Below are positions 1 through 64,000 of a stretch of 64,000 bases of DNA, piece after piece (the stretch's first letter is position 1; every line of letters begins with the position of its first letter). The stretch is from Archangium violaceum. GTDB taxonomy: Bacteria; Myxococcota; Myxococcia; Myxococcales; Myxococcaceae. The notes below the pieces were generated by a model. That model ran no database searches. It worked only from the letters and a program-made list of their open reading frames with translations, and was not told the DNA's origin. Made by a program: the position numbers and the translations under genes. The stretch spans positions 11,328,001 through 11,392,000 of the forward strand of contig NZ_CP069396.1 in NCBI RefSeq assembly GCF_016887565.1, read 5' to 3'.

Positions 1-42
1 CCCGATCCTCCATCTGACCGATCATGTGCCCAGGAGGTTCCC

Positions 43-1281
43 GTGGCGATCCAACCCGCCGATATCCCGCTGCTGGTCCGGCAATACAAGGACAGCGCCG
101 CCGCCAACATCCTGCAGGGGAAACCCGAGGAGGCTCTGGCCGACTACCGCAAGGTGGTGGACCTCAGCCCGCATGACACCGCCGCCCGCCTCAAGGTGGC
201 CGAGCTCCTCGCCCAGCTCGGACACCGGCAGGAGGCCGTCCGCGAGTTCCACTACCTCGCCATCCGCTACGCCGCCGAGGGCCACACCATCCACGCGATC
301 GCCGCCTGCAAGCTCATCCTCGCGATCGATCCGGAGCACCAGGCCACGCAGGAGAACCTGGCCAGCCTCATCGCGATGCAGAGCGCCGAGGAGCGCCAGC
401 ACCCCGAGCGCACCGAGCCCCTCGAGGCCGCCACCGAGTCGCCCAAGCGCGTCCCCACGCCCCTCTTCTCCCAGCTCCCCCGCGACGTCTTCGTGGCCCT
501 CCTGGGCGAGCTGGAGATGCGCCGGGTGGCCGGCGGCGAGCGCATCATCACCGAGGGCGAGCGCGGCAACTCCATGTTCATCCTGGAGCAGGGCACCGTG
601 CGCGTGGTGCACACGCCTGAGAACGGGCAACCGCGCACGCTGGCCGAGCTGGGTGAGGGCTCCTTCTTCGGAGAGATGGGGCTCATCTCGGACGCCCCGC
701 GCGTGGCCAGCGTCATCGCCACCCGGGACTGCACCCTGCTGGAGGTGACGCGGGAGATGCTCACCCGGCTCGGTGCCCGCTTCCCCGTGCTCGAGCAGGT
801 GGTGCAGCAGTTCTACAAGGACCGGCTGCTGGACACCCTGCTCAAGACCAGCCCCCTCTTCCAGCCGCTCTCCGACGAGCAGAAGCAGGCCATCGCCGAG
901 CGCTTCCAGAGCCGAAGCGTGGAGCCGGGGACCGTGCTGCTCCAACAGGGACAGCGCAGCCACGCGCTCCACCTGCTGCTGCGCGGCCGCTGCTCCGTGG
1001 TGCACCAGGATCTCAAGGGCACCGAGCTGCCCTACCCGGACATGACGGAGGGCGCCATCTTCGGGGAGATCTCCCTGATGCTCGACCTGCGCATCACCGC
1101 CACCGTGAGGGCCGCCACGCCCTGCCTGCTGCTGGTGTTGGATCAGGACACCGTGAAGGAGCGGGTGCTGACCCACCCCGAGGTCCGCCGGAGGCTCACC
1201 CAGCTCACCCGCGAGCGGCTGGACCGGACGGCCACGATGCTGGCCGAGGGCGCCGAGGTCCAGGACTCCTTCCTCATCTGA
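43..1281 (+). CDS. TPR protein with two cyclic-nucleotide-binding domains
   Basis: A 412-residue soluble sensor-type protein. Residues 1-110 are helical and TPR-like (pairs such as the helix around 25-40 and 50-75). Two cyclic-nucleotide-binding (CRP/cAMP-regulatory) beta-roll domains follow, at about 145-260 and 270-390. The phosphate-binding cassette is well kept in the first (FGEMGL at 209-214 followed by APRVASV) and looser in the second (FGEISL at 340-345, then LRITATV without the proline). No DNA-binding or enzymatic domain follows, so it probably relays a nucleotide signal through protein contacts; this is inference. The start is GTG at 43, chosen because AGGAGG lies at 32-37, five bases upstream. 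Ends just before a convergent minus-strand gene. Confidence 0.85.
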   Translation: MAIQPADIPLLVRQYKDSAAANILQGKPEEALADYRKVVDLSPHDTAARLKVAELLAQLGHRQEAVREFHYLAIRYAAEGHTIHAIAACKLILAIDPEHQATQENLASLIAMQSAEERQHPERTEPLEAATESPKRVPTPLFSQLPRDVFVALLGELEMRRVAGGERIITEGERGNSMFILEQGTVRVVHTPENGQPRTLAELGEGSFFGEMGLISDAPRVASVIATRDCTLLEVTREMLTRLGARFPVLEQVVQQFYKDRLLDTLLKTSPLFQPLSDEQKQAIAERFQSRSVEPGTVLLQQGQRSHALHLLLRGRCSVVHQDLKGTELPYPDMTEGAIFGEISLMLDLRITATVRAATPCLLLVLDQDTVKERVLTHPEVRRRLTQLTRERLDRTATMLAEGAEVQDSFLI

Positions 1282-1287
1282 GCACCG

Positions 1288-1836
1288 CTAGTCGCGGTCG
1301 TAGATGGGGTTCTCCGTCAGCCAGGCGGAGAAGAGCGCGTCGGCGAAGTCCTTGCCGGGGATGACGGCGCCCCGGCTCCCCTCGCCAGAGATGAGCAGTC
1401 CCTGATCCGGCAGGTAGGTGATGAGGAGCTTGTCGCCCTTGCGCACGCCGCGCAGCGACTGGACGAGCAGCTCCGAGTTGCGCCTCATCTCCGGCGAGCC
1501 GGCCGCCTTGCTGTGCGAGAGGAAGTTGCGGAAGGCATCCGCCAGCTGCTCGCGCTTGATGCTGCGCCGGAAGTGGAGCTGGAGCTGCTTGGGCCCCTGA
1601 AACGCGATGGCCTCCCTCATGGAGGACGGCTTCTGCTCCAGGTAGAGGCCCCAGACGTAGATTTCGAAGAAGAGCTTCTTCTTGAGGTCCACGTGGTTCA
1701 GGGCCAGCTCCTTGCCCGCCAGGGAGATGGAGTCCGGCAGGCGAACGCCCGCCATCACCCGGGCCTCGGCCGTCCCCGCCACCAGCGCCAGCGCCAACAC
1801 CAGCCACCGCACTCCCCGCAACCTCGGCCCGCTCAT
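1288..1836 (-). CDS. Exported chalcone isomerase-like protein
   Basis: The mature part matches the bacterial chalcone-isomerase-like family (PF16036 type): a segment near VRLPDSISLAGKELALNH followed by KLFFEIYVWGLYLE and a C-terminal GKDFADALFSAWL helix. In bacteria these are usually periplasmic proteins of unknown ligand, not flavonoid enzymes. I chose the ATG at 1836 because it gives a clean signal peptide (basic MSGPRLRGVR, hydrophobic core, cleavage after AGTAEA); the open frame itself extends to 1905. About 182 residues, normal for the family. It is convergent with the cyclic-nucleotide-binding gene, six bases apart. Confidence 0.75.
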   Translation of the reverse strand: MSGPRLRGVRWLVLALALVAGTAEARVMAGVRLPDSISLAGKELALNHVDLKKKLFFEIYVWGLYLEQKPSSMREAIAFQGPKQLQLHFRRSIKREQLADAFRNFLSHSKAAGSPEMRRNSELLVQSLRGVRKGDKLLITYLPDQGLLISGEGSRGAVIPGKDFADALFSAWLTENPIYDRD

Positions 1837-2037
1837 GTCCTTCGCGTCCCCCCGCCAGCCCCTCGCCACCTCTCGCCTGGAATGCATGTCGTCGAAGGTG
1901 CACACGGTTGTGACGTTGGACCAGCCCCGGGTTTCCGGGTTATTCCCCGCGAGCGCTCGCCTGCCCGCCAGGTGAGGGTCGATCAGGGAGCGGGCGTGCC
2001 CTCCCGGCTGTCAACCCTCCGGCTTGTCCGAATGCCA

Positions 2038-2062
2038 TGGGCAGGTCCGGGCCATCTGCCCA
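2038..2062. repeat. 7-bp inverted repeat upstream of the erythromycin esterase gene
   Basis: TGGGCAG at 2038-2044 and CTGCCCA at 2056-2062 are perfect inverted arms with an 11-base spacer, ending 11 bases before the chosen ATG at 2074. It could be an operator or a hairpin next to the ribosome-binding site. Chance occurrence in GC-rich DNA is possible. Confidence 0.3.
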
Positions 2063-2073
2063 CCTTCAGAGGC

Positions 2074-3435
2074 ATGAACCCGTTTGATGAAGAGGAAGGC
2101 GGCCGGGGCTTCCGTCCGGAGCTCATCGAGGGTGTGCGAACCGCGGCCATCCCGCTGACGGACGAGGACTCGGACTTCGACGCGCTCATCGAGAGCATCG
2201 GTGACGCACGCTTCGTCCTGCTGGGCGAGGCCACCCACGGCACGCACGAGTTCTACAAGGCACGCGCCCACCTCACCCGCCGCCTCCTCACCGAGCGTGG
2301 CTTCTCCGCGGTGGCGGTGGAGGCGGACTGGCCGGACGCGCTGCGCCTCAACCAGTACGTGCACGGCGAGGGGACGGACGCGGACGTGGTGCACGCCTTC
2401 GACAACTTCCAGCGCTTCCCCCGGTGGATGTGGCGCAACCAGGACGTGCTGGAGCTGGTGGAGTGGATGCGTCAGCACAACGCCGCGCGGGGCAAGGACG
2501 CGCCCCGGGTGGGCTTCTACGGGTTGGATCTCTACAGCCTGCACGCCTCCATGCGCGAGGTGGTGCGCTACCTCGAGACGAGAGACCCCAGGGCCGCGGA
2601 GCGCGCGCGGGCCCGGTACGCATGCTTCGACCGCTTCGGCTCGGACCCGCAGTCCTACGGCCATGCCACGGCGTACGGCTTCGAGGACCCCTGCGAGGCC
2701 GAGGTCATCGAGCAGCTGCTGGAGCTGCGCCGGCGCGAGGTGAGGGACGGGCTCCTCGAGGAGGACGCGCTCTTCCACGCGGAGATGAACGCGCGGCTGG
2801 CGAGCGACGCGGAGGCCTACTACCGGACCATGTACGCGGGGCGCAACGAGTCCTGGAACCTGCGCGACACGCACATGGCGGACACCGCGGATGCGCTCTC
2901 CGAGTACCTCGGCCGCCGCTACGGGCAGCCGGGCCGCCTGGTCATCTGGGCGCACAACTCGCACCTGGGCGACGCACGCGCCACGCAGATGGGGGACCAG
3001 GGCGAGCTGAACCTGGGCCAGCTGATGCGCGAGCGTCACGGCAAGGAGACGTTCAACGTGGGCTTCACCACGTACTCGGGCACCGTCATCGCCGCGAAGG
3101 AGTGGGACGAGCCGGGCCTGAGGCGGCGGGTGCGGCCAGCGCTGCCGGGCAGCTACGAGGCGATCTTCCACGAGGTGGGTCTGCCCGGCTTCCTCCTGAG
3201 GATGGAGGACCTGGGCGAGGCGGGCTCGGGCCTGCGCGAGCGGCGGCTGGAGCGCGCCATCGGCGTCATCTACGCGCCACACAGCGAGCGCTACAGTCAC
3301 TACTTCCACGCGGACCTGCCAGCGCAGTTCGATGCCGTGCTGCACTACGACCTGACCAGCGCCCTGAAGCCGCTGGACCGGGACGCGGGCCACGAGGAAG
3401 AGGACGCCGCGGACACCTGGCCCTACGGCATCTGA
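2074..3435 (+). CDS. Erythromycin esterase family hydrolase
   Basis: A 453-residue protein of the erythromycin esterase family (PF05139), related to EreA/EreB and succinoglycan-type homologues that hydrolyse macrolide lactones or other esters. Visible motifs: GEATHGTHEFYKAR near residue 49-62 with the conserved Glu and His residues, then EADWPDA, GFYGLDLYSLHASM, and WAHNSHLGDA followed by a QMGDQGELNLGQ stretch. The open frame begins at 1513, but the homology and codon pattern begin at the ATG at 2074, preceded by CAGAGG. Environmental homologues often have no proven macrolide activity, so the substrate is unknown. Transcribed alone or with the hydrolase 46 bases downstream. Confidence 0.85.
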   Translation: MNPFDEEEGGRGFRPELIEGVRTAAIPLTDEDSDFDALIESIGDARFVLLGEATHGTHEFYKARAHLTRRLLTERGFSAVAVEADWPDALRLNQYVHGEGTDADVVHAFDNFQRFPRWMWRNQDVLELVEWMRQHNAARGKDAPRVGFYGLDLYSLHASMREVVRYLETRDPRAAERARARYACFDRFGSDPQSYGHATAYGFEDPCEAEVIEQLLELRRREVRDGLLEEDALFHAEMNARLASDAEAYYRTMYAGRNESWNLRDTHMADTADALSEYLGRRYGQPGRLVIWAHNSHLGDARATQMGDQGELNLGQLMRERHGKETFNVGFTTYSGTVIAAKEWDEPGLRRRVRPALPGSYEAIFHEVGLPGFLLRMEDLGEAGSGLRERRLERAIGVIYAPHSERYSHYFHADLPAQFDAVLHYDLTSALKPLDRDAGHEEEDAADTWPYGI

Positions 3436-3481
3436 GCGAAGCCGCTGCGGCGCGAGGGCTCTCGGGATATAGGAGGCAACC

Positions 3482-4279
3482 GTGATTCTCGAGAGCTTCC
3501 AGATAGGAGAGGGGCAGCGGCCGACGGTGCTGCTGCATGGTTTCCTCGGCACGGGGCGCAACCTGCGCTCGCTGGCGACGGCATGGAGCGAGGTGGACAA
3601 GAGCCGCCGCTTCCTGCTGGTGGATCTGACGGGCCACGGCACCTCGCCGCGGCTGCCTCCGGGCGCCACCCTGTCCACGGTGGCCGCGGATGTGCTGGAA
3701 ACGGCGCGCGCTGCGGGACTGCGCGGGCCGCTGGACCTGGTGGGACACTCGCTGGGCGGCCGCGTGTCGCTCGCCGCGAGCCTGCGCTCCCCCGAGGACG
3801 TGGCCAGCGTGACGCTGCTGGACATCACCCCCAGCCCCATCGCCTCCAACCTCTCCGAGAGCGGCAAGGTGATGGAGATCCTCCGCGCCGCGCCGCTCAG
3901 CGCGCCGGACAGGAAGACGATGCGCGCGGAGCTGACGGGACGCGGGCTGTCCGGGCCGCTGGCGGACTGGCTCGTCATGAACCTGGAGCCGGCACCGGAC
4001 GGTGGCGTGCGCTGGCGCTTCGATCGCGAGTCGCTCGCCGAGTTCCACGGGCGGGTGAACGGGGAGGACCTCTGGGCCGCGCTGGAACGCCCGGGAGCGA
4101 AGGTGCGCTGCATCCGCGGCGGCCGGGCCCACTACGTCAGTGACGCGGACGTGGCGCGGATGGAGGCCCTGGGCTGCCCCGTGGCCACGCTCCCCGAGGC
4201 GGGCCACTTCGTCCATGTGGACGCCCCCGACGCGCTGTTGCGCTGGCTCACGAATGCTCCCGGCTCCGGCCAGGGCTAG
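3482..4279 (+). CDS. Alpha/beta hydrolase (YbfF/esterase-like)
   Basis: A 265-residue alpha/beta-hydrolase. The oxyanion-hole segment VLLHGFLGTGRNLRSLA and the nucleophile elbow LVGHSLGGRVSL (Ser in GHSLGG) are clear; the acid is likely in GGRAHYVSDADV and the histidine in AGHFVHVDAP near the C-terminus. The pattern is like YbfF/MenH-type esterases; the substrate cannot be told. Start is GTG at 3482, supported by a strong TAGGAGGC ribosome site. It lies 46 bases after the erythromycin esterase gene and 18 bases before the ZIP transporter gene, so the three may be cotranscribed. Confidence 0.85.
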   Translation: MILESFQIGEGQRPTVLLHGFLGTGRNLRSLATAWSEVDKSRRFLLVDLTGHGTSPRLPPGATLSTVAADVLETARAAGLRGPLDLVGHSLGGRVSLAASLRSPEDVASVTLLDITPSPIASNLSESGKVMEILRAAPLSAPDRKTMRAELTGRGLSGPLADWLVMNLEPAPDGGVRWRFDRESLAEFHGRVNGEDLWAALERPGAKVRCIRGGRAHYVSDADVARMEALGCPVATLPEAGHFVHVDAPDALLRWLTNAPGSGQG

Positions 4280-4297
4280 AACGGAACGACTCCCTTC

Positions 4298-5071
4298 ATG
4301 GAACGAACCACCCTCTTCATCTGGCTGGCGGTCCTGGCGGACGGCCTCGCGGGGCTGACGGGTGGGCTCCTCTCGGAGCGCTGGTTGGCCCGGCACCTGT
4401 CGGCCCTGGTGGCCTTCGCGGCCGGGGCCCTGCTGGGCGCGGTGTTCCTCGACATCTTCCCCGAGGCCGTGGAGGCCGCGGGCCCCTCCGCCTTCCACTG
4501 GGCCTTCGCCAGCTTCCTGGCCCTCACCTTCCTCGAGTGGTTCCTCGGGCCGCACCACCATGACCACTCGGCCCACGCCCCGGGGGAGCACGCGCACACG
4601 GGCCCCTCCTCCACCGTGGTGCCGTCGCTGCTCGCGGCGGACGCGATGCACAACTTCGGGGACGGAGCGGCGGTGGCGGCGGCATTCCTCGTCTCGACCG
4701 AGGCCGGAGTGGCCACCGCCCTGGCGGTCATCGCCCACGAGCTGCCCCAGGAGGTGGGCGACTACGCGCTGCTGCGCGCCAAGGGCCTGTCGCGCTCCCG
4801 GGCCCTGCTGGCGCTCGGAGGCGTGCAGCTCACCGCCGTGGCCGGGGCCGGCGCGGTGCTGCTGGGCTCCCAGGTGGTGCGAGGCCTGGAGGGCATCATC
4901 CTCGCGCTCGCCAGCGGCACCTTCCTCTACATCGGCGCCACGGACCTGCTGCCGGAGTTGCGCCGTGGCACCAGCCCCAGGGAGGCACGCGGCCGCCTGC
5001 TCGGCTTCCTGCTGGGCCTGGCGCTCGTGGCCATGGCCGGCGCCGTGGAGGGGCGGCTGATTCCGCACTGA
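4298..5071 (+). CDS. ZIP family metal transporter
   Basis: A 257-residue polytopic membrane protein of the ZIP (ZupT-like) family, which moves zinc or other divalent metals into the cytoplasm. About seven to eight transmembrane segments are visible. The metal-path helix IV motif appears as AMHNFGDGAAVAAAF, and helix V as HELPQEVGDYALL. A histidine-rich loop (HHHDHSAHAPGEHAHTG) sits between helices III and IV, typical of metal capture. Eighteen bases after the hydrolase stop; probably the last gene of that run. Confidence 0.88.
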   Translation: MERTTLFIWLAVLADGLAGLTGGLLSERWLARHLSALVAFAAGALLGAVFLDIFPEAVEAAGPSAFHWAFASFLALTFLEWFLGPHHHDHSAHAPGEHAHTGPSSTVVPSLLAADAMHNFGDGAAVAAAFLVSTEAGVATALAVIAHELPQEVGDYALLRAKGLSRSRALLALGGVQLTAVAGAGAVLLGSQVVRGLEGIILALASGTFLYIGATDLLPELRRGTSPREARGRLLGFLLGLALVAMAGAVEGRLIPH

Positions 5072-5131
5072 CAGGAGGGCAACCAGCGCGGCGGGGGCTG
5101 GTTCGGGTGTCCATCGCCGGACAGGGGCTGT

Positions 5132-6013
5132 ATGGCCACGGTTCCAGCCATGCAGCTCGGGTCCAAGCGAATGCTCGGGGAGATCCTGATGGAGCTGGGG
5201 CTGATCGACCGCGCCCAGCTCCGGCTCGGACTGGTGCACCATCACGAGACCCAGGTCCCGCTCGGCCGGGCGCTGGTCCGCGAGGGTATCTGCACCGAGG
5301 CCGACGTCCTGCGGGCGCTCTCGCTGCAGCTCGGCATCGATCCCATCGACCTGGACCGGGAGCCCCTGGACAAGAAACTCACCCGGCTGGTGCCCGCGCG
5401 CATCGCCCGGCGCTACCGGGTCGTCCCGCTCCGGCTCGAGAAGGGAGAGCGCGAGGTGCTGCACGTCGCCCTGCCCGCTCCGGCGTCGATCGAGGCCCTG
5501 GACGCGGTGCGCGCCATCTCCGGCAAGCCCCGCGTCGAGCCCCACCTCGCCTCGGACACGGCCCTGTCCCACGCGCTCGCGGCGCTCTACGGCATCCAGG
5601 AGCACGCCGAGGAGCAGGCCTTCGCTCCCGCGCCCCGGGAGGGCCCCGGCACGCCCCTGCTGCTCTACGCGTGGCCCCCGGTGACCGCCACCCTCATCTC
5701 GCGAGCGCTCGCACGGCAGGGCATCCAGACGAAGGTCGCCTCCCCGCTGGAGGTCATGCACACGACGAGCTTGGACATCGTGTTCGCCCCCGTGCAGGCC
5801 ATGGAGGGGCTGCTCGCGGGAGAAGCCCACATCGCCGGCGCGCTGCTGCTCTCGGGCACCTCGGATGACGAGGACCTCGAGCGCGCCCACCGGCTCGGCG
5901 CGAAGGGCTACGTCGCCAACCCGCTCGACGGCGAGCTGCTGCTGCGCGCCATCCGCCGGCTGCGCCCCGGGCCCGGTGACACGTCGCAGCCCCTGTCCGG
6001 TCCGAACGGCTGA
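5132..6013 (+). CDS. MshEN (GspE N-terminal)-like protein with receiver-like tail
   Basis: A 293-residue protein. Residues about 8-160 match the N-terminal domain of type II secretion/type IV pilus ATPases (MshEN/GspE-N): LGEILMELGLIDRAQLRLGL, then LGRALVREGICTEADVLRAL and LGIDPIDL. In MshE this domain binds cyclic-di-GMP. There is no ATPase domain; instead residues 175-285 resemble a degenerate response-regulator fold (LLLYAWPPVTATLI, then ...IVFAPVQAMEGLL, GAKGYVANPLDGELLLRAIRRL) lacking an obvious phospho-acceptor Asp pair. Such stand-alone MshEN proteins are common in myxobacteria. It is likely a c-di-GMP-responsive adaptor, by inference. A second possible ATG lies at 5150. Confidence 0.72.
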   Translation: MATVPAMQLGSKRMLGEILMELGLIDRAQLRLGLVHHHETQVPLGRALVREGICTEADVLRALSLQLGIDPIDLDREPLDKKLTRLVPARIARRYRVVPLRLEKGEREVLHVALPAPASIEALDAVRAISGKPRVEPHLASDTALSHALAALYGIQEHAEEQAFAPAPREGPGTPLLLYAWPPVTATLISRALARQGIQTKVASPLEVMHTTSLDIVFAPVQAMEGLLAGEAHIAGALLLSGTSDDEDLERAHRLGAKGYVANPLDGELLLRAIRRLRPGPGDTSQPLSGPNG

Positions 6014-6050
6014 CGGCGGAGGGAAGCGACCACTGTCCTGGAGGTGACCC

Positions 6051-7328
6051 ATGAGAGCGTCCACCCGATTCCACCAGAGGCACCCCGTCCTGACGGCCGT
6101 GCTCGGGGCAAGCGCGCTCACCTGGCTCTTCCAGCGGCTGCGCGCCCGGCTCTCCCCGGCCATCCTCCCGGAGCCGACCGGGCCCTATGACGTCGGCCGC
6201 GTCGCCTTCGACTGGGTGGACGCCCACCGCGACGAGCCCTATGCCCGTCACGGGCACCGCCGTCCACGAGAGCTGTCCGCGTGGCTCTGGTACCCCGCCG
6301 AGCCCGAAGCGGGAGCGAAGCCCGGTCCCTACCTGCCCGCGGGATGGCGCCTCACCAGCCTCTTCTGGCACTTCCAGGGCTCACGGGTGCGCGCCCACGC
6401 GGTGCCCGGGGCTCCCGTGGCACGCCCCCGGGCCCGCTACCCCGTGCTCGTCTTCTCCCCGGCCGGCTTCCCACCGCTCTATTACTCGTCCCTCTTCGAG
6501 GAGCTGGCGAGCCATGGCTACATCGTCGCCGCCGTGAGCCACACGTACGAGGCGCTCCCCGTCTCCGCCTTCGCGGATGGGCGCCTGCGGCTCTTCAGGC
6601 CAGCGAGCGTGGGCGGCGCATTGAAGGTCTCGCGCGCCTCGCATGAGGAGGACGTGCGCGCCCGGGCCTCGGTCGTCGACGTGAAGGCCGAGGATCTTCG
6701 CTCCCTGGTGGACGAGCTGGAGCGGCTGCAGGCCGGCTCCGGGCTGCTCGCCGGGCGGATGGACCTGGAACGGCTCGGTGCCTTCGGCCACTCGATGGGT
6801 GGCAACGCGGCGATGGAGCTCTGCGCGCGGGATGCGCGGTGCCGGGCCGTGGCCAACCTGGACGGAGGCGTGTGGAGCACGGTGGGCCAGGAGGGACTCC
6901 CCAAACCGCTGATGGAGCTGTTCGCCGAGCACCCCGAGTACGTGCGTCCGTGCGACGAGTCCGTGAGTCAGAAGGCCTTCGCGTCCGTCGAGTACTGCGA
7001 GGCGAACCGCGAGCTCGCGGTGGGCGGCTGGCAGCGCCTGTATGCCCGGGCCCGACCCGGCTACAGCATCCAGATTCGTGGGGCGGGTCACGCCAGCTTC
7101 ACGGACTGTGGCCTGCTGCCCTTGAAGCGGCGCTCGCTCGCACGGCGGGCCCTGGGCACCATCGACGGCCGGCGGATGTGGCGCGTGCTGAGCGACTACC
7201 TGCGGGCGTTCTTCGACCGGCACCTGCAGGAGGCACCCGCCCCTCTGCTCGATGGGGCTTCCCCCTTCTACCCGGAGGGCGTCCTCGCACCTCCGGAAGC
7301 ACTCTTCTCCCCGGCCCCGGGAAGCTGA
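6051..7328 (+). CDS. Alpha/beta hydrolase, PAF-acetylhydrolase/dienelactone-like
   Basis: A 425-residue hydrolase. It has an N-terminal hydrophobic stretch (ASALTWLFQRL), the strand VLVFSPAGFPP, then SHGYIVAAVSHTYEA, and the nucleophile elbow GAFGHSMGGNAAMEL. The layout, with a long insertion and DLRSLVDEL before the elbow, is that of platelet-activating-factor acetylhydrolase isoform II and related bacterial lipases (PF03403-like). The acid is likely in AVANLDGGVW and the histidine in IRGAGHASFTD. Substrate unknown. The start ATG at 6051 follows GGAGGTGACCC. Stands 37 bases after the MshEN-like gene. Confidence 0.8.
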   Translation: MRASTRFHQRHPVLTAVLGASALTWLFQRLRARLSPAILPEPTGPYDVGRVAFDWVDAHRDEPYARHGHRRPRELSAWLWYPAEPEAGAKPGPYLPAGWRLTSLFWHFQGSRVRAHAVPGAPVARPRARYPVLVFSPAGFPPLYYSSLFEELASHGYIVAAVSHTYEALPVSAFADGRLRLFRPASVGGALKVSRASHEEDVRARASVVDVKAEDLRSLVDELERLQAGSGLLAGRMDLERLGAFGHSMGGNAAMELCARDARCRAVANLDGGVWSTVGQEGLPKPLMELFAEHPEYVRPCDESVSQKAFASVEYCEANRELAVGGWQRLYARARPGYSIQIRGAGHASFTDCGLLPLKRRSLARRALGTIDGRRMWRVLSDYLRAFFDRHLQEAPAPLLDGASPFYPEGVLAPPEALFSPAPGS

Positions 7329-7419
7329 CGCCGAGGGGAACAGGGGCCCGCTACCGGGCCCGCACCGTCCTCCAGTAGAGTCCCCGCATTCCATGATTCC
7401 GCATCGCCCGAGGGGGAAG

Positions 7420-8205
7420 ATGAAACCGAGGTCGGCCGTCGCCAGTGGACTCCTCACGCTCGCCATGCTCGGCGGTTGCTCGAGCCCCAACCACCAGCAG
7501 CGCCCCGAGCAGCCCGCCCCACCCGCGCCGAAGACCGCCTCGGCGCCGCTGACCGCACCGGCGCCAGCACCGGCTCCCAGTCATCCGCTGACCGAGAACC
7601 GCCTCGTCAACTCCGGACTCATCATCGAGAGCTTCGCGGCGAAGTTCGGAGCCCCGGAGCTCAAGCAGATTCCCTCCGAGGTGATCGACACCGGCGTCTT
7701 CCGGTACGTCCCCTATCTCTCGTACGAGGCGTCCCAGCTGGAGCTCAACATCTACGGGGACCCCCAGCACCCCGCCGGTGTGGAGATCGGTGTCTACGCG
7801 GGCAAGGACAGCACCAAGGAGGAGATCCGCAAGTTGATCGCCGGGCTCCTCCAGAAGGCGGAGGATCGGGAGCTGGTCCACGGCCTGGCGCTCGAGAAGG
7901 ACGAGCTCCAGCGCGCCGGCCTCACGTTCGTGGTCACGCCCGCGACGGCGGAGGATGCCTTCGGGGGCTGGTGGATCTCCATCTACGACGCGAACGCCAT
8001 CGAGAAGGCGCGTGCCTCCGATGCCGAGCTGAAGGTGCTCGCCCAGAAGCCGCCCAAGAGCGAGAGCACCCCCACCGCGCCGGCCGGGAAGAAGAAGGGC
8101 AAGAAGCACGCGCGCAAGCCGGGCGAGGCCCCTCGCGTCTACATCAAGGACTACTCCCGCGAGGGGGATACCTACGTCCCCGCCGACTCCGACGAACACT
8201 GGTAA
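7420..8205 (+). CDS. Lipoprotein of unknown function
   Basis: A 261-residue predicted lipoprotein: MKPRSAVASGLLTLAMLGGC gives a signal peptide with the lipobox LGGC (Cys 20), followed by a Pro/Ala-rich linker to about residue 60. The globular part (65-205) contains a repeated theme of short beta strands and does not match a family I know. The C-terminus is Lys-rich (a GKKKGKKHARK stretch). I chose ATG at 7420, preceded by GAGGGGGA, over the upstream in-frame ATG at 7393, because it gives the signal peptide directly. Convergent with the minus-strand spermidine-synthase-like gene. Confidence 0.7.
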   Translation: MKPRSAVASGLLTLAMLGGCSSPNHQQRPEQPAPPAPKTASAPLTAPAPAPAPSHPLTENRLVNSGLIIESFAAKFGAPELKQIPSEVIDTGVFRYVPYLSYEASQLELNIYGDPQHPAGVEIGVYAGKDSTKEEIRKLIAGLLQKAEDRELVHGLALEKDELQRAGLTFVVTPATAEDAFGGWWISIYDANAIEKARASDAELKVLAQKPPKSESTPTAPAGKKKGKKHARKPGEAPRVYIKDYSREGDTYVPADSDEHW

Positions 8206-8217
8206 GGGACGTGCGGC

Positions 8218-10497
8218 TCACTCGTTGCTGAAGAACAGCCCGGCGACACTCCCGCGCGACGAGTACTCGAGCAGCGGGAAGTCGTCGGTGGCCACGCGCG
8301 AGTCGTTGAACAGGTTCGGGAGCTGCTCGGGCGTGAGGCCCTGGGAGAAGACCTCGCCCGCGCGGAGCGGCTCGATGATGCCGATGCCGCGCAGGGCCCC
8401 GTGCACGGCGGGAATCCGCGTCAGCGCGTCGATCTTCCCCGGATCGGCCACCAGCGGCTGGTCCGAGGCGACCACGTTGAAGCCGTTCTGGTACGAGGGG
8501 AACAGCCGGACGTGCTTGAACGAGCGCCCCAGCGTGCTGAGCACCAGGCGCATCTCCGTGCCGAAGGCGTGCTGGATGACCACGCCGCCCTCGGTGAGGC
8601 GCTGCTTCACGATGTCGTAGAAGTCGCTGTGCAGCAGGCTCGCGCCACCGGGGAGCCGCGGGTCCGAGATGTTGATGGAGACGATGTCGAAGCGGTCCTT
8701 CTGGCGGGTGAGGTAGTGCCTGCCGTCGTCGACCACCACGCGCACGCGCGGGTTGCGGTGGTAGCCAAGGTTGTGCGGCATGAAGAGGTCGGCCGCCTCC
8801 ACCATGCCCGGGACGATCTCCACCGCGTCGATGCGCTCGAGCTGCGGGTACAGGCCGAGCGCGCCCGCGGTGATGCCATAGCCGCTGCCGAGCACCACCG
8901 CCGTCTTCGCCTCGGGGCGGAAGAACAGGGCCAGGTGGCCCTGCATCTGCTGCACGTACGCGGTGTTCGCCGCGCCCAGGTAGTGGACCAGCTTCGTGTT
9001 GTTGTTGCTGACGCTGAGCAGGCCGCCCGGCAGCCCGTTCACCTGGAACACGCCGTAGCGGTCCTCGGCGCGGTAGACCAGCTGCTCCTTCGCGTCGAGC
9101 GTGACGAGCTCCTCCGGCAGCGCCAGCGGGACGAGCGTGACCACCACCGTCACCGCCCCCAGCCCGGCCAGCTTCGGCAGGCGCGAGCGCACGCCGAACC
9201 CGAAGACCACCGCGGCCATGACGCAGGCGAAGGCGACCAGGTAGCCGATGCCGCGGTACACCCCCACCGCGGGCAGCACCCAGAAGCCGACGAGCAGCGA
9301 GCCCGCCACCGAGCCCACCGTGTTGACCAGGTAGAACAGACCCGCCGCCAGGCCCGAGCGCTCCCGGGTGAGACGCGAGGCGGTGAGGCTGAGCGGGAAC
9401 AGACAGCCCATGGCCAGCATCATCGGAGCCAGCAGCACCAGCGCCTGGAGGATGCGCGCGGTGAAGAACACACCTCCGGCGGGAGGCAGCGTGCGCTCGA
9501 CCTCCGCCTGATGGTGGATCCACCACTCCGACATCGCCGCGCAGGCCATCATGAGGCCGGCCGAGAGCACCAACACCCCGCCCAACAACTCCGGGAGGCG
9601 GTGACCGAACCGGCGCATCAGCCGCTCGGCCAGCCACGAGCCCACCGCGAGCGAGACGAGGACACACGCCATCAGCGTGCTGAAGGCATAGGCGCGATTG
9701 CCCAGGAAGTAGCTGGACAGGCGCGTCCAGGCCACCTCCGCGCCCAGCGTGAGCAGGCCACTGGACGCCGCCACCAGCAGCAACACCCACTGGGGCAGAG
9801 CGGTGCTCCCGCCGTCCGGCGTGCTCCCGGCCTCCGAGGGAGCCTCGGACTCGGAGGAAGAAGCCGGCCCGGGCTCGGAGCGCGCGAGCAACGCCGGGAC
9901 GCAGGCGGCGGCCGCGAGCAGGTTGAGCACGGCCCCCGCGCCCACCGAGCCACGTACCCCGAGGGCGGGAATCATCACGAAGCCGCAGGCCACGGTGCCC
10001 AGCGAGGCTCCCAGCGTGTTGAGCGCGTAGAGGACGTTCACCCCACTCACCTGGATGCCCTCACGGCGCGCCGCCGCCACCATCAGCGGGAAGGTGGCGC
10101 CCATGAGCAGCGTGGGCAGCAACACCAGCGCGAGCACGAAGAAGAAGACGAGCGCCACGCGCGCCACCCCGTGCACGTCACCCCCGATGATGAGGGTGTC
10201 GCGCAGCAGGAACAGCCCGAGGCCCGCCGCTCCGGCGGTGAACGCGATGGCCACCTCCACCAGGGCATACGCGCGCAGCGGGAGGCGCAGGACATCGGCC
10301 TTCCCGCCGGCCAGCCACGCCCCGAGCGCCAGTCCCGCCAGGAAGGCCGCGAAGATGGTCGAGGCCGCCTCCACCGTGGAGCCCACCATGTTGGTGAGCG
10401 AGCGGATCCACAACGTCTCGGCGATGAGCGCGGCGGCGCCCGAGAGCACCGTCGCCACCTTCAGGCCCAACCACGTCCGATTCAGCGTGCTGCTCAC
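8218..10497 (-). CDS. Fused MFS-like membrane / spermidine-synthase-like protein A
   Basis: A 759-residue two-part protein. Residues 1-475 form about twelve to fourteen transmembrane helices of the MFS-like type seen in fused spermidine synthases. Residues 490-740 form a SAM-dependent methyltransferase/aminopropyltransferase fold with VVLGSGYGITAGALG (nucleotide loop), DAVEIVPGMVEAA, VVVDDGRHYL. Where classical SpeE has D-x-T-D-P this protein has N-I-S-D-P, so it is unlikely to be an ordinary spermidine synthase. It starts at GTG 10497, whose GTGA overlaps the stop of the upstream gene, which implies translational coupling with its larger paralogue. Substrate unknown. Confidence 0.82.
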   Translation of the reverse strand: MSSTLNRTWLGLKVATVLSGAAALIAETLWIRSLTNMVGSTVEAASTIFAAFLAGLALGAWLAGGKADVLRLPLRAYALVEVAIAFTAGAAGLGLFLLRDTLIIGGDVHGVARVALVFFFVLALVLLPTLLMGATFPLMVAAARREGIQVSGVNVLYALNTLGASLGTVACGFVMIPALGVRGSVGAGAVLNLLAAAACVPALLARSEPGPASSSESEAPSEAGSTPDGGSTALPQWVLLLVAASSGLLTLGAEVAWTRLSSYFLGNRAYAFSTLMACVLVSLAVGSWLAERLMRRFGHRLPELLGGVLVLSAGLMMACAAMSEWWIHHQAEVERTLPPAGGVFFTARILQALVLLAPMMLAMGCLFPLSLTASRLTRERSGLAAGLFYLVNTVGSVAGSLLVGFWVLPAVGVYRGIGYLVAFACVMAAVVFGFGVRSRLPKLAGLGAVTVVVTLVPLALPEELVTLDAKEQLVYRAEDRYGVFQVNGLPGGLLSVSNNNTKLVHYLGAANTAYVQQMQGHLALFFRPEAKTAVVLGSGYGITAGALGLYPQLERIDAVEIVPGMVEAADLFMPHNLGYHRNPRVRVVVDDGRHYLTRQKDRFDIVSINISDPRLPGGASLLHSDFYDIVKQRLTEGGVVIQHAFGTEMRLVLSTLGRSFKHVRLFPSYQNGFNVVASDQPLVADPGKIDALTRIPAVHGALRGIGIIEPLRAGEVFSQGLTPEQLPNLFNDSRVATDDFPLLEYSSRGSVAGLFFSNE

Positions 10498-13277
10498 GGT
10501 GCGGCGCCTCCCGCCAGCTTCTGGCGCAGCGACTCGCGCAGCGCCTGGTCCTCGGAGCTCAGGGGCCCCAGTCCCCGGAGGAACTCCAGGTGGGCCAGCG
10601 CCGCGGCATCCAAGCCCCGGCGGGCCGAGACCTTCGCGAGGACGCGGCGCACGCCCGTGTTCAAGGGACCATCCCGATAGAGGCGCACGAGCGCCTCGTC
10701 CGGCACCTCGCGGCCGAGCCGGAGCATCAGGTCCAACCGCATCAGCTCGTACTGCAAGTCACCCCGGAGCGACTTCTCCAGTCCCTCCAGGACCGACAGC
10801 CCGCGCTCCACCTGACCGTGCTCCACCAGGCTCGACACCATGGACATCCGGGTGCGCGGAGCATCCTCCTCGTCGCCCCGCTCGAGCATGCGCTCGACGT
10901 ACGAGAGCGGCAGTGGCTTGCGCCCGCCCTCCGTCAGCAGCTGCTTGCAGATGGGGTCGAGCGCGCGGGTCAACGCGTGCATGACGAAGCAGCGGGTGCC
11001 CAGGGTCTCGCGCGTGAGGGGCTGCTCCCCGGGGAAGCCGGGGGTGAAGAGATCCGCCTGGGCGAGCATCCACGGGGACCAGGGCTTCACGGTGCGCTGG
11101 GTGAGCGAGGCCGAGGCCATGACGAACTCCAGCTCCGGCTGGTCGAAGGTGTTGAGCGGCGCCTCCCAGTCGATCTCGAAGAGGCGGTGCTTGCGGAGGA
11201 TGAGCTGGGAGTACAGCTCGTTCATGCCCATGCCGAGGTGGTGCGCGTCGAAGAGGGCCTTCAGGTCGGCCGGCCAGGCCTCCTCGGGGAGCGGGTGCGG
11301 CGTGAGCGGCTGGTTGCCGCACACCACCTGGGCGTACACGGAGGTGAGGAAGACGAAGTGGCAATCCGCGAAGCTCTGCCGCAGCGTCTCGAAGATGATG
11401 CGCGCGCCCTCCGGCGTGACGCGCGCGTCGAACCACATCGAGTACACCCCGCCCTCACTCAGCCGGCTCTTCACCAGCTCGAAGAACTCGCGCGTGTACA
11501 GCTTGCTCGAGGAGAAGTAGAGCGGGCTGGTGACGGTGTTGACGATGGCGTCGTAACGCTCGTGGGTGCGGGCGAGCGCGGTGAGGCCATCGTCCAGGAC
11601 GAGCTGGAACCCGGGCCGCTGCAGCAGCCCGAGGTTGTTGGGCGTGAAGCGAGGGAGGGCCGCCGCCACCGCCGGATTGATCTCCACCCCATCCGTGCGC
11701 GCGAACAGGCTGGCGGTGGCGCCCGCGGTGATGCCGGTGCCCACGCCGAGCACCAGTGCCTTCTCGCGCCTGGGCACGTAGAGCGCGGGCGAGGTCCCCA
11801 CGATGAGCTCGCTGAGGTTGGTGCGACCCGAGCTGGAGGAGACCAGCGAGCGGTAGCCGTTGATGATGACCGACTCCTCGCCACGGTGGTCACGCACCAG
11901 GCTGAGCGCGCTGTCGAAACGCTTGAGCAGCTCCGTCTCGCGCACGTTGGACAGGGTCTTCTCCAGGGTGTCCGAGGAGACGAAGTCGCGGTAGGACATC
12001 TGCATCAGCGTGTCGGACCAGGTCAGCCCGATGAGCGCGATGAGCGGCACGGGCAGCAGCCGCTGCCACCACCCCGGAGCGCGCGAGCCCTGGCCCTCGC
12101 GGGCGAGCAGTCCCAGCAGCCACAGCCCGGCGGGGAAGAGCAGCGACAGGGCGAGGAGCGACAGGTTCTCGTAGAGGACCGCGACGGACAGCACATAACC
12201 CAGACAGTTGCCGAAGCTGGACACCGCGAGCATGCGTCCCGCGGTGGTGCGCGCGCCCTTGAGGTGCCCGAGCAGGGCGGGCACCGTGGCGCCAAACACC
12301 GTCAGCGGCACCAGGCCCATGGCCGTGAGCACCAGGGCCTTGCACAGCGAGCTGAGCAGCGGCGTCACCCCGAACGCCACGTTGAGGTGCCCCCAGAGGC
12401 GCATGAGCGGCTGGAGCAGCCCCAGGCTCACGGCCACGGCCGCGGCCCCCACCAGCAGCAACGTCTCGAACCGGAGCCGCCAGCGGTGCGCGCGCCACGT
12501 GCCGAACGCGATGCCCGCCAGCCCCAGCGCCAGCACCAGGGCGAAGTTCTCGTGGAACGGACCGAAGACGGTCTCCGTGACCTTCAGCAGGAAGAGCTGG
12601 AACAGACCGCTCAGCGCACTGGCCAGGAAGAGCGCCGCCTGCCACCGCAAGGGCACCGGCTCCTGCTCGTCCCGGGGCTGCTCCTCCTGGGGTGGCTCCA
12701 GCTTGCGGAGCACCAGCGCGCTCACCAGGTTGAGCAGCGCCAGCAGCAGCAGCGTCTGCTTCACCCCGAGCGCGCGCAGCAGGCCGTACTCCATGGCCAG
12801 CACGCAGGCCGCCCCGCCCAGGTTGTAGATCCAATAGACGATGTTGAAGGCATCCGAGGAGCGCGTCGCGCCCAGGTGGTGCCGGGCATACACCGAGAAG
12901 AGCGGCACCGAGAAACCGATGAGCAGCGCCGGCACGAACGCGAAGGCGAAGGCGGTGAACGCCACCATCCAGCGGCCATGGCCGATGACGGGCAGCAGGT
13001 GCTCGAGCACGGCCTGGGTGTCGCTGGCGAACGTCAGCGCGACCAGCAGCGCGTACACGCCGATGCCCAGCTCGACCAGCCACAGCCAGCGCACGAAGCG
13101 GTGTGACACCCACGCGCCCAGACCGATGCCCAGCAGGAAGCTGGTGAGGATGGCCGCGTTCACCTGGAACATGTCGCCCAGCTGCGTCGTCAGCAGCCGC
13201 GAGTAGAGCAGCTCGTAGGCGATGCCACACCAGCCCGACAGCAACGCGATGATGGGGAGAAGTCGGCGGAAGAGCAT
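10494..13277 (-). CDS. Fused MFS-like membrane / spermidine-synthase-like protein B with C-terminal helical domain
   Basis: A 927-residue paralogue of the downstream gene. The first 450 residues are about twelve transmembrane helices (starting MLFRRLLPIIALLSGWCGIA). A SAM-binding fold follows: ALVLGVGTGITAGATA, DGVEINPAVAAALP, LVLDDGLTAL. The motif equivalent to the SpeE catalytic D-x-T-D-P reads N-T-V-T-S-P, so the usual catalytic Asp is absent. A 250-residue helical tail, not seen in protein A, resembles TPR-like repeats. I chose the ATG at 13277 because the membrane domain starts there; the frame is open to 13409. First gene of the two-gene operon, overlapping the next by GTGA. Confidence 0.8.
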   Translation of the reverse strand: MLFRRLLPIIALLSGWCGIAYELLYSRLLTTQLGDMFQVNAAILTSFLLGIGLGAWVSHRFVRWLWLVELGIGVYALLVALTFASDTQAVLEHLLPVIGHGRWMVAFTAFAFAFVPALLIGFSVPLFSVYARHHLGATRSSDAFNIVYWIYNLGGAACVLAMEYGLLRALGVKQTLLLLALLNLVSALVLRKLEPPQEEQPRDEQEPVPLRWQAALFLASALSGLFQLFLLKVTETVFGPFHENFALVLALGLAGIAFGTWRAHRWRLRFETLLLVGAAAVAVSLGLLQPLMRLWGHLNVAFGVTPLLSSLCKALVLTAMGLVPLTVFGATVPALLGHLKGARTTAGRMLAVSSFGNCLGYVLSVAVLYENLSLLALSLLFPAGLWLLGLLAREGQGSRAPGWWQRLLPVPLIALIGLTWSDTLMQMSYRDFVSSDTLEKTLSNVRETELLKRFDSALSLVRDHRGEESVIINGYRSLVSSSSGRTNLSELIVGTSPALYVPRREKALVLGVGTGITAGATASLFARTDGVEINPAVAAALPRFTPNNLGLLQRPGFQLVLDDGLTALARTHERYDAIVNTVTSPLYFSSSKLYTREFFELVKSRLSEGGVYSMWFDARVTPEGARIIFETLRQSFADCHFVFLTSVYAQVVCGNQPLTPHPLPEEAWPADLKALFDAHHLGMGMNELYSQLILRKHRLFEIDWEAPLNTFDQPELEFVMASASLTQRTVKPWSPWMLAQADLFTPGFPGEQPLTRETLGTRCFVMHALTRALDPICKQLLTEGGRKPLPLSYVERMLERGDEEDAPRTRMSMVSSLVEHGQVERGLSVLEGLEKSLRGDLQYELMRLDLMLRLGREVPDEALVRLYRDGPLNTGVRRVLAKVSARRGLDAAALAHLEFLRGLGPLSSEDQALRESLRQKLAGGAAP

Positions 13278-13433
13278 GGGTTTTTCGGAGTCGGGCAGCG
13301 TAACAAAGGACCCCTCCCTGTCGAGCTTCACGGATACCCCTCGAAGGGGCGGTCCTCTGCTCGGCAGGGTCCCAGCACAGCCCGGTCGACGAGCAACCGG
13401 GCAAGTCACTCCTCCCCTGGATGCGGGGACGGC

Positions 13434-13874
13434 TCAGCGATAGCGGCGCTCGGACTCCTGGATGGGGTAGTCATTGGCGCTCATGTCGCGGCGGCGCATG
13501 AGCCCGGAGTCATCGAACTCCCAGTGCTCGTTGCCGTGCGTGCGCATCCACTGCCCCGTGTCCGCGTCACGCCATTCGTACTCGAAGCGCACGGAGATGC
13601 GGTTGCCCGTATAGGCCCACAGCTCCTTCATCAGCTTGTAGTCCAGCTCCTTGGCCCACTTGCGCCGCAGGAAGGCCTTGATGGCCTCGCGCCCTCGGAA
13701 GAACTCGGTGCGGTTGCGCCACTCCGAATCCTCCGTGTACGCCAGCGCCACCCGCTCCGGGTCTCGCGAGTTCCAGGCGTTCTCGGCGGCCTTCACCTTC
13801 ATCCGCGCGCTCTCCTCGGTGAAGGGGGGTCGGATGGGGGTCGGAGTCGGGGACTGCGTCTCGGTCGGGGACAT
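13434..13874 (-). CDS. DUF1348 / NTF2-like family protein
   Basis: A 146-residue single-domain protein. After a Pro/Thr-rich N-terminus, residues 20-140 show the cone-shaped NTF2/SnoaL-type fold with the DUF1348 pattern: [20 protein letters not shown], then [40 protein letters not shown] and [22 protein letters not shown]1348 proteins are widely distributed small proteins whose reaction is not established. Length is normal. Confidence 0.85.
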
Positions 13875-13950
13875 GCTTGCGGCCCTCCTGTCAGGTGACG
13901 ACCCTTCTAATGAACGGCCCTACCCCATTCCAGGCCGCTGGAGACCGAAC

Positions 13951-14178
13951 ATGCAGATGGTCCGCGCGCTGTACGCATTCCTGGGGTCTCTCCTGCTCGG
14001 TCCGGCGTTGGCGCTCGCCCAGGCGGCCGAGCCCATCGAGCCGTATGAGCCCTACCAGGCCACCCGCTGGGGCGTGGGCTGGCTCTGGCTGGCGGTGCTC
14101 GCCGTCATCCTCGTCGCCCTCGTGGCCTGGGGACTGTCGCGCGACCGGACCCATCCACCGGGGCCGCTGACACGTTGA
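13951..14178 (+). CDS. Small exported membrane protein
   Basis: A 75-residue protein: residues 1-24 look like a signal peptide (AFLGSLLLGPALALAQA), then a short linker EPIEPYEPYQATRWG and one transmembrane helix (WLWLAVLAVILVALVAWGL) ending in a basic, Pro-rich tail. No family recognised. The ATG at 13951 is the first that gives the signal peptide; the frame is open from 13651. It lies head to head with the DUF1348 gene and 135 bases before the cytochrome gene. Confidence 0.55.
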   Translation: MQMVRALYAFLGSLLLGPALALAQAAEPIEPYEPYQATRWGVGWLWLAVLAVILVALVAWGLSRDRTHPPGPLTR

Positions 14179-14313
14179 GGGGGGTCTCTTCGCCCGAGCT
14201 CCTCCCGGCGCGTACTCGCGGTTCTTCAGGGACGAGCAGCCGTCCAGGATGGATCGCCTGCCTGCCCTGGATTGGCGCGGGGCGAGCCATCGTGGACCTG
14301 TATACTCCCGGCC

Positions 14314-15633
14314 ATGCTTCCGGTGATGGCGCTCGGGTTCGCCGTGGCCCTCGGTTCCTCGGCCCCCCAACAAGGGCCGAGGCCGGTGACGTTCGAGGAG
14401 ATGGTGGGCATGCCGGTCGCCTTCGAGGGCCGGCACATGATTCCCCTGCCGCCGAAGATGCCCCGCCGGGCGCTGCGCTTCGAGTCCGCGCCGGAGAACC
14501 GCGGTCCGGCCAGCACGCTGCCCTGGGTGAACCTGCCCGGGGACACGGATGGCGGTAAGCGCACGCCCTGGGCGGTGCTGCTCGGCGAGATGCTCTTCCA
14601 CGCGCCCCGGATGCTCGGACCGTTGAGCGTTCGGATGGGGGTGTCCTGCCACTCGTGCCACCCCCACGGCGCCACCAACCCCACCGTCTACACCGAGCAC
14701 TCGTACATGGTGCCCGGGCGCATCGACCTCACCGTCTCCTATTTCTCCCCCACCGGGGACGACGGCATCCTCAATGCGCACATGGTGCCCACGCTGCGGG
14801 GCATCCGGTTCACCGCGCCCTACCCGCTCGACGGCCGCACGCACAGCCTGCGGGAGCAGGTGCGCAACGTCATCGTCGGCGAGTTCGCCGTGCCCGAGGT
14901 GCCCGACCACCTGATGGATGCGCTCGTCGCCTTCCTCAACCAGTTGGATCCGCTGCCCAACCCGAAGCTCGGCCCCCGGGGCCGGCTCGCACCCGGCGCG
15001 AGCGAGGCCGCCCAGCGAGGACAGGCCGCCTTCTTCCGCCCGCGCGCCGAGCTGGATGGGGACTCGTGCGCCACCTGCCACCCGCCGGAGCTCGGCTTCA
15101 CCGATGGCAAGGTGCACGTGCTCGGCAGCCAGCGCGAGCGCTACGACACCCCGACACTCCTGGGGCTCGTCCACACCCCGCCGTATCTCCATGACGCACG
15201 GGCACGCACCGTGCCCGAGGTGCTCGTCGAGGTGGACAAGATGCTCGGCCTCGGGCTCTCCGAGGAGGAGCGGAGCGACCTCACCGCCTACCTGCAAGCC
15301 GTTGGCGACGAGGTGGAGCCCTACGAGCCCGACCGGCGCGATCGCCGGGTGGCCCTCTCCCTGGCCTTCGTCGACCTGGTGTTGGAGGGCCCCTACGCGC
15401 AGGACCCGCTCGTCTGGCGACTCACGCTGGAGACGGTGATGCGCGAGCTGGAGGACGAGCTGAAGGGGACACGGTCCCTCGAGGCCTTCCTCGCCGCGGC
15501 GCGTCCGGCCTTCACCCGTCCTCCCAACGACGCGGATCGCCGGGCCCTACGCGCGGCGCGCAAGGCCCTGCTGGACTCCGTCGCCCGCTCCACCCGCAAG
15601 GCCCCTGCCTCCGCGCGCACCGACCCGCCCTGA
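14314..15633 (+). CDS. Dihaem cytochrome c peroxidase (CcpA/MauG) family protein
   Basis: A 439-residue exported protein with two haem c attachment motifs, CHSCH (C112-C115-H116) and CATCH (C252-C255-H256), separated by about 140 residues as in bacterial dihaem peroxidases and MauG-like proteins. After the first haem come TLRGIRFTAPYPLDGRTHSL and after the second ELGFTDGKVHVLG, TPTLLGLVHTPPYLHDARAR, both typical of the family. It probably reduces peroxide or oxidises a protein partner in the periplasm. The N-terminus MLPVMALGFAVALGSSA is a signal peptide, which supports ATG 14314 over the TTG at 14272. The C-terminal 120 residues are an extra helical extension. Confidence 0.82.
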   Translation: MLPVMALGFAVALGSSAPQQGPRPVTFEEMVGMPVAFEGRHMIPLPPKMPRRALRFESAPENRGPASTLPWVNLPGDTDGGKRTPWAVLLGEMLFHAPRMLGPLSVRMGVSCHSCHPHGATNPTVYTEHSYMVPGRIDLTVSYFSPTGDDGILNAHMVPTLRGIRFTAPYPLDGRTHSLREQVRNVIVGEFAVPEVPDHLMDALVAFLNQLDPLPNPKLGPRGRLAPGASEAAQRGQAAFFRPRAELDGDSCATCHPPELGFTDGKVHVLGSQRERYDTPTLLGLVHTPPYLHDARARTVPEVLVEVDKMLGLGLSEEERSDLTAYLQAVGDEVEPYEPDRRDRRVALSLAFVDLVLEGPYAQDPLVWRLTLETVMRELEDELKGTRSLEAFLAAARPAFTRPPNDADRRALRAARKALLDSVARSTRKAPASARTDPP

Positions 15634-15642
15634 GCGGGGGCC

Positions 15643-18027
15643 TCAGCGAACGGCCCAGGTGGCCGGAGGTACGTGGAACACGAGCTCCGGCCGGTTCACG
15701 GGCGAGAGACTCGACGCGCCCGCCTGCAACGAGCCCGCGAGCGTGGGAATCACCCGGAAGTGGGCGCTGAAGGGCTCGGCGGCGCCTCGCGGTGGCAGGG
15801 TGAGGCTCACCGCCCCATCCTCCACCTCGTAGGACGTCACCTTGCCCGCGCTCACCAGCGCATCGAGGCTCGCCCGGTCCACCTGCACGCCCGCGGGCAG
15901 CCCCTGGCGCAGCGTGAGCGCCATGCCCGAGGGCGACGCCGCCTGCACCGTCAGCTCCGCCGGCATGCCCACCTTCACCTCGGCCGGACCCTTCACGGCG
16001 AGCTCCAGGCCGCTGCTCTTCTCGCTCGCGCGCCACGGCACGTAGGCCCCCAGCGTGAGGGAGAAACCCAGCCCCGGCACCGCCGGCTCCGCGCGCACCG
16101 CCCAGGTGTGCGTCCCCGCCGAGCCGGGCACCTCGCCCTCCAGCGCGAGCACCTCGCGCAGCGCCTTCGCGTCGAGCGTCCCCTCCGTCACCACCTTGCC
16201 GTCCCGCTCCAACACCACGCGCACCTGGGCCGGCAGCGGCTCCTTGAAGAGCGCCAGCGCCGCCTGGAGGCCCACGAGGTTGGCTCGCCCGTCACCCCAG
16301 CCAGACTCGGGCCGGTAGTCCGCGAGCAGCGAGGTGCCCAGGTCCGCCAGCGGCGCCTCCTTGTCGTCCGCGAGCGCCAGCACCGCGAGCGCGGTGGCCT
16401 CGGCCACCGAGGGAACGAGCCCGTCCGCGCGCACCACGCCGGGGCCCACCGGCAGGAAGGCGGAGCCATCCGGACGCTTCTGGATGGACTCGCGGACCTG
16501 CTTGCGCAGCGCGTCCCGCACCGAACCGCTCACTCCGCCGCTGGCGAGGATCGCCGCCGCCGTGTAGCCGTCCTGCACCCGCGCCACGTAGCGCTCGAAG
16601 GCACCCGCGACGCGCGCACCGAAGGCCGAGGCCCGGCGGCGTCCCTCGTCCGAGCCCGCCCCGGCCCGCACCGTCCGGGCGCAGTCCGCGGTGGCCACCA
16701 GCAGCCGCTGCAACGTCCAGCCATCCGCGCCCTGGCACGTCCCATCGGGCCGCTGGGCCGAGGTCACCTGCGAGGACAGGCGCTCGCCCAGGCGGGCCAG
16801 CACGGGGTTGTCGGGGTGCGCCAGCGCCGCCTCGGCCAGCAGCGTCGCGGTGGCCACGTCCGGCGCGCGGCCCGCTCGCAGCACGCGCTGCCCGGCGAGG
16901 GCCGACATGCGCGCGAGCACCTCCGCGTCCGCCGTCTCGCCCAGTGACTTCAGCAGCTCCGGCGCACGGCCGGCGAGCAACAGCGCATAGGAGTCCTCGG
17001 CCACGCCTCCGCGCCCCAGGGCCGCGGACAGCTCCGAGCGCAGCACGCCCAGGGCGCCCGGGTAGACGAGCAGCCGCACCCGCTCGCTGCCCGCCACCGC
17101 GTCGGCGGGGCCCACCAGCTCCAGCGAGCGGGGAGCGGCCAGCGTACCTCCACGTGTCTCCATCACCGGCCGGCCCGTGGGCCACACGTCGAAGGTGCGC
17201 GTCACCGAGTCCGTTCCACCCAGCGAGGCCCGCACCGTCACCGGCCCCGGCTGCGCCGCGCGCATCGTCACGTACTCCACCACGCTGCCCGCCGCCGGGA
17301 CCGTCACCGTGCGCGAGCCGCCCTCCAAGGCCGCGCCCTGGGCCTCCACCTTCAGCGAGCGCGTCACCGGCGTCCCCGTGGTGTTCACCACCTGCACCGG
17401 CACGCGCACCACGTCCCCGGCGCGCAGGAAGGGCGGCAGCACCGGGTCCACGTAGGTGGGCAGCGTGCCCGCGAAGGTGCTCACCGCTCCGGCCTGCGCT
17501 CCCGAGCGCGAGTGCGCCAGCGCCAGCACCCGCCAGTTCGTCAGCCGGTCCGGCACCTTCACCGGCACCGAGGCCGAGCCCGACGCGTCCGTCACAACCA
17601 GCGGCTCGAAGAGGAACGTCTCGGGGAACCAGGCCCGCCCCGGTGTGGCCGGCGCTTCCTCGCCGGGAGGCGCGGGCGGCGGGGGCGGCGGAGGTGCCCC
17701 GGCCGCCATCACCGGCTTCGCCGCCCCTCCCCGTCCCGAGCCACCACCTTTGACGATCTGGATGATCTCCCGCCTCTTCTGCTCGAGGGGCCGCTCCTCG
17801 AGAGAATCCTCCATCGCTGGCGCCGCCATCGCCATCCCCTCCGCGTCCGCTTCCGCCGCGCCGAAGGTACTGAGGCTCTTCTGCTGCAAAACCATCTCCG
17901 GCGGCTCCGGGGAGGCCAGCGCTTCGGCGGAAGAGCCGAACATGCGGCGCACATTGCCCAGGCACGTGTTCAGCCCGAACCCCGCCATGAGGCACAGCCC
18001 ACCCACGATGATGTAGTAGCGCTTCAT
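15643..18027 (-). CDS. Alpha-2-macroglobulin family, C-terminal half (split A2M)
   Basis: A 794-residue protein with one N-terminal membrane anchor (MKRYYIIVGGLCLMAGFGL), a low-complexity linker with a poly-proline run, and a QKRREIIQIVKG motif at 83-94. From about residue 130 it matches the A2M domain (WFPETFLFEPLVV, then VPDRLTNWRVLALAHS), followed by the helical thioester-domain-type region (350-600) and receptor-binding-like beta domains. I find no C-x-E-Q thioester. In E. coli and Salmonella periplasmic A2Ms entrap proteases together with penicillin-binding protein 1C; here the C-terminal half is a separate polypeptide. ATG 18027 overlaps the stop of the upstream half by ATGA, so the halves are translationally coupled. 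Confidence 0.85.
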   Translation of the reverse strand: MKRYYIIVGGLCLMAGFGLNTCLGNVRRMFGSSAEALASPEPPEMVLQQKSLSTFGAAEADAEGMAMAAPAMEDSLEERPLEQKRREIIQIVKGGGSGRGGAAKPVMAAGAPPPPPPPAPPGEEAPATPGRAWFPETFLFEPLVVTDASGSASVPVKVPDRLTNWRVLALAHSRSGAQAGAVSTFAGTLPTYVDPVLPPFLRAGDVVRVPVQVVNTTGTPVTRSLKVEAQGAALEGGSRTVTVPAAGSVVEYVTMRAAQPGPVTVRASLGGTDSVTRTFDVWPTGRPVMETRGGTLAAPRSLELVGPADAVAGSERVRLLVYPGALGVLRSELSAALGRGGVAEDSYALLLAGRAPELLKSLGETADAEVLARMSALAGQRVLRAGRAPDVATATLLAEAALAHPDNPVLARLGERLSSQVTSAQRPDGTCQGADGWTLQRLLVATADCARTVRAGAGSDEGRRRASAFGARVAGAFERYVARVQDGYTAAAILASGGVSGSVRDALRKQVRESIQKRPDGSAFLPVGPGVVRADGLVPSVAEATALAVLALADDKEAPLADLGTSLLADYRPESGWGDGRANLVGLQAALALFKEPLPAQVRVVLERDGKVVTEGTLDAKALREVLALEGEVPGSAGTHTWAVRAEPAVPGLGFSLTLGAYVPWRASEKSSGLELAVKGPAEVKVGMPAELTVQAASPSGMALTLRQGLPAGVQVDRASLDALVSAGKVTSYEVEDGAVSLTLPPRGAAEPFSAHFRVIPTLAGSLQAGASSLSPVNRPELVFHVPPATWAVR

Positions 18028-21000
18028 GGCGACTCCCGGGCGACCCACGCGCCCCAGTTCTCGACGTCCTCGGGCAACCGCGTCCCACTCACCACCACCG
18101 CCCGCGGGTCGGTGAGGGCGAGCAGCTCCGGTGGCAGCCGCGACAGCTTCAACGTGCGGCCGTAGGCGTCCGTCACCGCCTCGCCGCGCTTCTCACAGGC
18201 CTCGAGCGCCCGGTCCCACAGCTTCGTCATCCCCGCGGCGGAGAGCGTCTCGCCCGGGGGGGCCGACTCCTCCCAGGCACGCACCTGCACCGTCAGCTCC
18301 GCGAGCACCCGGTAGAAGGGCTCGGTCAGCTCCACGTCCGGCATGAAGCTCCCCCGCGCCTCCACCGAGATGGGCTTCTCTCCACCGTTGCGCTGGGGCA
18401 CGCCCGACACGCGCAGCAGGGTGGCGGCGGCCGCGTTGGCACCACGGATGCGCCCCATGGCGAGCGCCGTCCCGTCGAGCACGTCGAAGGCCGGCGACGC
18501 CAGCGTGGGCGCCGGGCGCATCCCATCGAGCGCGCCCGTGCCCGGCAGGGACGCGAGCTGCGACAGGCTCTCGTCCACGCCGAAGAGGCCCACCGCCGCC
18601 GGACCCGCCTGTCCATCCACGCGCGTATTCACCTGGATGTGGGCCAGCTCGCCGGGCGCATAGGCCGCCTTGTCCGGCGCCACCTCCAGCGAGAGCTTCG
18701 CGCGCGGCGCCACGTACACCCGCGCCACCGCGCCCTCCCAGGAGGCCTCGGCCCAACCCTCGAAGCCACCGGGCAGACGGAAGCGCGCCACCGGGCCCGG
18801 CTTCTCCACCTCGGCCTCCAGCCGCTCCTCCCCCGCTTGCAGGTAGAGCTTCTTCGGCAGCTCGCCATTGAAGTCCGGGCCGCGCAGCAGCTCGATGCGC
18901 ACCTCCTCGCCCCCGCGCGCCAGCACCGGCGTGGCGCGCAGGCGCGTGGGAGGCAGCCGGGCCGGACGCAGCACCAGCTTCGTCGCGCCCAGGTCCTCCT
19001 TCCCCGCCGTCGCGCTCACCCGCAGCTCGTAACCGAGCAGCGTCGTCTCCTGGGACGCACCACCCGACTCGCCATGACCTCCGGGCTGGGCGGTGAGACG
19101 CACCACGCCCATGGCGTTCTCCGTCTCCACCTCTTCGCCCAACACCAGCCGCGAGAAGCGCGACTGGATGCAGGACAGATGCTCGGCGGACAGCATGCCC
19201 CGCGCCTGCGGCAGGGAGGCCCAGCCCACCTCCACCTCGCGCCGTCCCTTGTGCGTGCGCCAGGTGAGTGTGGCCGGCAACGAGGCGGACAGGGACAGCG
19301 TCTCGGGCAGGCACGCCCGCGCATCCAACAGGGTGGCGTGCAGCACCTGCTGCAACCACTCGGAGTACTCACCGGAGACGTAGTCCACCTCGATGGAGAG
19401 CTCGGGCAGGCCGGGGTCGCTCACATCCAGGGAGAGCGCCAGCATCCGCTCGCGGCCGGGCGGCAGCGTGCGCGTGCGCACCGCCAGGGCAAGGCAGGTG
19501 GCCAGCGGCGTATCCTCCGTCGCCACGTCCGTCACCGTCCCGCCCGAGCTCACGCGCACGCCCAACGTCACCGAGGCGGAGCCCTCCTCGGCCGACACGA
19601 AGCGCGCGCAGGGGCGCAGGGAGCCCAACCACCGCTCCAGGGCGAGCTGATCCTCGAGCCCGGCCTCACCGTCCTCCGAGAGGAGGTCCCTCACCGAGCT
19701 CAGCCCCACTGGGGGAGGCGGAGGCACGCGGCGCACCGGCATGGCGGGGATGACGACGTTGACGGGCGGACCCGGGTCGAGCTGGAAGGCGGCCACGCCA
19801 TCCTCGTCCGTCACCGCGCGCACGCCCTCGTCCCGCGGGTCCCATGCGCGCTTCACGGTGAGCTCCGCGCCGGGCAGCAGCCGGCCATCTGCGCTGGTGG
19901 CGCGCAGGTAGACGCGGTTGCTGTAGCCCTCCACCAGACCATCCTCCAGCTCCGTGACGGCCGACACGGAGAGCGAGTCCTCGGAGAGCAGCACCGAGGT
20001 CCCACTCTGCACCTGGTCTCCCGCGGGGTCCGTGGCGGACAGCCAGGCGGAGAGGGTGAACTGGCCGCGCAGGTCATAGGGCACGCGCGGCAGGGCGAGG
20101 CGGAAGTGACCCGAGGCGTCCGTGCGTGCCTTCCGGGGCAGCCCGTCCCTGGCCTTCTCGTCGAGCCACTCGGTGGGCGGGGGCCACCCGCCCGAGGCAT
20201 TCCACTTCACCTCCACGGCCGCGTCCGGCACCGGCGCGCCCGAGCTGTAGACGACCTGGCCCTCGACGATGGGCGACTCGCCCGCGCGCCAGAAGGGCCG
20301 GGTGCTGGTGGCCTCCACCCGGAAGCGAGGCAGGGTGAAGGGCTTCACCTGGAAGGAGGTCTCGGCGGAGGCATCACCGCTCGTCCAGCGCACCGTCCAC
20401 CTGCCCGTGGGCGCGCCGCTGTCGAGTGGGAAGTCCCCGGCCACCACGCCCCAGGGGCCCGCGGGTGCGCGCTGCTCCAGCACCACCTCGCCGGAGGGGT
20501 CGGTGACGAACCACGTGCCCGGGCGCCCGTCGATGGGCGCGAGGTCCTTCGCGCGCAGCACCACGGCGCGGAAGCGCACCTGGTGGCCGGGCTCGTAGAG
20601 GGGCCGATCGGAGAGGACGTGGACACGGGCGGGGGCGTAGAGGGCCAGCGGGGCCTCCACGGTGTCGGTGCCGAGTGGTGAGCTGACGCGAGCGCGCAGC
20701 CGGTAGTCCCCATCCGGCAGCGCGGGCAGCTTCACCTGGGCGCGCAGCGTGAAGCTGGAGCCCTGCTTCTTCCAGCCGTCCTCGGGCGGGAGTGGAGACT
20801 CCTTGCCCTGGGCATCCACGAGGAAGAGCGAGGCATCCAGGCGCCGCACCGGGGCCTCCAGCCGCTCCCAGTCACGCGTGGTGACACCATGCGCCTGGGC
20901 CGAGACATAGACGAAGCCCGTGCTCTCGCGGGCGAGCCCCTCGACGCGCAGGCTCGGCGTCTGCCGGAGGCGCCCGTCCGGGCAGTGAGGCACCTTCACA

Positions 21001-21113
21001 CCCTGGAACAACCAGGCGGAGACGCACACGTCCGAGGTGGCCCACCCCACGAGACCCACGAAGAGTCCCGCGGCGCAGCCGAGCACGACCCGGCGTTTCA
21101 AACGGATGTCCAT
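18024..21113 (-). CDS. Alpha-2-macroglobulin family, N-terminal half (split A2M)
   Basis: A 1029-residue envelope protein. Residues 8-25 form a signal/anchor helix (VVLGCAAGLFVGLVGW). Serial macroglobulin (MG) beta domains follow: ARVHVLSDRPLYEPGHQVRF at about 170 is the typical MG2 opening, and FQVKPFTLPRFRVEATSTRP the MG3/MG4 boundary. A region with ALTVKRAWDPRD-like turns, and near residue 800 YAPGELAHIQVNTRVDGQ with GLFGVDESLSQL, is the bait-region/MG6 signature. It ends where a normal A2M would continue into the MG7 domain, which is supplied by the next gene. A Cys-containing insertion (about 500-640) is not typical. First gene of a two-gene operon. Confidence 0.85.
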   Translation of the reverse strand: MDIRLKRRVVLGCAAGLFVGLVGWATSDVCVSAWLFQGVKVPHCPDGRLRQTPSLRVEGLARESTGFVYVSAQAHGVTTRDWERLEAPVRRLDASLFLVDAQGKESPLPPEDGWKKQGSSFTLRAQVKLPALPDGDYRLRARVSSPLGTDTVEAPLALYAPARVHVLSDRPLYEPGHQVRFRAVVLRAKDLAPIDGRPGTWFVTDPSGEVVLEQRAPAGPWGVVAGDFPLDSGAPTGRWTVRWTSGDASAETSFQVKPFTLPRFRVEATSTRPFWRAGESPIVEGQVVYSSGAPVPDAAVEVKWNASGGWPPPTEWLDEKARDGLPRKARTDASGHFRLALPRVPYDLRGQFTLSAWLSATDPAGDQVQSGTSVLLSEDSLSVSAVTELEDGLVEGYSNRVYLRATSADGRLLPGAELTVKRAWDPRDEGVRAVTDEDGVAAFQLDPGPPVNVVIPAMPVRRVPPPPPVGLSSVRDLLSEDGEAGLEDQLALERWLGSLRPCARFVSAEEGSASVTLGVRVSSGGTVTDVATEDTPLATCLALAVRTRTLPPGRERMLALSLDVSDPGLPELSIEVDYVSGEYSEWLQQVLHATLLDARACLPETLSLSASLPATLTWRTHKGRREVEVGWASLPQARGMLSAEHLSCIQSRFSRLVLGEEVETENAMGVVRLTAQPGGHGESGGASQETTLLGYELRVSATAGKEDLGATKLVLRPARLPPTRLRATPVLARGGEEVRIELLRGPDFNGELPKKLYLQAGEERLEAEVEKPGPVARFRLPGGFEGWAEASWEGAVARVYVAPRAKLSLEVAPDKAAYAPGELAHIQVNTRVDGQAGPAAVGLFGVDESLSQLASLPGTGALDGMRPAPTLASPAFDVLDGTALAMGRIRGANAAAATLLRVSGVPQRNGGEKPISVEARGSFMPDVELTEPFYRVLAELTVQVRAWEESAPPGETLSAAGMTKLWDRALEACEKRGEAVTDAYGRTLKLSRLPPELLALTDPRAVVVSGTRLPEDVENWGAWVARESP

Positions 21114-21201
21114 CTGTCCTCCCCAGCCGGGACTCTACGCCAGGAAGGGTGCCGCGCGCTCTCCGGAGCCCGGCGCCGGGCGCCGGGTCCGACCCGATTC
21201 A

Positions 21202-22092
21202 TCAGTGGTGACGGCCACCCCGGTGGTGACGGACGGGGCCCGCGTCATGGTGACGAGGTCCGTCGTACCTGGGGCCGTCGTACCTGCGGCCGTCATGCCA
21301 GCGACCGTCATTCCAGCGGCCGTCATTCCAGCGGCCGGGCCCTCGCCGGTGCCAGTAGTCGTGACGCACCACGCGGTAGCGGTCCCAGGAGTGGAGGAAG
21401 TAGTTGGGGTGTCCCCAGCGCACGGCGATTCCCGAGTGGCGGTAGAGGGGAACGGAGACGTGGAACGAGCCCGGGACGGCCCAACCCCCGCTCGCGAAGA
21501 CCCAGGTGGGACCCCGGCGGATCCACTTCGGCGAGACATAGGCCAGGCCGGGCCGGGGCGGCTCGACCCAGGAGCCCTCCACCCAGACCCAGTTGGCGCC
21601 GGACCAGTACCAATAGCCCGGGGCCCACGTGAGGTTCGGAGCGGGAGGCGGCGGCGGTGTCTCCGCCCGGAGCTGGGGAGGCGCCTGGGTCGCGGAGAGC
21701 TCCTCGCGGGTCACCGCGATGGGGAACTCCACCTGCAGTGAGCCGGGTCGCGCCCAGCCACCCGACACCCAACGCCAGATGCTTCCCTCCTGCTGCCAGT
21801 AGCCATTGACGAACTGGTAGCCCGGCATCTGGGCGATCCACGTCCCCGGGTTGAAGCGCCACTCACCGCCATCCCAGAACCAATGACCGGAAGCCCATAC
21901 CGCGTCATCGAAGGGAGGCGCCGAAGGCGACTCGGCCGGCAGCGCCGGAGGCGGGGAAGGCGCAATGGGCGATGCATCCTCCACGTCACCGGCGCTGTTG
22001 AATTCCTGGGTGGCGGCGACCGGAGCGGTCTGAGCTTGAACAACTGGAGCCGCCAGCGCGACCACGACACACATCCACCATCGACGAGTCAT
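21202..22092 (-). CDS. YXWGXW-repeat protein, exported, Trp-rich
   Basis: A 296-residue exported protein with signal peptide MTRRWWMCVVVALAAPVVQA. Two or more YXWGXW-type repeats (PF12779): GHWFWDGGEWRFNPGTW, GYWQQEGSIWRWVSGGW and GYWYWSGANWVWVEGSW, followed by KWIRRGPTWVFASGGW. These repeats are found in exported bacterial proteins of unknown role. The C-terminus is a His/Arg/Asp-rich tail of five-residue units encoded by a DNA minisatellite. I chose ATG 22092 over GTG 22095 since GGAG lies at a good distance. Divergent from the Lrp regulator. Confidence 0.8.
   Translation of the reverse strand: MTRRWWMCVVVALAAPVVQAQTAPVAATQEFNSAGDVEDASPIAPSPPPALPAESPSAPPFDDAVWASGHWFWDGGEWRFNPGTWIAQMPGYQFVNGYWQQEGSIWRWVSGGWARPGSLQVEFPIAVTREELSATQAPPQLRAETPPPPPAPNLTWAPGYWYWSGANWVWVEGSWVEPPRPGLAYVSPKWIRRGPTWVFASGGWAVPGSFHVSVPLYRHSGIAVRWGHPNYFLHSWDRYRVVRHDYWHRRGPGRWNDGRWNDGRWHDGRRYDGPRYDGPRHHDAGPVRHHRGGRHH
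21262..21336. repeat. Five tandem 15-bp units (coding minisatellite)
   Basis: Five consecutive 15-base units, starting at 21262, 21277, 21292, 21307 and 21322; the last two are identical (GTCATTCCAGCGGCC on the plus strand) and the others differ at 1-5 positions. They encode five-residue units of the form G-R-W-N-D / G-R-R-Y-D in the tail of the YXWGXW protein. Unit length is a multiple of three, so copy-number change keeps frame. Confidence 0.85.
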
Positions 22093-22219
22093 CACATCGT
22101 CTCCGCTGACTACTGAGCCTCTATCCCTACAGAGACTCCTCCAGCCCCCATTTATTCATCCCGCCGCCCGTACACCGGCCGAGCACGAGCCTGGCTTGCC
22201 TGCCCGGCTGCTCTTCCCC

Positions 22220-22247
22220 TTGCGACATTTCCGGAGATACATATAAT
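22220..22247 (+). promoter_or_regulatory. Sigma-70-type promoter candidate for the Lrp gene
   Basis: A perfect -10 TATAAT at 22242-22247 with TTGCGA at 22220-22225 as -35 (4 of 6 to consensus) and a 16-base spacer. It sits in an AT-rich island, rare for this genome, 52 bases before the Lrp-family start at 22300. The near-palindromic ACATATAATTTATCC stretch could also be an Lrp operator; that part is speculation. Confidence 0.5.
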
Positions 22248-22299
22248 TTATCCGTACCAGCTCGCCGGAGCTTATAAAAACAAGGTCCCAGGTCCCCAG

Positions 22300-22770
22300 A
22301 TGGACGAACTCGACTACCGCATCGTCGATGTGCTGCAGCGCGACGGTCGCGCCACCCAGCTGGAGATCTCCCGCACGGTGGGGCTGTCGCAGCCGGCGGT
22401 GGCCGAGCGCATCCGCAAGCTCGAGGAGCGAGGGGTCATCACCGGCTACTCGGCGCGCGTGGACGCGGCGAAGCTGGGCAAGGACATCACCGCCTTCATC
22501 GGCGTGAGCATCGAGCACCCGAAGTACTTCGAGGGGTTCGCCAAGAAGGTGCTCGCCCTGCCCGAGGTGCTCGAGGCCCACCGCGTCGCCGGTCAGGACT
22601 CGTACATCCTCAAGGTGAGGACGGCGAACACCAAGACGCTCGACACCCTGCTCGTGGAGACGCTGCGCACCATTTCCGGCGTCACCCGGACTCACACCAC
22701 CATCGTCCTCTCCTCCATCAAGGAGGAAACGTACGTCCACGTCTCTGAAGAAGAGCTGAAAGGAGCCTGA
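22300..22770 (+). CDS. Lrp/AsnC family transcriptional regulator
   Basis: A 156-residue regulator with the standard two-domain layout. Residues 1-60 hold the winged helix-turn-helix (DELDYRIVDVLQRDGRAT, LSQPAVAERIRKLEERGVI, GYSA), and 65-150 the RAM/AsnC ligand-binding domain (FIGVSIEHPKYFEGF, VLEAHRVAGQDSYILKVRT, ISGVTRTHTTIVLSS). Feast/famine regulators of this kind sense amino acids. It stands three bases before an aminotransferase gene, which is its likely target and source of the effector. ATG at 22300; promoter candidate at 22220-22247. Confidence 0.93.
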   Translation: MDELDYRIVDVLQRDGRATQLEISRTVGLSQPAVAERIRKLEERGVITGYSARVDAAKLGKDITAFIGVSIEHPKYFEGFAKKVLALPEVLEAHRVAGQDSYILKVRTANTKTLDTLLVETLRTISGVTRTHTTIVLSSIKEETYVHVSEEELKGA

Positions 22771-22773
22771 TCC

Positions 22774-23985
22774 ATGACCGCGGCTGTCAGCATTTCCGCC
22801 CCCCCGGCGTTCCCGCTCGCTCAGCGCATGTCGCGGATGAAGGCGTCCGCCGTGCGGGAGATCCTCAAGGTGGCCGAGCGTCCCGACGTGCTCTCGTTCG
22901 CTGGCGGCCTGCCGGCGCCCGAGCTGTTCCCCGTGGAGGCGATCGCCCAGGCGCACGCCGAGGTCTTCGCCCAGGAGGGCCGCGCCGCGCTCCAGTACAG
23001 CACCACCGAGGGCTACGGGCCGCTGCGCGAGTGGATCGCCTCGCACCTGGGCGAGCGGGGCCTGCACGTGGCGGCGGACCAGGTGCTCATCACCAACGGC
23101 TCGCAGCAGGGCATCGACCTGGTGGCCAAGGTGATGCTGGACCCCGGGGACGTGGTGCTGGTGGAGAACCCCAGCTACCTCGCCGCGCTGCAGACCTTCA
23201 GCGGATACGAGGTCTCCTTCAGCGTCGTGGGCAGCGATGACGACGGCATGCGCGTGGACGAGCTGGAGCGGTTCGTCACCGCGGGCCGCAAGCCCAAGCT
23301 CATCTACCTGGTGCCCAACTTCCAGAACCCGAAGGGCACCACGCTGTCGCTGGAGCGCCGGCACGCGCTCGTGCGCTTCGCCCAGCGCCACCGCATCCTC
23401 ATCCTGGAGGACAACCCGTACGGCGAGCTGCGCTTCCGGGGCGAGCACCTGCCGTCGCTGGCCTCGCTCGACACCGAGGGCGTGGTCGTCAACCTGGGGA
23501 CGTTCTCCAAGACGCTGGCCCCCGGACTGCGCATCGGCTGGGCGGTGGGCCCTCGAGAGATCATCCGCGCCCTCACCGTCGTCAAGCAGTCCACGGACCT
23601 GCACACCGCCACCGTCGCGCAGCGGGCCACGGCGCGGCTCCTGTCGCGCTTCGACTACAACGCCCACCTGGACCAGCTGCGCGCCGTCTACGGGGAGCGC
23701 TGCCTGGCGATGATCGGCTCGCTGGAGCGGCACATGCCCGCGGGCACCCGGTGGACCCAGCCGGACGGCGGCATGTTCATCTGGGTGGAGCTGCCGCGCG
23801 GCATGAGCGCGGACACCCTCTTCCCCCTGGCGCTCGAGAAGCGCGTGGCCTTCGTGCCCGGCTCTCCCTTCTTCGCCTCCGAGCCCCGCACCGAGTTCAT
23901 GCGCCTGAACTACTCCAACCGCCCGCCCGAGCTGCTCGAGGAAGGCATGCGCCGGCTCGGCGCGGTCATCGCCTCACAGCAGTAA
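22774..23985 (+). CDS. PLP-dependent aminotransferase (2-aminoadipate/KAT II-like)
   Basis: A 403-residue fold-type I aminotransferase of the MocR-related, regulator-free branch (LysN, KAT II-like): SFAGGLPAPELFPVE at the N-terminus, STTEGYGPLREWIASHLGERG, ITNGSQQGIDLVAKVMLDPGD, YLVPNFQNPKGTTLS, and the PLP lysine in GTFSKTLAPGLRIGW (K246). Such enzymes act on 2-aminoadipate, branched-chain or aromatic amino acids. Cotranscribed with the upstream Lrp regulator (three-base gap), which suggests amino-acid controlled use. Start ATG 22774 is preceded by AAAGGAGCC. Confidence 0.9.
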   Translation: MTAAVSISAPPAFPLAQRMSRMKASAVREILKVAERPDVLSFAGGLPAPELFPVEAIAQAHAEVFAQEGRAALQYSTTEGYGPLREWIASHLGERGLHVAADQVLITNGSQQGIDLVAKVMLDPGDVVLVENPSYLAALQTFSGYEVSFSVVGSDDDGMRVDELERFVTAGRKPKLIYLVPNFQNPKGTTLSLERRHALVRFAQRHRILILEDNPYGELRFRGEHLPSLASLDTEGVVVNLGTFSKTLAPGLRIGWAVGPREIIRALTVVKQSTDLHTATVAQRATARLLSRFDYNAHLDQLRAVYGERCLAMIGSLERHMPAGTRWTQPDGGMFIWVELPRGMSADTLFPLALEKRVAFVPGSPFFASEPRTEFMRLNYSNRPPELLEEGMRRLGAVIASQQ

Positions 23986-24093
23986 CGCGACACCGCATCG
24001 GAGCTGAAAAATGCCGCTCCGGTGGCAGGCCTCATGTCACCGGAGGGTGCGTCGGTTGCTGGTGCAACCGGGGAACGAGTAGAGCGTGGGGCC

Positions 24094-25878
24094 ATGATGA
24101 AGAGCCCCGCGCGTCTCCGAGCCCTGTCGTTGGGTGTCGTGCTCCTCACGGCCTGCGAGCCGGAGGAGCAGCGTCCGCCGCCTCCGCCGCCCCCGCCCGA
24201 GTTGAAGGTCGCCTTCAGGGGCCCGGACACGGTCCACTGCAACGCCAACCCGGTGGTCCTCACCTTCACCATCGAGGGCGGCACTCCGGACACCGTCGAG
24301 CTGAGTGACGGGCGGGGACCGATCGCCCAGCTCTCCGGGCCCTATCAGTACGTGTTCGACTGCGGTGCCGAGGCGGAGGAGCGCGCCTACACCTTCATCG
24401 CGACGGCCCGGGTCGGAGGGCGCGCGTTCTCCAGCCCTCTCAAGCAGGTCGTGGTCGACCGCACCGCGCCCGCCGTCCTCACTCCACCGTTCGATAGCGC
24501 CGACCCGGAAATCCCGAAGGACGCTCCCATCCGCGTGACGTTCTCCGAGCCCATGCGCACGGCCAGGGTCACCCCGGCGAGCGTCGACCTGGAAAGCGTC
24601 TCCCCCTACCTCGTGAAGAGCGTCTCGTGGTCGGAGGACGGGCGAACCCTGACGGTGACCCCCTCCAGGGAAATCAGCGCGCCCGAGACCCTCGCGCTCT
24701 CGCTGCACCCGGAGGACTTCCAGGACCTCGCGGGCAATGCGCTCCCCTCGAGAGCCACCACGAGGTGGACCTGGAGCGTGCCGACGTTCCTCACCTCGTG
24801 GATCCTCCCCAAGCACGGCAACGGCGTCGACGGAGCGGATCACCCCGCCTTCGCCATCGACCACGCCGGGCGCTCCATCGCCGCCTGGCCCGAGTTCACC
24901 CGGACGACGGGCTCACGGGACCTCTACGTGTACAGGTCCGGCGAGGGTGGGGGCGCGCGGCTCGGCGATGTCCTCAGCGCCCTGCCCGGTGATACCTCGG
25001 TCGATCAGGTCACCCTCGCCGTGGATGCCTCGGACCGGCCGGTGGTGGCGTGGATCGAAAAAGCAAAGGAAGGCGATCGGATCTTCGTGCGCCGCTGGAA
25101 CGGCTCGAGCTGGGAGGATCTCGGAGGCCCTCCCGATCTGGCTCCCGAGCACGAGCCCTACCGCCTGACCCTCGCGACCGGAAGCTCGGACCTGCCCGCC
25201 GTGGCCTGGTCGGAGCTCGACGCCACCGGCGAGGCCAACATCTACGTCTACCGTTGGAACGGGACGGCCTGGGCCCCCGTGGGCAACCCCGTCGAGGCCC
25301 ACTCGGGCAAGACCCACGCGGGCCATCCCTCGCTGGCGATCGACGGCGAGGACCGGCCCGTCATCGCCTTCCATGAGCAGGTCTCGGAGCTGGGTGTCTC
25401 CGACGTGTTCGTGATGCGTTGGAATGGCACGGACTGGGCGCAGATCGGCTCGGCCATCCGTCCGGCCGAGGTGAGCGAGAGTGCCTATGCCAACCACCTC
25501 TCGCTCGTGCTGGATGCGAAGGGAGCGCCCACGGTGGTGTTCCAGCTCATCACCCCCGGCTCGAGCTACACGTACTCCCTCTTCTACTCGCGCTACGACT
25601 CCACGGGCTGGTCCAATCCCACGCAGGTGGGGGGCGTCCGCGCCTTCTGGCCCTCGGCCACCTTCGATGCGCAAGGCCATCTCTGGCTGGCCTGGGAGGA
25701 GGAGCCGGTGCTCACCGTCCGCACCGCGCAGTTCCAGAAGGTGGACGCCGCCGACCCGTGGTTCGCCTCCCTGGAAGACGCCGCCGGCCCCGTGGTCGCG
25801 AGCGGCGGCGCGGCCGGGCCCGCGATGCTGTTCGTTGATGAGTCAAGGAGGGTTCCCCGGGTGGTGAGGCGCCAGTAG
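24094..25878 (+). CDS. Lipoprotein with SbsA-type Ig domain and WNG-repeat beta-propeller-like region
   Basis: A 594-residue lipoprotein: MMKSPARLRALSLGVVLLTAC ends in the lipobox LTAC, followed by a run of eight prolines. Residues about 130-235 form an SbsA Ig-like domain (IPKDAPIRVTFSEPMRTARV, then DGRTLTVTPSREI and FQDLAGNALPS). From about 240 to the end a unit recurs with the pattern (Y/M)RWNG(T/S)xW..(L/I)G and a following DxxDRPVVAW-type strand, likely beta-propeller blades exposed at the cell surface. Ligand unknown. ATG 24094 chosen because it starts the signal peptide; the frame is open from 24022. Confidence 0.75.
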   Translation: MMKSPARLRALSLGVVLLTACEPEEQRPPPPPPPPELKVAFRGPDTVHCNANPVVLTFTIEGGTPDTVELSDGRGPIAQLSGPYQYVFDCGAEAEERAYTFIATARVGGRAFSSPLKQVVVDRTAPAVLTPPFDSADPEIPKDAPIRVTFSEPMRTARVTPASVDLESVSPYLVKSVSWSEDGRTLTVTPSREISAPETLALSLHPEDFQDLAGNALPSRATTRWTWSVPTFLTSWILPKHGNGVDGADHPAFAIDHAGRSIAAWPEFTRTTGSRDLYVYRSGEGGGARLGDVLSALPGDTSVDQVTLAVDASDRPVVAWIEKAKEGDRIFVRRWNGSSWEDLGGPPDLAPEHEPYRLTLATGSSDLPAVAWSELDATGEANIYVYRWNGTAWAPVGNPVEAHSGKTHAGHPSLAIDGEDRPVIAFHEQVSELGVSDVFVMRWNGTDWAQIGSAIRPAEVSESAYANHLSLVLDAKGAPTVVFQLITPGSSYTYSLFYSRYDSTGWSNPTQVGGVRAFWPSATFDAQGHLWLAWEEEPVLTVRTAQFQKVDAADPWFASLEDAAGPVVASGGAAGPAMLFVDESRRVPRVVRRQ

Positions 25879-25946
25879 CACGGTGCCCTTTCTTTTTAAG
25901 AGAACCCGGGCATGAGAGGCTCTGCTCGCACGTCGAGGAGCACGCC

Positions 25947-27131
25947 ATGCCCGCGGTGAAGAAGCCCCGCCCTCCCCAGGACACGCTGCCCCCGCGCCTG
26001 CAAGCGCTGCTCGAGGAGCTCACCCACCGCGAGCTGGCCGCGCGCCTGGAGCGGGTGTACCGCGCGGCGGCGGTGGCCATCGACCGGCTCGGGCACCTGA
26101 GCATCGTCAAGTACGAGCCCACCTCGCTGGAGGAGGCGGAGGGGGCGGATCTCTCGCTGTGGGAGACCATGGCCCCCGCCATCCGCGACACCGTGGTGGA
26201 CGTGAACACCCTGGTGTCCGTCATCCGCGACGCCTTTCCTCCACCCGCCGAGGCCTCTCGGGACCAGGCCTGGGCACCGCCCCCGGCGGGTGTCGACGAG
26301 CGGCTGTCCCTGGAGGTGGAGGCGGTGCTGAACGCGTGCGCGGGGCGGCTGTCCCAGCGCGTGGCGGACCTGGGCCAGCGGGTACGGCGGCCCGAGGTGG
26401 TGAGCGACCGCTGGGCCCTCATGGCGGAGCTGCAGTCGTTCCGCGCGGACTTCCGCGCGCAGATTGGAGACCTCGTGTACCTCACGGCCGCGGCGTTCTC
26501 GGACGTGCGGCGCGAGGACGTGGTGCCGGGCTACCCGACGCACGTGGCGGCGGCGGCGGCACTGCGCGGCGCGGTGGCGGACCTGCGGCGCTCGTTGCAC
26601 GCCCGGCTGGAGAAGTCGGCGAGCGCGGCGCCCAGGGAGCAGCCCTCCCAGGCCCGGAGGCTGGAGGAGACGCTGGCGGCCTTCGCGGGCATGCAGGCCT
26701 CGCTGACGATGAAGACGCGCGACAAGCGCCTGGTGGTGGAGTTGCGCGAGCGGCTGCACGAGCGGGGCGCCCGGCCGGAGCTGGACGCGCCGGAGCTGCG
26801 GGCGCTGGTGGAACCCTTCCTGGGCGAGTTGGGACGGGTGGGCACCGAGCTGACGCAGCGCACGCTGACGGCGCATGATCGCGCGGTGTGGGCGGCCTGT
26901 GGGGCGCGGCTGGAGCAGGCGTCCATGCACCTGTTCCTGGGCTCGCCGGGAGCGGAGCGCGTGCTACGCGAGGCCGTGGCGGCCGCGGAGGCGCTCTACG
27001 GCCGGGCACCGGTGTTCGACACCTTCCTGCGCAAGGTGCGCTCGGCGCTCGAACAGTCCTTCGGGGAGATGGAGCTGCGCGAGACGCTCGAGGTGTTCCG
27101 GGAGCGTCTCGCGGCCCTGCCCTTCACCTGA
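25947..27131 (+). CDS. Conserved-looking helical protein of unknown function
   Basis: A 394-residue, almost wholly alpha-helical, charged soluble protein without signal peptide or transmembrane helix. Repeated Leu/Glu/Arg heptad-like stretches (LQALLEELTHRELAARLERV, VGTELTQRTLTAHDRAVWAA) suggest helical bundles. I do not recognise a family. It starts at ATG 25947, with GAGGAG at 25935-25940. It ends 11 bases before a convergent small gene. Its length, strong codon bias and clean ribosome site make it a real gene. Confidence 0.65.
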   Translation: MPAVKKPRPPQDTLPPRLQALLEELTHRELAARLERVYRAAAVAIDRLGHLSIVKYEPTSLEEAEGADLSLWETMAPAIRDTVVDVNTLVSVIRDAFPPPAEASRDQAWAPPPAGVDERLSLEVEAVLNACAGRLSQRVADLGQRVRRPEVVSDRWALMAELQSFRADFRAQIGDLVYLTAAAFSDVRREDVVPGYPTHVAAAAALRGAVADLRRSLHARLEKSASAAPREQPSQARRLEETLAAFAGMQASLTMKTRDKRLVVELRERLHERGARPELDAPELRALVEPFLGELGRVGTELTQRTLTAHDRAVWAACGARLEQASMHLFLGSPGAERVLREAVAAAEALYGRAPVFDTFLRKVRSALEQSFGEMELRETLEVFRERLAALPFT

Positions 27132-27142
27132 GGGAGCCGGGA

Positions 27143-27427
27143 CTACTTGGACTCGGGCTTCGCGCCCTCGGGCAGCGCCGGCGCGGCCGCGTGGCGCGGC
27201 ACCACCCGGTTGCGATGCTCGGTGACGAGCGTCTCGGGAGTCATCTCCTCCTGCCACTGCTTCGGGTTGGTGTTCCACCCGAAGTCGGCGGGCACCTTGC
27301 CGCCGCCCTGGTTCTTGTAGCCAATCATGTCCGGGAACTTCGCGGACCAGCGGCCCGCCGGGTCCGGCTCACGGGTGATGGGCTCGCGGTGGGACCGGGG
27401 GGTGTAGTTGCTCTTGCCGTTGCTCAT
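27143..27427 (-). CDS. Small hypothetical protein, DPAGRW motif
   Basis: A 94-residue, hydrophilic, low-complexity-tailed protein starting MSNGKSNYTPRSHREPITR. A central DPAGRWSAKFPDMIGYKNQ and FGWNTNPKQWQEEMTPETL are its most ordered parts. No known domain. The start ATG 27427 has AGGAG about ten bases upstream. Preceded by another small minus-strand gene and a hairpin. Confidence 0.55.
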   Translation of the reverse strand: MSNGKSNYTPRSHREPITREPDPAGRWSAKFPDMIGYKNQGGGKVPADFGWNTNPKQWQEEMTPETLVTEHRNRVVPRHAAAPALPEGAKPESK

Positions 27428-27471
27428 GAGACGTGACTCCTAGCAGGTGCGAAGCCTCTCCGGAACCCCCA

Positions 27472-27500
27472 GTGGGGGCCGGAGGATGCCCGGCCCCCAC
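27472..27500 (-). terminator. Perfect 11-bp hairpin after a small minus-strand gene
   Basis: GTGGGGGCCGG at 27472-27482 and its exact complement at 27490-27500 flank a 7-base loop. It lies five bases beyond the stop codon of the minus-strand gene 27505-27741. There is no following T-run on that strand, so termination by this hairpin alone is uncertain; it may protect the transcript. Confidence 0.45.
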
Positions 27501-27504
27501 CCCC

Positions 27505-27741
27505 CTAGAGGGGCCCGCTCGCTGCCCGCTCGGAGGAGGGGGCCTCGGCCCGGGAGCCCCGCCGGCGCCGGCCCCGCGACACCGGCGGCAACCACCGGGG
27601 TCCCAGCGCGAACACGGCCGCGAAGTAACGCGCCTGGGCCTCGCTGCCGTAGCGATATCGCCGCACACCTCCCTCCTTCAGGGTCACCTCCACCCCCCAG
27701 CCCTTCCCACGTCGGCGAAGCGCGACTCGCGCAATCTCCAT
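27505..27741 (-). CDS. Small basic hypothetical protein
   Basis: A 78-residue basic protein, starting MEIARVALRRRGKGWGVEV, with a beta-strand-like start, then YRYGSEAQARYFAAVFALGP and an Arg/Pro-rich tail. Similar small proteins with a RYFAA-type helix occur in myxobacteria as far as I recall, but I cannot name a family. ATG 27741 is preferred over the open-frame start at 27837 because upstream translation is low-complexity. Confidence 0.45.
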   Translation of the reverse strand: MEIARVALRRRGKGWGVEVTLKEGGVRRYRYGSEAQARYFAAVFALGPRWLPPVSRGRRRRGSRAEAPSSERAASGPL

Positions 27742-27950
27742 GCCCACCGCCCCCCTCAGGAACGCCCCCTTCCTTGGAAACGGCGTGCCAGCCGGAGCGC
27801 CTCCGCTCGCGGGGTTGGGATGTGCGGCCGTGGACACAGCACGGCGGGACGGTAGGGACTACAGGCCCGCCCGTCCGCCTGCCCTCCGAGGGTGCACGAA
27901 AACGCGGCCCCGCGACTTGTGGCCACCGAATGCTGCGTTACGTGAAAGGC

Positions 27951-28166
27951 ATGACATCGATTCCCGAGAAGACCCTCGGCGACAACATCGCCGAGTTCAC
28001 CCTCCCTGAAGGCTGCATGCTGTGTGGCGGCGCGCTGATCATCCGCAGCTCGCCGGGCAACGGCTCGCACAGCTACTGCCCTCACTGCCACTGGCTGTCG
28101 CGCACGCGGGTGCGCATGCACAACGGCGGCCTGGAGATCGCCTACGCCACGCGGGCCGTGGCGTAG
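27951..28166 (+). CDS. Small zinc-ribbon protein
   Basis: A 71-residue protein with two CxxC knuckles: CMLC at 22-25 and CPHC at 43-46, separated by 17 residues, the spacing of a zinc ribbon. Between them is a short basic beta hairpin, and after them a WLSRTRVRMH strand. It may bind a nucleic acid or protein partner; no target is visible. The start is uncertain: ATG 27951 is used, but ATG 27930 in the same frame adds seven residues and neither has a good ribosome site. It ends six bases before a convergent gene. Confidence 0.6.
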   Translation: MTSIPEKTLGDNIAEFTLPEGCMLCGGALIIRSSPGNGSHSYCPHCHWLSRTRVRMHNGGLEIAYATRAVA

Positions 28167-28172
28167 CACCCC

Positions 28173-29075
28173 TCAACGCAGCAACCACAGGGCGCACGGC
28201 ACCGTGGCGAACGAGAGCGGAATGCCCAGCCCCACCATGAGCGCCGAGAGGTCCGGATCCAACTCGTGCTCCGCGGCGAGGATGGCGGCGGTGACCATGG
28301 GCGCCATGCCAGCCTGGAGGACAGTCACCTCGAAGGTGAGCCGGCTGATTCCGGGCAGAGCCAGCAGCAGCAGGGCAATCACCAGCGGGCACAGCACCAG
28401 CTTGTAGCCGAGCCCCAGCGCGAGCGCGCGCACCCGGCCCCTCAATCCCGAGAGCCGGAGTTGGAACCCCACCGAGAAGAGCGCCAGCGGGGTGAGCAGA
28501 TCTCCCAGCCGGCCGAGCACCACGTCCACCCAGCCGGGCCAGTCCCAGGGGTGGGAGAGGAACGCGACCACCAGGGCGATGAAGGGCGGAAAGCCCAACA
28601 CCTTCCAGAGCAGCACACGAGGCCGGGAGTCCTTCGCGGCGGCGTGCGTGGCGAAGAGGGTGGCCACCGTGGCCAGCGCGAGGAACGAGCCGAGCTGGTC
28701 GATGACCACCGCCACCTGCACCCCGTCGCGGCCCATCAGCCCCTCGATGAGCGGCAGGCCCACGAACGAGGTGTTGCTCAACCCGCCGGTGAGCACGAGC
28801 GCCGCCACGGTCCGGGGCGCGAAGCCGAGCCGCGGGCCCAGCGCGCGGAAGAAGAGCCAGGAGCCACCGAAGACGAGCCAGGGCGTGGCGGCGGCGATGA
28901 GCAGCTCGGGGACGAGCGTCAGCCGGTGGATGGCGCGCAGCACCAGCGCGGGCAGCGCCACGTTGAGGACGTAGGCGTTGAGGACCAGCGCCGTCTGCTC
29001 CGGGAAACGGCCACTGCGCCGCGCGAACACACCGAACAGGAGACTGGCGGCCAGCAGGCCAGCGAGCTGGCTCAC
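28173..29075 (-). CDS. AEC family transporter (auxin efflux carrier-like permease)
   Basis: A 300-residue membrane protein with about ten transmembrane helices in two five-helix repeats, as in the AEC family. Recognisable parts are VLNAYVLNVALPALVLRAI in the first repeat, GGLSNTSFVGLPLIEGLMG, LLTPLALFSVGFQLRLSG and LQAGMAPMVTAAILAAEHE in the second. Bacterial members export or import carboxylates such as malate or malonate. It starts at GTG 29075, in a GTGA overlap with the stop of the LysR gene, so the two are translated together and LysR probably controls it. Confidence 0.88.
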   Translation of the reverse strand: MSQLAGLLAASLLFGVFARRSGRFPEQTALVLNAYVLNVALPALVLRAIHRLTLVPELLIAAATPWLVFGGSWLFFRALGPRLGFAPRTVAALVLTGGLSNTSFVGLPLIEGLMGRDGVQVAVVIDQLGSFLALATVATLFATHAAAKDSRPRVLLWKVLGFPPFIALVVAFLSHPWDWPGWVDVVLGRLGDLLTPLALFSVGFQLRLSGLRGRVRALALGLGYKLVLCPLVIALLLLALPGISRLTFEVTVLQAGMAPMVTAAILAAEHELDPDLSALMVGLGIPLSFATVPCALWLLR

Positions 29076-30004
29076 GGAGCCCTCCTTCCAGAAGCACGCG
29101 GGGCCGGGCGTCCCTCTCCAGAGAGGAGCGGACGCTCACGTTGGATGAGCTCGGCGAGGAAGTGGAGGGTGGCGCGCACGCGTGCGTTGTGCTGCAAATC
29201 CGCGTGGACCACCAGCCAGATGTCACGGCGCAGCGAGGCCACCACGGGCGCCACCCGGCGCAGGCCCGACTCCCGGTCTCCGCACAGACACGGCATCACC
29301 CCCACGCCGAGCCCCGCCGAGGTGGCCGCCACCACCGACAGCAACGAGTTGCAGCGCACCGCCACGTGCGCGCTGGGAGCGGCCTCGGCCAGCCAGCGGG
29401 CCTCGGGCCATCGCTCCGCCGAATCCACGTAGCCGATGACGTCATGGCCCGCGAAGCCCTGGGACGGATCCGGCATCCCGCGCCGCTCCAGGTAGGTCTC
29501 CGAGGCATAGGGGGCGATGGCGATCTCCCCCACCTTGCGCGCCACCAGCGTGTCCTCCTGGGGACGGGTCAGGCGGACGGCGATATCCGCCTCGCGCCGT
29601 GCCAGGTCCAGCGAGCCGTAGTCGGTGAGGAACCGCACCTCGATGCCGGGGTGGCGCTCGCGGAAGGGGGCGAAGCGCGGCAGCACCACATCCACCGCGA
29701 AGGCCTCGGTGAGGGTGATGCGCACCACGCCCTCCAGACGCGCGTCCTCGCCACTGGCCCGGCGCTCCACCGCGAGCGCCGCCGCCTCCATCTCCTCCAC
29801 CGCCGAGCGGATGCCCCGCCCCACGTCCGTCAGCACCAGTCCCGCCGGCGTCCGATCGAAGAGCCTCGAGCCCAGCTCCTCCTCCAACGCCGTCAGCCGC
29901 CGCCCCACGGTGGAGGCATCCACCTCCAGCTCACGCGCCGCCGCGGCGAGCGTCCCCTCCCTCGCGATGGCCAGGAAGTAGCGAAGGTCGGTCCAATCGG
30001 GCAT
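29072..30004 (-). CDS. LysR family transcriptional regulator
   Basis: A 310-residue LysR-type regulator. The helix-turn-helix occupies residues 1-60 (WTDLRYFLAIAREGTLAAAA, LEVDASTVGRRLTALEEELG, LFDRTPAGLVLT), and the substrate-binding domain follows (VVRITLTEAFAVDVVLPRF, DIAVRLTRP). ATG 30004 is chosen since the HTH begins there; the frame is open to 30115. The gene is translationally coupled to the AEC permease. A palindrome directly upstream of its start (30009-30020) is a likely autoregulatory operator shared with the divergent lipoprotein gene. Confidence 0.92.
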   Translation of the reverse strand: MPDWTDLRYFLAIAREGTLAAAARELEVDASTVGRRLTALEEELGSRLFDRTPAGLVLTDVGRGIRSAVEEMEAAALAVERRASGEDARLEGVVRITLTEAFAVDVVLPRFAPFRERHPGIEVRFLTDYGSLDLARREADIAVRLTRPQEDTLVARKVGEIAIAPYASETYLERRGMPDPSQGFAGHDVIGYVDSAERWPEARWLAEAAPSAHVAVRCNSLLSVVAATSAGLGVGVMPCLCGDRESGLRRVAPVVASLRRDIWLVVHADLQHNARVRATLHFLAELIQRERPLLSGEGRPAPRASGRRAP

Positions 30005-30008
30005 GCCC

Positions 30009-30039
30009 TGCGAATTCGCATGCCCCCCTTGCGAATTCC
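30009..30039. promoter_or_regulatory. Candidate LysR operator: perfect palindrome plus half-site copy
   Basis: TGCGAATTCGCA at 30009-30020 is a perfect 12-base palindrome. A second copy of its core, TTGCGAATTCC, lies at 30029-30039, and a looser TTTTCGCA follows near 30051. The copies are about 20 bases (two helical turns) apart, the layout expected for a LysR tetramer in the 122-base gap between the divergent LysR and lipoprotein genes. Binding is inferred. Confidence 0.5.
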
Positions 30040-30126
30040 AGCGTTTTCGCAGGGGGCCGGACTGGGGCATTTCATGGCTCGCCCGGGCCGCACGAAGCGG
30101 CCGGAGCTTCCGCACTGGAGCAAGCC

Positions 30127-30741
30127 ATGACTTCCCTGAACCGCCTCTTCCTGTCCGTCGCCACCCTGGGCCTCGCGGCCGGCTGTGCCACCACGGGAGG
30201 CGCCGCGGGCACGCACGTGAAGACGAACGACCTGAAGGGGGCGTGGTCGAGCGCGGTGTGCGAGACGATGAGCAACCCGGACGGCTCGAAGACGTACTTC
30301 CAGCGGCACTTCGACCTCCAGGAGGCGCAGTGGTCGCTGAAGTTCGAGACCTTCGGAGACGCGGGCTGCACGGCGAGGCTGTTCACCGCGCGCTTCGAGG
30401 GCCCGTACACGCTGGTGAAGGACTCGGAGAAGGTTGCGGGGGCGACGGAGGGCGACTTCGGCTTCGCCCGGCACTACATGACGGCGCACGTGCAGCCGGT
30501 GGCGGACTGGTTCCAGGGGGCGAAGTGCGGCACGGGGGCGTGGAAGGTAGGAGAGGAACAGGAGACGAGCACCACGGGGTGCGTGTTCCTGCGGCCGGTG
30601 ACGGCCTGCGGAACGGACCACGACGTGGTGAAGGTGGCGGGGGACAAGCTGTACTTCGGCCAGAGGCCGGCGGACAACGACATGTGCACGCCAGACAAGC
30701 GGCCCACGGAGCTGACGCCGGTGGCCGTGGTGCGCCACTAA
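30127..30741 (+). CDS. Lipoprotein, possibly APCDD1-like beta-barrel fold
   Basis: A 204-residue lipoprotein with lipobox LAAGC after MTSLNRLFLSVATLG. The mature part reads LKGAWSSAVCETM, FQRHFDLQEAQWSLKFETFGDAGCTARLFTARFEGPY, with conserved-looking Trp and Cys positions. This resembles the APCDD1-type or lipocalin-like sensing fold found in some bacterial lipoproteins, but the match is by eye only. Divergent from LysR and possibly under its control. A 35-base hairpin repeat follows its stop by one base. Confidence 0.6.
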   Translation: MTSLNRLFLSVATLGLAAGCATTGGAAGTHVKTNDLKGAWSSAVCETMSNPDGSKTYFQRHFDLQEAQWSLKFETFGDAGCTARLFTARFEGPYTLVKDSEKVAGATEGDFGFARHYMTAHVQPVADWFQGAKCGTGAWKVGEEQETSTTGCVFLRPVTACGTDHDVVKVAGDKLYFGQRPADNDMCTPDKRPTELTPVAVVRH

Positions 30742-30776
30742 CCCTCTCCCTCTGGGAGAGGGACGGGGTGAGGGTA
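30742..30776. repeat. Intergenic hairpin repeat, copy 1
   Basis: A 35-base element that opens with CCCTCTCCC, a TCT loop and GGGAGAGGG (perfect 9-bp stem), then ACGGGGTGAGGGTA. The same 35 bases occur exactly at 47438-47472. It starts one base after the lipoprotein stop codon. The stem could terminate or stabilise transcripts; the identical tail outside the stem marks it as a dispersed repeat family rather than a plain terminator. Confidence 0.75.
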
Positions 30777-30845
30777 TCCGCCCCCCGGGTTGCGCCCCAC
30801 GCCCCCCTGGCAACTCACTCCGGCTTCCCGCAAGCTGCGCCGGGC

Positions 30846-32102
30846 ATGAAGCACCTGTTGGGGCGACTGGGGGGGGAGTTCCGCGCGACGGCGGGGGGCC
30901 TTCCAAGCACATACTGGTACCTGTGGACGGGCACGCTGGTGAACCGGCTGGGCTCGTTCGTGGTGCCCTTCCTGGCCCTGTACCTCACGCGCGAGCGCGG
31001 CTTCCGGGTGGAGGAGGCGGGGCTGGTGGTGTCGCTGCACGGTGCTGGGGGCGTGCTGGCGGGGCTGGTGGGCGGGACGCTGGCGGACCGGGTGGGCCGG
31101 CGCAAGACACTGCTGGCGGGGCTGTGGCTGGGCGCGGCGGCGATGCTGTCGCTGGGCCTGGCGCGCGCCACCTGGCACATCTCCCTCTCCGCCTTCCTGC
31201 TGGGCCTGGTGGGCGAGCTGTACCGGCCCGCGGTGTCCGCGGCCGTCGCGGACCTGGTGCCGCCCCAGGACCGACCACGCGCCTACGGCCTGCTGTACTG
31301 GGTGGTGAACGTGGGCTTCTCCATCGCCCTGCCCCTGGCGGGGCTGGCCTCGCACTTCGGCTTCCTCACCCTCTTCGTGGCGGACGCCATCACCAGCTTC
31401 CTCTATGGCCTGCTCGTCTGGTGGAAGGTGCCGGAGACGCGCCCCGTCCTCCGCACGGAGCCGGCGAAGTCCTCGCCCCTGCCCTCACTGGCCCCCTTCC
31501 GGGACGGGGTCTTCCTCGCCTTCGCCGTGCCCACCCTCCTCACGGCCATCGTCTTCGCCCAGGGCACCGTGACGCTGCCGCTGGACCTGACGTCGCGAGG
31601 CATGTCTCCGACGACCTTCGGCACGGTGCTGGCGATGAACGGCGTCCTCATCGTGCTGCTGCAGCCCTTCGCCGGACGGGCGATGGGGCGGATGCGTCGC
31701 GCCACGGCCCTGGCCTGGGCCTCGGGGCTGACGGGGCTGGGCTTCGGGCTGCACGTGCTGGGCGCGAGCCCGGGGCTGGCGACGCTGGCCGTGGCGGTGT
31801 GGACGATGGGGGAGATCGCCCAATCCCCCGTGGCCTCGACGGTGGTGGCGGACCTGGCGCCCACGGAGCAGCGAGGCACCTACCAGGGCGCCTATTACAT
31901 GCTGTGGGCCCTGTCCGCGTGTGTCGCCCCCTCGCTCGGCTCGTGGGTGCTGGGACACCAGGGCGCCGCCACCCTGTGGGGCGGCTGCCTGGCGGTGGGG
32001 CTGTTCGCCGCTGGCTGGCACCTGGCCGTCGCCGATGCCCGCCGCCGCCGCCTGGAGACCCTGCGCCTCACCCGCCCCGAGGTGAGCGCCGCGCAGGACT
32101 GA
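30846..32102 (+). CDS. MFS transporter
   Basis: A 418-residue major facilitator with twelve predicted transmembrane helices. The family loop 2-3 motif appears as GGTLADRVGRRKTLLAG, and the helix 5 region has SAAVADLVPPQDRPRAYGL. The second half repeats it loosely (PFAGRAMGRMRRATALA; STVVADLAPTEQRGTYQGA). It resembles the YajR/MdtH-type drug exporters; substrate unknown. ATG 30846 is chosen as the first start after the repeat element; the longer frame back to 30003 is a shadow of the lipoprotein gene. Confidence 0.87.
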   Translation: MKHLLGRLGGEFRATAGGLPSTYWYLWTGTLVNRLGSFVVPFLALYLTRERGFRVEEAGLVVSLHGAGGVLAGLVGGTLADRVGRRKTLLAGLWLGAAAMLSLGLARATWHISLSAFLLGLVGELYRPAVSAAVADLVPPQDRPRAYGLLYWVVNVGFSIALPLAGLASHFGFLTLFVADAITSFLYGLLVWWKVPETRPVLRTEPAKSSPLPSLAPFRDGVFLAFAVPTLLTAIVFAQGTVTLPLDLTSRGMSPTTFGTVLAMNGVLIVLLQPFAGRAMGRMRRATALAWASGLTGLGFGLHVLGASPGLATLAVAVWTMGEIAQSPVASTVVADLAPTEQRGTYQGAYYMLWALSACVAPSLGSWVLGHQGAATLWGGCLAVGLFAAGWHLAVADARRRRLETLRLTRPEVSAAQD

Positions 32103-32105
32103 GGC

Positions 32106-33299
32106 TCAGGCCGGGTGCACCACGGCGTGGAGCGACGCGGGTCCACGCACCACCATCGAGCGGTGCCACGCCACCGGCTCCGGCACGGGGGACAGCCCTC
32201 CGCACCGGTCCAGCAGCGCATCCAGGGCCAGCCGCGCCTCCAGCCGCGCCAACTGCGCCCCGATACAGAAGTGGGCGCCGTGACCGAAGGGCATGGCGTG
32301 CGGGCGGGGCCGATCGAGGTCGAAGCGGTCCGCGTCCGGGAAGTGCGCCTCGTCCCGGTTGGCCGAGCCCATCAGCACCACCACCCGGGCCCGCTCGGGC
32401 AGACGGACACCCCCCAGCTCCACCTCGCGGGTGGTCATCCGCAACGCGCCCTGCGCCGGAGCCTCGAAGCGCAGCACCTCGTCGATGAAGCGGGGCAGCA
32501 GCGAGCGGTCCGCGCGCAACCGCGCCAGCAGCTCGGGCCGTTCCATCAGCACCAGGAGCGAGAGCCCCAGCAGGTTCACGGTCGTCTCCAGCCCGCCCAC
32601 CAGCAGCAGGAAGAGGAAGGCCATCAACTCGTCGTCCGTGAGGGCCTCCCCTTCCACCTGGGCCCTGAGCAGCTCGCTCACCATGTCGTCCCCGGGCTGG
32701 CACCGGCGAGCCTCCACCACCTCGCCGAAGTAACGCCTCGCTTCCGCGATGGCCTGGCGCACGGGCCCGTGGCGCTCCGTGTCCGCGGGACCCAGGGCGG
32801 TGACGGTGGTGAGCTGGTCCGCCCAGCGCTTGAGGTCCATGCGCAGCGAGGGGTCCAACCCCAGCAGGAGGCAGAGCACCGAGGCCGGCACCGGCAGGGA
32901 GAAGGCCGGAATCATGTCCACGGGACGCCCCAGGGGCAGCGCGGCCACGACCTCCTCGGCGAAGGCGCGCACGCGTGGCTCCAGCCGCACCATGGCCGCG
33001 TTGCCAAAGGCCCGGTTGACGAGCGACCGCAGCCGCCCGTGCCTCGGCGGATCCATGGCGATCATCGACTCGGAGAACGGGTTGCTCCCGATCCACGGCG
33101 GATTGGTCGCGCGCCCGAACCCCTCGGATGAGAAGATCTGCGGGTTCTTGAACACGAACATCGCGTCCTCGAAGCGCGCCACGGCCCAGAAGCCACCGGG
33201 GTCTACCTGGGACACGGGCGCGCTGCGGCGCAGCTCCGCGTAGAGCGGATAGGGGTTGGCCTTCAACTCGGGCGTCATCAGGTTGGGGCGGCCACTCAT
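32106..33299 (-). CDS. Cytochrome P450
   Basis: A 397-residue soluble bacterial P450. The haem-thiolate loop is FGHGAHFCIGAQLA with the ligand Cys345; the oxygen-activating I-helix reads LLVGGLETTVNLL; the K-helix E-x-x-R is in FIDEVLRFEAP. Length and lack of a membrane anchor fit class I bacterial P450s that need separate ferredoxin and reductase, which are not encoded here. Substrate unknown; such P450s often modify secondary metabolites or fatty acids. It follows a small membrane protein gene on the same strand, 24 bases apart, and is convergent with the MFS gene. Confidence 0.93.
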   Translation of the reverse strand: MSGRPNLMTPELKANPYPLYAELRRSAPVSQVDPGGFWAVARFEDAMFVFKNPQIFSSEGFGRATNPPWIGSNPFSESMIAMDPPRHGRLRSLVNRAFGNAAMVRLEPRVRAFAEEVVAALPLGRPVDMIPAFSLPVPASVLCLLLGLDPSLRMDLKRWADQLTTVTALGPADTERHGPVRQAIAEARRYFGEVVEARRCQPGDDMVSELLRAQVEGEALTDDELMAFLFLLLVGGLETTVNLLGLSLLVLMERPELLARLRADRSLLPRFIDEVLRFEAPAQGALRMTTREVELGGVRLPERARVVVLMGSANRDEAHFPDADRFDLDRPRPHAMPFGHGAHFCIGAQLARLEARLALDALLDRCGGLSPVPEPVAWHRSMVVRGPASLHAVVHPA

Positions 33300-33323
33300 G
33301 TACGAAGCTCCTGGGGAAGAGGG

Positions 33324-33809
33324 CTAGCGCCGGAAGCCGTACACCCATGCCGCCGCCGCGCCAAGCGCCGGCAACACCACGAAGAGCGTGAGCACGCCGA
33401 AGACGGCGTCGTTCACCGGCTCGCCAATGGCGTCCACGCCGGCCACGCGCAGCCACGCCTTCACGGCGGTGACGGACCAGTTGGCGAAGTTGGCGACGAT
33501 GAAGGCCCACGCCAGCCGGTGCTGTCCCCGCGGGCCGTAGCGCAACATCGGCAGCGTCCAGGCCACGCCCAGCAGCAGGAAGGCCCCCAGCAGCGCGTTG
33601 AGGTGCGAGGCGAGCGCGGCCTGGGGATCGGCGGGCACCTTGCCCGTCATGGCGGCGGCGACGTAGCCCCCGGTGAGCAGGCCCAGGAGGATGAGCCACG
33701 CGGCCGCGTGCGCCATCAATCGCGCGGCGGGCAGCGGGGCCGGAAGGGTGGAAACGGAAGCGGGAGGAGACTCCTCGCTGGAGGACACGGGACGCAGGGC
33801 GGTCGTCAT
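33324..33809 (-). CDS. Four-helix membrane protein, hydroxylaminobenzene-mutase-like
   Basis: A 161-residue protein: a disordered Ser/Pro-rich N-terminus of 30 residues, then four transmembrane helices starting MAHAAAWLILLGLLTGGYV, with PQAALASHLNALLGAFLLLG after the first helix. This order (short helix, PR/Q..L..HL.ALL..FLL pattern) recalls hydroxylaminobenzene mutase HabA/HabB and related four-helix proteins; the match is by pattern only. It is 24 bases upstream of the P450 and likely in one operon with it. The frame is open to 34580 but ATG 33809 gives the sensible protein. Confidence 0.55.
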   Translation of the reverse strand: MTTALRPVSSSEESPPASVSTLPAPLPAARLMAHAAAWLILLGLLTGGYVAAAMTGKVPADPQAALASHLNALLGAFLLLGVAWTLPMLRYGPRGQHRLAWAFIVANFANWSVTAVKAWLRVAGVDAIGEPVNDAVFGVLTLFVVLPALGAAAAWVYGFRR

Positions 33810-33983
33810 GGGAGGGTTCAATCTATCCGGGAAGCAGACGGGCGGACGAGCCGACCCAGGTTCGGACGGTCCCGAGGGCCGTGACAACCGGCGGACCTCG
33901 GAGCGCCTGCCTGGCCGCCTGCTCGCATTCCGGGAATGGATGTGAGAGCACCCTCTCCTGCCCTTCTGGACAGGAACCGCCCC

Positions 33984-34523
33984 ATGCCGTTCCCTCCGCT
34001 CCGCTGGAAGCTCCTGCTGGCCCTCGTCTGTCTGCTCGTACCGGGACTCGCCCCGGGCGCGGGTGGGAAACCCGGACGGAAGAAGACACCGCTCGTCACC
34101 CTGCCCGGTGGCTCGGCCCTGCGCCGCGACGCCGCGAAGGCCTTCGAACGGATGTCCGCCGCGGCCCGCGCGGAGGGCGTCTGGCTCTGGGTGAGCAGCG
34201 GCTACCGCACCCGGAAGCAGCAGCGCTTCCTCTATGAGCGCTACAAGCAGGGCCTGGGTCCCCGGGCGGCGCGCCCCGGCCAGTCCAACCACCAGCGCGG
34301 CACCGCGGTGGACGTGTCCGTGGGCCACGAGGACACCCCCACCTATCGGTGGCTCGCCGCCAACGCGTGCCGCCATGGCTTCCGGCGCACGGTGCCCTCG
34401 GAGCCGTGGCACTGGGAGTACCGGCCCCGCACCACGCCCAAGCCCGCCCAGGGCAGCAATTGCCTCGGCCAGGCCGTGACGCCCCAGGAGCCGCCGCGCA
34501 CGGCCTCCTCGGGCCAGAGCTGA
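33984..34523 (+). CDS. M15-family (VanY/DacB-like) D-alanyl-D-alanine carboxypeptidase
   Basis: A 179-residue exported metallopeptidase. After a signal peptide (LLLALVCLLVPGLAPGAG), the VanY-type motifs are SSGYRTRKQQ at 71-80, SNHQRGTAVDVS at 101-112 with zinc ligands H103 and D110, and PSEPWHWEYR at 138-147 with catalytic E140 and zinc ligand H143. All catalytic residues are present. It should trim the terminal D-Ala from peptidoglycan stem peptides in the periplasm. ATG 33984 is the start of the signal peptide. Confidence 0.88.
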   Translation: MPFPPLRWKLLLALVCLLVPGLAPGAGGKPGRKKTPLVTLPGGSALRRDAAKAFERMSAAARAEGVWLWVSSGYRTRKQQRFLYERYKQGLGPRAARPGQSNHQRGTAVDVSVGHEDTPTYRWLAANACRHGFRRTVPSEPWHWEYRPRTTPKPAQGSNCLGQAVTPQEPPRTASSGQS

Positions 34524-34661
34524 CGGCCCGCACTGTGTCATTCCCACCCTCGGCGGTGGGGAGTGCTCGCCAGCGGGCACTTACAATGTCCTGCTGTGTC
34601 AGCCCTGCACTCCGGGAGGAGGCGGAGAAAAGGGACCGACACCAACGTGGGCGGCCTGCCT

Positions 34662-36071
34662 ATGACCGCCTTCCTGCTCACAGCCCTGCTCTGGCACGCC
34701 AGCCCCCAGGCCGGAACGCCCCAGGCCCAGGCGATGACTCCACAATTCCAGCCCGAGGTCTCCGACCCGATGCTGGCCCCCGTCCCCCCCGCGCCGATAC
34801 AGGTGGGCTCCTGGGACGAGGCGCTCGCGCTGCTGCGCCAGCGCTCCACGGACCTGCGTGCCGCGCTGGCCCAGGTGGAGGTCGCCGCGGGACAGAGGCG
34901 CGCGGCGCTCGCGGGACTGCTGCCCTCGCTCCAGGGAACCCTCTCCGTGCAGTCCAACGTGCTCGACCCGAGCGCGACGCCCGTCCTCGGTGGCGGCGCT
35001 GGCGGCGGCATCGGAGGGGGCGCCGGTGGAGGGACGGGCACGGGAGGCGACACGCGGCCCACGTCGCCCCTGGGCACGGGCGTGCTGACAGCCTCGGTGC
35101 CCCTGTTCAACTGGAGCTCCATCCAGTCGCTGCGCTCGGCGAGCGCATCGCGCCGGGCGGCCGAGCTGTCGCTGGACGAGACGCGGCGCCAGCTCACCGG
35201 GGGCCTGGCCCGGGCGCTGGCGCGAGTGGCCTCCTCGGAGCGGCTCGCGGAGGTGAACCGCGTCAACCTGCGCTCGGCCCTGGAGCGGCTGGCGCTGGCC
35301 CAGCGGAGGCTGGAGCTGGGCGCGGGCACGCAGCTGGACGTCATCCGCCTGCGGCAGGACGCGGAGTCGGCGCGCTCGTCGGTGGTGTCCGGGGACGAGA
35401 CGCTGCGGCAGGCGCGGGACACGCTGGGGCTGGTGCTGGGCGCGGACCAGCCGGTGGGCCTGGACCGTGGCGTCTCCCTGGAGGACCTGCTGAACCGCGG
35501 CCAGCGGGAGTGCCGCAGGTTGGAAACGGTGGAGCAACGGCCGGACCTCGAGGCGGCGCGCGCGCAGCTGGAGGCGGCCGAGCACTCGGTGTCGGCGGCG
35601 AGGGCGCAGTACCTGCCCACGCTGGCGGCGCAGAGCACGGCGGTGGGCCTGACGGTGGACCCGGGCTTCGCGCGGGTGCCGGTGTGGAACATCGGCGCGG
35701 TGCTCACCTTCCCCTTCTACGAGGGGGGTGCGCGCGAGGGGCTCGTGCAGCAGGCCCGCGCGCGGGAGGAGACGGTGCGCCAGCAGGTGGTGGCGCGCCA
35801 GCGTGCCGTGTCGGTGGAGGTGTCGCAGACACGGCGCGAGGTGGACGTGGCCCAGGCGGAGCAGCAGATAGCGACCCGGACCCGGGAGCTCGCCGCGGAG
35901 AACGATCGGCTCACCCGCCGTGCCTTCGAGGTGGGGGCGGGAACGAGCCAGGACCTGGTGGTGTCCGCGGCGGCCTTGCGACAGGCGGAGCTGAACCTGG
36001 TGGTGAGTGAGTTCCAACTGTTCCAGGCGCGGATCGAAGCATTCCTGGCGGAGGCGGCATGCGACTGGTGA
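34662..36071 (+). CDS. TolC-family outer membrane efflux protein
   Basis: A 469-residue outer membrane factor of tripartite efflux. It has the duplicated helical-hairpin pattern of the family: SWDEALALLRQRSTDLRAAL at residues 50-69, long coiled-coil helices at 150-235 and 380-460, and the beta-barrel strands between. An unusual Gly-rich insert (GGGAGGGIGGGAGGG-like, about 110-129) lies in the first barrel loop, likely extracellular. The signal peptide at ATG 34662 is short. First gene of the efflux operon; the adaptor gene begins 13 bases before its stop. Confidence 0.88.
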   Translation: MTAFLLTALLWHASPQAGTPQAQAMTPQFQPEVSDPMLAPVPPAPIQVGSWDEALALLRQRSTDLRAALAQVEVAAGQRRAALAGLLPSLQGTLSVQSNVLDPSATPVLGGGAGGGIGGGAGGGTGTGGDTRPTSPLGTGVLTASVPLFNWSSIQSLRSASASRRAAELSLDETRRQLTGGLARALARVASSERLAEVNRVNLRSALERLALAQRRLELGAGTQLDVIRLRQDAESARSSVVSGDETLRQARDTLGLVLGADQPVGLDRGVSLEDLLNRGQRECRRLETVEQRPDLEAARAQLEAAEHSVSAARAQYLPTLAAQSTAVGLTVDPGFARVPVWNIGAVLTFPFYEGGAREGLVQQARAREETVRQQVVARQRAVSVEVSQTRREVDVAQAEQQIATRTRELAAENDRLTRRAFEVGAGTSQDLVVSAAALRQAELNLVVSEFQLFQARIEAFLAEAACDW

Positions 36072-37285
36072 GACATGGAGTCTGGGGAGCGTGGCTGGTG
36101 GGCCTCGCGCTGACCGGGTGCAGCGGTTCGAACGGAAAGGAAGGCCCGCGGGGAGGGCCCGGAGGCCCCGGAGGGCCAGCCGGCGCCGCGCGGCCGATGC
36201 CGGTGGAGGTGATGGAGCTCCGGCCGGGCCCGGTGCGTGACGTCGGGGAGTACCTGGGGACGCTCGTCTCCCGCCGGAGCATCACCGTCTATCCGCAGGT
36301 GGCCGGCTACATCCGGCGCATCGCGGTGAAGCCGGGCCAGCAGGTGAAGCCGGGCCAGCTATTGCTGGAGGTGGACCCGCGGCGCGAGCGCGCGGGCGTG
36401 CAGAGCGCCCAGGCCCAACGCCAATCGGCGCTGGCGCAGCGGGAGTACGCCCGGAGCACCCGCCAGCGCGCCGAGCAGTTGCTGCGCGAAGGACTCATGA
36501 GCCGCCAGGACTACGAGCAGGCGGTGGCTCAGGCCACGGCGGCCGAGGCCAGCGCGCGCTCGGCGGAGGCGCAGCTGCAGTCGCAGCAGGTGGAGCTCGG
36601 CTACACCACGGTGCAGGCGCCCTTCGCCGGGGTGGTGGGCGACATCCCCGTGAACCCGGGCGACTACGTCACCCCGCAGACGGTGCTGACGAGCGTGAAC
36701 CAGAGCCAGGCGCTGGAGGTGTCCGTGGCGGTGCCATCGGAGCGCGCCGCGCGGGTGCAGCTGGGACGCACGCAGGTGGAGGTCCTGGACGACGAGGGCA
36801 AGCCGGTGCTGAGCGCCCCCGTCGTCTTCGTGGCCCCCACGCCGGATCCGCGCACGCAACTGGTGGAGGTGACGGCGGCCTTCGAGAACACGGTGGGCCT
36901 GCGCGCCGACCAGGTGGTGCACGCCCAGGTGGTGTACGAGACGCGCGAGGCACTGCGTCTGCCCACGTTCGCGGTGACACAGCAGAGCAGCCAGTTCTTC
37001 GCCATGGTGGCGGCGCAGGGAGACGGGGGCTCGCCCATCGCGCAGCGCCGGCCGGTGAAGCTGGGAGGGCTCGAGGGCAACTACTACGAGGTGCTGGGAG
37101 GCCTGGAGGCGGGCACTCCGGTCATCGTCGGTTCCCTGCAACTGCTGCGGGATGGCCAGCCCATCCAACCCAAGCCCGTGCGGCAATTGCCAGGCGAGGA
37201 GCAGGGCGTGGGCGGCGCCGCGGACGCGGGCACGGGTGGCGCCGGGGACGCGGGCACGGGCTCCGGCCCGGACGGAGGCAGGTGA
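36059..37285 (+). CDS. RND efflux periplasmic adaptor (MFP) lipoprotein
   Basis: A 408-residue adaptor of the AcrA/MexA type with lipobox LTGC after MRLVRHGVWGAWLVGLA. A flexible Gly-rich stretch follows. The lipoyl half-motifs are VYPQVAGYIRRIAVKPGQQV and YTTVQAPFAGVVGDIPVNPG, separated by an alpha-hairpin (about 110-180) with RQRAEQLLREGLMSRQDYEQA. Beta-barrel and membrane-proximal domains follow, and the C-terminus is an odd Gly/Ala/Asp-rich tail. It joins the TolC-like protein and the RND pump. The start overlaps the upstream gene by 13 bases. Confidence 0.92.
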   Translation: MRLVRHGVWGAWLVGLALTGCSGSNGKEGPRGGPGGPGGPAGAARPMPVEVMELRPGPVRDVGEYLGTLVSRRSITVYPQVAGYIRRIAVKPGQQVKPGQLLLEVDPRRERAGVQSAQAQRQSALAQREYARSTRQRAEQLLREGLMSRQDYEQAVAQATAAEASARSAEAQLQSQQVELGYTTVQAPFAGVVGDIPVNPGDYVTPQTVLTSVNQSQALEVSVAVPSERAARVQLGRTQVEVLDDEGKPVLSAPVVFVAPTPDPRTQLVEVTAAFENTVGLRADQVVHAQVVYETREALRLPTFAVTQQSSQFFAMVAAQGDGGSPIAQRRPVKLGGLEGNYYEVLGGLEAGTPVIVGSLQLLRDGQPIQPKPVRQLPGEEQGVGGAADAGTGGAGDAGTGSGPDGGR

Positions 37286-37291
37286 GCGCCC

Positions 37292-40200
37292 ATGTTCTCC
37301 GAATTCTTCATCCGCCGGCCCATCTTCGCCAGCGTCATCTCCATCCTCATCACGCTGGTGGGAGCCATCTCCATTCCCAGCCTGCCCGTCGAGCAGTACC
37401 CCAACCTCGCCGCGCCCCAGGTGACGGTGACGTCCACGTACATCGGCGCCTCCGCCGAGGTGGTGGAGAGCGCGGTGACGACGGTACTGGAGCGCCAGCT
37501 CAACGGTCTGGAGGGCATGCGCTACATCTCCTCCACCAGCAGCAACAACGGCACCAGCACCGTCACGGTCACCTTCGAGCCGGAGAGGGATCTGGACGTC
37601 GCCGCGGTGGACGTGCAGAACCGGGTGGCCACGGCCTCGGGACGGCTGCCCGCCGAGGTGAACGCGCTGGGCATCACCATCAACAAGACGCAGTCGCAGC
37701 TGCTCATGTCCTTCGGCCTGTATGACAAGGAGGGGCGCTACGACACGGGCTTCATCAGCAACTACGCGGACGTCTACATCCGGGACGCGCTGCTGCGCGT
37801 GAAGGGCGTGGGCGACGTGCGCATCTTCGGCGAGCGCCGCTTCGCCATGCGCTTGTGGTTGGACCCGGTGAAGCTGGCGAGCCGGGGCCTCACGGCGCAG
37901 GACGTGGTGAGCGCGCTGCGCGAGCAGAACGTGCAGGTGGCCGCGGGGCAGGTGGGGCAGCCGCCTTCGCCCCAGGGGCAGACGTATCAGATCAACGTGC
38001 AGGTGCTCGGGCAGCTGTCCACGCCGGAGCAGTTCGGCGACATCGTGGTACAGCGGGGCGAGGACGGCTCGCTGGTGCGGATGAAGGACATCGGCCGGGT
38101 GGAGCTGGGGGCGGAGAACTACAACCAGCTCTTGCGCTTCAACGGCCGGGACGCGGTGGGCCTGGGCATCTTCCAGCTCCCCGGCTCCAACGCGCTGGAG
38201 GTGCGCGAGGGCGTGGTGGCCGAGCTGGAGCGGCTCGAGGCCAGCTTCCCGCCGGGCCTCATCTACGAGAAGGCCTTCGACACCACGGCGGCGGTGGAGG
38301 AGTCCATCAACGAGGTGCTGCTCACGCTGCTGGAAGCCGTCGTGCTGGTCATCTTCGTGGTCTTCATCTTCCTGCACGGCTGGCGCAGCATCCTCGTGGT
38401 GGCCACGACGCTGCCGGTGTCGCTGCTGGGCACCTTCGCCTTCGTCAGCGCGTTCGGCTTCTCGCTCAACACGCTGACGCTGTTCGGCCTGACACTGGCG
38501 ACGGGTCTGGTGGTGGACGACGCCATCGTGGTCATCGAGAACGTCGAGCGCGTGATGGCGGAGGAGAACCTGCCCGCGCGAGAGGCGACGCACCGGAGCA
38601 TGAAGCAGGTGGGCGGCGCGGTGGTGGCGACGGCGCTGGTGCTGTCGGCGGTGTTCGTCCCGGTGTCCTTCTTCCCGGGCACCACGGGCTCCATCTACCG
38701 GCAGTTCGCGCTCACCCTCGCCTTCTCCATCGGCCTGTCGGCGCTGGTGGCCCTCACGCTGTCCCCCGCGCTGTGCGCCCGGCTGCTGCGTCCGCACGAG
38801 GGACAGAAGTGGCGCGTCTTCCGCTGGGTGGACCAGGGCATGGACTCCTTCCGGCGCGGCTACGCGCGCTTCCTCGGGCGGCTGCTGGGGCCGCGCATCC
38901 GGTGGGGCGTGCTGGCCGGCTTCGGGGTGTGCCTGGCCATCACCGGGCTGCTCTACAAGACGACGCCCACCGGCTTCATCCCCGAGGAAGACCAGGGCTA
39001 CCTCATCGTCGCCATCCAGGGCCCGGAGGGCACGTCGCTGGACTACACGCGGCAGGTGCTCCTGCAGGCCGAGAAGGTGCTCAGCCAGCAGCCGGAGGTG
39101 ACGGGCCTGTTCGCCGTGGGCGGCTTCTCCCTGCTGGGCAGCGGTCCCAACTACGGCGTCCTCTTCGTCAACCTGCGGCCCTGGGGTGAGCGCGAGGAGA
39201 AGGAACAGAGCGTGGCGGGGCTGGTGGCCCGGTTGCAGGGACCGTTCGCGGCCATCCCCGGCGCGCGGGTGCTGGCCTTCCAGCCGCCCACCATCCGCGG
39301 CGTGGGCAGCGTGGGCGGCTTCGAGTTCGTCCTGGAGGACCAGTCGGGCACCCACACGCTGGACGAGTTGTCGGCGGCGACGCAGCAGCTGTCGGCGCGG
39401 GCCAACCAGTCACCGGACCTGCGCGGCGTCTTCTCCTCCTATACGGCGAGCACCCCGCTGCTCAACGTGTCGGTGGACCGGGAGAAGGCCAAGGCACTGG
39501 GCGTGTCGCTGGACTCGCTCTACTCCACGCTGCAGGTCTACATGGGCAGCCAGTACGTCAACGACTTCACCTTCTCCAACCGCGTCTACCGCGTCTACGT
39601 GCAGGCGGCCACGCCCTTCCGCAACGAGCCCCGGGACATCTCCGCCTTCTACGTGCGCTCGGCGCAGGGGAGCATGGTGCCGCTGGAGAGCCTGGTGAAG
39701 GTGGAGTCCGTCACCACCGCGCAGAACATCCAGCACTACAACCTGTTCCGCTCGGCCACCATCAACGGCCAGGGGGCGCCCGGTGTCAGCACGGGCCAGG
39801 CGCTGCAGGCCATGGAGGCCGTCGCCCGCCAGGGCCTGCCCACCGGCTACACCTTCGAGTGGACGGGCCTGTCACTGGAGCAGAAGCAGTCCGCGGGCAA
39901 GGTGCTGCTCATCTTCGCCCTGGGCATCGTCTTCGTCTTCCTGGTGCTCTCCGCGCAGTACGAGAGCTTCGCCCTGCCCTTCGTCATCATGCTGTCGGTG
40001 CCGGTGGCCATGCTCGGAGCGCTGGGGCTGCAGAACCTGCGCGGGCTGGCCAATGACGTCTTCTGCCAGGTGGGTCTGGTGATGCTGGTGGGCCTCTCCA
40101 GCAAGAACGCCGTGCTCATTGTCGAGTTCGCCGAGCAGCTGCGTCACCAGGGCCTGAGCGTGGTGGACGCGGCCATCCAGGCGGCGGACACGCGGCTGCG

Positions 40201-40423
40201 GCCCATCCTGATGACGTCCTTCGCCTTCCTCCTGGGCGTGCTGCCGCTGGTGCTGGCCTCGGGAGCGGGAGCGGCCTCGCGCAAGTCGCTGGGCACGGCG
40301 GTCTTCGGCGGCATGCTGCTGTCCACCTTCGTCAACCTCATCTTCATCCCCGTGCTGTACACGCTGGTGGAGACGGCGCGCACGAAGCTGCTCAAGCGGC
40401 ACGAGACACCACGCCCGGCCTGA
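37292..40423 (+). CDS. RND multidrug efflux pump, HAE1 (AcrB/MexB) type
   Basis: A 1043-residue inner membrane proton-driven pump, of normal length. Typical features: the N-terminal FFIRRPIFASVISI helix, twelve transmembrane helices in two sets around two large periplasmic domains, and the proton-relay pair in GLVVDDAIVVIENVER (D409-D410, equivalent to AcrB D407-D408). It starts six bases after the adaptor stop, completing an outer membrane-adaptor-pump operon. HAE1 pumps export amphiphilic drugs and metabolites; the exact substrate is unknown. No regulator gene adjoins the operon. Confidence 0.95.
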   Translation: MFSEFFIRRPIFASVISILITLVGAISIPSLPVEQYPNLAAPQVTVTSTYIGASAEVVESAVTTVLERQLNGLEGMRYISSTSSNNGTSTVTVTFEPERDLDVAAVDVQNRVATASGRLPAEVNALGITINKTQSQLLMSFGLYDKEGRYDTGFISNYADVYIRDALLRVKGVGDVRIFGERRFAMRLWLDPVKLASRGLTAQDVVSALREQNVQVAAGQVGQPPSPQGQTYQINVQVLGQLSTPEQFGDIVVQRGEDGSLVRMKDIGRVELGAENYNQLLRFNGRDAVGLGIFQLPGSNALEVREGVVAELERLEASFPPGLIYEKAFDTTAAVEESINEVLLTLLEAVVLVIFVVFIFLHGWRSILVVATTLPVSLLGTFAFVSAFGFSLNTLTLFGLTLATGLVVDDAIVVIENVERVMAEENLPAREATHRSMKQVGGAVVATALVLSAVFVPVSFFPGTTGSIYRQFALTLAFSIGLSALVALTLSPALCARLLRPHEGQKWRVFRWVDQGMDSFRRGYARFLGRLLGPRIRWGVLAGFGVCLAITGLLYKTTPTGFIPEEDQGYLIVAIQGPEGTSLDYTRQVLLQAEKVLSQQPEVTGLFAVGGFSLLGSGPNYGVLFVNLRPWGEREEKEQSVAGLVARLQGPFAAIPGARVLAFQPPTIRGVGSVGGFEFVLEDQSGTHTLDELSAATQQLSARANQSPDLRGVFSSYTASTPLLNVSVDREKAKALGVSLDSLYSTLQVYMGSQYVNDFTFSNRVYRVYVQAATPFRNEPRDISAFYVRSAQGSMVPLESLVKVESVTTAQNIQHYNLFRSATINGQGAPGVSTGQALQAMEAVARQGLPTGYTFEWTGLSLEQKQSAGKVLLIFALGIVFVFLVLSAQYESFALPFVIMLSVPVAMLGALGLQNLRGLANDVFCQVGLVMLVGLSSKNAVLIVEFAEQLRHQGLSVVDAAIQAADTRLRPILMTSFAFLLGVLPLVLASGAGAASRKSLGTAVFGGMLLSTFVNLIFIPVLYTLVETARTKLLKRHETPRPA

Positions 40424-40736
40424 GAAAAAAGAAGGCGGCGGGCGGCCCCTCTGGCAAAGGGCCGTCCGCCGCTCCCGGTTGGCCGTGAGGAGACGGCCAC
40501 TGCCTACCTACAGCACGTCCCGTGCCAGCAGGCAAGCGCTTGAATCCTCGAAGGCCTTCTTATGCCACTGGTGCATCCAGGCTCCACTCCCAGGAGAACG
40601 GATGTAAAGCTTCGTGACAAATCTGGCGGAATCCCTTGGAACACCAATGGGTTGGCGCCGTCGGAGCCGCTTGTCGTCGAATCGGACAGGGCTGTCCTGA
40701 TGGCGGACAACCCTGGCGCGGCACGGACCGAGGGGC
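40424..40736. other. Intergenic region, 313 bases, no gene
   Basis: Between the convergent RND pump and a lipoprotein gene. It holds the terminator hairpin at 40435-40472 and a second small inverted repeat (GGCCGT/ACGGCC at 40481-40498). The remainder is less GC-rich than the genes and has no credible small ORF; a 79-codon frame at 40562-40801 overlaps the lipoprotein gene and lacks codon bias. Confidence 0.7.
40435..40472. terminator. Bidirectional intrinsic terminator
   Basis: GCGGCGGGCGGCCC (40435-40448) pairs with 40459-40472 with a single mismatch around a 10-base loop. On the plus side it lies 12 bases past the RND stop. On the minus strand it is followed, after a short purine spacer, by the complement of the AAAAAA tract at 40425-40430, giving a U-run, so it is a stronger terminator for the minus-strand lipoprotein gene. 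Confidence 0.6.
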
Positions 40737-41282
40737 TCAGGAGATCCAGGTGTCCACGGTCTTCACCACCTTCCACCGGCCCTCGACGCGCTCGAGGATG
40801 AGGGTGAGCCCGTTGGCGCCGACGTTGCCATAGGTGATGGAGGCATCGGCGGAGGCGCGGTCGGGTGAGGAGAAGCGCACCTGCTCGACGTCGAGGAACA
40901 TGGCGCGGGAGGGAGCGACCCGGGTCTCGTATCGCCCGGCCGTGACCGTGAGGAGTGAATCCCGCGTGGGCACCACCTTGCCCCCCTGCCACTTACAGGC
41001 CTCCGGGCCGGACACCATGAAGCGGTCGTTCAGGAAGAGCGACAGGAACCGGTCGCTGGGGGCGCCGCACTCACCCCGGACGCAGACGCGAAGACAGTGG
41101 AGCGTCTGGGGATTGAGATCGCCTCCGAAGTTCGCGACGGTGCCGCGGACGATGGCGGCGTACAGCTCCGCCTCGTCCTCCGCCGCCAGCTCCGATCGGG
41201 AACGGGCACCGACGTCGTGCGAACACGCGGAAACGAGGAACAGCGCGACGATCCACCACCCTGCTCGGCGAGCTCCATTCAT
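40737..41282 (-). CDS. Lipoprotein of unknown function
   Basis: A 181-residue lipoprotein: MNGARRAGWWIVALFLVSAC with lipobox VSAC. The mature domain has an ELYAAIVRGTVANF helix, a Cys-rich LHCLRVCVRGECGAPSDRF segment (three Cys that may pair), and a C-terminal NTF2-like sheet (GLTLILERVEGRWKVVKTVD). The last strand pattern is common in SnoaL/NTF2-like proteins. Role unknown. Convergent with the efflux operon. Confidence 0.65.
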   Translation of the reverse strand: MNGARRAGWWIVALFLVSACSHDVGARSRSELAAEDEAELYAAIVRGTVANFGGDLNPQTLHCLRVCVRGECGAPSDRFLSLFLNDRFMVSGPEACKWQGGKVVPTRDSLLTVTAGRYETRVAPSRAMFLDVEQVRFSSPDRASADASITYGNVGANGLTLILERVEGRWKVVKTVDTWIS

Positions 41283-41431
41283 GGGCTTCCTCCTGGCTGG
41301 TTGCCAGGAGTGAGCCCAGCAGAGGGAGGGCCGGGAGGCCAGGACCTTCCAGGTGCGATGGCGGGAGACGGACAGGTACGAAAAGGTCGGGGCGCGGTGT
41401 TAGAAGGAGCCGCATCTCTCCGAGGCTCACC

Positions 41432-42628
41432 TTGGTTCGCGCCGCCAGACACATCGAGAACGTCCGATACGCCATCCGCAACGTCGTGGCCGAGGCGAGC
41501 CGCCTCGAGGCCCAGGGGCGGCGGATCCTCTATCTGAACATCGGGGACCCGCTGAAGTTCGACTTCCGCACCCCGCCGCACCTCATCGAGGCGGTGCACC
41601 GGGCGATGAAGGAGGGCCACAACGGGTACGCGCCCTCGGCGGGCATCCCAGCCGCGCGCGAGGCCATCGCCCGCGAGGCGGCGCGCAACGGCATTCCCGG
41701 CATCACGGCCTCGGACGTGGTGGTCACCACGGGAGCCAGCGAGGCGCTGGAGCTGGCGCTCACCGCGCTGCTGGAGCCCGGGGAGCGCGTGCTGCTGCCC
41801 TGCCCCGGCTATCCGCTCTACGGCGCGCTCATGGCCAAGCTGAGCGCCCAGGGCGTGCCCTACTCGCTGAACGAGGAGAATGGCTGGTCGTTGGATCTCG
41901 AGGAGATCGACGCCCTGTGCACGCCAGGCACGCGGGCCATCCTGCTGTGCAGCCCCAACAACCCCACGGGCGCGGTGCTGGACCGGAAGGTGCTGGAGGG
42001 CCTGCTGGAGATCGCCCGGCGGCGCGGGCTCGTGGTGCTGTCGGATGAGATCTACGACAAGCTGCTCTACGACAAGGCGCACGTGGCCACGGCGTCGCTC
42101 GCGACAGACGTGCCCATCATCACCTTCAACGGCCTGTCCAAGGCGTACGTGGCGTGTGGCTGGCGGGTGGGGTGGCTGGTCTTCTGCAACGCGCACCTGA
42201 TGCCGGAGCTGAAGAGCGCGGTGATGAGGTTGGCGGACGCGCGTCTGTGCAGCCCGGCCCCGCAGCAGTACGCCATCGAGCCCGCGCTGGAGGGACCGCA
42301 GGACCACATCCCGGAGATGATGGGGCGGCTGCGCGCGCGGAGGGACTTGATGGTGCGGCGGATCAACGCCATCCCCGGACTGTCGGTGGTGGAACCGGCC
42401 GCCGCGTTCTACGCGATGGTGCGCCTCCAGCTGCCCGGTGTGACGTCGGATGAGGACTTCGTGCTCTCGCTGCTGCGCGAGAAGGGCGTGCTGTTCGTCC
42501 ACGGGAGCGGCTTCGGGCAGAAGCAGGGGACCCAGCACTTCCGGGTGGTGTTCCTGCCGCGGGAGGACGTCCTCACCACGGCCTTCGACCGGTTGGAGAC
42601 GTTCGTGCGCGAGCGCTATTCACGGTGA
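41432..42628 (+). CDS. AlaA-type aspartate/alanine aminotransferase (class I)
   Basis: A 398-residue class I aminotransferase. Features: NIGDPLKFDFRTP, GYAPSAGIPAAREAIARE, TTGASEALELALTALLEPG, the SPNNPTGAVLD loop that binds PLP, SDEIYDKLLYDK, and the Schiff-base lysine in NGLSKAYVACGWRVGW (K237). The pattern is closer to AlaA/YfbQ-type glutamate-pyruvate aminotransferases than to AspC. It starts at a TTG (41432) with GAGG six bases upstream; no in-frame ATG fits better. Likely transcribed alone. Confidence 0.88.
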   Translation: MVRAARHIENVRYAIRNVVAEASRLEAQGRRILYLNIGDPLKFDFRTPPHLIEAVHRAMKEGHNGYAPSAGIPAAREAIAREAARNGIPGITASDVVVTTGASEALELALTALLEPGERVLLPCPGYPLYGALMAKLSAQGVPYSLNEENGWSLDLEEIDALCTPGTRAILLCSPNNPTGAVLDRKVLEGLLEIARRRGLVVLSDEIYDKLLYDKAHVATASLATDVPIITFNGLSKAYVACGWRVGWLVFCNAHLMPELKSAVMRLADARLCSPAPQQYAIEPALEGPQDHIPEMMGRLRARRDLMVRRINAIPGLSVVEPAAAFYAMVRLQLPGVTSDEDFVLSLLREKGVLFVHGSGFGQKQGTQHFRVVFLPREDVLTTAFDRLETFVRERYSR

Positions 42629-42744
42629 GGCACCAGCCCGAAGCATCCAGAGCCCGCCTCAAGGGCGCGGACTGACGCCCTCGCTCACCGCTCCGCCTCA
42701 TTCAGACACAGAGAAGCCATCCTCACCTCACGGAGGGGAGCCCA

Positions 42745-44067
42745 ATGAACAGGATGAGGGGGAGCCATCTGGCCCGACTGTGGCCCGTGGCCCTGTATCT
42801 GCTGCTGACGTCCGCATGCGCGACGCTGGAAGCAACCTCCCGGGAAGCGCCTCCTCCCCCTGGGTCGGAACCGCTCGTGCGAGTGAGCCCATTGCCTGAT
42901 GGCAGACTCCAGCTCGCTTTCCCATCGGTACCTCCAGTTCCAGCATTGCAGCGTCTATCCGTGGAAGAGGCCTCGCGTGTGCTGGCTGATTTTCGCGAGG
43001 CTTTCGCTCAGCAGGCGGGCTCACGGGTCACCCTGGCATCATCGAATCCGGTTTGCTCCGGCTCCCGTTGTCCCACCCCGTGGGGGCAATCCTTGCGCGA
43101 GCAATACCATGACCGCTACGGGCCACCCCTGCTCCCACTGCCCACGTGCCTGGAGGAGAGTGCGCTCCTGATGGCCTTGCGCCTATCCCCCCGGTACATG
43201 CCCGCTGGCATACGTGAGGCGGCGGAGGAACTCTTCAAGGATCCGGCTTTCCTCGCGGGCATCGCCACCGCCCTGGTGGTGTATATCGTCGCCTGGGCGG
43301 CTCCCGAACCGATCTTCACCAAGTCCTTCGCCATTTCCGTCACGGCGGTGCTGACCTTCGCCTTCACCTTGGCGGAGCTCACCCACCTGGGTCTGGTGGC
43401 TCTTCGCCTGTACCAGGACACGGAAGGGAGCCGGACGCTGGGTGAGATCGAAGCGGCGGCGAAGCGCTTTGGCAGATCTCTGGGAGGCGTAGGGCTGCGG
43501 GCCATGGTGTTCGTGGCGAGCTATGGAGTGGGCAAGGCTTTCCCCAGGCTCCCTCCAGGAGGACTGAGGGCGCTGCTGGCACCTCCTCGCTACGCGGTGG
43601 CGGGCGGGTTGGAGCTGACCGCGGCCACGTCAGTCCAAGCCGTGGCGGATGGGACCCTCCTGATCTCGGGAGTGGCCGCTGGTGCGACGAGTTCCACCCT
43701 CCGAAGCGCCTGCAAGGACGGCTCGCGCCAACTGGCTGGCCACTGATGGCATCACCTGGCCACCAACAAGAACGACTCAGCCGCCGTGCGAGGTGGCCCG
43801 TGGACTCCCCGCTTCGAGAAGATCTTCGCCAAAGCGGGAATGAGCCTGGATGCGCGAGAGAACCAAGTCTACCTGGAGGCACACCAGGGACCTCATCCCG
43901 AGGAGTATCATGACGAGGTCTACGAACGACTCCGAGAAGCGGTTTCGAGATGCAGGACGCAGCAGTCCTGCCGGGCCAGGCTGGTGGATGCACTCGGGCG
44001 AATCGCGGATGAGGTCTGCACGCCTGGCTCCAGGCTTCATCGGTTGGTGACGAAGTCCCAGCGTTGA
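42745..44067 (+). pseudogene. SitA-like lipoprotein with AHH nuclease toxin tail, interrupted by an in-frame TGA
   Basis: Codons 1-333 (42745-43743) encode a lipoprotein-type N-terminus (LLLTSAC), a membrane-associated middle region with two hydrophobic helices (FLAGIATALVVYIVAWA; FAISVTAVLTFAFTLAE), and a region ending CKDGSRQLAGH. Codon 334 is TGA (43744-43746). The same frame then continues without a break as WHHLATNKND, GGPWTPRFEKIFAKAGMSL, HQGPHPEEYHDEVYERL to TGA at 44065. That tail is the AHH-type endonuclease domain of myxobacterial polymorphic toxins, including TraA-exchanged SitA proteins. The stop removes exactly the W-H-H catalytic motif from the upstream product. Reinitiation at GTG 43786 would also miss it. 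Composition is lower in GC than neighbours, consistent with transfer. The immunity gene follows 12 bases later. Confidence 0.75.
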
Positions 44068-44079
44068 GAGGGAGGGCGC

Positions 44080-44643
44080 ATGAAATACTTCCAGCTCCGA
44101 GACGACATGCGCATTCCTGGACGCTGGGTCCTGTCGGATCCCCTCGACGAAAACGGTCAGGAGGTCGATCCCTGGCTGTTCGACGAGGGGAAGCCCCTGG
44201 AGTTGCAAGGAACGCTTCGTCTCCCCCAGGCCCAACCGGGACGTGCGCTCGACTTCAGCCTCACCACACTCGCCATCCCCGTGGTCCATGCCCGGGTCGT
44301 CTCACTCCTCGAGCGCTCAGGTCTCCAGCAGCAGGTGCAGTGGCTCCCTGTTCAGGTGGAGGGACAGCCCGAGCCCTACTTCATCCTCAACGCGCTTCGT
44401 GTCATCCGCTGCATCGATGACTCGCGCTGCGAGCAGGTGCAGTACTGGCGGCCAGAGGATGGAGAGCCCGACAAGGTGGGGCAGTACCGCGTGGTCTCTG
44501 GCCTGCGCATCGACCCGAGCCGGGTGGGAGACGCCTCCATCTTCCGAACCTGGGGTTGGAGCGTGGCGCTCATTGTCTCCGAACCTCTCAAACAGGCACT
44601 GGAGCAGGAAAACGTCACGGGTCCCCGATTCACCGAGGTCTGA
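44080..44643 (+). CDS. Imm11-like (DUF1629) immunity protein for the AHH toxin
   Basis: A 187-residue cytosolic protein, MKYFQLRDDMRIPGRWVLSD at the start, with DPWLFDEGKPLELQGTLRL and IPVVHARVVSLLERSG further on, and YFILNALRVIRCID in the centre. This is the pattern of imm11/DUF1629 proteins, which stand directly downstream of AHH-domain toxins in myxobacteria and neutralise them. The gene is intact and has a GAGGGAGGGCGC ribosome site. Twelve bases after the toxin frame, so in the same operon. Composition is again less GC-rich than the neighbours. Confidence 0.8.
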   Translation: MKYFQLRDDMRIPGRWVLSDPLDENGQEVDPWLFDEGKPLELQGTLRLPQAQPGRALDFSLTTLAIPVVHARVVSLLERSGLQQQVQWLPVQVEGQPEPYFILNALRVIRCIDDSRCEQVQYWRPEDGEPDKVGQYRVVSGLRIDPSRVGDASIFRTWGWSVALIVSEPLKQALEQENVTGPRFTEV

Positions 44644-44814
44644 TGCCTTACGAACCGGACTTGCCGGAGACGGGTTCGCCTGCCTACCAACCCCTCCTGG
44701 GAGCAGGCCCCACCAACCCACTCGCCCCGGTCGCTTCCAGGGGGAACGGTGCCACCCCGACAGCCCGAAACCGCGGGGACGCCGGGCCGGTGGGGGCGTG
44801 TTATGTGAGGCAGC

Positions 44815-47403
44815 ATGCCTCCCCGACGTCCTGAAATCCTCGCCCCGGCGGGCGACCTCGATTCCATGCGCGCCGCGCTCGCCAGCGGAGCGGACGCCGT
44901 CTACTTCGGGCTCGACGAGGGCTTCAACGCCCGCGCCCGCGCCGACAACTTCAACCTGGAGCGCCTCCCCGAGACGATGGCGCTCGTCCACCGGGCCGGG
45001 GCTCGCGCCTACCTGACGCTCAACACGCTCATCTTCGAGCCCGAGCTGCCCGTGGTGGAGCGCATCCTCCGCCGGGTGGCCGAGGCCGGCGTGGACGCCC
45101 TCATCATCCAGGATCCGGCCATCGCCCTGCTGGCCCGTGCCATCTGCCCCCAACTGGAGCTGCACGCCTCCACGCAGATGACCGTCTCGAGCGCCGAGGG
45201 CATCCGCTTCGCCCGGGGCCTGGGCATCACCCGCGTCGTCGTCCCGCGAGAGCTCTCCACCACGGAAATCCGCCGGCTGGCCAGTCAGACGGACATGGAG
45301 CTGGAGGTCTTCATCCACGGGGCGCTCTGCATGTCCTGGAGCGGCCAGTGCCTCACCAGCGAGGCGTGGGGCGGGCGCTCGGCGAACCGGGGCCAGTGCG
45401 CCCAGTCCTGCCGCCTGCCGTATGACCTGATGGTGGACGGCCAGAAGCGCGACCTGGGCGACGTGAAGTACCTGCTCAGCCCCAAGGACCTGGCGGGCGT
45501 GCGCGCCGTGCCCGAGCTCGTGGACATCGGCGTCCACAGCCTGAAGATCGAAGGCCGGCTGAAGGGCCCGCAGTACGTGACGACCACGGTGCAGGGCTAT
45601 CGCCGGTGGGTGGATGGAGTCGTCGCCGGCAAGCCGGATGAGCGCCAGCTCGCGAGCGACCTGGCCGACATGTCCCTCACGTACAGCCGCGGCTTCTCCA
45701 ACGGCTTCCTCGCGGGGTCGGACCACCAGACGCTCGTCGAGGGCCGCTTCCCCAAGCACCGGGGCCTGTACCTCGGCCGGGTGCGCTCCGTGTCCGGCAA
45801 GGAGGTCGTCGTCACGCCCGACGAGCGTCCCTGGACGGGAGCCCTCGGCCTGGGCGAGGAGCGTCCCGAGGCGCCGGGCGGACAGGTGTCCTCTCCGCTC
45901 GCGGGAGAGCCCACTCCGGCCGACGTGGATCCGCGCCCGGGCATGGGGGTCGTCTTCGACGCGAGCACGCCCGAGGACAAGCACGAGCCCGGAGGACCCA
46001 TCTTCCGCGTGGACCGGCGGGGCAATGGCTGGGTGCTCGGCTTCGGGCACCCGGGACCGGACCTGGGGCGGGTGGCGCCCGGCCAGCGCGTGTGGCTCAA
46101 CAGCGACCCGTCCCTGGCGCGCCGCACCGAGGGTCTGCTCTCCCACGGCGAGCCCGAGGGCCGCATCCCGCTCACCCTGAAGCTCTCCGGCGCCGAGGGC
46201 ACGCCCCTGCGCCTGCATGCGAGCGCCTGGGGGCACGAGGGCTCGGCCAGCAGCCAGACTCCGCTGGCGGCCGCGAAGGGCAAGGGCCTCGACGAGGCGC
46301 TGCTGCGGGACAAGCTGGGTGCCTTTGGAGGCACGCCCTTCACGCTGGCGCACCTGGACTGCACGGAGCTGGCGCCGGGCCTGCACCTGCCCGTCTCGGA
46401 GCTCAAGGCGCTGCGGCGCGACCTCGTGGCCGGACTCTCCGCCGCCGTGGAGCGGGGCCCCAAGCGCACCGTGGTGGAGACGCCGGTGCTGGAGCAGGTG
46501 CGCGCCTCGCTGCTCGCGAACGTGCCCGAGGCGCTCGCCGAGGACGGTGCGCGCCTGCTGCCGCTGTGCCGCAATGACGAGCAGCTGGAGGCGGTCATCG
46601 CCGCGGGCCTGCGCGAGGTGGAGCTGGACTGGATGGAGATGGTGGGCCTGCAGCGCGCGGTGGAGCGGGCGAAGGCGGCGGGGCTGCGCGTGACGATCGC
46701 CACGGTGCGCGTGCAGAAGCCGGGCGAGGAGGGCTACGACGCGCGGCTGGACCGGCTGCGGCCGGACGCGGTGCTGGTGCGCCACTGGGGAGCGATGATG
46801 CACTTCCTGGAGCGGCCGGCGGGCCAGCCGCGTCCGGTGCTGCACGGGGACTTCTCGCTCAACGTGACCAACTCGCTGACGGCGGCGCACCTGCTGCGGC
46901 TGGGGCTGGACACCCTGACCTTCTCGCACGACCTGGACGAGACGCAGCTCTTCTCGCTGCTGGACCACGCGCCGGCGAATCGCTTCGCGGTGGCGCTGCA
47001 CCACCACATCGCCACGTTCCACACGGAGCACTGCGTGTACTCGCACAACCTGTCGAACGGGCGCGACTACCGGAGCTGTGGCCGTCCGTGCGAGCGGCAT
47101 CAAATCTCACTGAGGGATCGCATCGGACTGGAGCACCCGGTCATCGTGGACGTGGGGTGCCGGAACACGGTGTTCAACGCGCAGGCGCAGAGCGCGGCCT
47201 CACTGGTGCCGAAGCTGCTGGAGCGAGGGGTACGCCGCTACCGGGTCGAGTTCGTCCGGGAGTCGCGAGAGGAAGCGGCGCGGGTGCTGAGCGCCTACCA
47301 GGAGCTGCTGGCGGGGCGTATCAGCCCCACGGAGGCGGTGCGAAGGACAGCGGTGCACGAGCAGTTCGGGGTCACGAGGGGAACGATGCAGGTCCTCAGC
47401 TGA
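44815..47403 (+). CDS. Peptidase U32 family protein (RlhA/YhbU-like)
   Basis: An 862-residue U32-family protein. The N-terminal TIM-barrel-like part runs ILAPAGDLDSMRAALASGAD, then the U32 signature EVFIHGALCMSWSGQCLTS, and Cys residues in NRGQCAQSCRLPYD. A second Cys group is in the C-terminal part (HCVYSHNLSNGRDYRSCGRP then VDVGCRNTVFN). Known U32 relatives act in tRNA or rRNA hydroxylation (RlhA, TrhP) using an iron-sulfur-type or prephenate-linked chemistry, and others in ubiquinone biosynthesis. The protein is longer than RlhA (about 650 residues). ATG 44815 with no strong ribosome site. Confidence 0.85.
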   Translation: MPPRRPEILAPAGDLDSMRAALASGADAVYFGLDEGFNARARADNFNLERLPETMALVHRAGARAYLTLNTLIFEPELPVVERILRRVAEAGVDALIIQDPAIALLARAICPQLELHASTQMTVSSAEGIRFARGLGITRVVVPRELSTTEIRRLASQTDMELEVFIHGALCMSWSGQCLTSEAWGGRSANRGQCAQSCRLPYDLMVDGQKRDLGDVKYLLSPKDLAGVRAVPELVDIGVHSLKIEGRLKGPQYVTTTVQGYRRWVDGVVAGKPDERQLASDLADMSLTYSRGFSNGFLAGSDHQTLVEGRFPKHRGLYLGRVRSVSGKEVVVTPDERPWTGALGLGEERPEAPGGQVSSPLAGEPTPADVDPRPGMGVVFDASTPEDKHEPGGPIFRVDRRGNGWVLGFGHPGPDLGRVAPGQRVWLNSDPSLARRTEGLLSHGEPEGRIPLTLKLSGAEGTPLRLHASAWGHEGSASSQTPLAAAKGKGLDEALLRDKLGAFGGTPFTLAHLDCTELAPGLHLPVSELKALRRDLVAGLSAAVERGPKRTVVETPVLEQVRASLLANVPEALAEDGARLLPLCRNDEQLEAVIAAGLREVELDWMEMVGLQRAVERAKAAGLRVTIATVRVQKPGEEGYDARLDRLRPDAVLVRHWGAMMHFLERPAGQPRPVLHGDFSLNVTNSLTAAHLLRLGLDTLTFSHDLDETQLFSLLDHAPANRFAVALHHHIATFHTEHCVYSHNLSNGRDYRSCGRPCERHQISLRDRIGLEHPVIVDVGCRNTVFNAQAQSAASLVPKLLERGVRRYRVEFVRESREEAARVLSAYQELLAGRISPTEAVRRTAVHEQFGVTRGTMQVLS

Positions 47404-47437
47404 AAACAAAGGGGACCCCTCGTCCAAACACAACAAC

Positions 47438-47472
47438 CCCTCTCCCTCTGGGAGAGGGACGGGGTGAGGGTA
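47438..47472. repeat. Intergenic hairpin repeat, copy 2
   Basis: Base-for-base copy of 30742-30776. It lies 34 bases after the U32 stop and 25 bases before the stop of the convergent NTF2-like gene, where a bidirectional terminator would be useful. Confidence 0.75.
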
Positions 47473-47497
47473 AACGATTCCGTTCTCCAACCCGTGC

Positions 47498-47941
47498 TCA
47501 AGCTCCGGAGACCCGTGAAGCCGCCCGAGTGCCCGCGGAGGAATAAGCCTCGACGACCCCGGACAGGTCCTCGATGACGAGCACGCGAACGATCTTCCCG
47601 TCGAGGAAGTCGAGGACGAGAGAAAACTCGCTGTGGCAGGCCCTTCCAGTCTTCCTGACGATGAACTGCTCGTCGCCGAGGACGATGACCTGGTCGCCGT
47701 TGCCGACAAAATCCCAGGTGTGGATCTCCTGGACGTCGAGCACGTCATCGAGCCGGTCGAAGTAATCGACGATGGCCAGCCTGCCGCGGAACTCGCCGCT
47801 GAGGGGAGTCCCCGGGGGGAGGGAGAGCTTGAAGACGGCATCGTCGGCCAGCATGTCGAGGAGGGGCTGGACGGAGCCGGTGCGAGACATCTCCTCGAAG
47901 GTCTGCCGGGTGCGCTCCACGTTCTTCTTCGCTTCGGACAC
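47498..47941 (-). CDS. NTF2/SnoaL-like protein
   Basis: A 147-residue single-domain protein: the helix RTRQTFEEMSRTGSVQPLLD followed by MLADDAVFKLSLPPGTPLSG, FRGRLAIVDYFDRLDDVLD, and the sheet strands DQVIVLGDEQFIVRKTGRA and FSLVLDFLDGKIVRVLVIED. This is the SnoaL-like NTF2 fold, used by polyketide cyclases, isomerases and ketosteroid-like enzymes. Function unknown. Convergent with the U32 gene. Confidence 0.85.
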   Translation of the reverse strand: MSEAKKNVERTRQTFEEMSRTGSVQPLLDMLADDAVFKLSLPPGTPLSGEFRGRLAIVDYFDRLDDVLDVQEIHTWDFVGNGDQVIVLGDEQFIVRKTGRACHSEFSLVLDFLDGKIVRVLVIEDLSGVVEAYSSAGTRAASRVSGA

Positions 47942-48036
47942 GGCGGGTTGCCTCTGGGTGCTGAGAAGGGAATCACTCTGCGCCTGGAGGCCGAGTCAGG
48001 TCCAAGGCCCGTGGAGGCTCGTGTACAGTTGCGGGC

Positions 48037-49095
48037 ATGTCGCAAGTCGCCATCGTTGGATACGGACGCTTTGGCCGCGCGCTGGGCTCACTGTTGGAGG
48101 CGGCGGGGATCGGCTACCGGGCGTTGGACCCGGTGGCCGACATCCCCGAGGCCCACCGTGCCAATTCGTTCCAGGAGCTGGTAGCCGGAACGGAGCTGAT
48201 CGTGGTGGCGGTACCGGTGCCGCGAATGCAGGCCGTGCTCGAGAACCTGTTGCCGCACCTGCGGCCGGAGCAGCTGGTGCTCGACGTGGGGAGCGTCAAG
48301 GTGAAGCCGGTGCACGCCCTGAACGCGGTGCTCGGCACGCGGGTGCCCTGGGTGGGGACGCATCCCCTCTTCGGTCCACTCAGCCTCGCGATGGCGGAGC
48401 GCCCCCTGCGGGTGGTGGTCTGCCCCAACCCGCTCCACCCGAACGCGGCGCGCCAGGCGCGGGCCTTCTTCGAGCGGCTGGGCTGCGAGATCATCGAGCA
48501 GACGCCCGAGGGGCATGACCGGATCATGGCGCACACGCACGCGCTCACCTTCTTCGTGGCCAAGGGGATGCTGGACGCGGGCTCGGGAGTGGACGTGCCC
48601 TTCGCGCCGGCGAGCTTCAAGGCGCTGTCGCGGACCATCGAGACCATCCGGGCGGACGCCGGACACCTCTTCGCGGCCATCCAGCACGACAACCCCTTCG
48701 CGGCGGAGGCGAGGAGCCACCTGCTCGGCGCGCTCGGAGCCATCCATCAGGAGCTGGAGGCCATCCCCCCCGAGGCCGAGGCGCCGGAGACACCGCACCT
48801 GGAGCTCCCCGCGCTCGAGACGGGCCTGCCGGAGCTCACGGAGACGCGCGAGCTCATCGACCAGGTCGACCGCGAGCTGGTGGAGCTGCTGGCCCGGAGG
48901 GCCGAGCTGGCCCGGCGAGCGCTCCAGGCCAAGGCGCAGGCGGGACAGCCGGTGCCCGACCCGGCGCGGGAGGAGGCGATGGTCGCCTCGCGGCGCGCCT
49001 GGGCCGCCGAGCGGGGTCTGGATCCGGAGGGGGTGGAGGCCATCTTCCGCGCCGTGCTGCGCTTCTCCCGGCGTGCCCAGCACACGAAAGGCTGA
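48037..49095 (+). CDS. tyrA: Prephenate dehydrogenase - chorismate mutase fusion (TyrA, reversed order)
   Basis: A 352-residue bifunctional enzyme of tyrosine synthesis. Residues 1-255 are the prephenate dehydrogenase: Rossmann loop IVGYGRFGRALG at 6-17, LDVGSVK, GTHPLFGPLS and the active-site AHTHALTFFVAKGM. Residues 265-345 are an AroQ-type chorismate mutase helix bundle (TETRELIDQVDRELVELLAR, then EEAMVASRRAWAAERGLD). In E. coli TyrA the mutase comes first; here it is C-terminal. It converts chorismate to prephenate and on to 4-hydroxyphenylpyruvate in the cytoplasm. A Glu/Pro-rich linker joins the domains. Confidence 0.9.
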   Translation: MSQVAIVGYGRFGRALGSLLEAAGIGYRALDPVADIPEAHRANSFQELVAGTELIVVAVPVPRMQAVLENLLPHLRPEQLVLDVGSVKVKPVHALNAVLGTRVPWVGTHPLFGPLSLAMAERPLRVVVCPNPLHPNAARQARAFFERLGCEIIEQTPEGHDRIMAHTHALTFFVAKGMLDAGSGVDVPFAPASFKALSRTIETIRADAGHLFAAIQHDNPFAAEARSHLLGALGAIHQELEAIPPEAEAPETPHLELPALETGLPELTETRELIDQVDRELVELLARRAELARRALQAKAQAGQPVPDPAREEAMVASRRAWAAERGLDPEGVEAIFRAVLRFSRRAQHTKG

Positions 49096-49213
49096 CACTC
49101 TGAACCATTGCGCTTCATGAGTGGGACGTGTTGATTGCGCCCCAGCGGAGGCCTGCCCCGGCCTCCGAGACACGTGACGCATGTCCCAGGACAGCGTCAC
49201 AGGGAGGGGTGCA

Positions 49214-49717
49214 ATGTCGAAGTTCGTTCGAGGAACGGTGCTGTCGGGCGTGCTCGCGGGTCTCCTGCTGGCTCCCGCCGTGGGAGTGGCGCAGGGCCGC
49301 GCGTCCGTGAAGGTGGACGCGAACGGCAACGTCGAGGTGAAGGCGGGCAACACGGAGGTGAAGACCCAGGGCGCTGGAGTGAACGTCCAGGGTGGTGGCG
49401 CCGAGGTGGAGGCCCAGGGTGACGAGGAAGGCGCGGGCGCGCGGCTCGAGATTTCGGGGACGGAGAGCCAGGAGACGCACCGCTGCTCGCCGAAGACCGA
49501 GGTGGACATCACCGGCAGCGACAACGTGGTCACGCTGACGGGTGAGTGCAAGAGCGTGAGCGTGAGCGGCGCCAGCAACAAGGTGACGGTGGAGGCCGTC
49601 GCCGCCATCACCGTGACGGGCGCCGACAACTCGGTCACCTGGAAGCGGGCCGTGGGCGGCAAGAAGCCCAAGGTGAGCCGCTCCGGTGCCAACAACAAGG
49701 TGACGCAGGCGCGCTGA
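49214..49717 (+). CDS. DUF3060-like exported beta-repeat protein
   Basis: A 167-residue exported protein. MSKFVRGTVLSGVLAGLLLAPAVGVA is a signal peptide. The second half has recurring units DITGSDNVVTLTGECKSVSV, SGASNKVTVEAVAAITVTGA and DNSVTWKRAVGG, the N-x-V-T beta-helix pattern of DUF3060. The first half has a V-(K/D/E)-V repeat. Found on the envelope in many bacteria; function unknown. ATG 49214 is preceded by GGGAGGGGTGC, which decides it over the ATG at 49181. A strong hairpin follows. Confidence 0.72.
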   Translation: MSKFVRGTVLSGVLAGLLLAPAVGVAQGRASVKVDANGNVEVKAGNTEVKTQGAGVNVQGGGAEVEAQGDEEGAGARLEISGTESQETHRCSPKTEVDITGSDNVVTLTGECKSVSVSGASNKVTVEAVAAITVTGADNSVTWKRAVGGKKPKVSRSGANNKVTQAR

Positions 49718-49732
49718 GCATCCGTATCCGGT

Positions 49733-49770
49733 GAGGCCAGACGCGGGGCAACACTCCCGGGTCTGGCCTC
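49733..49770 (+). terminator. Rho-independent-type hairpin after the DUF3060 gene
   Basis: GAGGCCAGAC at 49733-49742 pairs exactly with GTCTGGCCTC at 49761-49770, with further CGGG/CCCG pairing inside the 18-base loop. It starts 16 bases past the stop. A T-run (ATTTTTTG) lies only about 20 bases downstream, so termination may be imperfect. Confidence 0.55.
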
Positions 49771-49887
49771 CGGCGTACGGTGACCCGCTGATTTTTTGAT
49801 CACTCCCGGGTGCTCCCGCGACCAAGTCAGTCGAACCAGGGGCGGTTGGCCGGACCAGCCCCCGGGTCATCGGAACAGGTCACCGTC

Positions 49888-51324
49888 ATGATGAAGAACT
49901 TCGTCCTCGCCACCGCGCTCTCGTTGAGCGCGAGCTGGAGCACCGCGTCCAAACCCTGCCTGGAGGCACGGCCCTCCCTGCCTCGGGAAATGAAGGAGAG
50001 CATCGACCAGCTCGTCGAAAGACGGATGCAGCATGGCCACATCCCCGGGCTCTCGCTGGTGGTCCTGCGTGAAGGCAGGCCCGTCTACGTCCGGGGTTAC
50101 GGGAGCGCCAACCTGGAGTCGGGCGAGCCGATGACCGCGTGCACGCGCGTCTCGGTGGGGTCCACCACCAAGGCCATGACGGCGCTGGCCCTCATGCAAC
50201 TGGTGGAGCAGGGGAAGGTGGAGCTGGATGCGCCGGTGACGCGCTACCTGCCCTGGTTCCAGACAGCGGATGGACGGGGCAGCGGCATCCTCGTGAAACA
50301 ACTCCTCTCACATACCTCGGGCATGCCCGCCAAATCCCTCCTGGAGGGCACCACGGATGATGGCGCCCTGGAGCGCCGGGTGCGCTCCTTTTCCCAGTTG
50401 AGCCTCGCCTTCGCGCCGGGCCAGGGATGGATGTATTCCAACACGGGCTACGCCGCCGCTGGACTCATCGTCCAGACGGTGTCGGGTATGCCTTATGAGC
50501 AATACCTGGCGAGCCACGTCTTCCAGCCCCTGGGGATGAAACACACCTCTTTCGGCCCTCCGCCGGAGGAAACGGGCCACCTGGCCCAGGGCTACGTGTG
50601 GACGCGAGGGGACACCCGCCCCGCGCCCATGCTGCTCGCACGCGAGCAGCACCCGGCCGGCTCCTCGACCTACTCCTCGGCCCGTGACGTGAGCTACTAC
50701 CTGGCCGCGTTGCTCGCGAAAGGACGGGGCGTCCATGGCCGCGTCATCACCCCGGAGTCCCTCCACCAGATGTGGCAACCCGCCGCGGCCACCTCCGCGG
50801 ATGCCGCCTATGGGTTTGGCTGGGAGCTGGGGTCGATGTACGGGCGGCAGGTCGTCTACCACGACGGGAGCGTGGTCGGCGGCGGCTCCATGTTCATGTT
50901 GTTCCCCGACGATGGCCTGGCGGTGGCGACGCTCGCCAACCTGAATGGCGCCCACCAGCAGGAGCTGGCCAAGGCCGTTGCCGCGCTGCTGTTGGGAGCC
51001 GAGCCTCCCCCGGCCCCGCCCCTGGTCTACCGGGCTCCCAGTACCTTCGTGCCGGACACCTCGGTGTGGCAGAAGTACGTGGGCGACTACATCCTCCCCA
51101 TCTATGGAACGATGAGGCTCTACGTGGAGTCAGGCCGGCTGCTGGCGGACTGGACCTACACGACGCCCACCCAGGTCCTGGAGCTCGAGGCCTACGGTGA
51201 CAATGATTTCGTCATCCGCAATGAGCTCGGCATCAACGAGGGGTTGAACATCAGTTTCCAGGGCACCCCGGACGGCCAGGTCCTCCTGTTGATGAATGGC
51301 CAGCCATTTGGACGCCGCTTGTAA
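49888..51324 (+). CDS. Serine hydrolase, beta-lactamase/class C (esterase EstB) family
   Basis: A 478-residue exported serine hydrolase. Signal peptide MMKNFVLATALSLSASWSTA is followed by the helix IDQLVERRMQHGHIPGLSLV. The nucleophile motif S-x-x-K is STTK at 92-95, Y-x-N is in YSNTGYAAAGLIVQTVSGM, and the third motif H-x-G is in VYHDGSVVGGGSMFM. All are as in DD-peptidases, class C beta-lactamases and related esterases. A C-terminal 110-residue beta domain (lipocalin-like, YVGDYILPIYGTMRLYVES) follows. The likely role is hydrolysis of amide or ester bonds in the periplasm. The start ATG 49888 lies near a good ATGATG start. Confidence 0.88.
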   Translation: MMKNFVLATALSLSASWSTASKPCLEARPSLPREMKESIDQLVERRMQHGHIPGLSLVVLREGRPVYVRGYGSANLESGEPMTACTRVSVGSTTKAMTALALMQLVEQGKVELDAPVTRYLPWFQTADGRGSGILVKQLLSHTSGMPAKSLLEGTTDDGALERRVRSFSQLSLAFAPGQGWMYSNTGYAAAGLIVQTVSGMPYEQYLASHVFQPLGMKHTSFGPPPEETGHLAQGYVWTRGDTRPAPMLLAREQHPAGSSTYSSARDVSYYLAALLAKGRGVHGRVITPESLHQMWQPAAATSADAAYGFGWELGSMYGRQVVYHDGSVVGGGSMFMLFPDDGLAVATLANLNGAHQQELAKAVAALLLGAEPPPAPPLVYRAPSTFVPDTSVWQKYVGDYILPIYGTMRLYVESGRLLADWTYTTPTQVLELEAYGDNDFVIRNELGINEGLNISFQGTPDGQVLLLMNGQPFGRRL

Positions 51325-51340
51325 GCCATACCTCCAAGGC

Positions 51341-53038
51341 CTACTGGGCCACGTAGCGGAAGAGTGGCTTCAACCAGACGACGACGGCCGCCGCCCCGGC
51401 GTCGGGAACACCGAGGACGCGCTCGCCCAGATAGCTGGCGCGTCCCAGGCGCGGCTTCATCCGCGCGGTGGCCTCCACGCCGCGCTCCGCCGCCAGGACA
51501 CAGGCTTCCCAGGCATTGGCCAGCGACTGCCCGGCCTCCAGCGCTCGAGCGAAGGCGTCCGCCGCCGGCTGCAGGGCGTCGAGCATCGTGCGGTCTCCAG
51601 GACGGGCGCCGCCGAGCTCCGCCACGGCCTCGACACCCGCCAGGAAGGCCCCGGCCCACGCCTTCGGGTCCGGCGTCGCGTCCGTCAGATGGCGGGCGGC
51701 GCGCAACAACGCGGTGGCGTAGAACGGCCCCGAGCTACCGCCCACGCTGCGGCGCAGGGCCTCGCCCATCGCCATCAACGCCCGCAAGGGATTCGCCCAG
51801 GAGGACTCGGGCAGGGCGCGCAGGGCCGCCGCGCCGCGCGCCAGGCTGATGCCGAGGTCGCCATCGCCCGCCGCGCTGTCGAGCTCGGTCAAGACCGACT
51901 CGGCCGCATCGAGCGCGTCGGCGACCGCCAGGACCGCCTCCTTGAACCGGGCCATTCCGGGCTGCTCCGCGGTGGCCGTCACGGGGGCCGGCGCGGGAGG
52001 CACGGGCCGGCGCTGACGTGCCGGAGCGAGCCTTCCATTGCCCGGCCAGGCCGGTGCGGCGGTGGCCGCGTCGAGCCAGCGCAGCCGCTCGTCGTCCACC
52101 TTCAACAGGGTCAGCGAGCAGCCCGGCATCTCCAGCGCCGTCAGGAACGAGCCACTCCAGGCCCGCTCCACGAGGACTCCCCGTTCACGCAACACGGCCA
52201 GGGCGCGGCGGGTCACGATCGCCAGCTCCATGGGCGGCGTGCCACCCAGACCATTGACCAACAAGGCCACGCGGTCGCCGGAACCGATGCGCCGGTCCTC
52301 CAGGATGGTCTCCAGCAGGGTATCCACCAGCGCATCGGCCGGCTGCAGCGGCACGCGCCGCACGCCCTGCTCACCATGGATGCCCAGACCGAGCTCGATC
52401 TCCTCCGCGCCGAGCGAGAAGCCGGGCCGGCCCGCCGCGGGCACGGTACAGGGGCCGAGTCCAACCCCCATGGAGCCGAGCTCGGCGGCGGTCGCGGCGG
52501 CTTGACGCGCGACCTCCGCGAGCGGCGCGCCGGAGGCGGAAGCGGCACCGGCCACCTTGTGCACCAGGATGGTCCCCGCGATGCCCCGTCGGCGCGAGGG
52601 CTCGACGGTGTCGCGCAGGGAGACATCGTCGGCGACGACGACGATCTCCGTCGGAATGCCTTCCGCGCGCGCCAACTCGGCGGCGAGGCCGAAGTTCAGC
52701 CGGTCACCGGTATAGTTCTTCACCACCAGCAGTGCGCCCGCCGGACCCGAGACCGCGCGGATCGCCGCCAGGACCGCATCGGGGCTGGGCGAGGTGAACA
52801 CGTCGCCAGCGACCGCCGCGTGCAGCATGCCGACGCCCACGTAGCCCGCATGGGCGGGTTCATGTCCGCTGCCACCTCCGGAGATGATGGCGACCTCGCG
52901 TTGATGGACCTCGGCGGGGGTGTCGGCGCGGACCACCACGGATTCACCCTCCAGCAGGGCCTGCCCTGGAGAGAGCGAGACCAACCCCTCGAGCATCTCC
53001 CCCACGACTGCGCGGGGACCATTGACGAGCTTCTTCAT
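51341..53038 (-). CDS. dhaKL: Dihydroxyacetone kinase, single-chain DhaK-DhaL (ATP-type)
   Basis: A 565-residue fused kinase. The DhaK part (1-325) has ISGGGSGHEPAHAGYVGVGM and the covalent substrate-binding His in GLGIHGEQG (H221). A Pro/Ala-rich linker at about 335-365 joins the DhaL nucleotide domain (370-565), which keeps the metal-binding DSAAGDGDLGISLARGA and SSGPFYATALLRAA. It phosphorylates dihydroxyacetone with ATP in the cytoplasm. Single-chain ATP-dependent kinases are like those of Citrobacter and eukaryotes rather than the PTS-dependent E. coli form. ATG 53038 is chosen, 12 codons inside the open frame. Confidence 0.92.
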   Translation of the reverse strand: MKKLVNGPRAVVGEMLEGLVSLSPGQALLEGESVVVRADTPAEVHQREVAIISGGGSGHEPAHAGYVGVGMLHAAVAGDVFTSPSPDAVLAAIRAVSGPAGALLVVKNYTGDRLNFGLAAELARAEGIPTEIVVVADDVSLRDTVEPSRRRGIAGTILVHKVAGAASASGAPLAEVARQAAATAAELGSMGVGLGPCTVPAAGRPGFSLGAEEIELGLGIHGEQGVRRVPLQPADALVDTLLETILEDRRIGSGDRVALLVNGLGGTPPMELAIVTRRALAVLRERGVLVERAWSGSFLTALEMPGCSLTLLKVDDERLRWLDAATAAPAWPGNGRLAPARQRRPVPPAPAPVTATAEQPGMARFKEAVLAVADALDAAESVLTELDSAAGDGDLGISLARGAAALRALPESSWANPLRALMAMGEALRRSVGGSSGPFYATALLRAARHLTDATPDPKAWAGAFLAGVEAVAELGGARPGDRTMLDALQPAADAFARALEAGQSLANAWEACVLAAERGVEATARMKPRLGRASYLGERVLGVPDAGAAAVVVWLKPLFRYVAQ

Positions 53039-53120
53039 CCTCCAAAATTGAACGCGCGGCCCAAGCCACGTCAAGTCCCAGCACTCCCCGGTGCCTGGCC
53101 CTGAGGGGCGGCTTCTCGGT

Positions 53121-55043
53121 ATGTTAAGGGGGCACTCGATCCGACGCGGTCTGGAAGGCAGCGAGCGCTTGAGCCACGAAACAGGTCCCTCTTCAGAGCT
53201 GGCTCATTCCATCGCGGAGTTCCTTCGCCGAAGGAGGTCGGAAATCCTCGCGGCCTGGAAGGAGAGGGTCAGGGGCCCCCCGGTGCTCCAAGCCCACCTT
53301 CCCGAGTTCCTGGACGACCTCATCAAGGGGTTGCTCCAGTTGGAGGATGGGGGTGCTGGACGGCAGAGGACCGGGCCCGGTGAGGACAGACTCGAGCAGG
53401 TCATCCAGGAGTACGGGCTGCTGCAATCGGTGCTGCTCGAGTTCCTCCATCGGGAAGCGCGCCCGTCCCCGGAAGGCATCCAGCTCATCCTCGACTCCGT
53501 CAATAAAGGAATCCGCGAAGCCGCGGTCGGGCTTCAACACGCGAGAACCCAGACCGAGAAGTTGAAGTCCGGCGAACGTGAACGGCTCATCTCCGCGTTC
53601 AAGGCCGCGACGGCCGCGACCGCCATCGTCCACGGCCCCCAGTTCATCTACGAGTTCGCCAATGACGAATACCTGAGGCTCTTCCTGGGCACACGCGAGT
53701 ACCTGGGCCTGCCTCTTCGCCGCGTGTTGCCGGAGCTCGAGGGCACCGGCATCTTCGAGCAGCTCGATGAGTCCTTCCGGACGGGAAGACGGGTCGAGCA
53801 GAGCGAGGTCCCCCTCCACTTCCGCACCGCCGACGGGACCATGAAGCTCGGTTACTACACCTACACGTTCACGCCTCATTTCGATGAGTCCGGCCGTGTC
53901 CAGGGGCTGCTCCTCATGGGGATCAACGTGACCGACTACGTGCTCGCGCGTCAGGCGATCCAGCGAAGCCAGGAGCAGTTGCAACTCATCACCGATCGCC
54001 TGCCCGCCTTCGTCAGCTATATCGATCGGGAGGGCCGCTATCGGTTCGTCAACCGGACCTACGAGACCTGGTACGGAATCAAGGGCTCCGAGATGCTGGG
54101 CAAGAAGCGCCGCGACTTCACGACCGAGGAGACCGCGGATCTCGCGGAGCCCTATGAGAGGCGCGCGCTCTCCGGCGAGCCGGTGCGCTACGAGAACGTG
54201 CTGCGCAAGCCCTCGGGTGAGTACACCATCCAGGATGTCGAGTTCGTCCCCGACCGGGATTCCGAGACCGGGGAGATTCGCGGCGCCATCATCGTCGCCC
54301 ACGACATCACCGAGCAGAAGAAGAGCAGGCAGGCGCTCGAGGATGCGATCCGCGCTCGCGACGAGTTCCTGTCGATCGCCTCGCATGAGCTCAAGACCCC
54401 GCTCACCTCCATCCAGCTCCAGACCCAGATGATGAAGCGAAGCATCGAGCAGGGCCGCCCGGACGCGTTCGATCCCCCCCGGGTGACCCGGCTCGTGGTG
54501 CAGACCGACAAGAGCGTCCAGCGGCTGACCCGGCTGGTGGACGACATACTGGACATCTCCCGCATCTCCACCGGGAAGCTCACCTTCACACCGGAGACGT
54601 TCGACCTGTGTGAGCTGGCCCGGGAAGTCGTGGAGCGCATGGCCGTTCAAGCGAGCGGCGCACGCATCACCTGCGAGAGCCAGGACCAGGTCGAGGGCGC
54701 CTGGGACCGCTTCCGGATCGACCAGGTGCTCACCAACCTCGTCACCAACGCCATCCGGTACGGTCAGGGCTCACCCGTCAAGGTCACCGTCCATTGCTCG
54801 GGCCCTTACGCCGAGCTGAGGGTGCGAGACCAGGGACCGGGCATCACGCCCGAGAACCAGGAGCGGATCTTCCTGCGATTCGAGCGCGCGACGTCCGCGA
54901 GCACCGTCAGCGGCCTGGGTCTCGGGCTCTACATCTCCCGGGAGATCATCGAGCGCCATGGAGGGTCCATCCGGGTCGAGAGCGAGCCCGGCAAGGGCGC
55001 GACCTTCATCGTGAAGCTTCCCCTGAGGGTGGCGCCCCCCTGA
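53121..55043 (+). CDS. Cytosolic sensor histidine kinase: RsbRD-like N-terminus, two PAS, HisKA, HATPase
   Basis: A 640-residue soluble histidine kinase without transmembrane helices. Order: an RsbRD-like helical domain (25-145: IAEFLRRRRSEILAAWKERV and IQEYGLLQSVLLEFLHREA), PAS 1 (160-275), PAS 2 (290-400: DRLPAFVSYIDREGRYRFVN) with PAC motif, HisKA (410-475) with the phospho-acceptor His in FLSIASHELKTPLTS (H422), and HATPase with NLVTNAIRYGQ, RVRDQGPGI and GLGLGLYISREI. It lacks an adjacent response regulator. RsbRD domains act in stressosome-type signalling. The start is uncertain: ATG 53121, GTG 53091 or TTG 53169 are possible. Confidence 0.88.
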   Translation: MLRGHSIRRGLEGSERLSHETGPSSELAHSIAEFLRRRRSEILAAWKERVRGPPVLQAHLPEFLDDLIKGLLQLEDGGAGRQRTGPGEDRLEQVIQEYGLLQSVLLEFLHREARPSPEGIQLILDSVNKGIREAAVGLQHARTQTEKLKSGERERLISAFKAATAATAIVHGPQFIYEFANDEYLRLFLGTREYLGLPLRRVLPELEGTGIFEQLDESFRTGRRVEQSEVPLHFRTADGTMKLGYYTYTFTPHFDESGRVQGLLLMGINVTDYVLARQAIQRSQEQLQLITDRLPAFVSYIDREGRYRFVNRTYETWYGIKGSEMLGKKRRDFTTEETADLAEPYERRALSGEPVRYENVLRKPSGEYTIQDVEFVPDRDSETGEIRGAIIVAHDITEQKKSRQALEDAIRARDEFLSIASHELKTPLTSIQLQTQMMKRSIEQGRPDAFDPPRVTRLVVQTDKSVQRLTRLVDDILDISRISTGKLTFTPETFDLCELAREVVERMAVQASGARITCESQDQVEGAWDRFRIDQVLTNLVTNAIRYGQGSPVKVTVHCSGPYAELRVRDQGPGITPENQERIFLRFERATSASTVSGLGLGLYISREIIERHGGSIRVESEPGKGATFIVKLPLRVAPP

Positions 55044-55079
55044 CGAGACAGGCCCCATTCGACCTAGAATGGGGATGGA

Positions 55080-56063
55080 ATGATCGAACCCGCCCAGCCC
55101 ATGCCCTCCCCCGCCGGGGAGCTCGCCCCTCCCATCGATGTCACGCCCGAGGAGCGCGAGTACCAGCGGGCCCGGGTGGCCTTCTTGCTCCCGGAGCGAG
55201 CGAGCAGCGGTGCGCTCCTGCTGATGGGGACGCTCGTCCTGTTCGCGCTCTCCATGTGGGGCGAGCACGACTGGCGGTACCTGGTGCTGCTCATCTCCGT
55301 GCTGCTCTTCCACGAGCTCGGACACTGGGCCGGGATGCGGCTGTTCGGCTTCCAGGACGTGCGGATGTTCTTCATCCCCTTCTTCGGCGCGGCCGTGTCC
55401 GGGCGCAACCAGGGCGCGGAGAGCTGGAAGGAGGCACTGGTGCTCCTGCTGGGACCCGTCCCCGGCATCCTCGCGGGTTGTGGGGTGGCGATCTTCTCCG
55501 CCGCCACGAAGTCCCAGGGGCTGACGGAGGCGGCGTTGCTGCTCCTGGGCCTCAACGGCTTCAACCTCCTGCCCCTGGTGCCGCTGGATGGAGGGCGCCT
55601 CTTCCAGCTGCTCCTCTTCAGCCGCCACCGCTACCTGGAGCTCGCCTTCACCCTGCTCACCTCGCTGGCGCTGATCGGCGTGGCGCTCGCGCTCGAGACC
55701 TGGCTGCTGGCCGCGGTCGGTCTCTTCAACGTGATCGGACTGTTCCGCCAGGCGCGGCTGCTGCGTCACGTCCACGAGCTGCGCGCGGCATACCCGGGCA
55801 TGGTGCAGGGACCGGAGCGGCTCGATGACACCTCGACGCGGGCCCTCTACGACGCCTCGCTCGCGATGGCGGGCACGAGCGGTGAGCACGAGACGAATGC
55901 CTACGTGGGGCGCGCCCGGGTGATGCGGGAGCTCCACCAGCGGGTGCGGCAACACCCGCCCTCCGCGCTGGCCAGTCTCGCGCTCTCCGGCGCGTGGTTC
56001 GCGGGGCTGCTGGCGCTCCTCGTCGGGCTGGTGCTCCTGGCGTGGGCGTCCAGAGCGTCCTGA
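55080..56063 (+). CDS. Site-2 protease (M50) family membrane metallopeptidase
   Basis: A 327-residue intramembrane zinc protease. The catalytic motif is HELGHWAGM (HExxH at 78-82), and the third ligand is in NLLPLVPLDGGRL (D170), as in S2P/SpoIVFB proteins. It has about six to eight transmembrane helices and a cytoplasmic N-terminus of about 40 residues. There is no PDZ domain. Such proteases release regulators from membranes; no anti-sigma substrate is visible nearby. It lies 36 bases after the histidine kinase gene. Confidence 0.88.
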   Translation: MIEPAQPMPSPAGELAPPIDVTPEEREYQRARVAFLLPERASSGALLLMGTLVLFALSMWGEHDWRYLVLLISVLLFHELGHWAGMRLFGFQDVRMFFIPFFGAAVSGRNQGAESWKEALVLLLGPVPGILAGCGVAIFSAATKSQGLTEAALLLLGLNGFNLLPLVPLDGGRLFQLLLFSRHRYLELAFTLLTSLALIGVALALETWLLAAVGLFNVIGLFRQARLLRHVHELRAAYPGMVQGPERLDDTSTRALYDASLAMAGTSGEHETNAYVGRARVMRELHQRVRQHPPSALASLALSGAWFAGLLALLVGLVLLAWASRAS

Positions 56064-56204
56064 GCTCGGGGACGCAACCTCCGAAGGACAGGTTCCGATA
56101 ACGTGCCCGGTGTCAGGGCGCTCCGCGAGGGCGGGGCCTACGTCGGCTACTGACGGGGGCCACCCCATCACGGCGGGGGCCCGGGTGGACTAATCTGCGG
56201 TGCC

Positions 56205-59200
56205 ATGTCCCTCCCGCGCGCCCTGCTCACCGGATTCCTCCTCGCGGCCATGGCCCTGTCGGGCTGCAAGCGCGACTCCCAGGTAGACGAGAAGAAGGCC
56301 GCGGAGCCCGAGCTGCCCCGGGCGGATCCAGCCCTCTTCGCCCGCGCCGGGCTCACCGCCCCCACCACCGCGCCGGGCATGCCGGACCCGGGCACGGTGG
56401 TGCTCTCGGAGCTGCGAGAGGCCATGGCCGACCCCCAGCCCGTCACCGAGCCCGAGCTCTGGAACCTCGTGCGGGAGGCGAACTGGCGCGAGGAGGGGCA
56501 ACCGCCCGGCGAGCGGCGCGGCAAGGCGGAGCGCTCCGATGAGGAGAGCTCCACGCTGGGCTCTTCCGGAGGACAGCCTCAGCTGAGGCGCAAGAACCTC
56601 AGGAACTTCGGACAGGCGGAGGACGGGGAGGCGTCCCCCAGAATCGACATTCGGTCTCCCTCCCGAGTGGAGGCCCTGGTCCAGGAGGAGCCGCCGCCCC
56701 CGCCGGCTTCCGCTCCCGCCGCGGAACCCGTCCCGGCCCCCTCCGCGGCGCCCAAGCCCACCATCCCCGCGGACTACGCCGAGCAGCGCAGGAGGCTGGC
56801 GCAGTACGAGCGCCCGCGCGTGCTCGATCAGAAGCGGCGGGAGGTCATCCAGATCATCAAGGGAAGCGGAGCGCCCGCGAAGGCGGACGCGAAGCCCCTC
56901 GCATCCAAGAAGCTGGCGCGGCCGGAGAAGCCAGCGCCCGAGCCTGCGGACGAGCCGGCGGACGAGGCACCGCGGCCGGTGCTGCCCAAGGTGGAGTCCG
57001 CGCCGCGCATGGCCAAGGTGTTGGTGCGGGACGAGTCGGGCCGCTACCAGCCGCTGAAGGCCCGCGCGGTGCGCGTGGTGACGTACATCCAGGGCGCCCG
57101 CGCGCGCACGGTGGTGGACTACCTCTTCGAGAACGACACCCCGCGCACGCTGGAGGGCACCTTCTATTACCCGCTGCCGGGCGGGGCGACGGTGGCGGGA
57201 CTGGCGCTGTACTCGGGCGCGGTGGCGGTGGACTCGCCCTCGCTCTTCCAGTCCGCGGAGCTGCTGCCGCCGCTGGGGGACGACTCGGGGAAGCCGGAGT
57301 CGCTGGCGGCGGCGGCCCCGCCGAGCCCTCCGGGAGCGAAGCGCTCGTGGGGCGTGGCGCAGGAGGCCCGCGTCGTCGAGCAGAAGCGCGCCCGCGAGGT
57401 CTACGAGGACGTGGTGCGCCAGGGCGTGGACCCGGCGCTGCTGGAGTGGGCGGGAGCCTCGACCTTCAGCGCGCGCGTCTTCCCGCTGCCGCCAAAGTCC
57501 CTCAAGCGCGTGGTCGTCGCCTACGAGCAGACGCTCCTCTTCGATGGCCAGCACCTGCGCTACACGTGGCCGCTGCCGCCGGGAGCGGGCCAGGCGCTGA
57601 AGGTGTCGGCGCGCGTGCACGTGGACCCGAGGCACGCCGGTGAGGTGACGGTGGGCCCGGACGCGGGACAGCCGCGCACGCTCGGAGCCTGGCGGGCATG
57701 GGACCTGCCGCGGCTGAAGGGGGACGGCGCGCTGGACGTGGCGCTCACCCCGAGGAGCGCGGAGGCGGACGTGCTGGTGGGCGGGGACCCGGCGGGACTG
57801 CCCGGGCACGCCTTCTACACGCGGGTGCGGCTGCCGGAGCGGCTCACCGCGGGCAACGAGGGAGCACCCACCGGGCGCGCGGTGCTGGTGGTGGACACCT
57901 CTCTGTCCTCGGAGGAGGGCAATGCGTGGGCCCTGCAGGCGGCGCTGCTGCGCGCGCTGCTGGAGAAGGATGAGAGCCTCGGCGAGTACGCGGTGCTCCT
58001 CTTCGACGTCCGCCCGCGCTGGTTGCATGGCCCGGGCTTCCGGCGCAACACGCCCGAGGCGCGCCAGGAGACGTTCGCGGAGTTGGAGCGTGTCTATCTC
58101 GAGGGTGCCTCGCATGTGGATGGAATGCTGGCCGAGCTGGACCGGGCCAGCCGGGACTGGCTGAAGCCGGCGGCGAGCGGCGGGCGGGTGACGGCCTTCC
58201 TGCTCTCGGACGGCAACGTCACCTGGGGGCAGAGCCACGTGGACGCCCTCATCTCGAGCCACTCCGCCACGGAGACGCTGCGCTGGGTGGGCTACCGCTT
58301 CGGCGAGGCGGCGGTGAACCAGGAGCTCTTCGACGCGCTGGCCCGGGCAAGTGGAGGCCGGGTGGTGAACGTGCTGTCCGGCGCCGAGGTGGAGGCGGCG
58401 GCACGCGCGCACCGGGCGGCCTCGGTGGTGCTGGCCCGGGTGGAGGTGAAGGGCGCGCAGGTGAAGGACCTGGTGGTGGCGGGCCGGCCGCACCTCGTCT
58501 TCCCCGGGCAGGAGCTGCAGGTGGCCGGGCGGCTGGTGGGTGACGGCGAGGCACGGCTGGAGGTGGTGACGCAGGCCGCGGGAGAGGAGCGCTCGCTGGC
58601 GGTGCCGCTGCCTCGCGAGGAGGACAGCACCTTCGCCCCACGCGCCTGGGCGGAGCTGTTCGTGTCGCGGCTGGTGGCGCTGGACGACGTGAAGCTGGAC
58701 CGGATGGTGCTGGCGCTCAGCCAGCACTACCGGCTGACCAACGCGCGGGCCTCGATGCTGGTGCTGGAGTCGGAGGGGGACTACGTGCGCTACGCGGTGC
58801 GCGACGAGCAGATGGACCTCTCCGACCTGGACACGCTGAGGAAGCAGCAGGAGGACCAGCGGCGGGACGAGCTGCTGGGGCTCTCGCTGAATGGCGTGCC
58901 GGAGACGGGCCGCGAGGTGCTGCGGGTGCTGAAGGCGAAGCAGGAGGTACTGGGCTCGAAGCTGAAGGCCCAGGCCCTGCGGGACGCGCCCTACACGGGC
59001 GGCGAGGAGCGGCTCCAGGCGGAGCTGGAGTACCGGAAGGCACGGCGGGCCAACAAGGACGACGTGATGGTGTACGAGGCGGTGGCACGCAAGCGGGCCT
59101 TCGCGGGGGACACCTGGGGCGCGGTGCGGGCCCTCTCGTCACCGGTGGAGCTGCGCCCGAAGGACGCCGAGGCGCTCCGGCTGGTGGGCTACGGACTGCT

Positions 59201-59918
59201 GGCGCTCGGCCAGTACCCGGCCGCCGCGGAGCTCTTCGAGCACGTGCGCCTCAACCGTCCCTTCGAGCCCCAGTCCTACCTGGAGGAGGCCCTGGCGCTG
59301 GACGCCGCGGGGCGGCCCGCGGAGGCGGCGCGCGACTGGGAGATCGTCCTGGCCGGCTCCTGGAAGCGGCATGACGAGCAGACGAAGAAGGTGGCGGCCT
59401 TCCACTACGGCCGGATGCTGGCGGCGCTGGCGAGGCACCCCCGGCTCGTGGGCGAGATGAAGGTGCTGGAGTCGCGCCGGCGCGAGCTGGAGGAGCTCGC
59501 CAGGCAGGGACCCATCGACTACCAGCTCACCACGCACTGGAACTCGGATGGGACGGACATCGACCTGTGGGTGGTGGAGCCCACGGGAGAGAAGTGCTTC
59601 TACAAGCACAAGCGGACGTCGCTGGGCGGAGAGCTGTACTGGGACATCACGGACGGACTGGGCCCCGAGCTGTACCACGCGCGCGAGGCCGTCACGGGCA
59701 CGTACTTCGTGGTGGTGCACTACTACGGCAACAACTCGCCGAGGTACGCGGTCCCCACCGCCCTGCTGCTGGTGTCGGACCGGGACGCCTTCTCCAAGGA
59801 CGACGCGTACCAGCGGCGCTTCCAGGTGCGCATCCTGCCCAGGAAGGACGCCCGGCTGTTGCTGCGGCGCGAGGTCGTGCTGACGGAGAACGTCCCGGTG
59901 GCCAGGACGGAGGAGTGA
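56205..59918 (+). CDS. Lipoprotein with VIT, von Willebrand A, TPR-like and DUF2135 domains
   Basis: A 1237-residue lipoprotein. Lipobox LSGC (Cys21) is followed by a disordered, Pro-rich linker to about residue 265 that carries [12 protein letters not shown] at 209-220. Then comes a VIT domain (270-420: [20 protein letters not shown], and [20 protein letters not shown]), a vWA domain with MIDAS DTSLSSE (D564), a helical TPR-like section (about 930-1090), and a C-terminal DUF2135 domain (1105-1220: [19 protein letters not shown], then [12 protein letters not shown]). DUF2135 is also found in YfaP, a neighbour of the A2M YfaS in E. coli. The motif shared with the split A2M suggests a related role. 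ATG 56205. Confidence 0.85.
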
Positions 59919-59938
59919 GCACCTCCGCCCTCCGCGCC

Positions 59939-60535
59939 CTACCAGGTGAAGAACAGGTGGAACTCCAGCCCCGGCTCCCAGCTCGCCTCCAGGGAGACCG
60001 TCGTCCGGACGCTGGTGATGTTCCGGACGGTCGCCTTGTAGATGCCCAGGAGCAGCGAGGGCCCCAGCAACTCACGGAAGAACACGAGCCGGCCCTGGGT
60101 GGGACCCACGCTCTCGTACCTGCGCTCACCGTAGGAGCAGAGGAACTGGGCCGATTTCACGGAGAAGGCCAGGCGGTCATGCGCGTTGCCGCTGTCGCTC
60201 ATCCGGTAGGCCTTGATGAGCGGCAGCTGCAGGACCCGCCGCGTCATGTGCTCCCCGATGGCTTCCAGCGCCTGTCCGTACGACAGCTCGCCCCGGCCCG
60301 CCACGCGGTCCGCCGTGGCGTCGACCAGCCGCAACAGGTCCACCACGGGATACCGGGCGACCGCCACCCACTCCCACACGGGCCACGTGGCGGCGCGCAG
60401 CGACTCCGCCTGATCTCGCCCCAGCAGCTCGCTCATCGCCAGGAAGGCGCTCTCGCAGAACACCCCCGCGATCTGATCCTCGGGCCGGGCCCGCTGGATG
60501 CGCTGCCGTAGTGCCTCTCTCGTATCCTCTTGCAT
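59939..60535 (-). CDS. TIGR02265/DUF2378 family protein (myxobacterial)
   Basis: A 198-residue protein: VFCESAFLAMSELLGRDQAE at the N-terminus, YPVVDLLRLVDATADRV in the middle and AWRKRV-like basic stretches are replaced by YRMSDSGNAHDRLAFSVKSA and FFRELLGPSLLLGIYKATVR at the C-terminus. This pattern is the TIGR02265/DUF2378 family, which is found almost only in myxobacteria. Function unknown. Starts at ATG 60535; cotranscribed with the TerB-like gene upstream (46 bases apart). Confidence 0.8.
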   Translation of the reverse strand: MQEDTREALRQRIQRARPEDQIAGVFCESAFLAMSELLGRDQAESLRAATWPVWEWVAVARYPVVDLLRLVDATADRVAGRGELSYGQALEAIGEHMTRRVLQLPLIKAYRMSDSGNAHDRLAFSVKSAQFLCSYGERRYESVGPTQGRLVFFRELLGPSLLLGIYKATVRNITSVRTTVSLEASWEPGLEFHLFFTW

Positions 60536-60581
60536 CCACTCCCCTCCCCCTGTGCCTCCGGATGCGGCCAGGACCCTCGGG

Positions 60582-60917
60582 TCAACGCTCGGGGCTCAAG
60601 ATGATGCGCAGCTCCTCGAGCATCTCCTGCTCGGAGGCCTGCAACTGGCCGTCGCTCGCGATGAGCGCGCGGGCCGCTTCGAATACCTCGTCCGGGCGAT
60701 CTCGCAGCAGCGCCAGGTCCGGCGCCGGGGGCGGCGCGTTGCTCTCCAGGGCCTTCTTCAGGGCGGCCACCTCCCGCTCCGGCACCCCCCAACTGCGCGC
60801 CGAGCCGAGCAGCAGTCCCGCCTCCCGCTCGTCGATCCGACCGTCACTCCAGGCCAGCTGGAGCATCAGCTTGAGCACCTCGATGTTGAAGTCGTCCTCG
60901 GCGGCACGCCTGGCCAT
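60582..60917 (-). CDS. TerB-like (tellurite resistance/DjlA-N) helical protein
   Basis: A 111-residue all-helical protein: FNIEVLKLMLQLAWSDGRID, EREAGLLLGSARSWGVPERE, and LIASDGQLQASEQEMLEELR. The repeated S/A-D-G-x-(I/L) acidic turns are the TerB/DjlA-N metal-binding loops (two of them, about residues 23-28 and 87-92). Widespread in bacteria as small sensors or cochaperone parts. ATG 60917 is chosen because GGGAGG lies eight bases upstream; the frame is open to 61160. Confidence 0.75.
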   Translation of the reverse strand: MARRAAEDDFNIEVLKLMLQLAWSDGRIDEREAGLLLGSARSWGVPEREVAALKKALESNAPPPAPDLALLRDRPDEVFEAARALIASDGQLQASEQEMLEELRIILSPER

Positions 60918-61449
60918 GCGACATCCTCCCAGGAACGAGCCTCGCCGTTCCCGCAGCGGGCGTCCACAGCGTGTTCGACCGTCCTGCGGCACACACCCCG
61001 CCCGGGCCCCACCCCGGGCTCCTGCCCACCCGGCGACACCCCGGCGGCGGCCGGGGCCTCGCAATTCCCAAAAACCCAGCAATCCCTCGCATGCGGCGGC
61101 CAGGGCCTCACGTCCCGAGGCAATTGATGCGGCGTAGCTGCAGCTCCGCCAGCCCGGCAAAAGCCTGACAAGCCTCCGCGCGCACCCTGCAAGTCATTGT
61201 TTGCCCGACTCCACGCGGGAGCCGTTTTCCCTGAGATATACCGGGGTTCCAGGGTCTCGACCCGACGGAGCGGAGTTTTCCAGCCACGCCGGGCGCGCGC
61301 AAAACGCTGGGCAAAGAATGGCAGCCGCACTTGACGAAAAGAGTGCCTGGGCGTTCTCATTTTCGTGCAAGGGATTACCCTCTCGTGGAACAAGAAAGAC
61401 CACGATGAGGCAGCGCCCTCGCCGCCGCGTCCCCGAAGGAGGAGGAGCC
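60918..61449. other. Intergenic region, 532 bases, divergent promoters
   Basis: Between the TerB-like gene (minus) and the PilZ gene (plus). The left part (60918-61130) is very GC-rich and contains no credible gene; the right part (61180-61400) is the lowest-GC stretch of the right end and holds a promoter candidate at 61331-61360. Frames such as 61201-61449 read into the PilZ gene but lack a plausible start and codon bias. Confidence 0.6.
61331..61360 (+). promoter_or_regulatory. Sigma-70-type promoter candidate for the PilZ gene
   Basis: TTGACG at 61331-61336 (5 of 6 to the -35 consensus), an 18-base spacer, and TCTCAT at 61355-61360 (4 of 6 to the -10). It lies about 90 bases before the PilZ gene start. 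Weak evidence by eye. Confidence 0.3.
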
Positions 61450-63552
61450 ATGAGCAGTACAGACCTCGAGACCCCGGCTGGAACGGTGCTCGCCGCCGGG
61501 AGCTACTCGGGCTACTCGCTGCACGCCCAGGGTCCCGAGGAGGGTATCAACCTCATCCTGTCCCAGCCCGGCATCAGCTGCAGCCGGGTGACGCGCCTGA
61601 GCCCCACCTCGGTGTGGGCCATCCCCTCACCGGGTGCCGAGCTCCCCTCCCGCGAGCGGCCCCTCCACCTGCTGCTGGATGGCAACGGCCACACCATCGG
61701 TCCGCTGCGGGGTGAGATTCTGTGGAGCGACTCGCGCCGGTACGACGCGCCCCTGGGCATCCAGCTGGTGGGGGTGTCCCTGGAACAGGGGCAGCAGATC
61801 CTCTCCCTGCTGGACGCGGAGGCCCGGAGGGGACGCGCCCGCCCCGCGGTCTCGCCGCTGCCCATCGAGGAGGCCCTCGTCCAGCCCGAGCGCATCCGCT
61901 CCGTCCTCAAGTCCGTGTGCGTGATGAAGCACCAGGGCCTGCTGCGGCAGCTGGGCCGCACCCTGCGCGTCACCCTGGAGTACTTCGACGTCGAGTCCTC
62001 CCAGCTCCACTGGCGCCGGGAGGATCCGGAGCTCGACTGGGGCGCGGCGCCCTATGACATCGAGGTGGTGGGCTACAACTCGGCCTACCGGATGCGCGTG
62101 CCGGCGCTCGAGGTGCGCGGGGACCGGATGATCACCCCCATGCCCCGGCGGCTGTGGAAGGTGCGCCACCGCTGGCACCGGCGCGTCCCCGCCCCCGCCG
62201 GCCTCCGGGCCCGTTTCCAGCACCCGCTGTGGAACCAGCTGGGACCCCGGGAGCGAGAGGTCCTGGACCTCTCCTTCAGTGGCATGGGCCTGCGGGGCGT
62301 CCCCGAGGACCTCGTCTTCCCGGGCCTCCTCCTCCAGCCCATCGAGGTCTGGGGCGATGACGACGAGCCCATCCTCCTGCGCGGCGAGGTGCGCCACGTG
62401 GCGGACAAGCAGCCGGAGGGGCAGCGGATGTACGGCCTGCAGGTGACGCCCTGCACGCCCATGGACGAGTCGCGCTGGGTGCACCTCGTCTCCCAGGCGC
62501 TCTGCCCCTCCACGCGAGGGGGCGCGGAGCTGCTCGAGCCGCTGTGGGAGCTCTTCGTCGACTCGGGCTACTTCAACCTGGCCGGCAAGACGACGGAGCA
62601 CTTCGAGGAGCTGCGCACCGGCTTCATGCACCTGAGCCACCGCGCCGCGCACCTGCCCCGGCTCTTCTGCCAGACGGTGTGGCCCTCCGAGCGAGGGGTG
62701 GAAGCCACGCTGTCCTCCGTGCGCCCCTACCGTCACAGCTGGCTGGTGCACCAGCTCGCCAAGCGCTCCGGAAAGCCCGCCGTGGACGTGCCGCCCGGGC
62801 AGATCCTGCGCGACATCCACGTGCGCACGCTGGAGCACTCGCAGAGCGATCCCCACTTCCGGTGGCTGATCGCCTACGCCGAATCCACCGTCCCCCTCAT
62901 GGAGCGCGTCCACATCCCCTACGCCCAGGCCCAGGTCCCGAGCGGCGACGCGCTGGTCATGCCCGTGCGCCTCATGGACGTGAGCTGCGAGGAGGAGAGC
63001 GGACTGCCCGCGGACGGGCTGGACATCGGCCCCGCCACCTCCTCGGAGAAGCTGCGGCTGGCGGAGGAGATCGCCCGCACCCGCCCGGCCTGCTACGTGG
63101 ACGCGCTGGACTTCTCGCGCGAGCGGATGGACATGGGGGACGCGGCGGAGACGTGGCTGGAGGCCGGGCTGGAGCGCGAGCGCCGCATCCTGGTGGCCCG
63201 CCGCGACGGCGTGGCGCTGGCCGCCATCGTCCTGGAGCTGGGACCTCCCGGGACGAACCTCTTCCGCCTGCTGGACGCCGCGCGCCTGTTCCCGCTCGCA
63301 CCCGACGGCCGGGACGCCTACGTCGCCCTGCTGGACGAGGCCCGCCGCTGGTACGCGCGCCGGGGCCGCTCCTCCTTCGTCTTCCTGCGCGAGGACGAGG
63401 ACGACAGCTACGCCGCCGCCGCGCGGCTGCATGACGAGCCCGGTACCCGGCCCTGCCTCTGGCTGCTGTCGGCCCGGCTGCTTCCCGAGTTCCTCGAGTA
63501 CGTGAGCGAGGCGACCGTGGGTCGCCTGATGCCCACCCACCGCAACCCCTGA
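61450..63552 (+). CDS. Large PilZ-domain protein with GNAT-like C-terminus
   Basis: A 700-residue soluble protein. An N-terminal region (35-125: QPGISCSRVTRLSPTSVWAI) looks like a degenerate PilZ domain. A clearer PilZ domain lies at about 255-345: RARFQHPLW, then VLDLSFSGMGLRGV (the [D/N]-x-S-x-x-G motif that binds cyclic-di-GMP) and ILLRGEVRHVADKQPEG. The last 250 residues (from LRDIHVRTLEHSQSDPH) resemble a GNAT-type acetyltransferase fold: SGLPADGLDIGPATSSEKL, LEAGLERERRILVARRDGVA, LAAIVLELGPPGTNLFRLLD. So it may be a c-di-GMP-controlled transferase. ATG 61450 is supported by AAGGAGGAGGAGCC. The next gene starts 40 bases downstream. Confidence 0.7.
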   Translation: MSSTDLETPAGTVLAAGSYSGYSLHAQGPEEGINLILSQPGISCSRVTRLSPTSVWAIPSPGAELPSRERPLHLLLDGNGHTIGPLRGEILWSDSRRYDAPLGIQLVGVSLEQGQQILSLLDAEARRGRARPAVSPLPIEEALVQPERIRSVLKSVCVMKHQGLLRQLGRTLRVTLEYFDVESSQLHWRREDPELDWGAAPYDIEVVGYNSAYRMRVPALEVRGDRMITPMPRRLWKVRHRWHRRVPAPAGLRARFQHPLWNQLGPREREVLDLSFSGMGLRGVPEDLVFPGLLLQPIEVWGDDDEPILLRGEVRHVADKQPEGQRMYGLQVTPCTPMDESRWVHLVSQALCPSTRGGAELLEPLWELFVDSGYFNLAGKTTEHFEELRTGFMHLSHRAAHLPRLFCQTVWPSERGVEATLSSVRPYRHSWLVHQLAKRSGKPAVDVPPGQILRDIHVRTLEHSQSDPHFRWLIAYAESTVPLMERVHIPYAQAQVPSGDALVMPVRLMDVSCEEESGLPADGLDIGPATSSEKLRLAEEIARTRPACYVDALDFSRERMDMGDAAETWLEAGLERERRILVARRDGVALAAIVLELGPPGTNLFRLLDAARLFPLAPDGRDAYVALLDEARRWYARRGRSSFVFLREDEDDSYAAAARLHDEPGTRPCLWLLSARLLPEFLEYVSEATVGRLMPTHRNP

Positions 63553-63592
63553 CGTGAAGTGCAGTACCAGCTGTACCCAAGGAGTAGGCACC

Positions 63593-64000
63593 ATGAGTCT
63601 GGTCAAAGAGCTGTACGAGCCGTATGTGCTGCCCGCGCGCGCCCGCATCTCGACGGATCCGGTGATGCGCAGGCTGGTCGATCCCGCCATCGAGCCGCTC
63701 GTCCTGGAGCGGTTCTTCATCCAGTTGAACTCCCTGGGCGTGTACATGACCGAGCCCGTGGAGGGGTGGATCCGCCGCGCCGGCCAGCGCTGCATCGCCC
63801 AGGGCCAGGACTCCATCGGCAGGTCCCTCGTCGCGCACGCGAAGCACGAGGCCGGCCACCACCAGATGATGATCGACGACGTGCGCCACCTGGTGCGGCG
63901 GTGGAACTCGCGGCGCGGGCAGACCCTGCACGTGGAGCGGCTGCTCGCCCAGCACCCCACGGACGCGATGCGCGCCTACCGGCAGCTCCACGAGCAGACC
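63593..64000 (+). CDS. Haem-oxygenase-fold/diiron oxygenase-like protein (partial, runs off the window)
   Basis: The frame is open from ATG 63593 (AAGGAG ribosome site at 63579-63584) to the window edge: 136 residues, MSLVKELYEPYVLPARARIS at the start. The piece has an EPLVLERFFIQLNSLGVYMT helix and the sequence AKHEAGHHQMM, the H-x-x-E-x-x-H-type pattern of the TenA/PqqC-like, haem-oxygenase-fold family that carries iron or no metal. The C-terminus is missing. It follows the PilZ gene by 40 bases and may belong to the same operon. Confidence 0.6.
   Translation, partial: MSLVKELYEPYVLPARARISTDPVMRRLVDPAIEPLVLERFFIQLNSLGVYMTEPVEGWIRRAGQRCIAQGQDSIGRSLVAHAKHEAGHHQMMIDDVRHLVRRWNSRRGQTLHVERLLAQHPTDAMRAYRQLHEQT

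Follow-up and report, generated by a model that had tools for sequence, protein, structure and literature searches.

The window analysed here, a 64,000-nucleotide stretch of DNA from the predatory soil bacterium Archangium violaceum (contig NZ_CP069396.1), raises the question of why an A2M protein and a VIT lipoprotein carry the same short peptide in their linkers. The A2M protein is split over two chains, with MG2 in the N-terminal half (P0004) and the A2M domain (PF00207; 56.4 bits, above the Pfam cut-off) in the C-terminal half (P0002), and the bait-region domain model in the N-terminal half reaches 21.9 bits against a cut-off of 22.7. The lipoprotein has a VIT domain (PF08487) above its Pfam cut-off. 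The A2M and VIT labels of an earlier sequence-only reading are thus borne out, whereas its DUF2135 (PF09906) stays at 17.4 bits against a cut-off of 22, and no vWA model is listed in the lipoprotein at E<=0.01 in the Pfam scan. The same scan gave no RcpC (PF16976) or SAF domain in the window proteins. The features are collected in Table 1.

Table 1. Features of the two tagged proteins, in window coordinates.
Feature	Coordinates	Strand	Remarks
A2M C-terminal half	15643..18027	-	794 aa from the ATG at 18027; A2M domain PF00207; CxEQ thioester motif looked for, none found
A2M N-terminal half	18024..21113	-	1029 aa; MG2 72 bits; its stop overlaps the ATG of the C-terminal half as ATGA, coupling the two
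Flp-pilin-like membrane helix and post-helix segment of the A2M half	17911..18027	-	MKRYYIIV...GNVRRMFGSSAEALAS
Pilin-tail tag (tag 1) in the A2M half	17845..17889	-	LQQKSLSTFGAAEAD
CpaB-tail tag (tag 2) in the A2M half	17746..17799	-	EERPLEQKRREIIQIVKG; 12-residue motif at 17746-17781
VIT lipoprotein	56205..59918	+	1237 aa; weak TPR and DUF2135 matches; lipobox ALSGC (by eye)
Pilin-tail tag in the lipoprotein	56583..56624	+	14 residues; E only 0.097 per genome with the tag-1 profile
CpaB-tail tag in the lipoprotein	56805..56864	+	20 residues; second copy of the motif at 56829-56864

The motif, QKRREIIQIVKG, occupies residues 83-94 of the A2M C-terminal half and has its counterpart at residues 209-220 of the lipoprotein, with 10/12 positions identical; translations and shuffles both uphold this match, which the sequence-only reading had pointed out. 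When the two linkers were shuffled 2000 times, no 12-residue window had 10 identities, and 9 were seen once. The best ungapped segment between the linkers has a score of 98, whereas 200 shuffles gave at most 57. Both linkers are rich in Pro and Ala, as a chance likeness of low-complexity sequence would have it. The shuffles rule that explanation out, the genome-wide specificity and the tracking described below also speak against it, and we regard it as hardly credible. The linker match is beyond chance.

When the motif peptide was searched against the organism's own 13.2-Mb single-contig genome, three proteins matched at E<0.01: the A2M half, the lipoprotein, and the CpaB/RcpC protein of a Tad (Flp) pilus, in which the motif is the C-terminal tail, GERTRVLEQKRREIIQIIKG... 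The A2M half and the lipoprotein each share 11/12 motif residues with this CpaB, and its tail, used as query, finds the same three proteins and nothing else in the genome at E<=10. Three weaker matches of the motif (E 0.9-6) lie in Arg/Gly-rich frames without the motif and were discarded as noise. The CpaB protein itself is well marked (RcpC 84.9 bits, SAF 36.1 bits), and its gene (locus L037) has two platform genes (T2SSF) and two genes for FHA proteins as neighbours. L037 thus shows the combination looked for as the mark of a Kil (Tad-like) machine, CpaB together with two platform proteins. In Myxococcus, kil cluster II holds CpaB with both platform proteins, and FHA proteins are reported for Kil systems in general, according to the excerpted text of PMC8460266.

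The linkers of the A2M half and the lipoprotein have a second segment in common, LQQKSLSTFGAAE in the former and a 13-residue counterpart in the latter. This segment, a pilin tail, had been missed by the sequence-only reading. Over its first 58 residues, the A2M half matches the organism's own Flp pilin (E 4.3e-6), sharing with it the membrane helix, an FGxSAEALA segment and a KSLxxFG tail. The pilin has the processing site RGQGMTEY; its Flp_Fap score of 24 bits stays below the cut-off (32.2), and Caulobacter PilA (8u1k) is matched at E 0.0067. Searched against its own genome, the pilin also matches a YfbK-type vWA protein at the N-terminus (E 7.8e-19) and a 104-aa frame with a small pilin-like protein (E 3.4e-5). 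A further, weak match (E 0.058) is a second vWA protein, whose C-terminus is pilin-like, ...RRLFGSSAEALAG...LQLHRKSLKTFGQNNAY; a sixth match, at E 2.4, is noise. The two tagged vWA proteins lie at G000:C1:1852546 and 12666841. The pilin family of this analysis is probably KilP, since in 2/10 myxobacterial loci (Myxococcus sp. CA023 and M. vastator) a GTG start gives 97 aa with Ala96 in the tail, as described for KilP. We apply the names KilP and KilB to these sequences on the strength of length, tail and gene content, by which they are putative assignments.

The distribution of the two peptides was followed in 39 genomes, the Archangium genome itself and 38 relatives, of which G005 is the nearest (the sister genome). 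The search profiles, A1 and A2, contain sequences of the own genome and of relatives, and matches to these hold by construction. Counts and absences for the tag-1 and tag-2 profiles refer to the matches listed among the best <=150 candidates per genome, a ceiling that six genomes hit with tag 1 and three with tag 2, and the class counts are a hand tally, with classes called by eye for a few loci of the YfbK-type vWA, membrane-family and A2M groups (L044, L149, L278). At E<=1e-3, 41 tag-2 matches are listed: 28 CpaB, nine VIT, three A2M and one CpaB-vWA fusion, with none in other classes. The fusion, vWA protein L177 of G007, has an RcpC domain (35.8 bits; cut-off 28.8) together with the CpaB tail, and its TIGR03177 match runs to model position 257/262 with a score of 69.2, under the cut-off of 71. 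The 77 tag-1 matches listed at the same threshold comprise 38 Flp pilins, 13 YfbK-type vWA proteins, 15 vWA proteins with a C-terminal tag, six A2M proteins, three small pilin-like proteins and two members of an uncharacterised membrane protein family. All 118 matches listed for the two tags therefore fall in pilins or pilin-like proteins, CpaB, vWA, VIT and A2M proteins and one membrane family. The tags resemble pilus parts in sequence, and they occur in those parts and in a few envelope families.

This distribution bears on the system to which the peptides belong. The sequence-only reading took the motif as the signal of one machinery and looked to A2M and DUF2135 as the uniting pair, on the model of YfaS and YfaP. 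YfaS is a bacterial A2M protein at the inner membrane with partners, and the presence of the motif in an A2M protein and in a DUF2135-like protein fits such a link. The tags are, however, most frequent in CpaB and the pilin, and they also occur on vWA proteins that have no DUF2135. Among the matches listed, VIT paralogues belonging to one family are without the motif, and neither A2M nor DUF2135 appears in CpaB, the pilin or the tagged vWA proteins that were scanned. We think it very improbable that the tags are a signal of an A2M/DUF2135 machinery. A single shared signal still fits the distribution; the machine to which it points is the Tad pilus. The genome-wide motif search that the sequence-only reading suggested, as a check on whether all bearers are envelope proteins of the A2M, VIT, vWA or DUF2135 type, gave three envelope proteins at E<0.01, the third of which, CpaB/RcpC, shows neither A2M nor DUF2135.

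The tag profile had itself served to assemble the sets of YfbK-type vWA proteins with N-terminal tag 1 (vwaN) and of vWA proteins with a C-terminal tag (vwaC), which biases both, and searches with the protein bodies alone were therefore run as well; their results refer to the matches listed, the best <=26 for A2M, 41 for VIT, 51 for vwaC and 45 for vwaN. Tag 1 is carried by 10/10 of the closest vwaC proteins, the own one included, and the next group, at 43-46% identity, has no tag-1 profile match among those listed. It is carried likewise by 7/7 of the closest YfbK-type vWA proteins, again with the own one; paralogues at ~70% identity have no tag-1 match listed, and the three that were read are without the tag. 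The vwaN of G008 is a contig-end fragment. Untagged paralogues coexist with tagged proteins in the same genomes, and one of them, the vwaC paralogue L268, does not match the own pilin tail (p=0.24).

For the VIT and A2M proteins, linkers were compared with the tails of the same genome against 500 shuffles. Tag 2 is present in 9/12 full-length VIT proteins among the matches listed, the other three being second copies without it (paralogues L260-L262, in which tag 2 was not seen); the fragment L263 of G003 gave no linker. The own CpaB tail beats the shuffles (p<=0.01) in 8/8 VIT linkers and in one further paralogue, and in the alignment of these linkers tag 2 is a conserved block amid diverged sequence. 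In A2M halves, tag 2 passes at p<=0.01 in 4/15 testable cases, two of them weak, and it does not pass in the A2M half of the nearest relative, G005, though that protein is 92% identical. Given these pass counts, the CpaB tag is typical of the VIT lipoprotein and sporadic in A2M. Lack of conservation in orthologues had been named in the sequence-only reading as grounds for giving up the shared signal. On the A2M side, 11/15 testable halves indeed fail for the motif (p>0.01), whereas tagged VIT orthologues keep it as a conserved island, and in the distant genome G023 the CpaB tail, RQRRQQTIQVIKG, recurs exactly in two A2M proteins. The pilin tail passes in 9/16 A2M halves and in 2/8 VIT linkers (p<=0.01). 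Hydrophobic segments (by eye) are also present in the full-length A2M proteins of G023, G007 and G024, which have a pilin-like stretch between the bait-region and A2M domains; the tag in that of G024 is weak (E 0.0055, tag-1 profile). The split of the window's A2M falls in the same interval, between these two domains.

Had the tags been ancient copies that drift independently, the pilin of a genome would be expected to match the tags of that genome no better than those of others. This was tested by permutation with one genome per genus and no species tree, after dropping five of the six Archangium genomes, genomes for which no pilin or CpaB sequence was available, L177/L108, L173 and the full-length A2M proteins L143, L159, L175 and L176. 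The pilin scored 101.5 with the own vwaC tag versus 79.0 with others (n=11, p=2e-5), 141.4 versus 92.2 with the vwaN tag (n=8, p=4e-5), and 55.2 versus 43.4 with the A2M tag (n=13, p=2e-5; n is 12 or 13, with p<=1e-4 for each set). The own tag was the best match for 7/11, 6/8 and 5/13 pilins, respectively. In the controls, the CpaB body did not track the A2M linker (p=0.95) or the vwaC tail (p=0.23), and the pilin did not significantly track the vwaC body (p=0.085). Tracking of CpaB by the VIT tag was not seen with n=4 (p=0.58), that by the A2M tag leans on G023 (p=0.0012 with this genome and 0.013 without), and within the six Archangium genomes there was none (p=0.13 and 0.98). Examples are G010, with ...LTNKTMQNFGQNNTY in the pilin and ...GLTQKTMQNFGQNNAY in vwaC, and G007, with FAMSADSLAG in both the pilin and A2M. 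Lineage-specific changes of the pilin thus recur in the vWA and A2M tags of the same genome.

Does such likeness reflect recent copying or selection? Over all genomes, codons at identical residues agree somewhat more often than expected (vwaC 270/399 versus 242+-9, vwaN 239/357 versus 219+-8, A2M 104/170 versus 95+-6), and recent duplication may thus lie behind some copies. The excess is marked in vwaC of G010 (23/25 versus 16.1+-2.1), A2M of G020 (18/19 versus 11.4+-2.0) and vwaN of the sister genome G005 (27/33 versus 20.4+-2.4), and recent copying may explain the likeness in G009, G010, G020 and the vwaN of G005. In the window's genome, all values lie within 1.5 sd of the codon-usage expectation: vwaC 19/27 versus 16.5+-2.2, vwaN 25/34 versus 21.4+-2.4, pilin-A2M 13/21 versus 12.3+-1.9, CpaB-A2M 9/15 versus 10.5+-1.4 and CpaB-VIT 12/16 versus 11.3+-1.5. 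This agreement does not support recent gene conversion as the sole cause there, and a likeness maintained by selection explains the window's own tags more simply.

The codon data could also be taken to mean that the tags are debris, left by repeated copying of the 3' ends of pilin and cpaB genes into fast-evolving linkers and having no docking function. The codon excess in the vwaC of G010, the A2M of G020 and the vwaN of G005 is what such copying would leave, and A2M linkers do gain and lose tags quickly. Against this stand the codon agreement in the window's genome, the island of conservation that tag 2 forms in VIT linkers, and the tracking, which stays significant without G006, G009, G010 and G020 (p 0.0007, 0.008 and 0.0002). 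We consider the debris explanation unlikely, while giving it real weight.

The best reading, toward which we lean with some reserve, is that the tags are docking tags for the Tad/Kil machine. The two peptides would have been copied from, or kept similar to, Tad (Flp) pilus parts of the same cell, tag 2 corresponding to the tail with which CpaB/RcpC (the KilB of Myxococcus) ends, and tag 1 to the part of the Flp major pilin (KilP) that follows the membrane helix, tail included. The likenesses suggest that the tagged envelope proteins plug into the pilus machine. We propose that the tags take the sites normally bound by the CpaB tail and the pilin tail, and that the anchored A2M, VIT and vWA proteins would thereby be held at the Tad/Kil assembly site. 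The proposal of these sites draws on models of the CpaB hairpin, on data for the KilP tail and on the pilin being probably KilP. In the excerpted text of PMC13170226, the C-terminus of Caulobacter CpaB is modelled as a β-hairpin on CpaI, which packs on the secretin. A strand formed by ..EIIQIIKG would suit this hairpin, and a likely step for tag 2 is β-strand pairing with the secretin, on its periplasmic face, or with a bridging protein. Tag 1 may contact the assembly platform or neighbouring pilin subunits; the available part of PMC12075869 describes the C-terminal helix of KilP as modelled unfolded on the pilus surface, and a KilP A96C variant that did not support predation alone. The recruited vWA and VIT domains might serve as accessory adhesins or sensors and the A2M protein as a protease guard, at the place of prey contact. 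The tagged proteins would not be minor pilins of the tip, since the accessible portion of the Kil-tip paper places the full minor-pilin set in four tip clusters.

It could be argued that the Tad filament instead incorporates the pilin-like A2M halves and the YfbK-type vWA proteins, which would then be unusual pilins. Both keep the pilin membrane helix and the post-helix segment, and CpaL of Caulobacter, a modelled vWA-pilin fusion, is proposed to be built into the pilus (PMC12607857, in part). By eye, however, no prepilin-peptidase G/xxxxE site is present in the ATG-started A2M half, which begins MKRYYIIV, or in the own YfbK-type vWA protein; the A2M half of G023 has a lipobox-like LISC ahead of its tag (by eye); and vwaC and the VIT lipoprotein carry the pilin tail without an adjoining pilin helix. 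Incorporation is in our view improbable. We think it very improbable that the A2M linker is a bait or decoy, imitating pilus peptides in order to trap proteases that attack the pilus. Tags do sit in the long A2M linker, and the full-length tagged proteins L143, L176 and L159 keep CFEQ, yet in these three the tags lie between A2M_BRD and the A2M domain, outside the bait domain; the window's A2M lacks CxEQ, and the tags of vWA and VIT proteins would be left unexplained.

Docking at the Tad/Kil machine would set the tagged proteins apart from the systems they resemble. Tag 2 is the C-terminal tail of CpaB/RcpC, but neither SAF nor RcpC accompanies it in the A2M half or in the lipoprotein; the vWA protein of G007 has RcpC too. 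With the Flp major pilin (KilP, as presented in part of PMC12075869) the likeness extends over the post-helix FGxSAxALAG and the C-terminal KxLxxFG tail, and in the A2M half and the YfbK-type vWA protein it includes the pilin helix, whereas the own A2M half and vWA protein are without a prepilin cleavage site and join the tag to large folded domains. Joining of vWA domains to pilin modules is already known from CpaL, a Tad-linked minor pilin with a vWA domain (PMC12607857, in part). CpaL has a modelled pilin fold and a processing site in that account; in the present case, vWA, VIT and A2M proteins bear short stretches that copy the major pilin and CpaB. MagD of Pseudomonas is, in the excerpted text of PMC5764988, an A2M protein held at the inner membrane with partners; the window's A2M differs from such complexes in its two chains, split after the bait-region domain, and in its pilus-derived tags. 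In open-licence papers, we found no report of CpaB-tail or major-pilin copies in A2M, VIT or YfbK-type vWA proteins, or of their tracking.

Were the docking reading true, these proteins would be candidates for new parts of the pilus with which predatory bacteria kill on contact, bacterial A2M, VIT and YfbK-type vWA proteins would gain a role, and the tags would be addresses that track a machine across lineages. The tags also mark the tails of CpaB and the pilin as candidate binding sites. Borrowing may not be limited to Tad, since another YfbK-type vWA paralogue in the own genome has a CarboxypepD_reg module in common with four outer-membrane barrel proteins, to whose N-termini it is 42-45% identical. 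It is tempting to propose, though we would put this somewhat below an even chance, that vWA, VIT and A2M envelope proteins of myxobacteria are addressed to specific machines by borrowed, co-evolving peptides, which would be pilin and CpaB tails for Tad/Kil and, on weaker evidence, the N-terminal module of outer-membrane barrel receptors for another vWA paralogue; paralogues alike in domains but with other addresses would then work for other machines, and vWA, VIT and A2M proteins would make up a hitherto unrecognised set of Kil accessories.

The genome from which the window was taken (G000) encodes a YfbK-type vWA paralogue (L269) that carries an N-terminal CarboxypepD_reg module; four outer-membrane barrel proteins encoded in this genome have N-termini that share 42-45% identity with it. 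By eye, a TonB-box-like stretch follows the module in L269. In VIT and vWA paralogues without tags (L260, L261, L262, and L271), the linker has Gly-Val repeats (GGVVGGVVGGVLGG-like) in place of the tags; these repeats may resemble TonB linkers.

Positions of the vWA paralogue and of the repeats inserted in the A2M N-half
Feature	Position	Source	Strand
YfbK-type vWA paralogue	L269:953-3010	G000:C1, about 8.407 Mb	
Two inserted Cys-bearing repeats, A2M N-half	residues about 480-680	window 18024-21113	minus

The Cys-bearing repeats of the window's A2M N-half are matched by no Pfam or NCBIfam model, and may resemble AgmX/PglI C-terminal domains. In the full-length myxobacterial A2Ms L143, L176, and L159, several hydrophobic segments separate the bait-region domain from the A2M domain, and both parts may therefore be membrane-tethered.

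Hydrophobic segments also flank the pilin copy in one membrane protein family, found in two relatives (L131 of G010 and L149 of G013); L131, a 769-aa frame, has no Pfam match. Long N-terminal extensions occur on the CpaB-like proteins L172 (G022) and L174 (G010), with frames exceeding 700 codons, and in several genera CpaB is present more than once.
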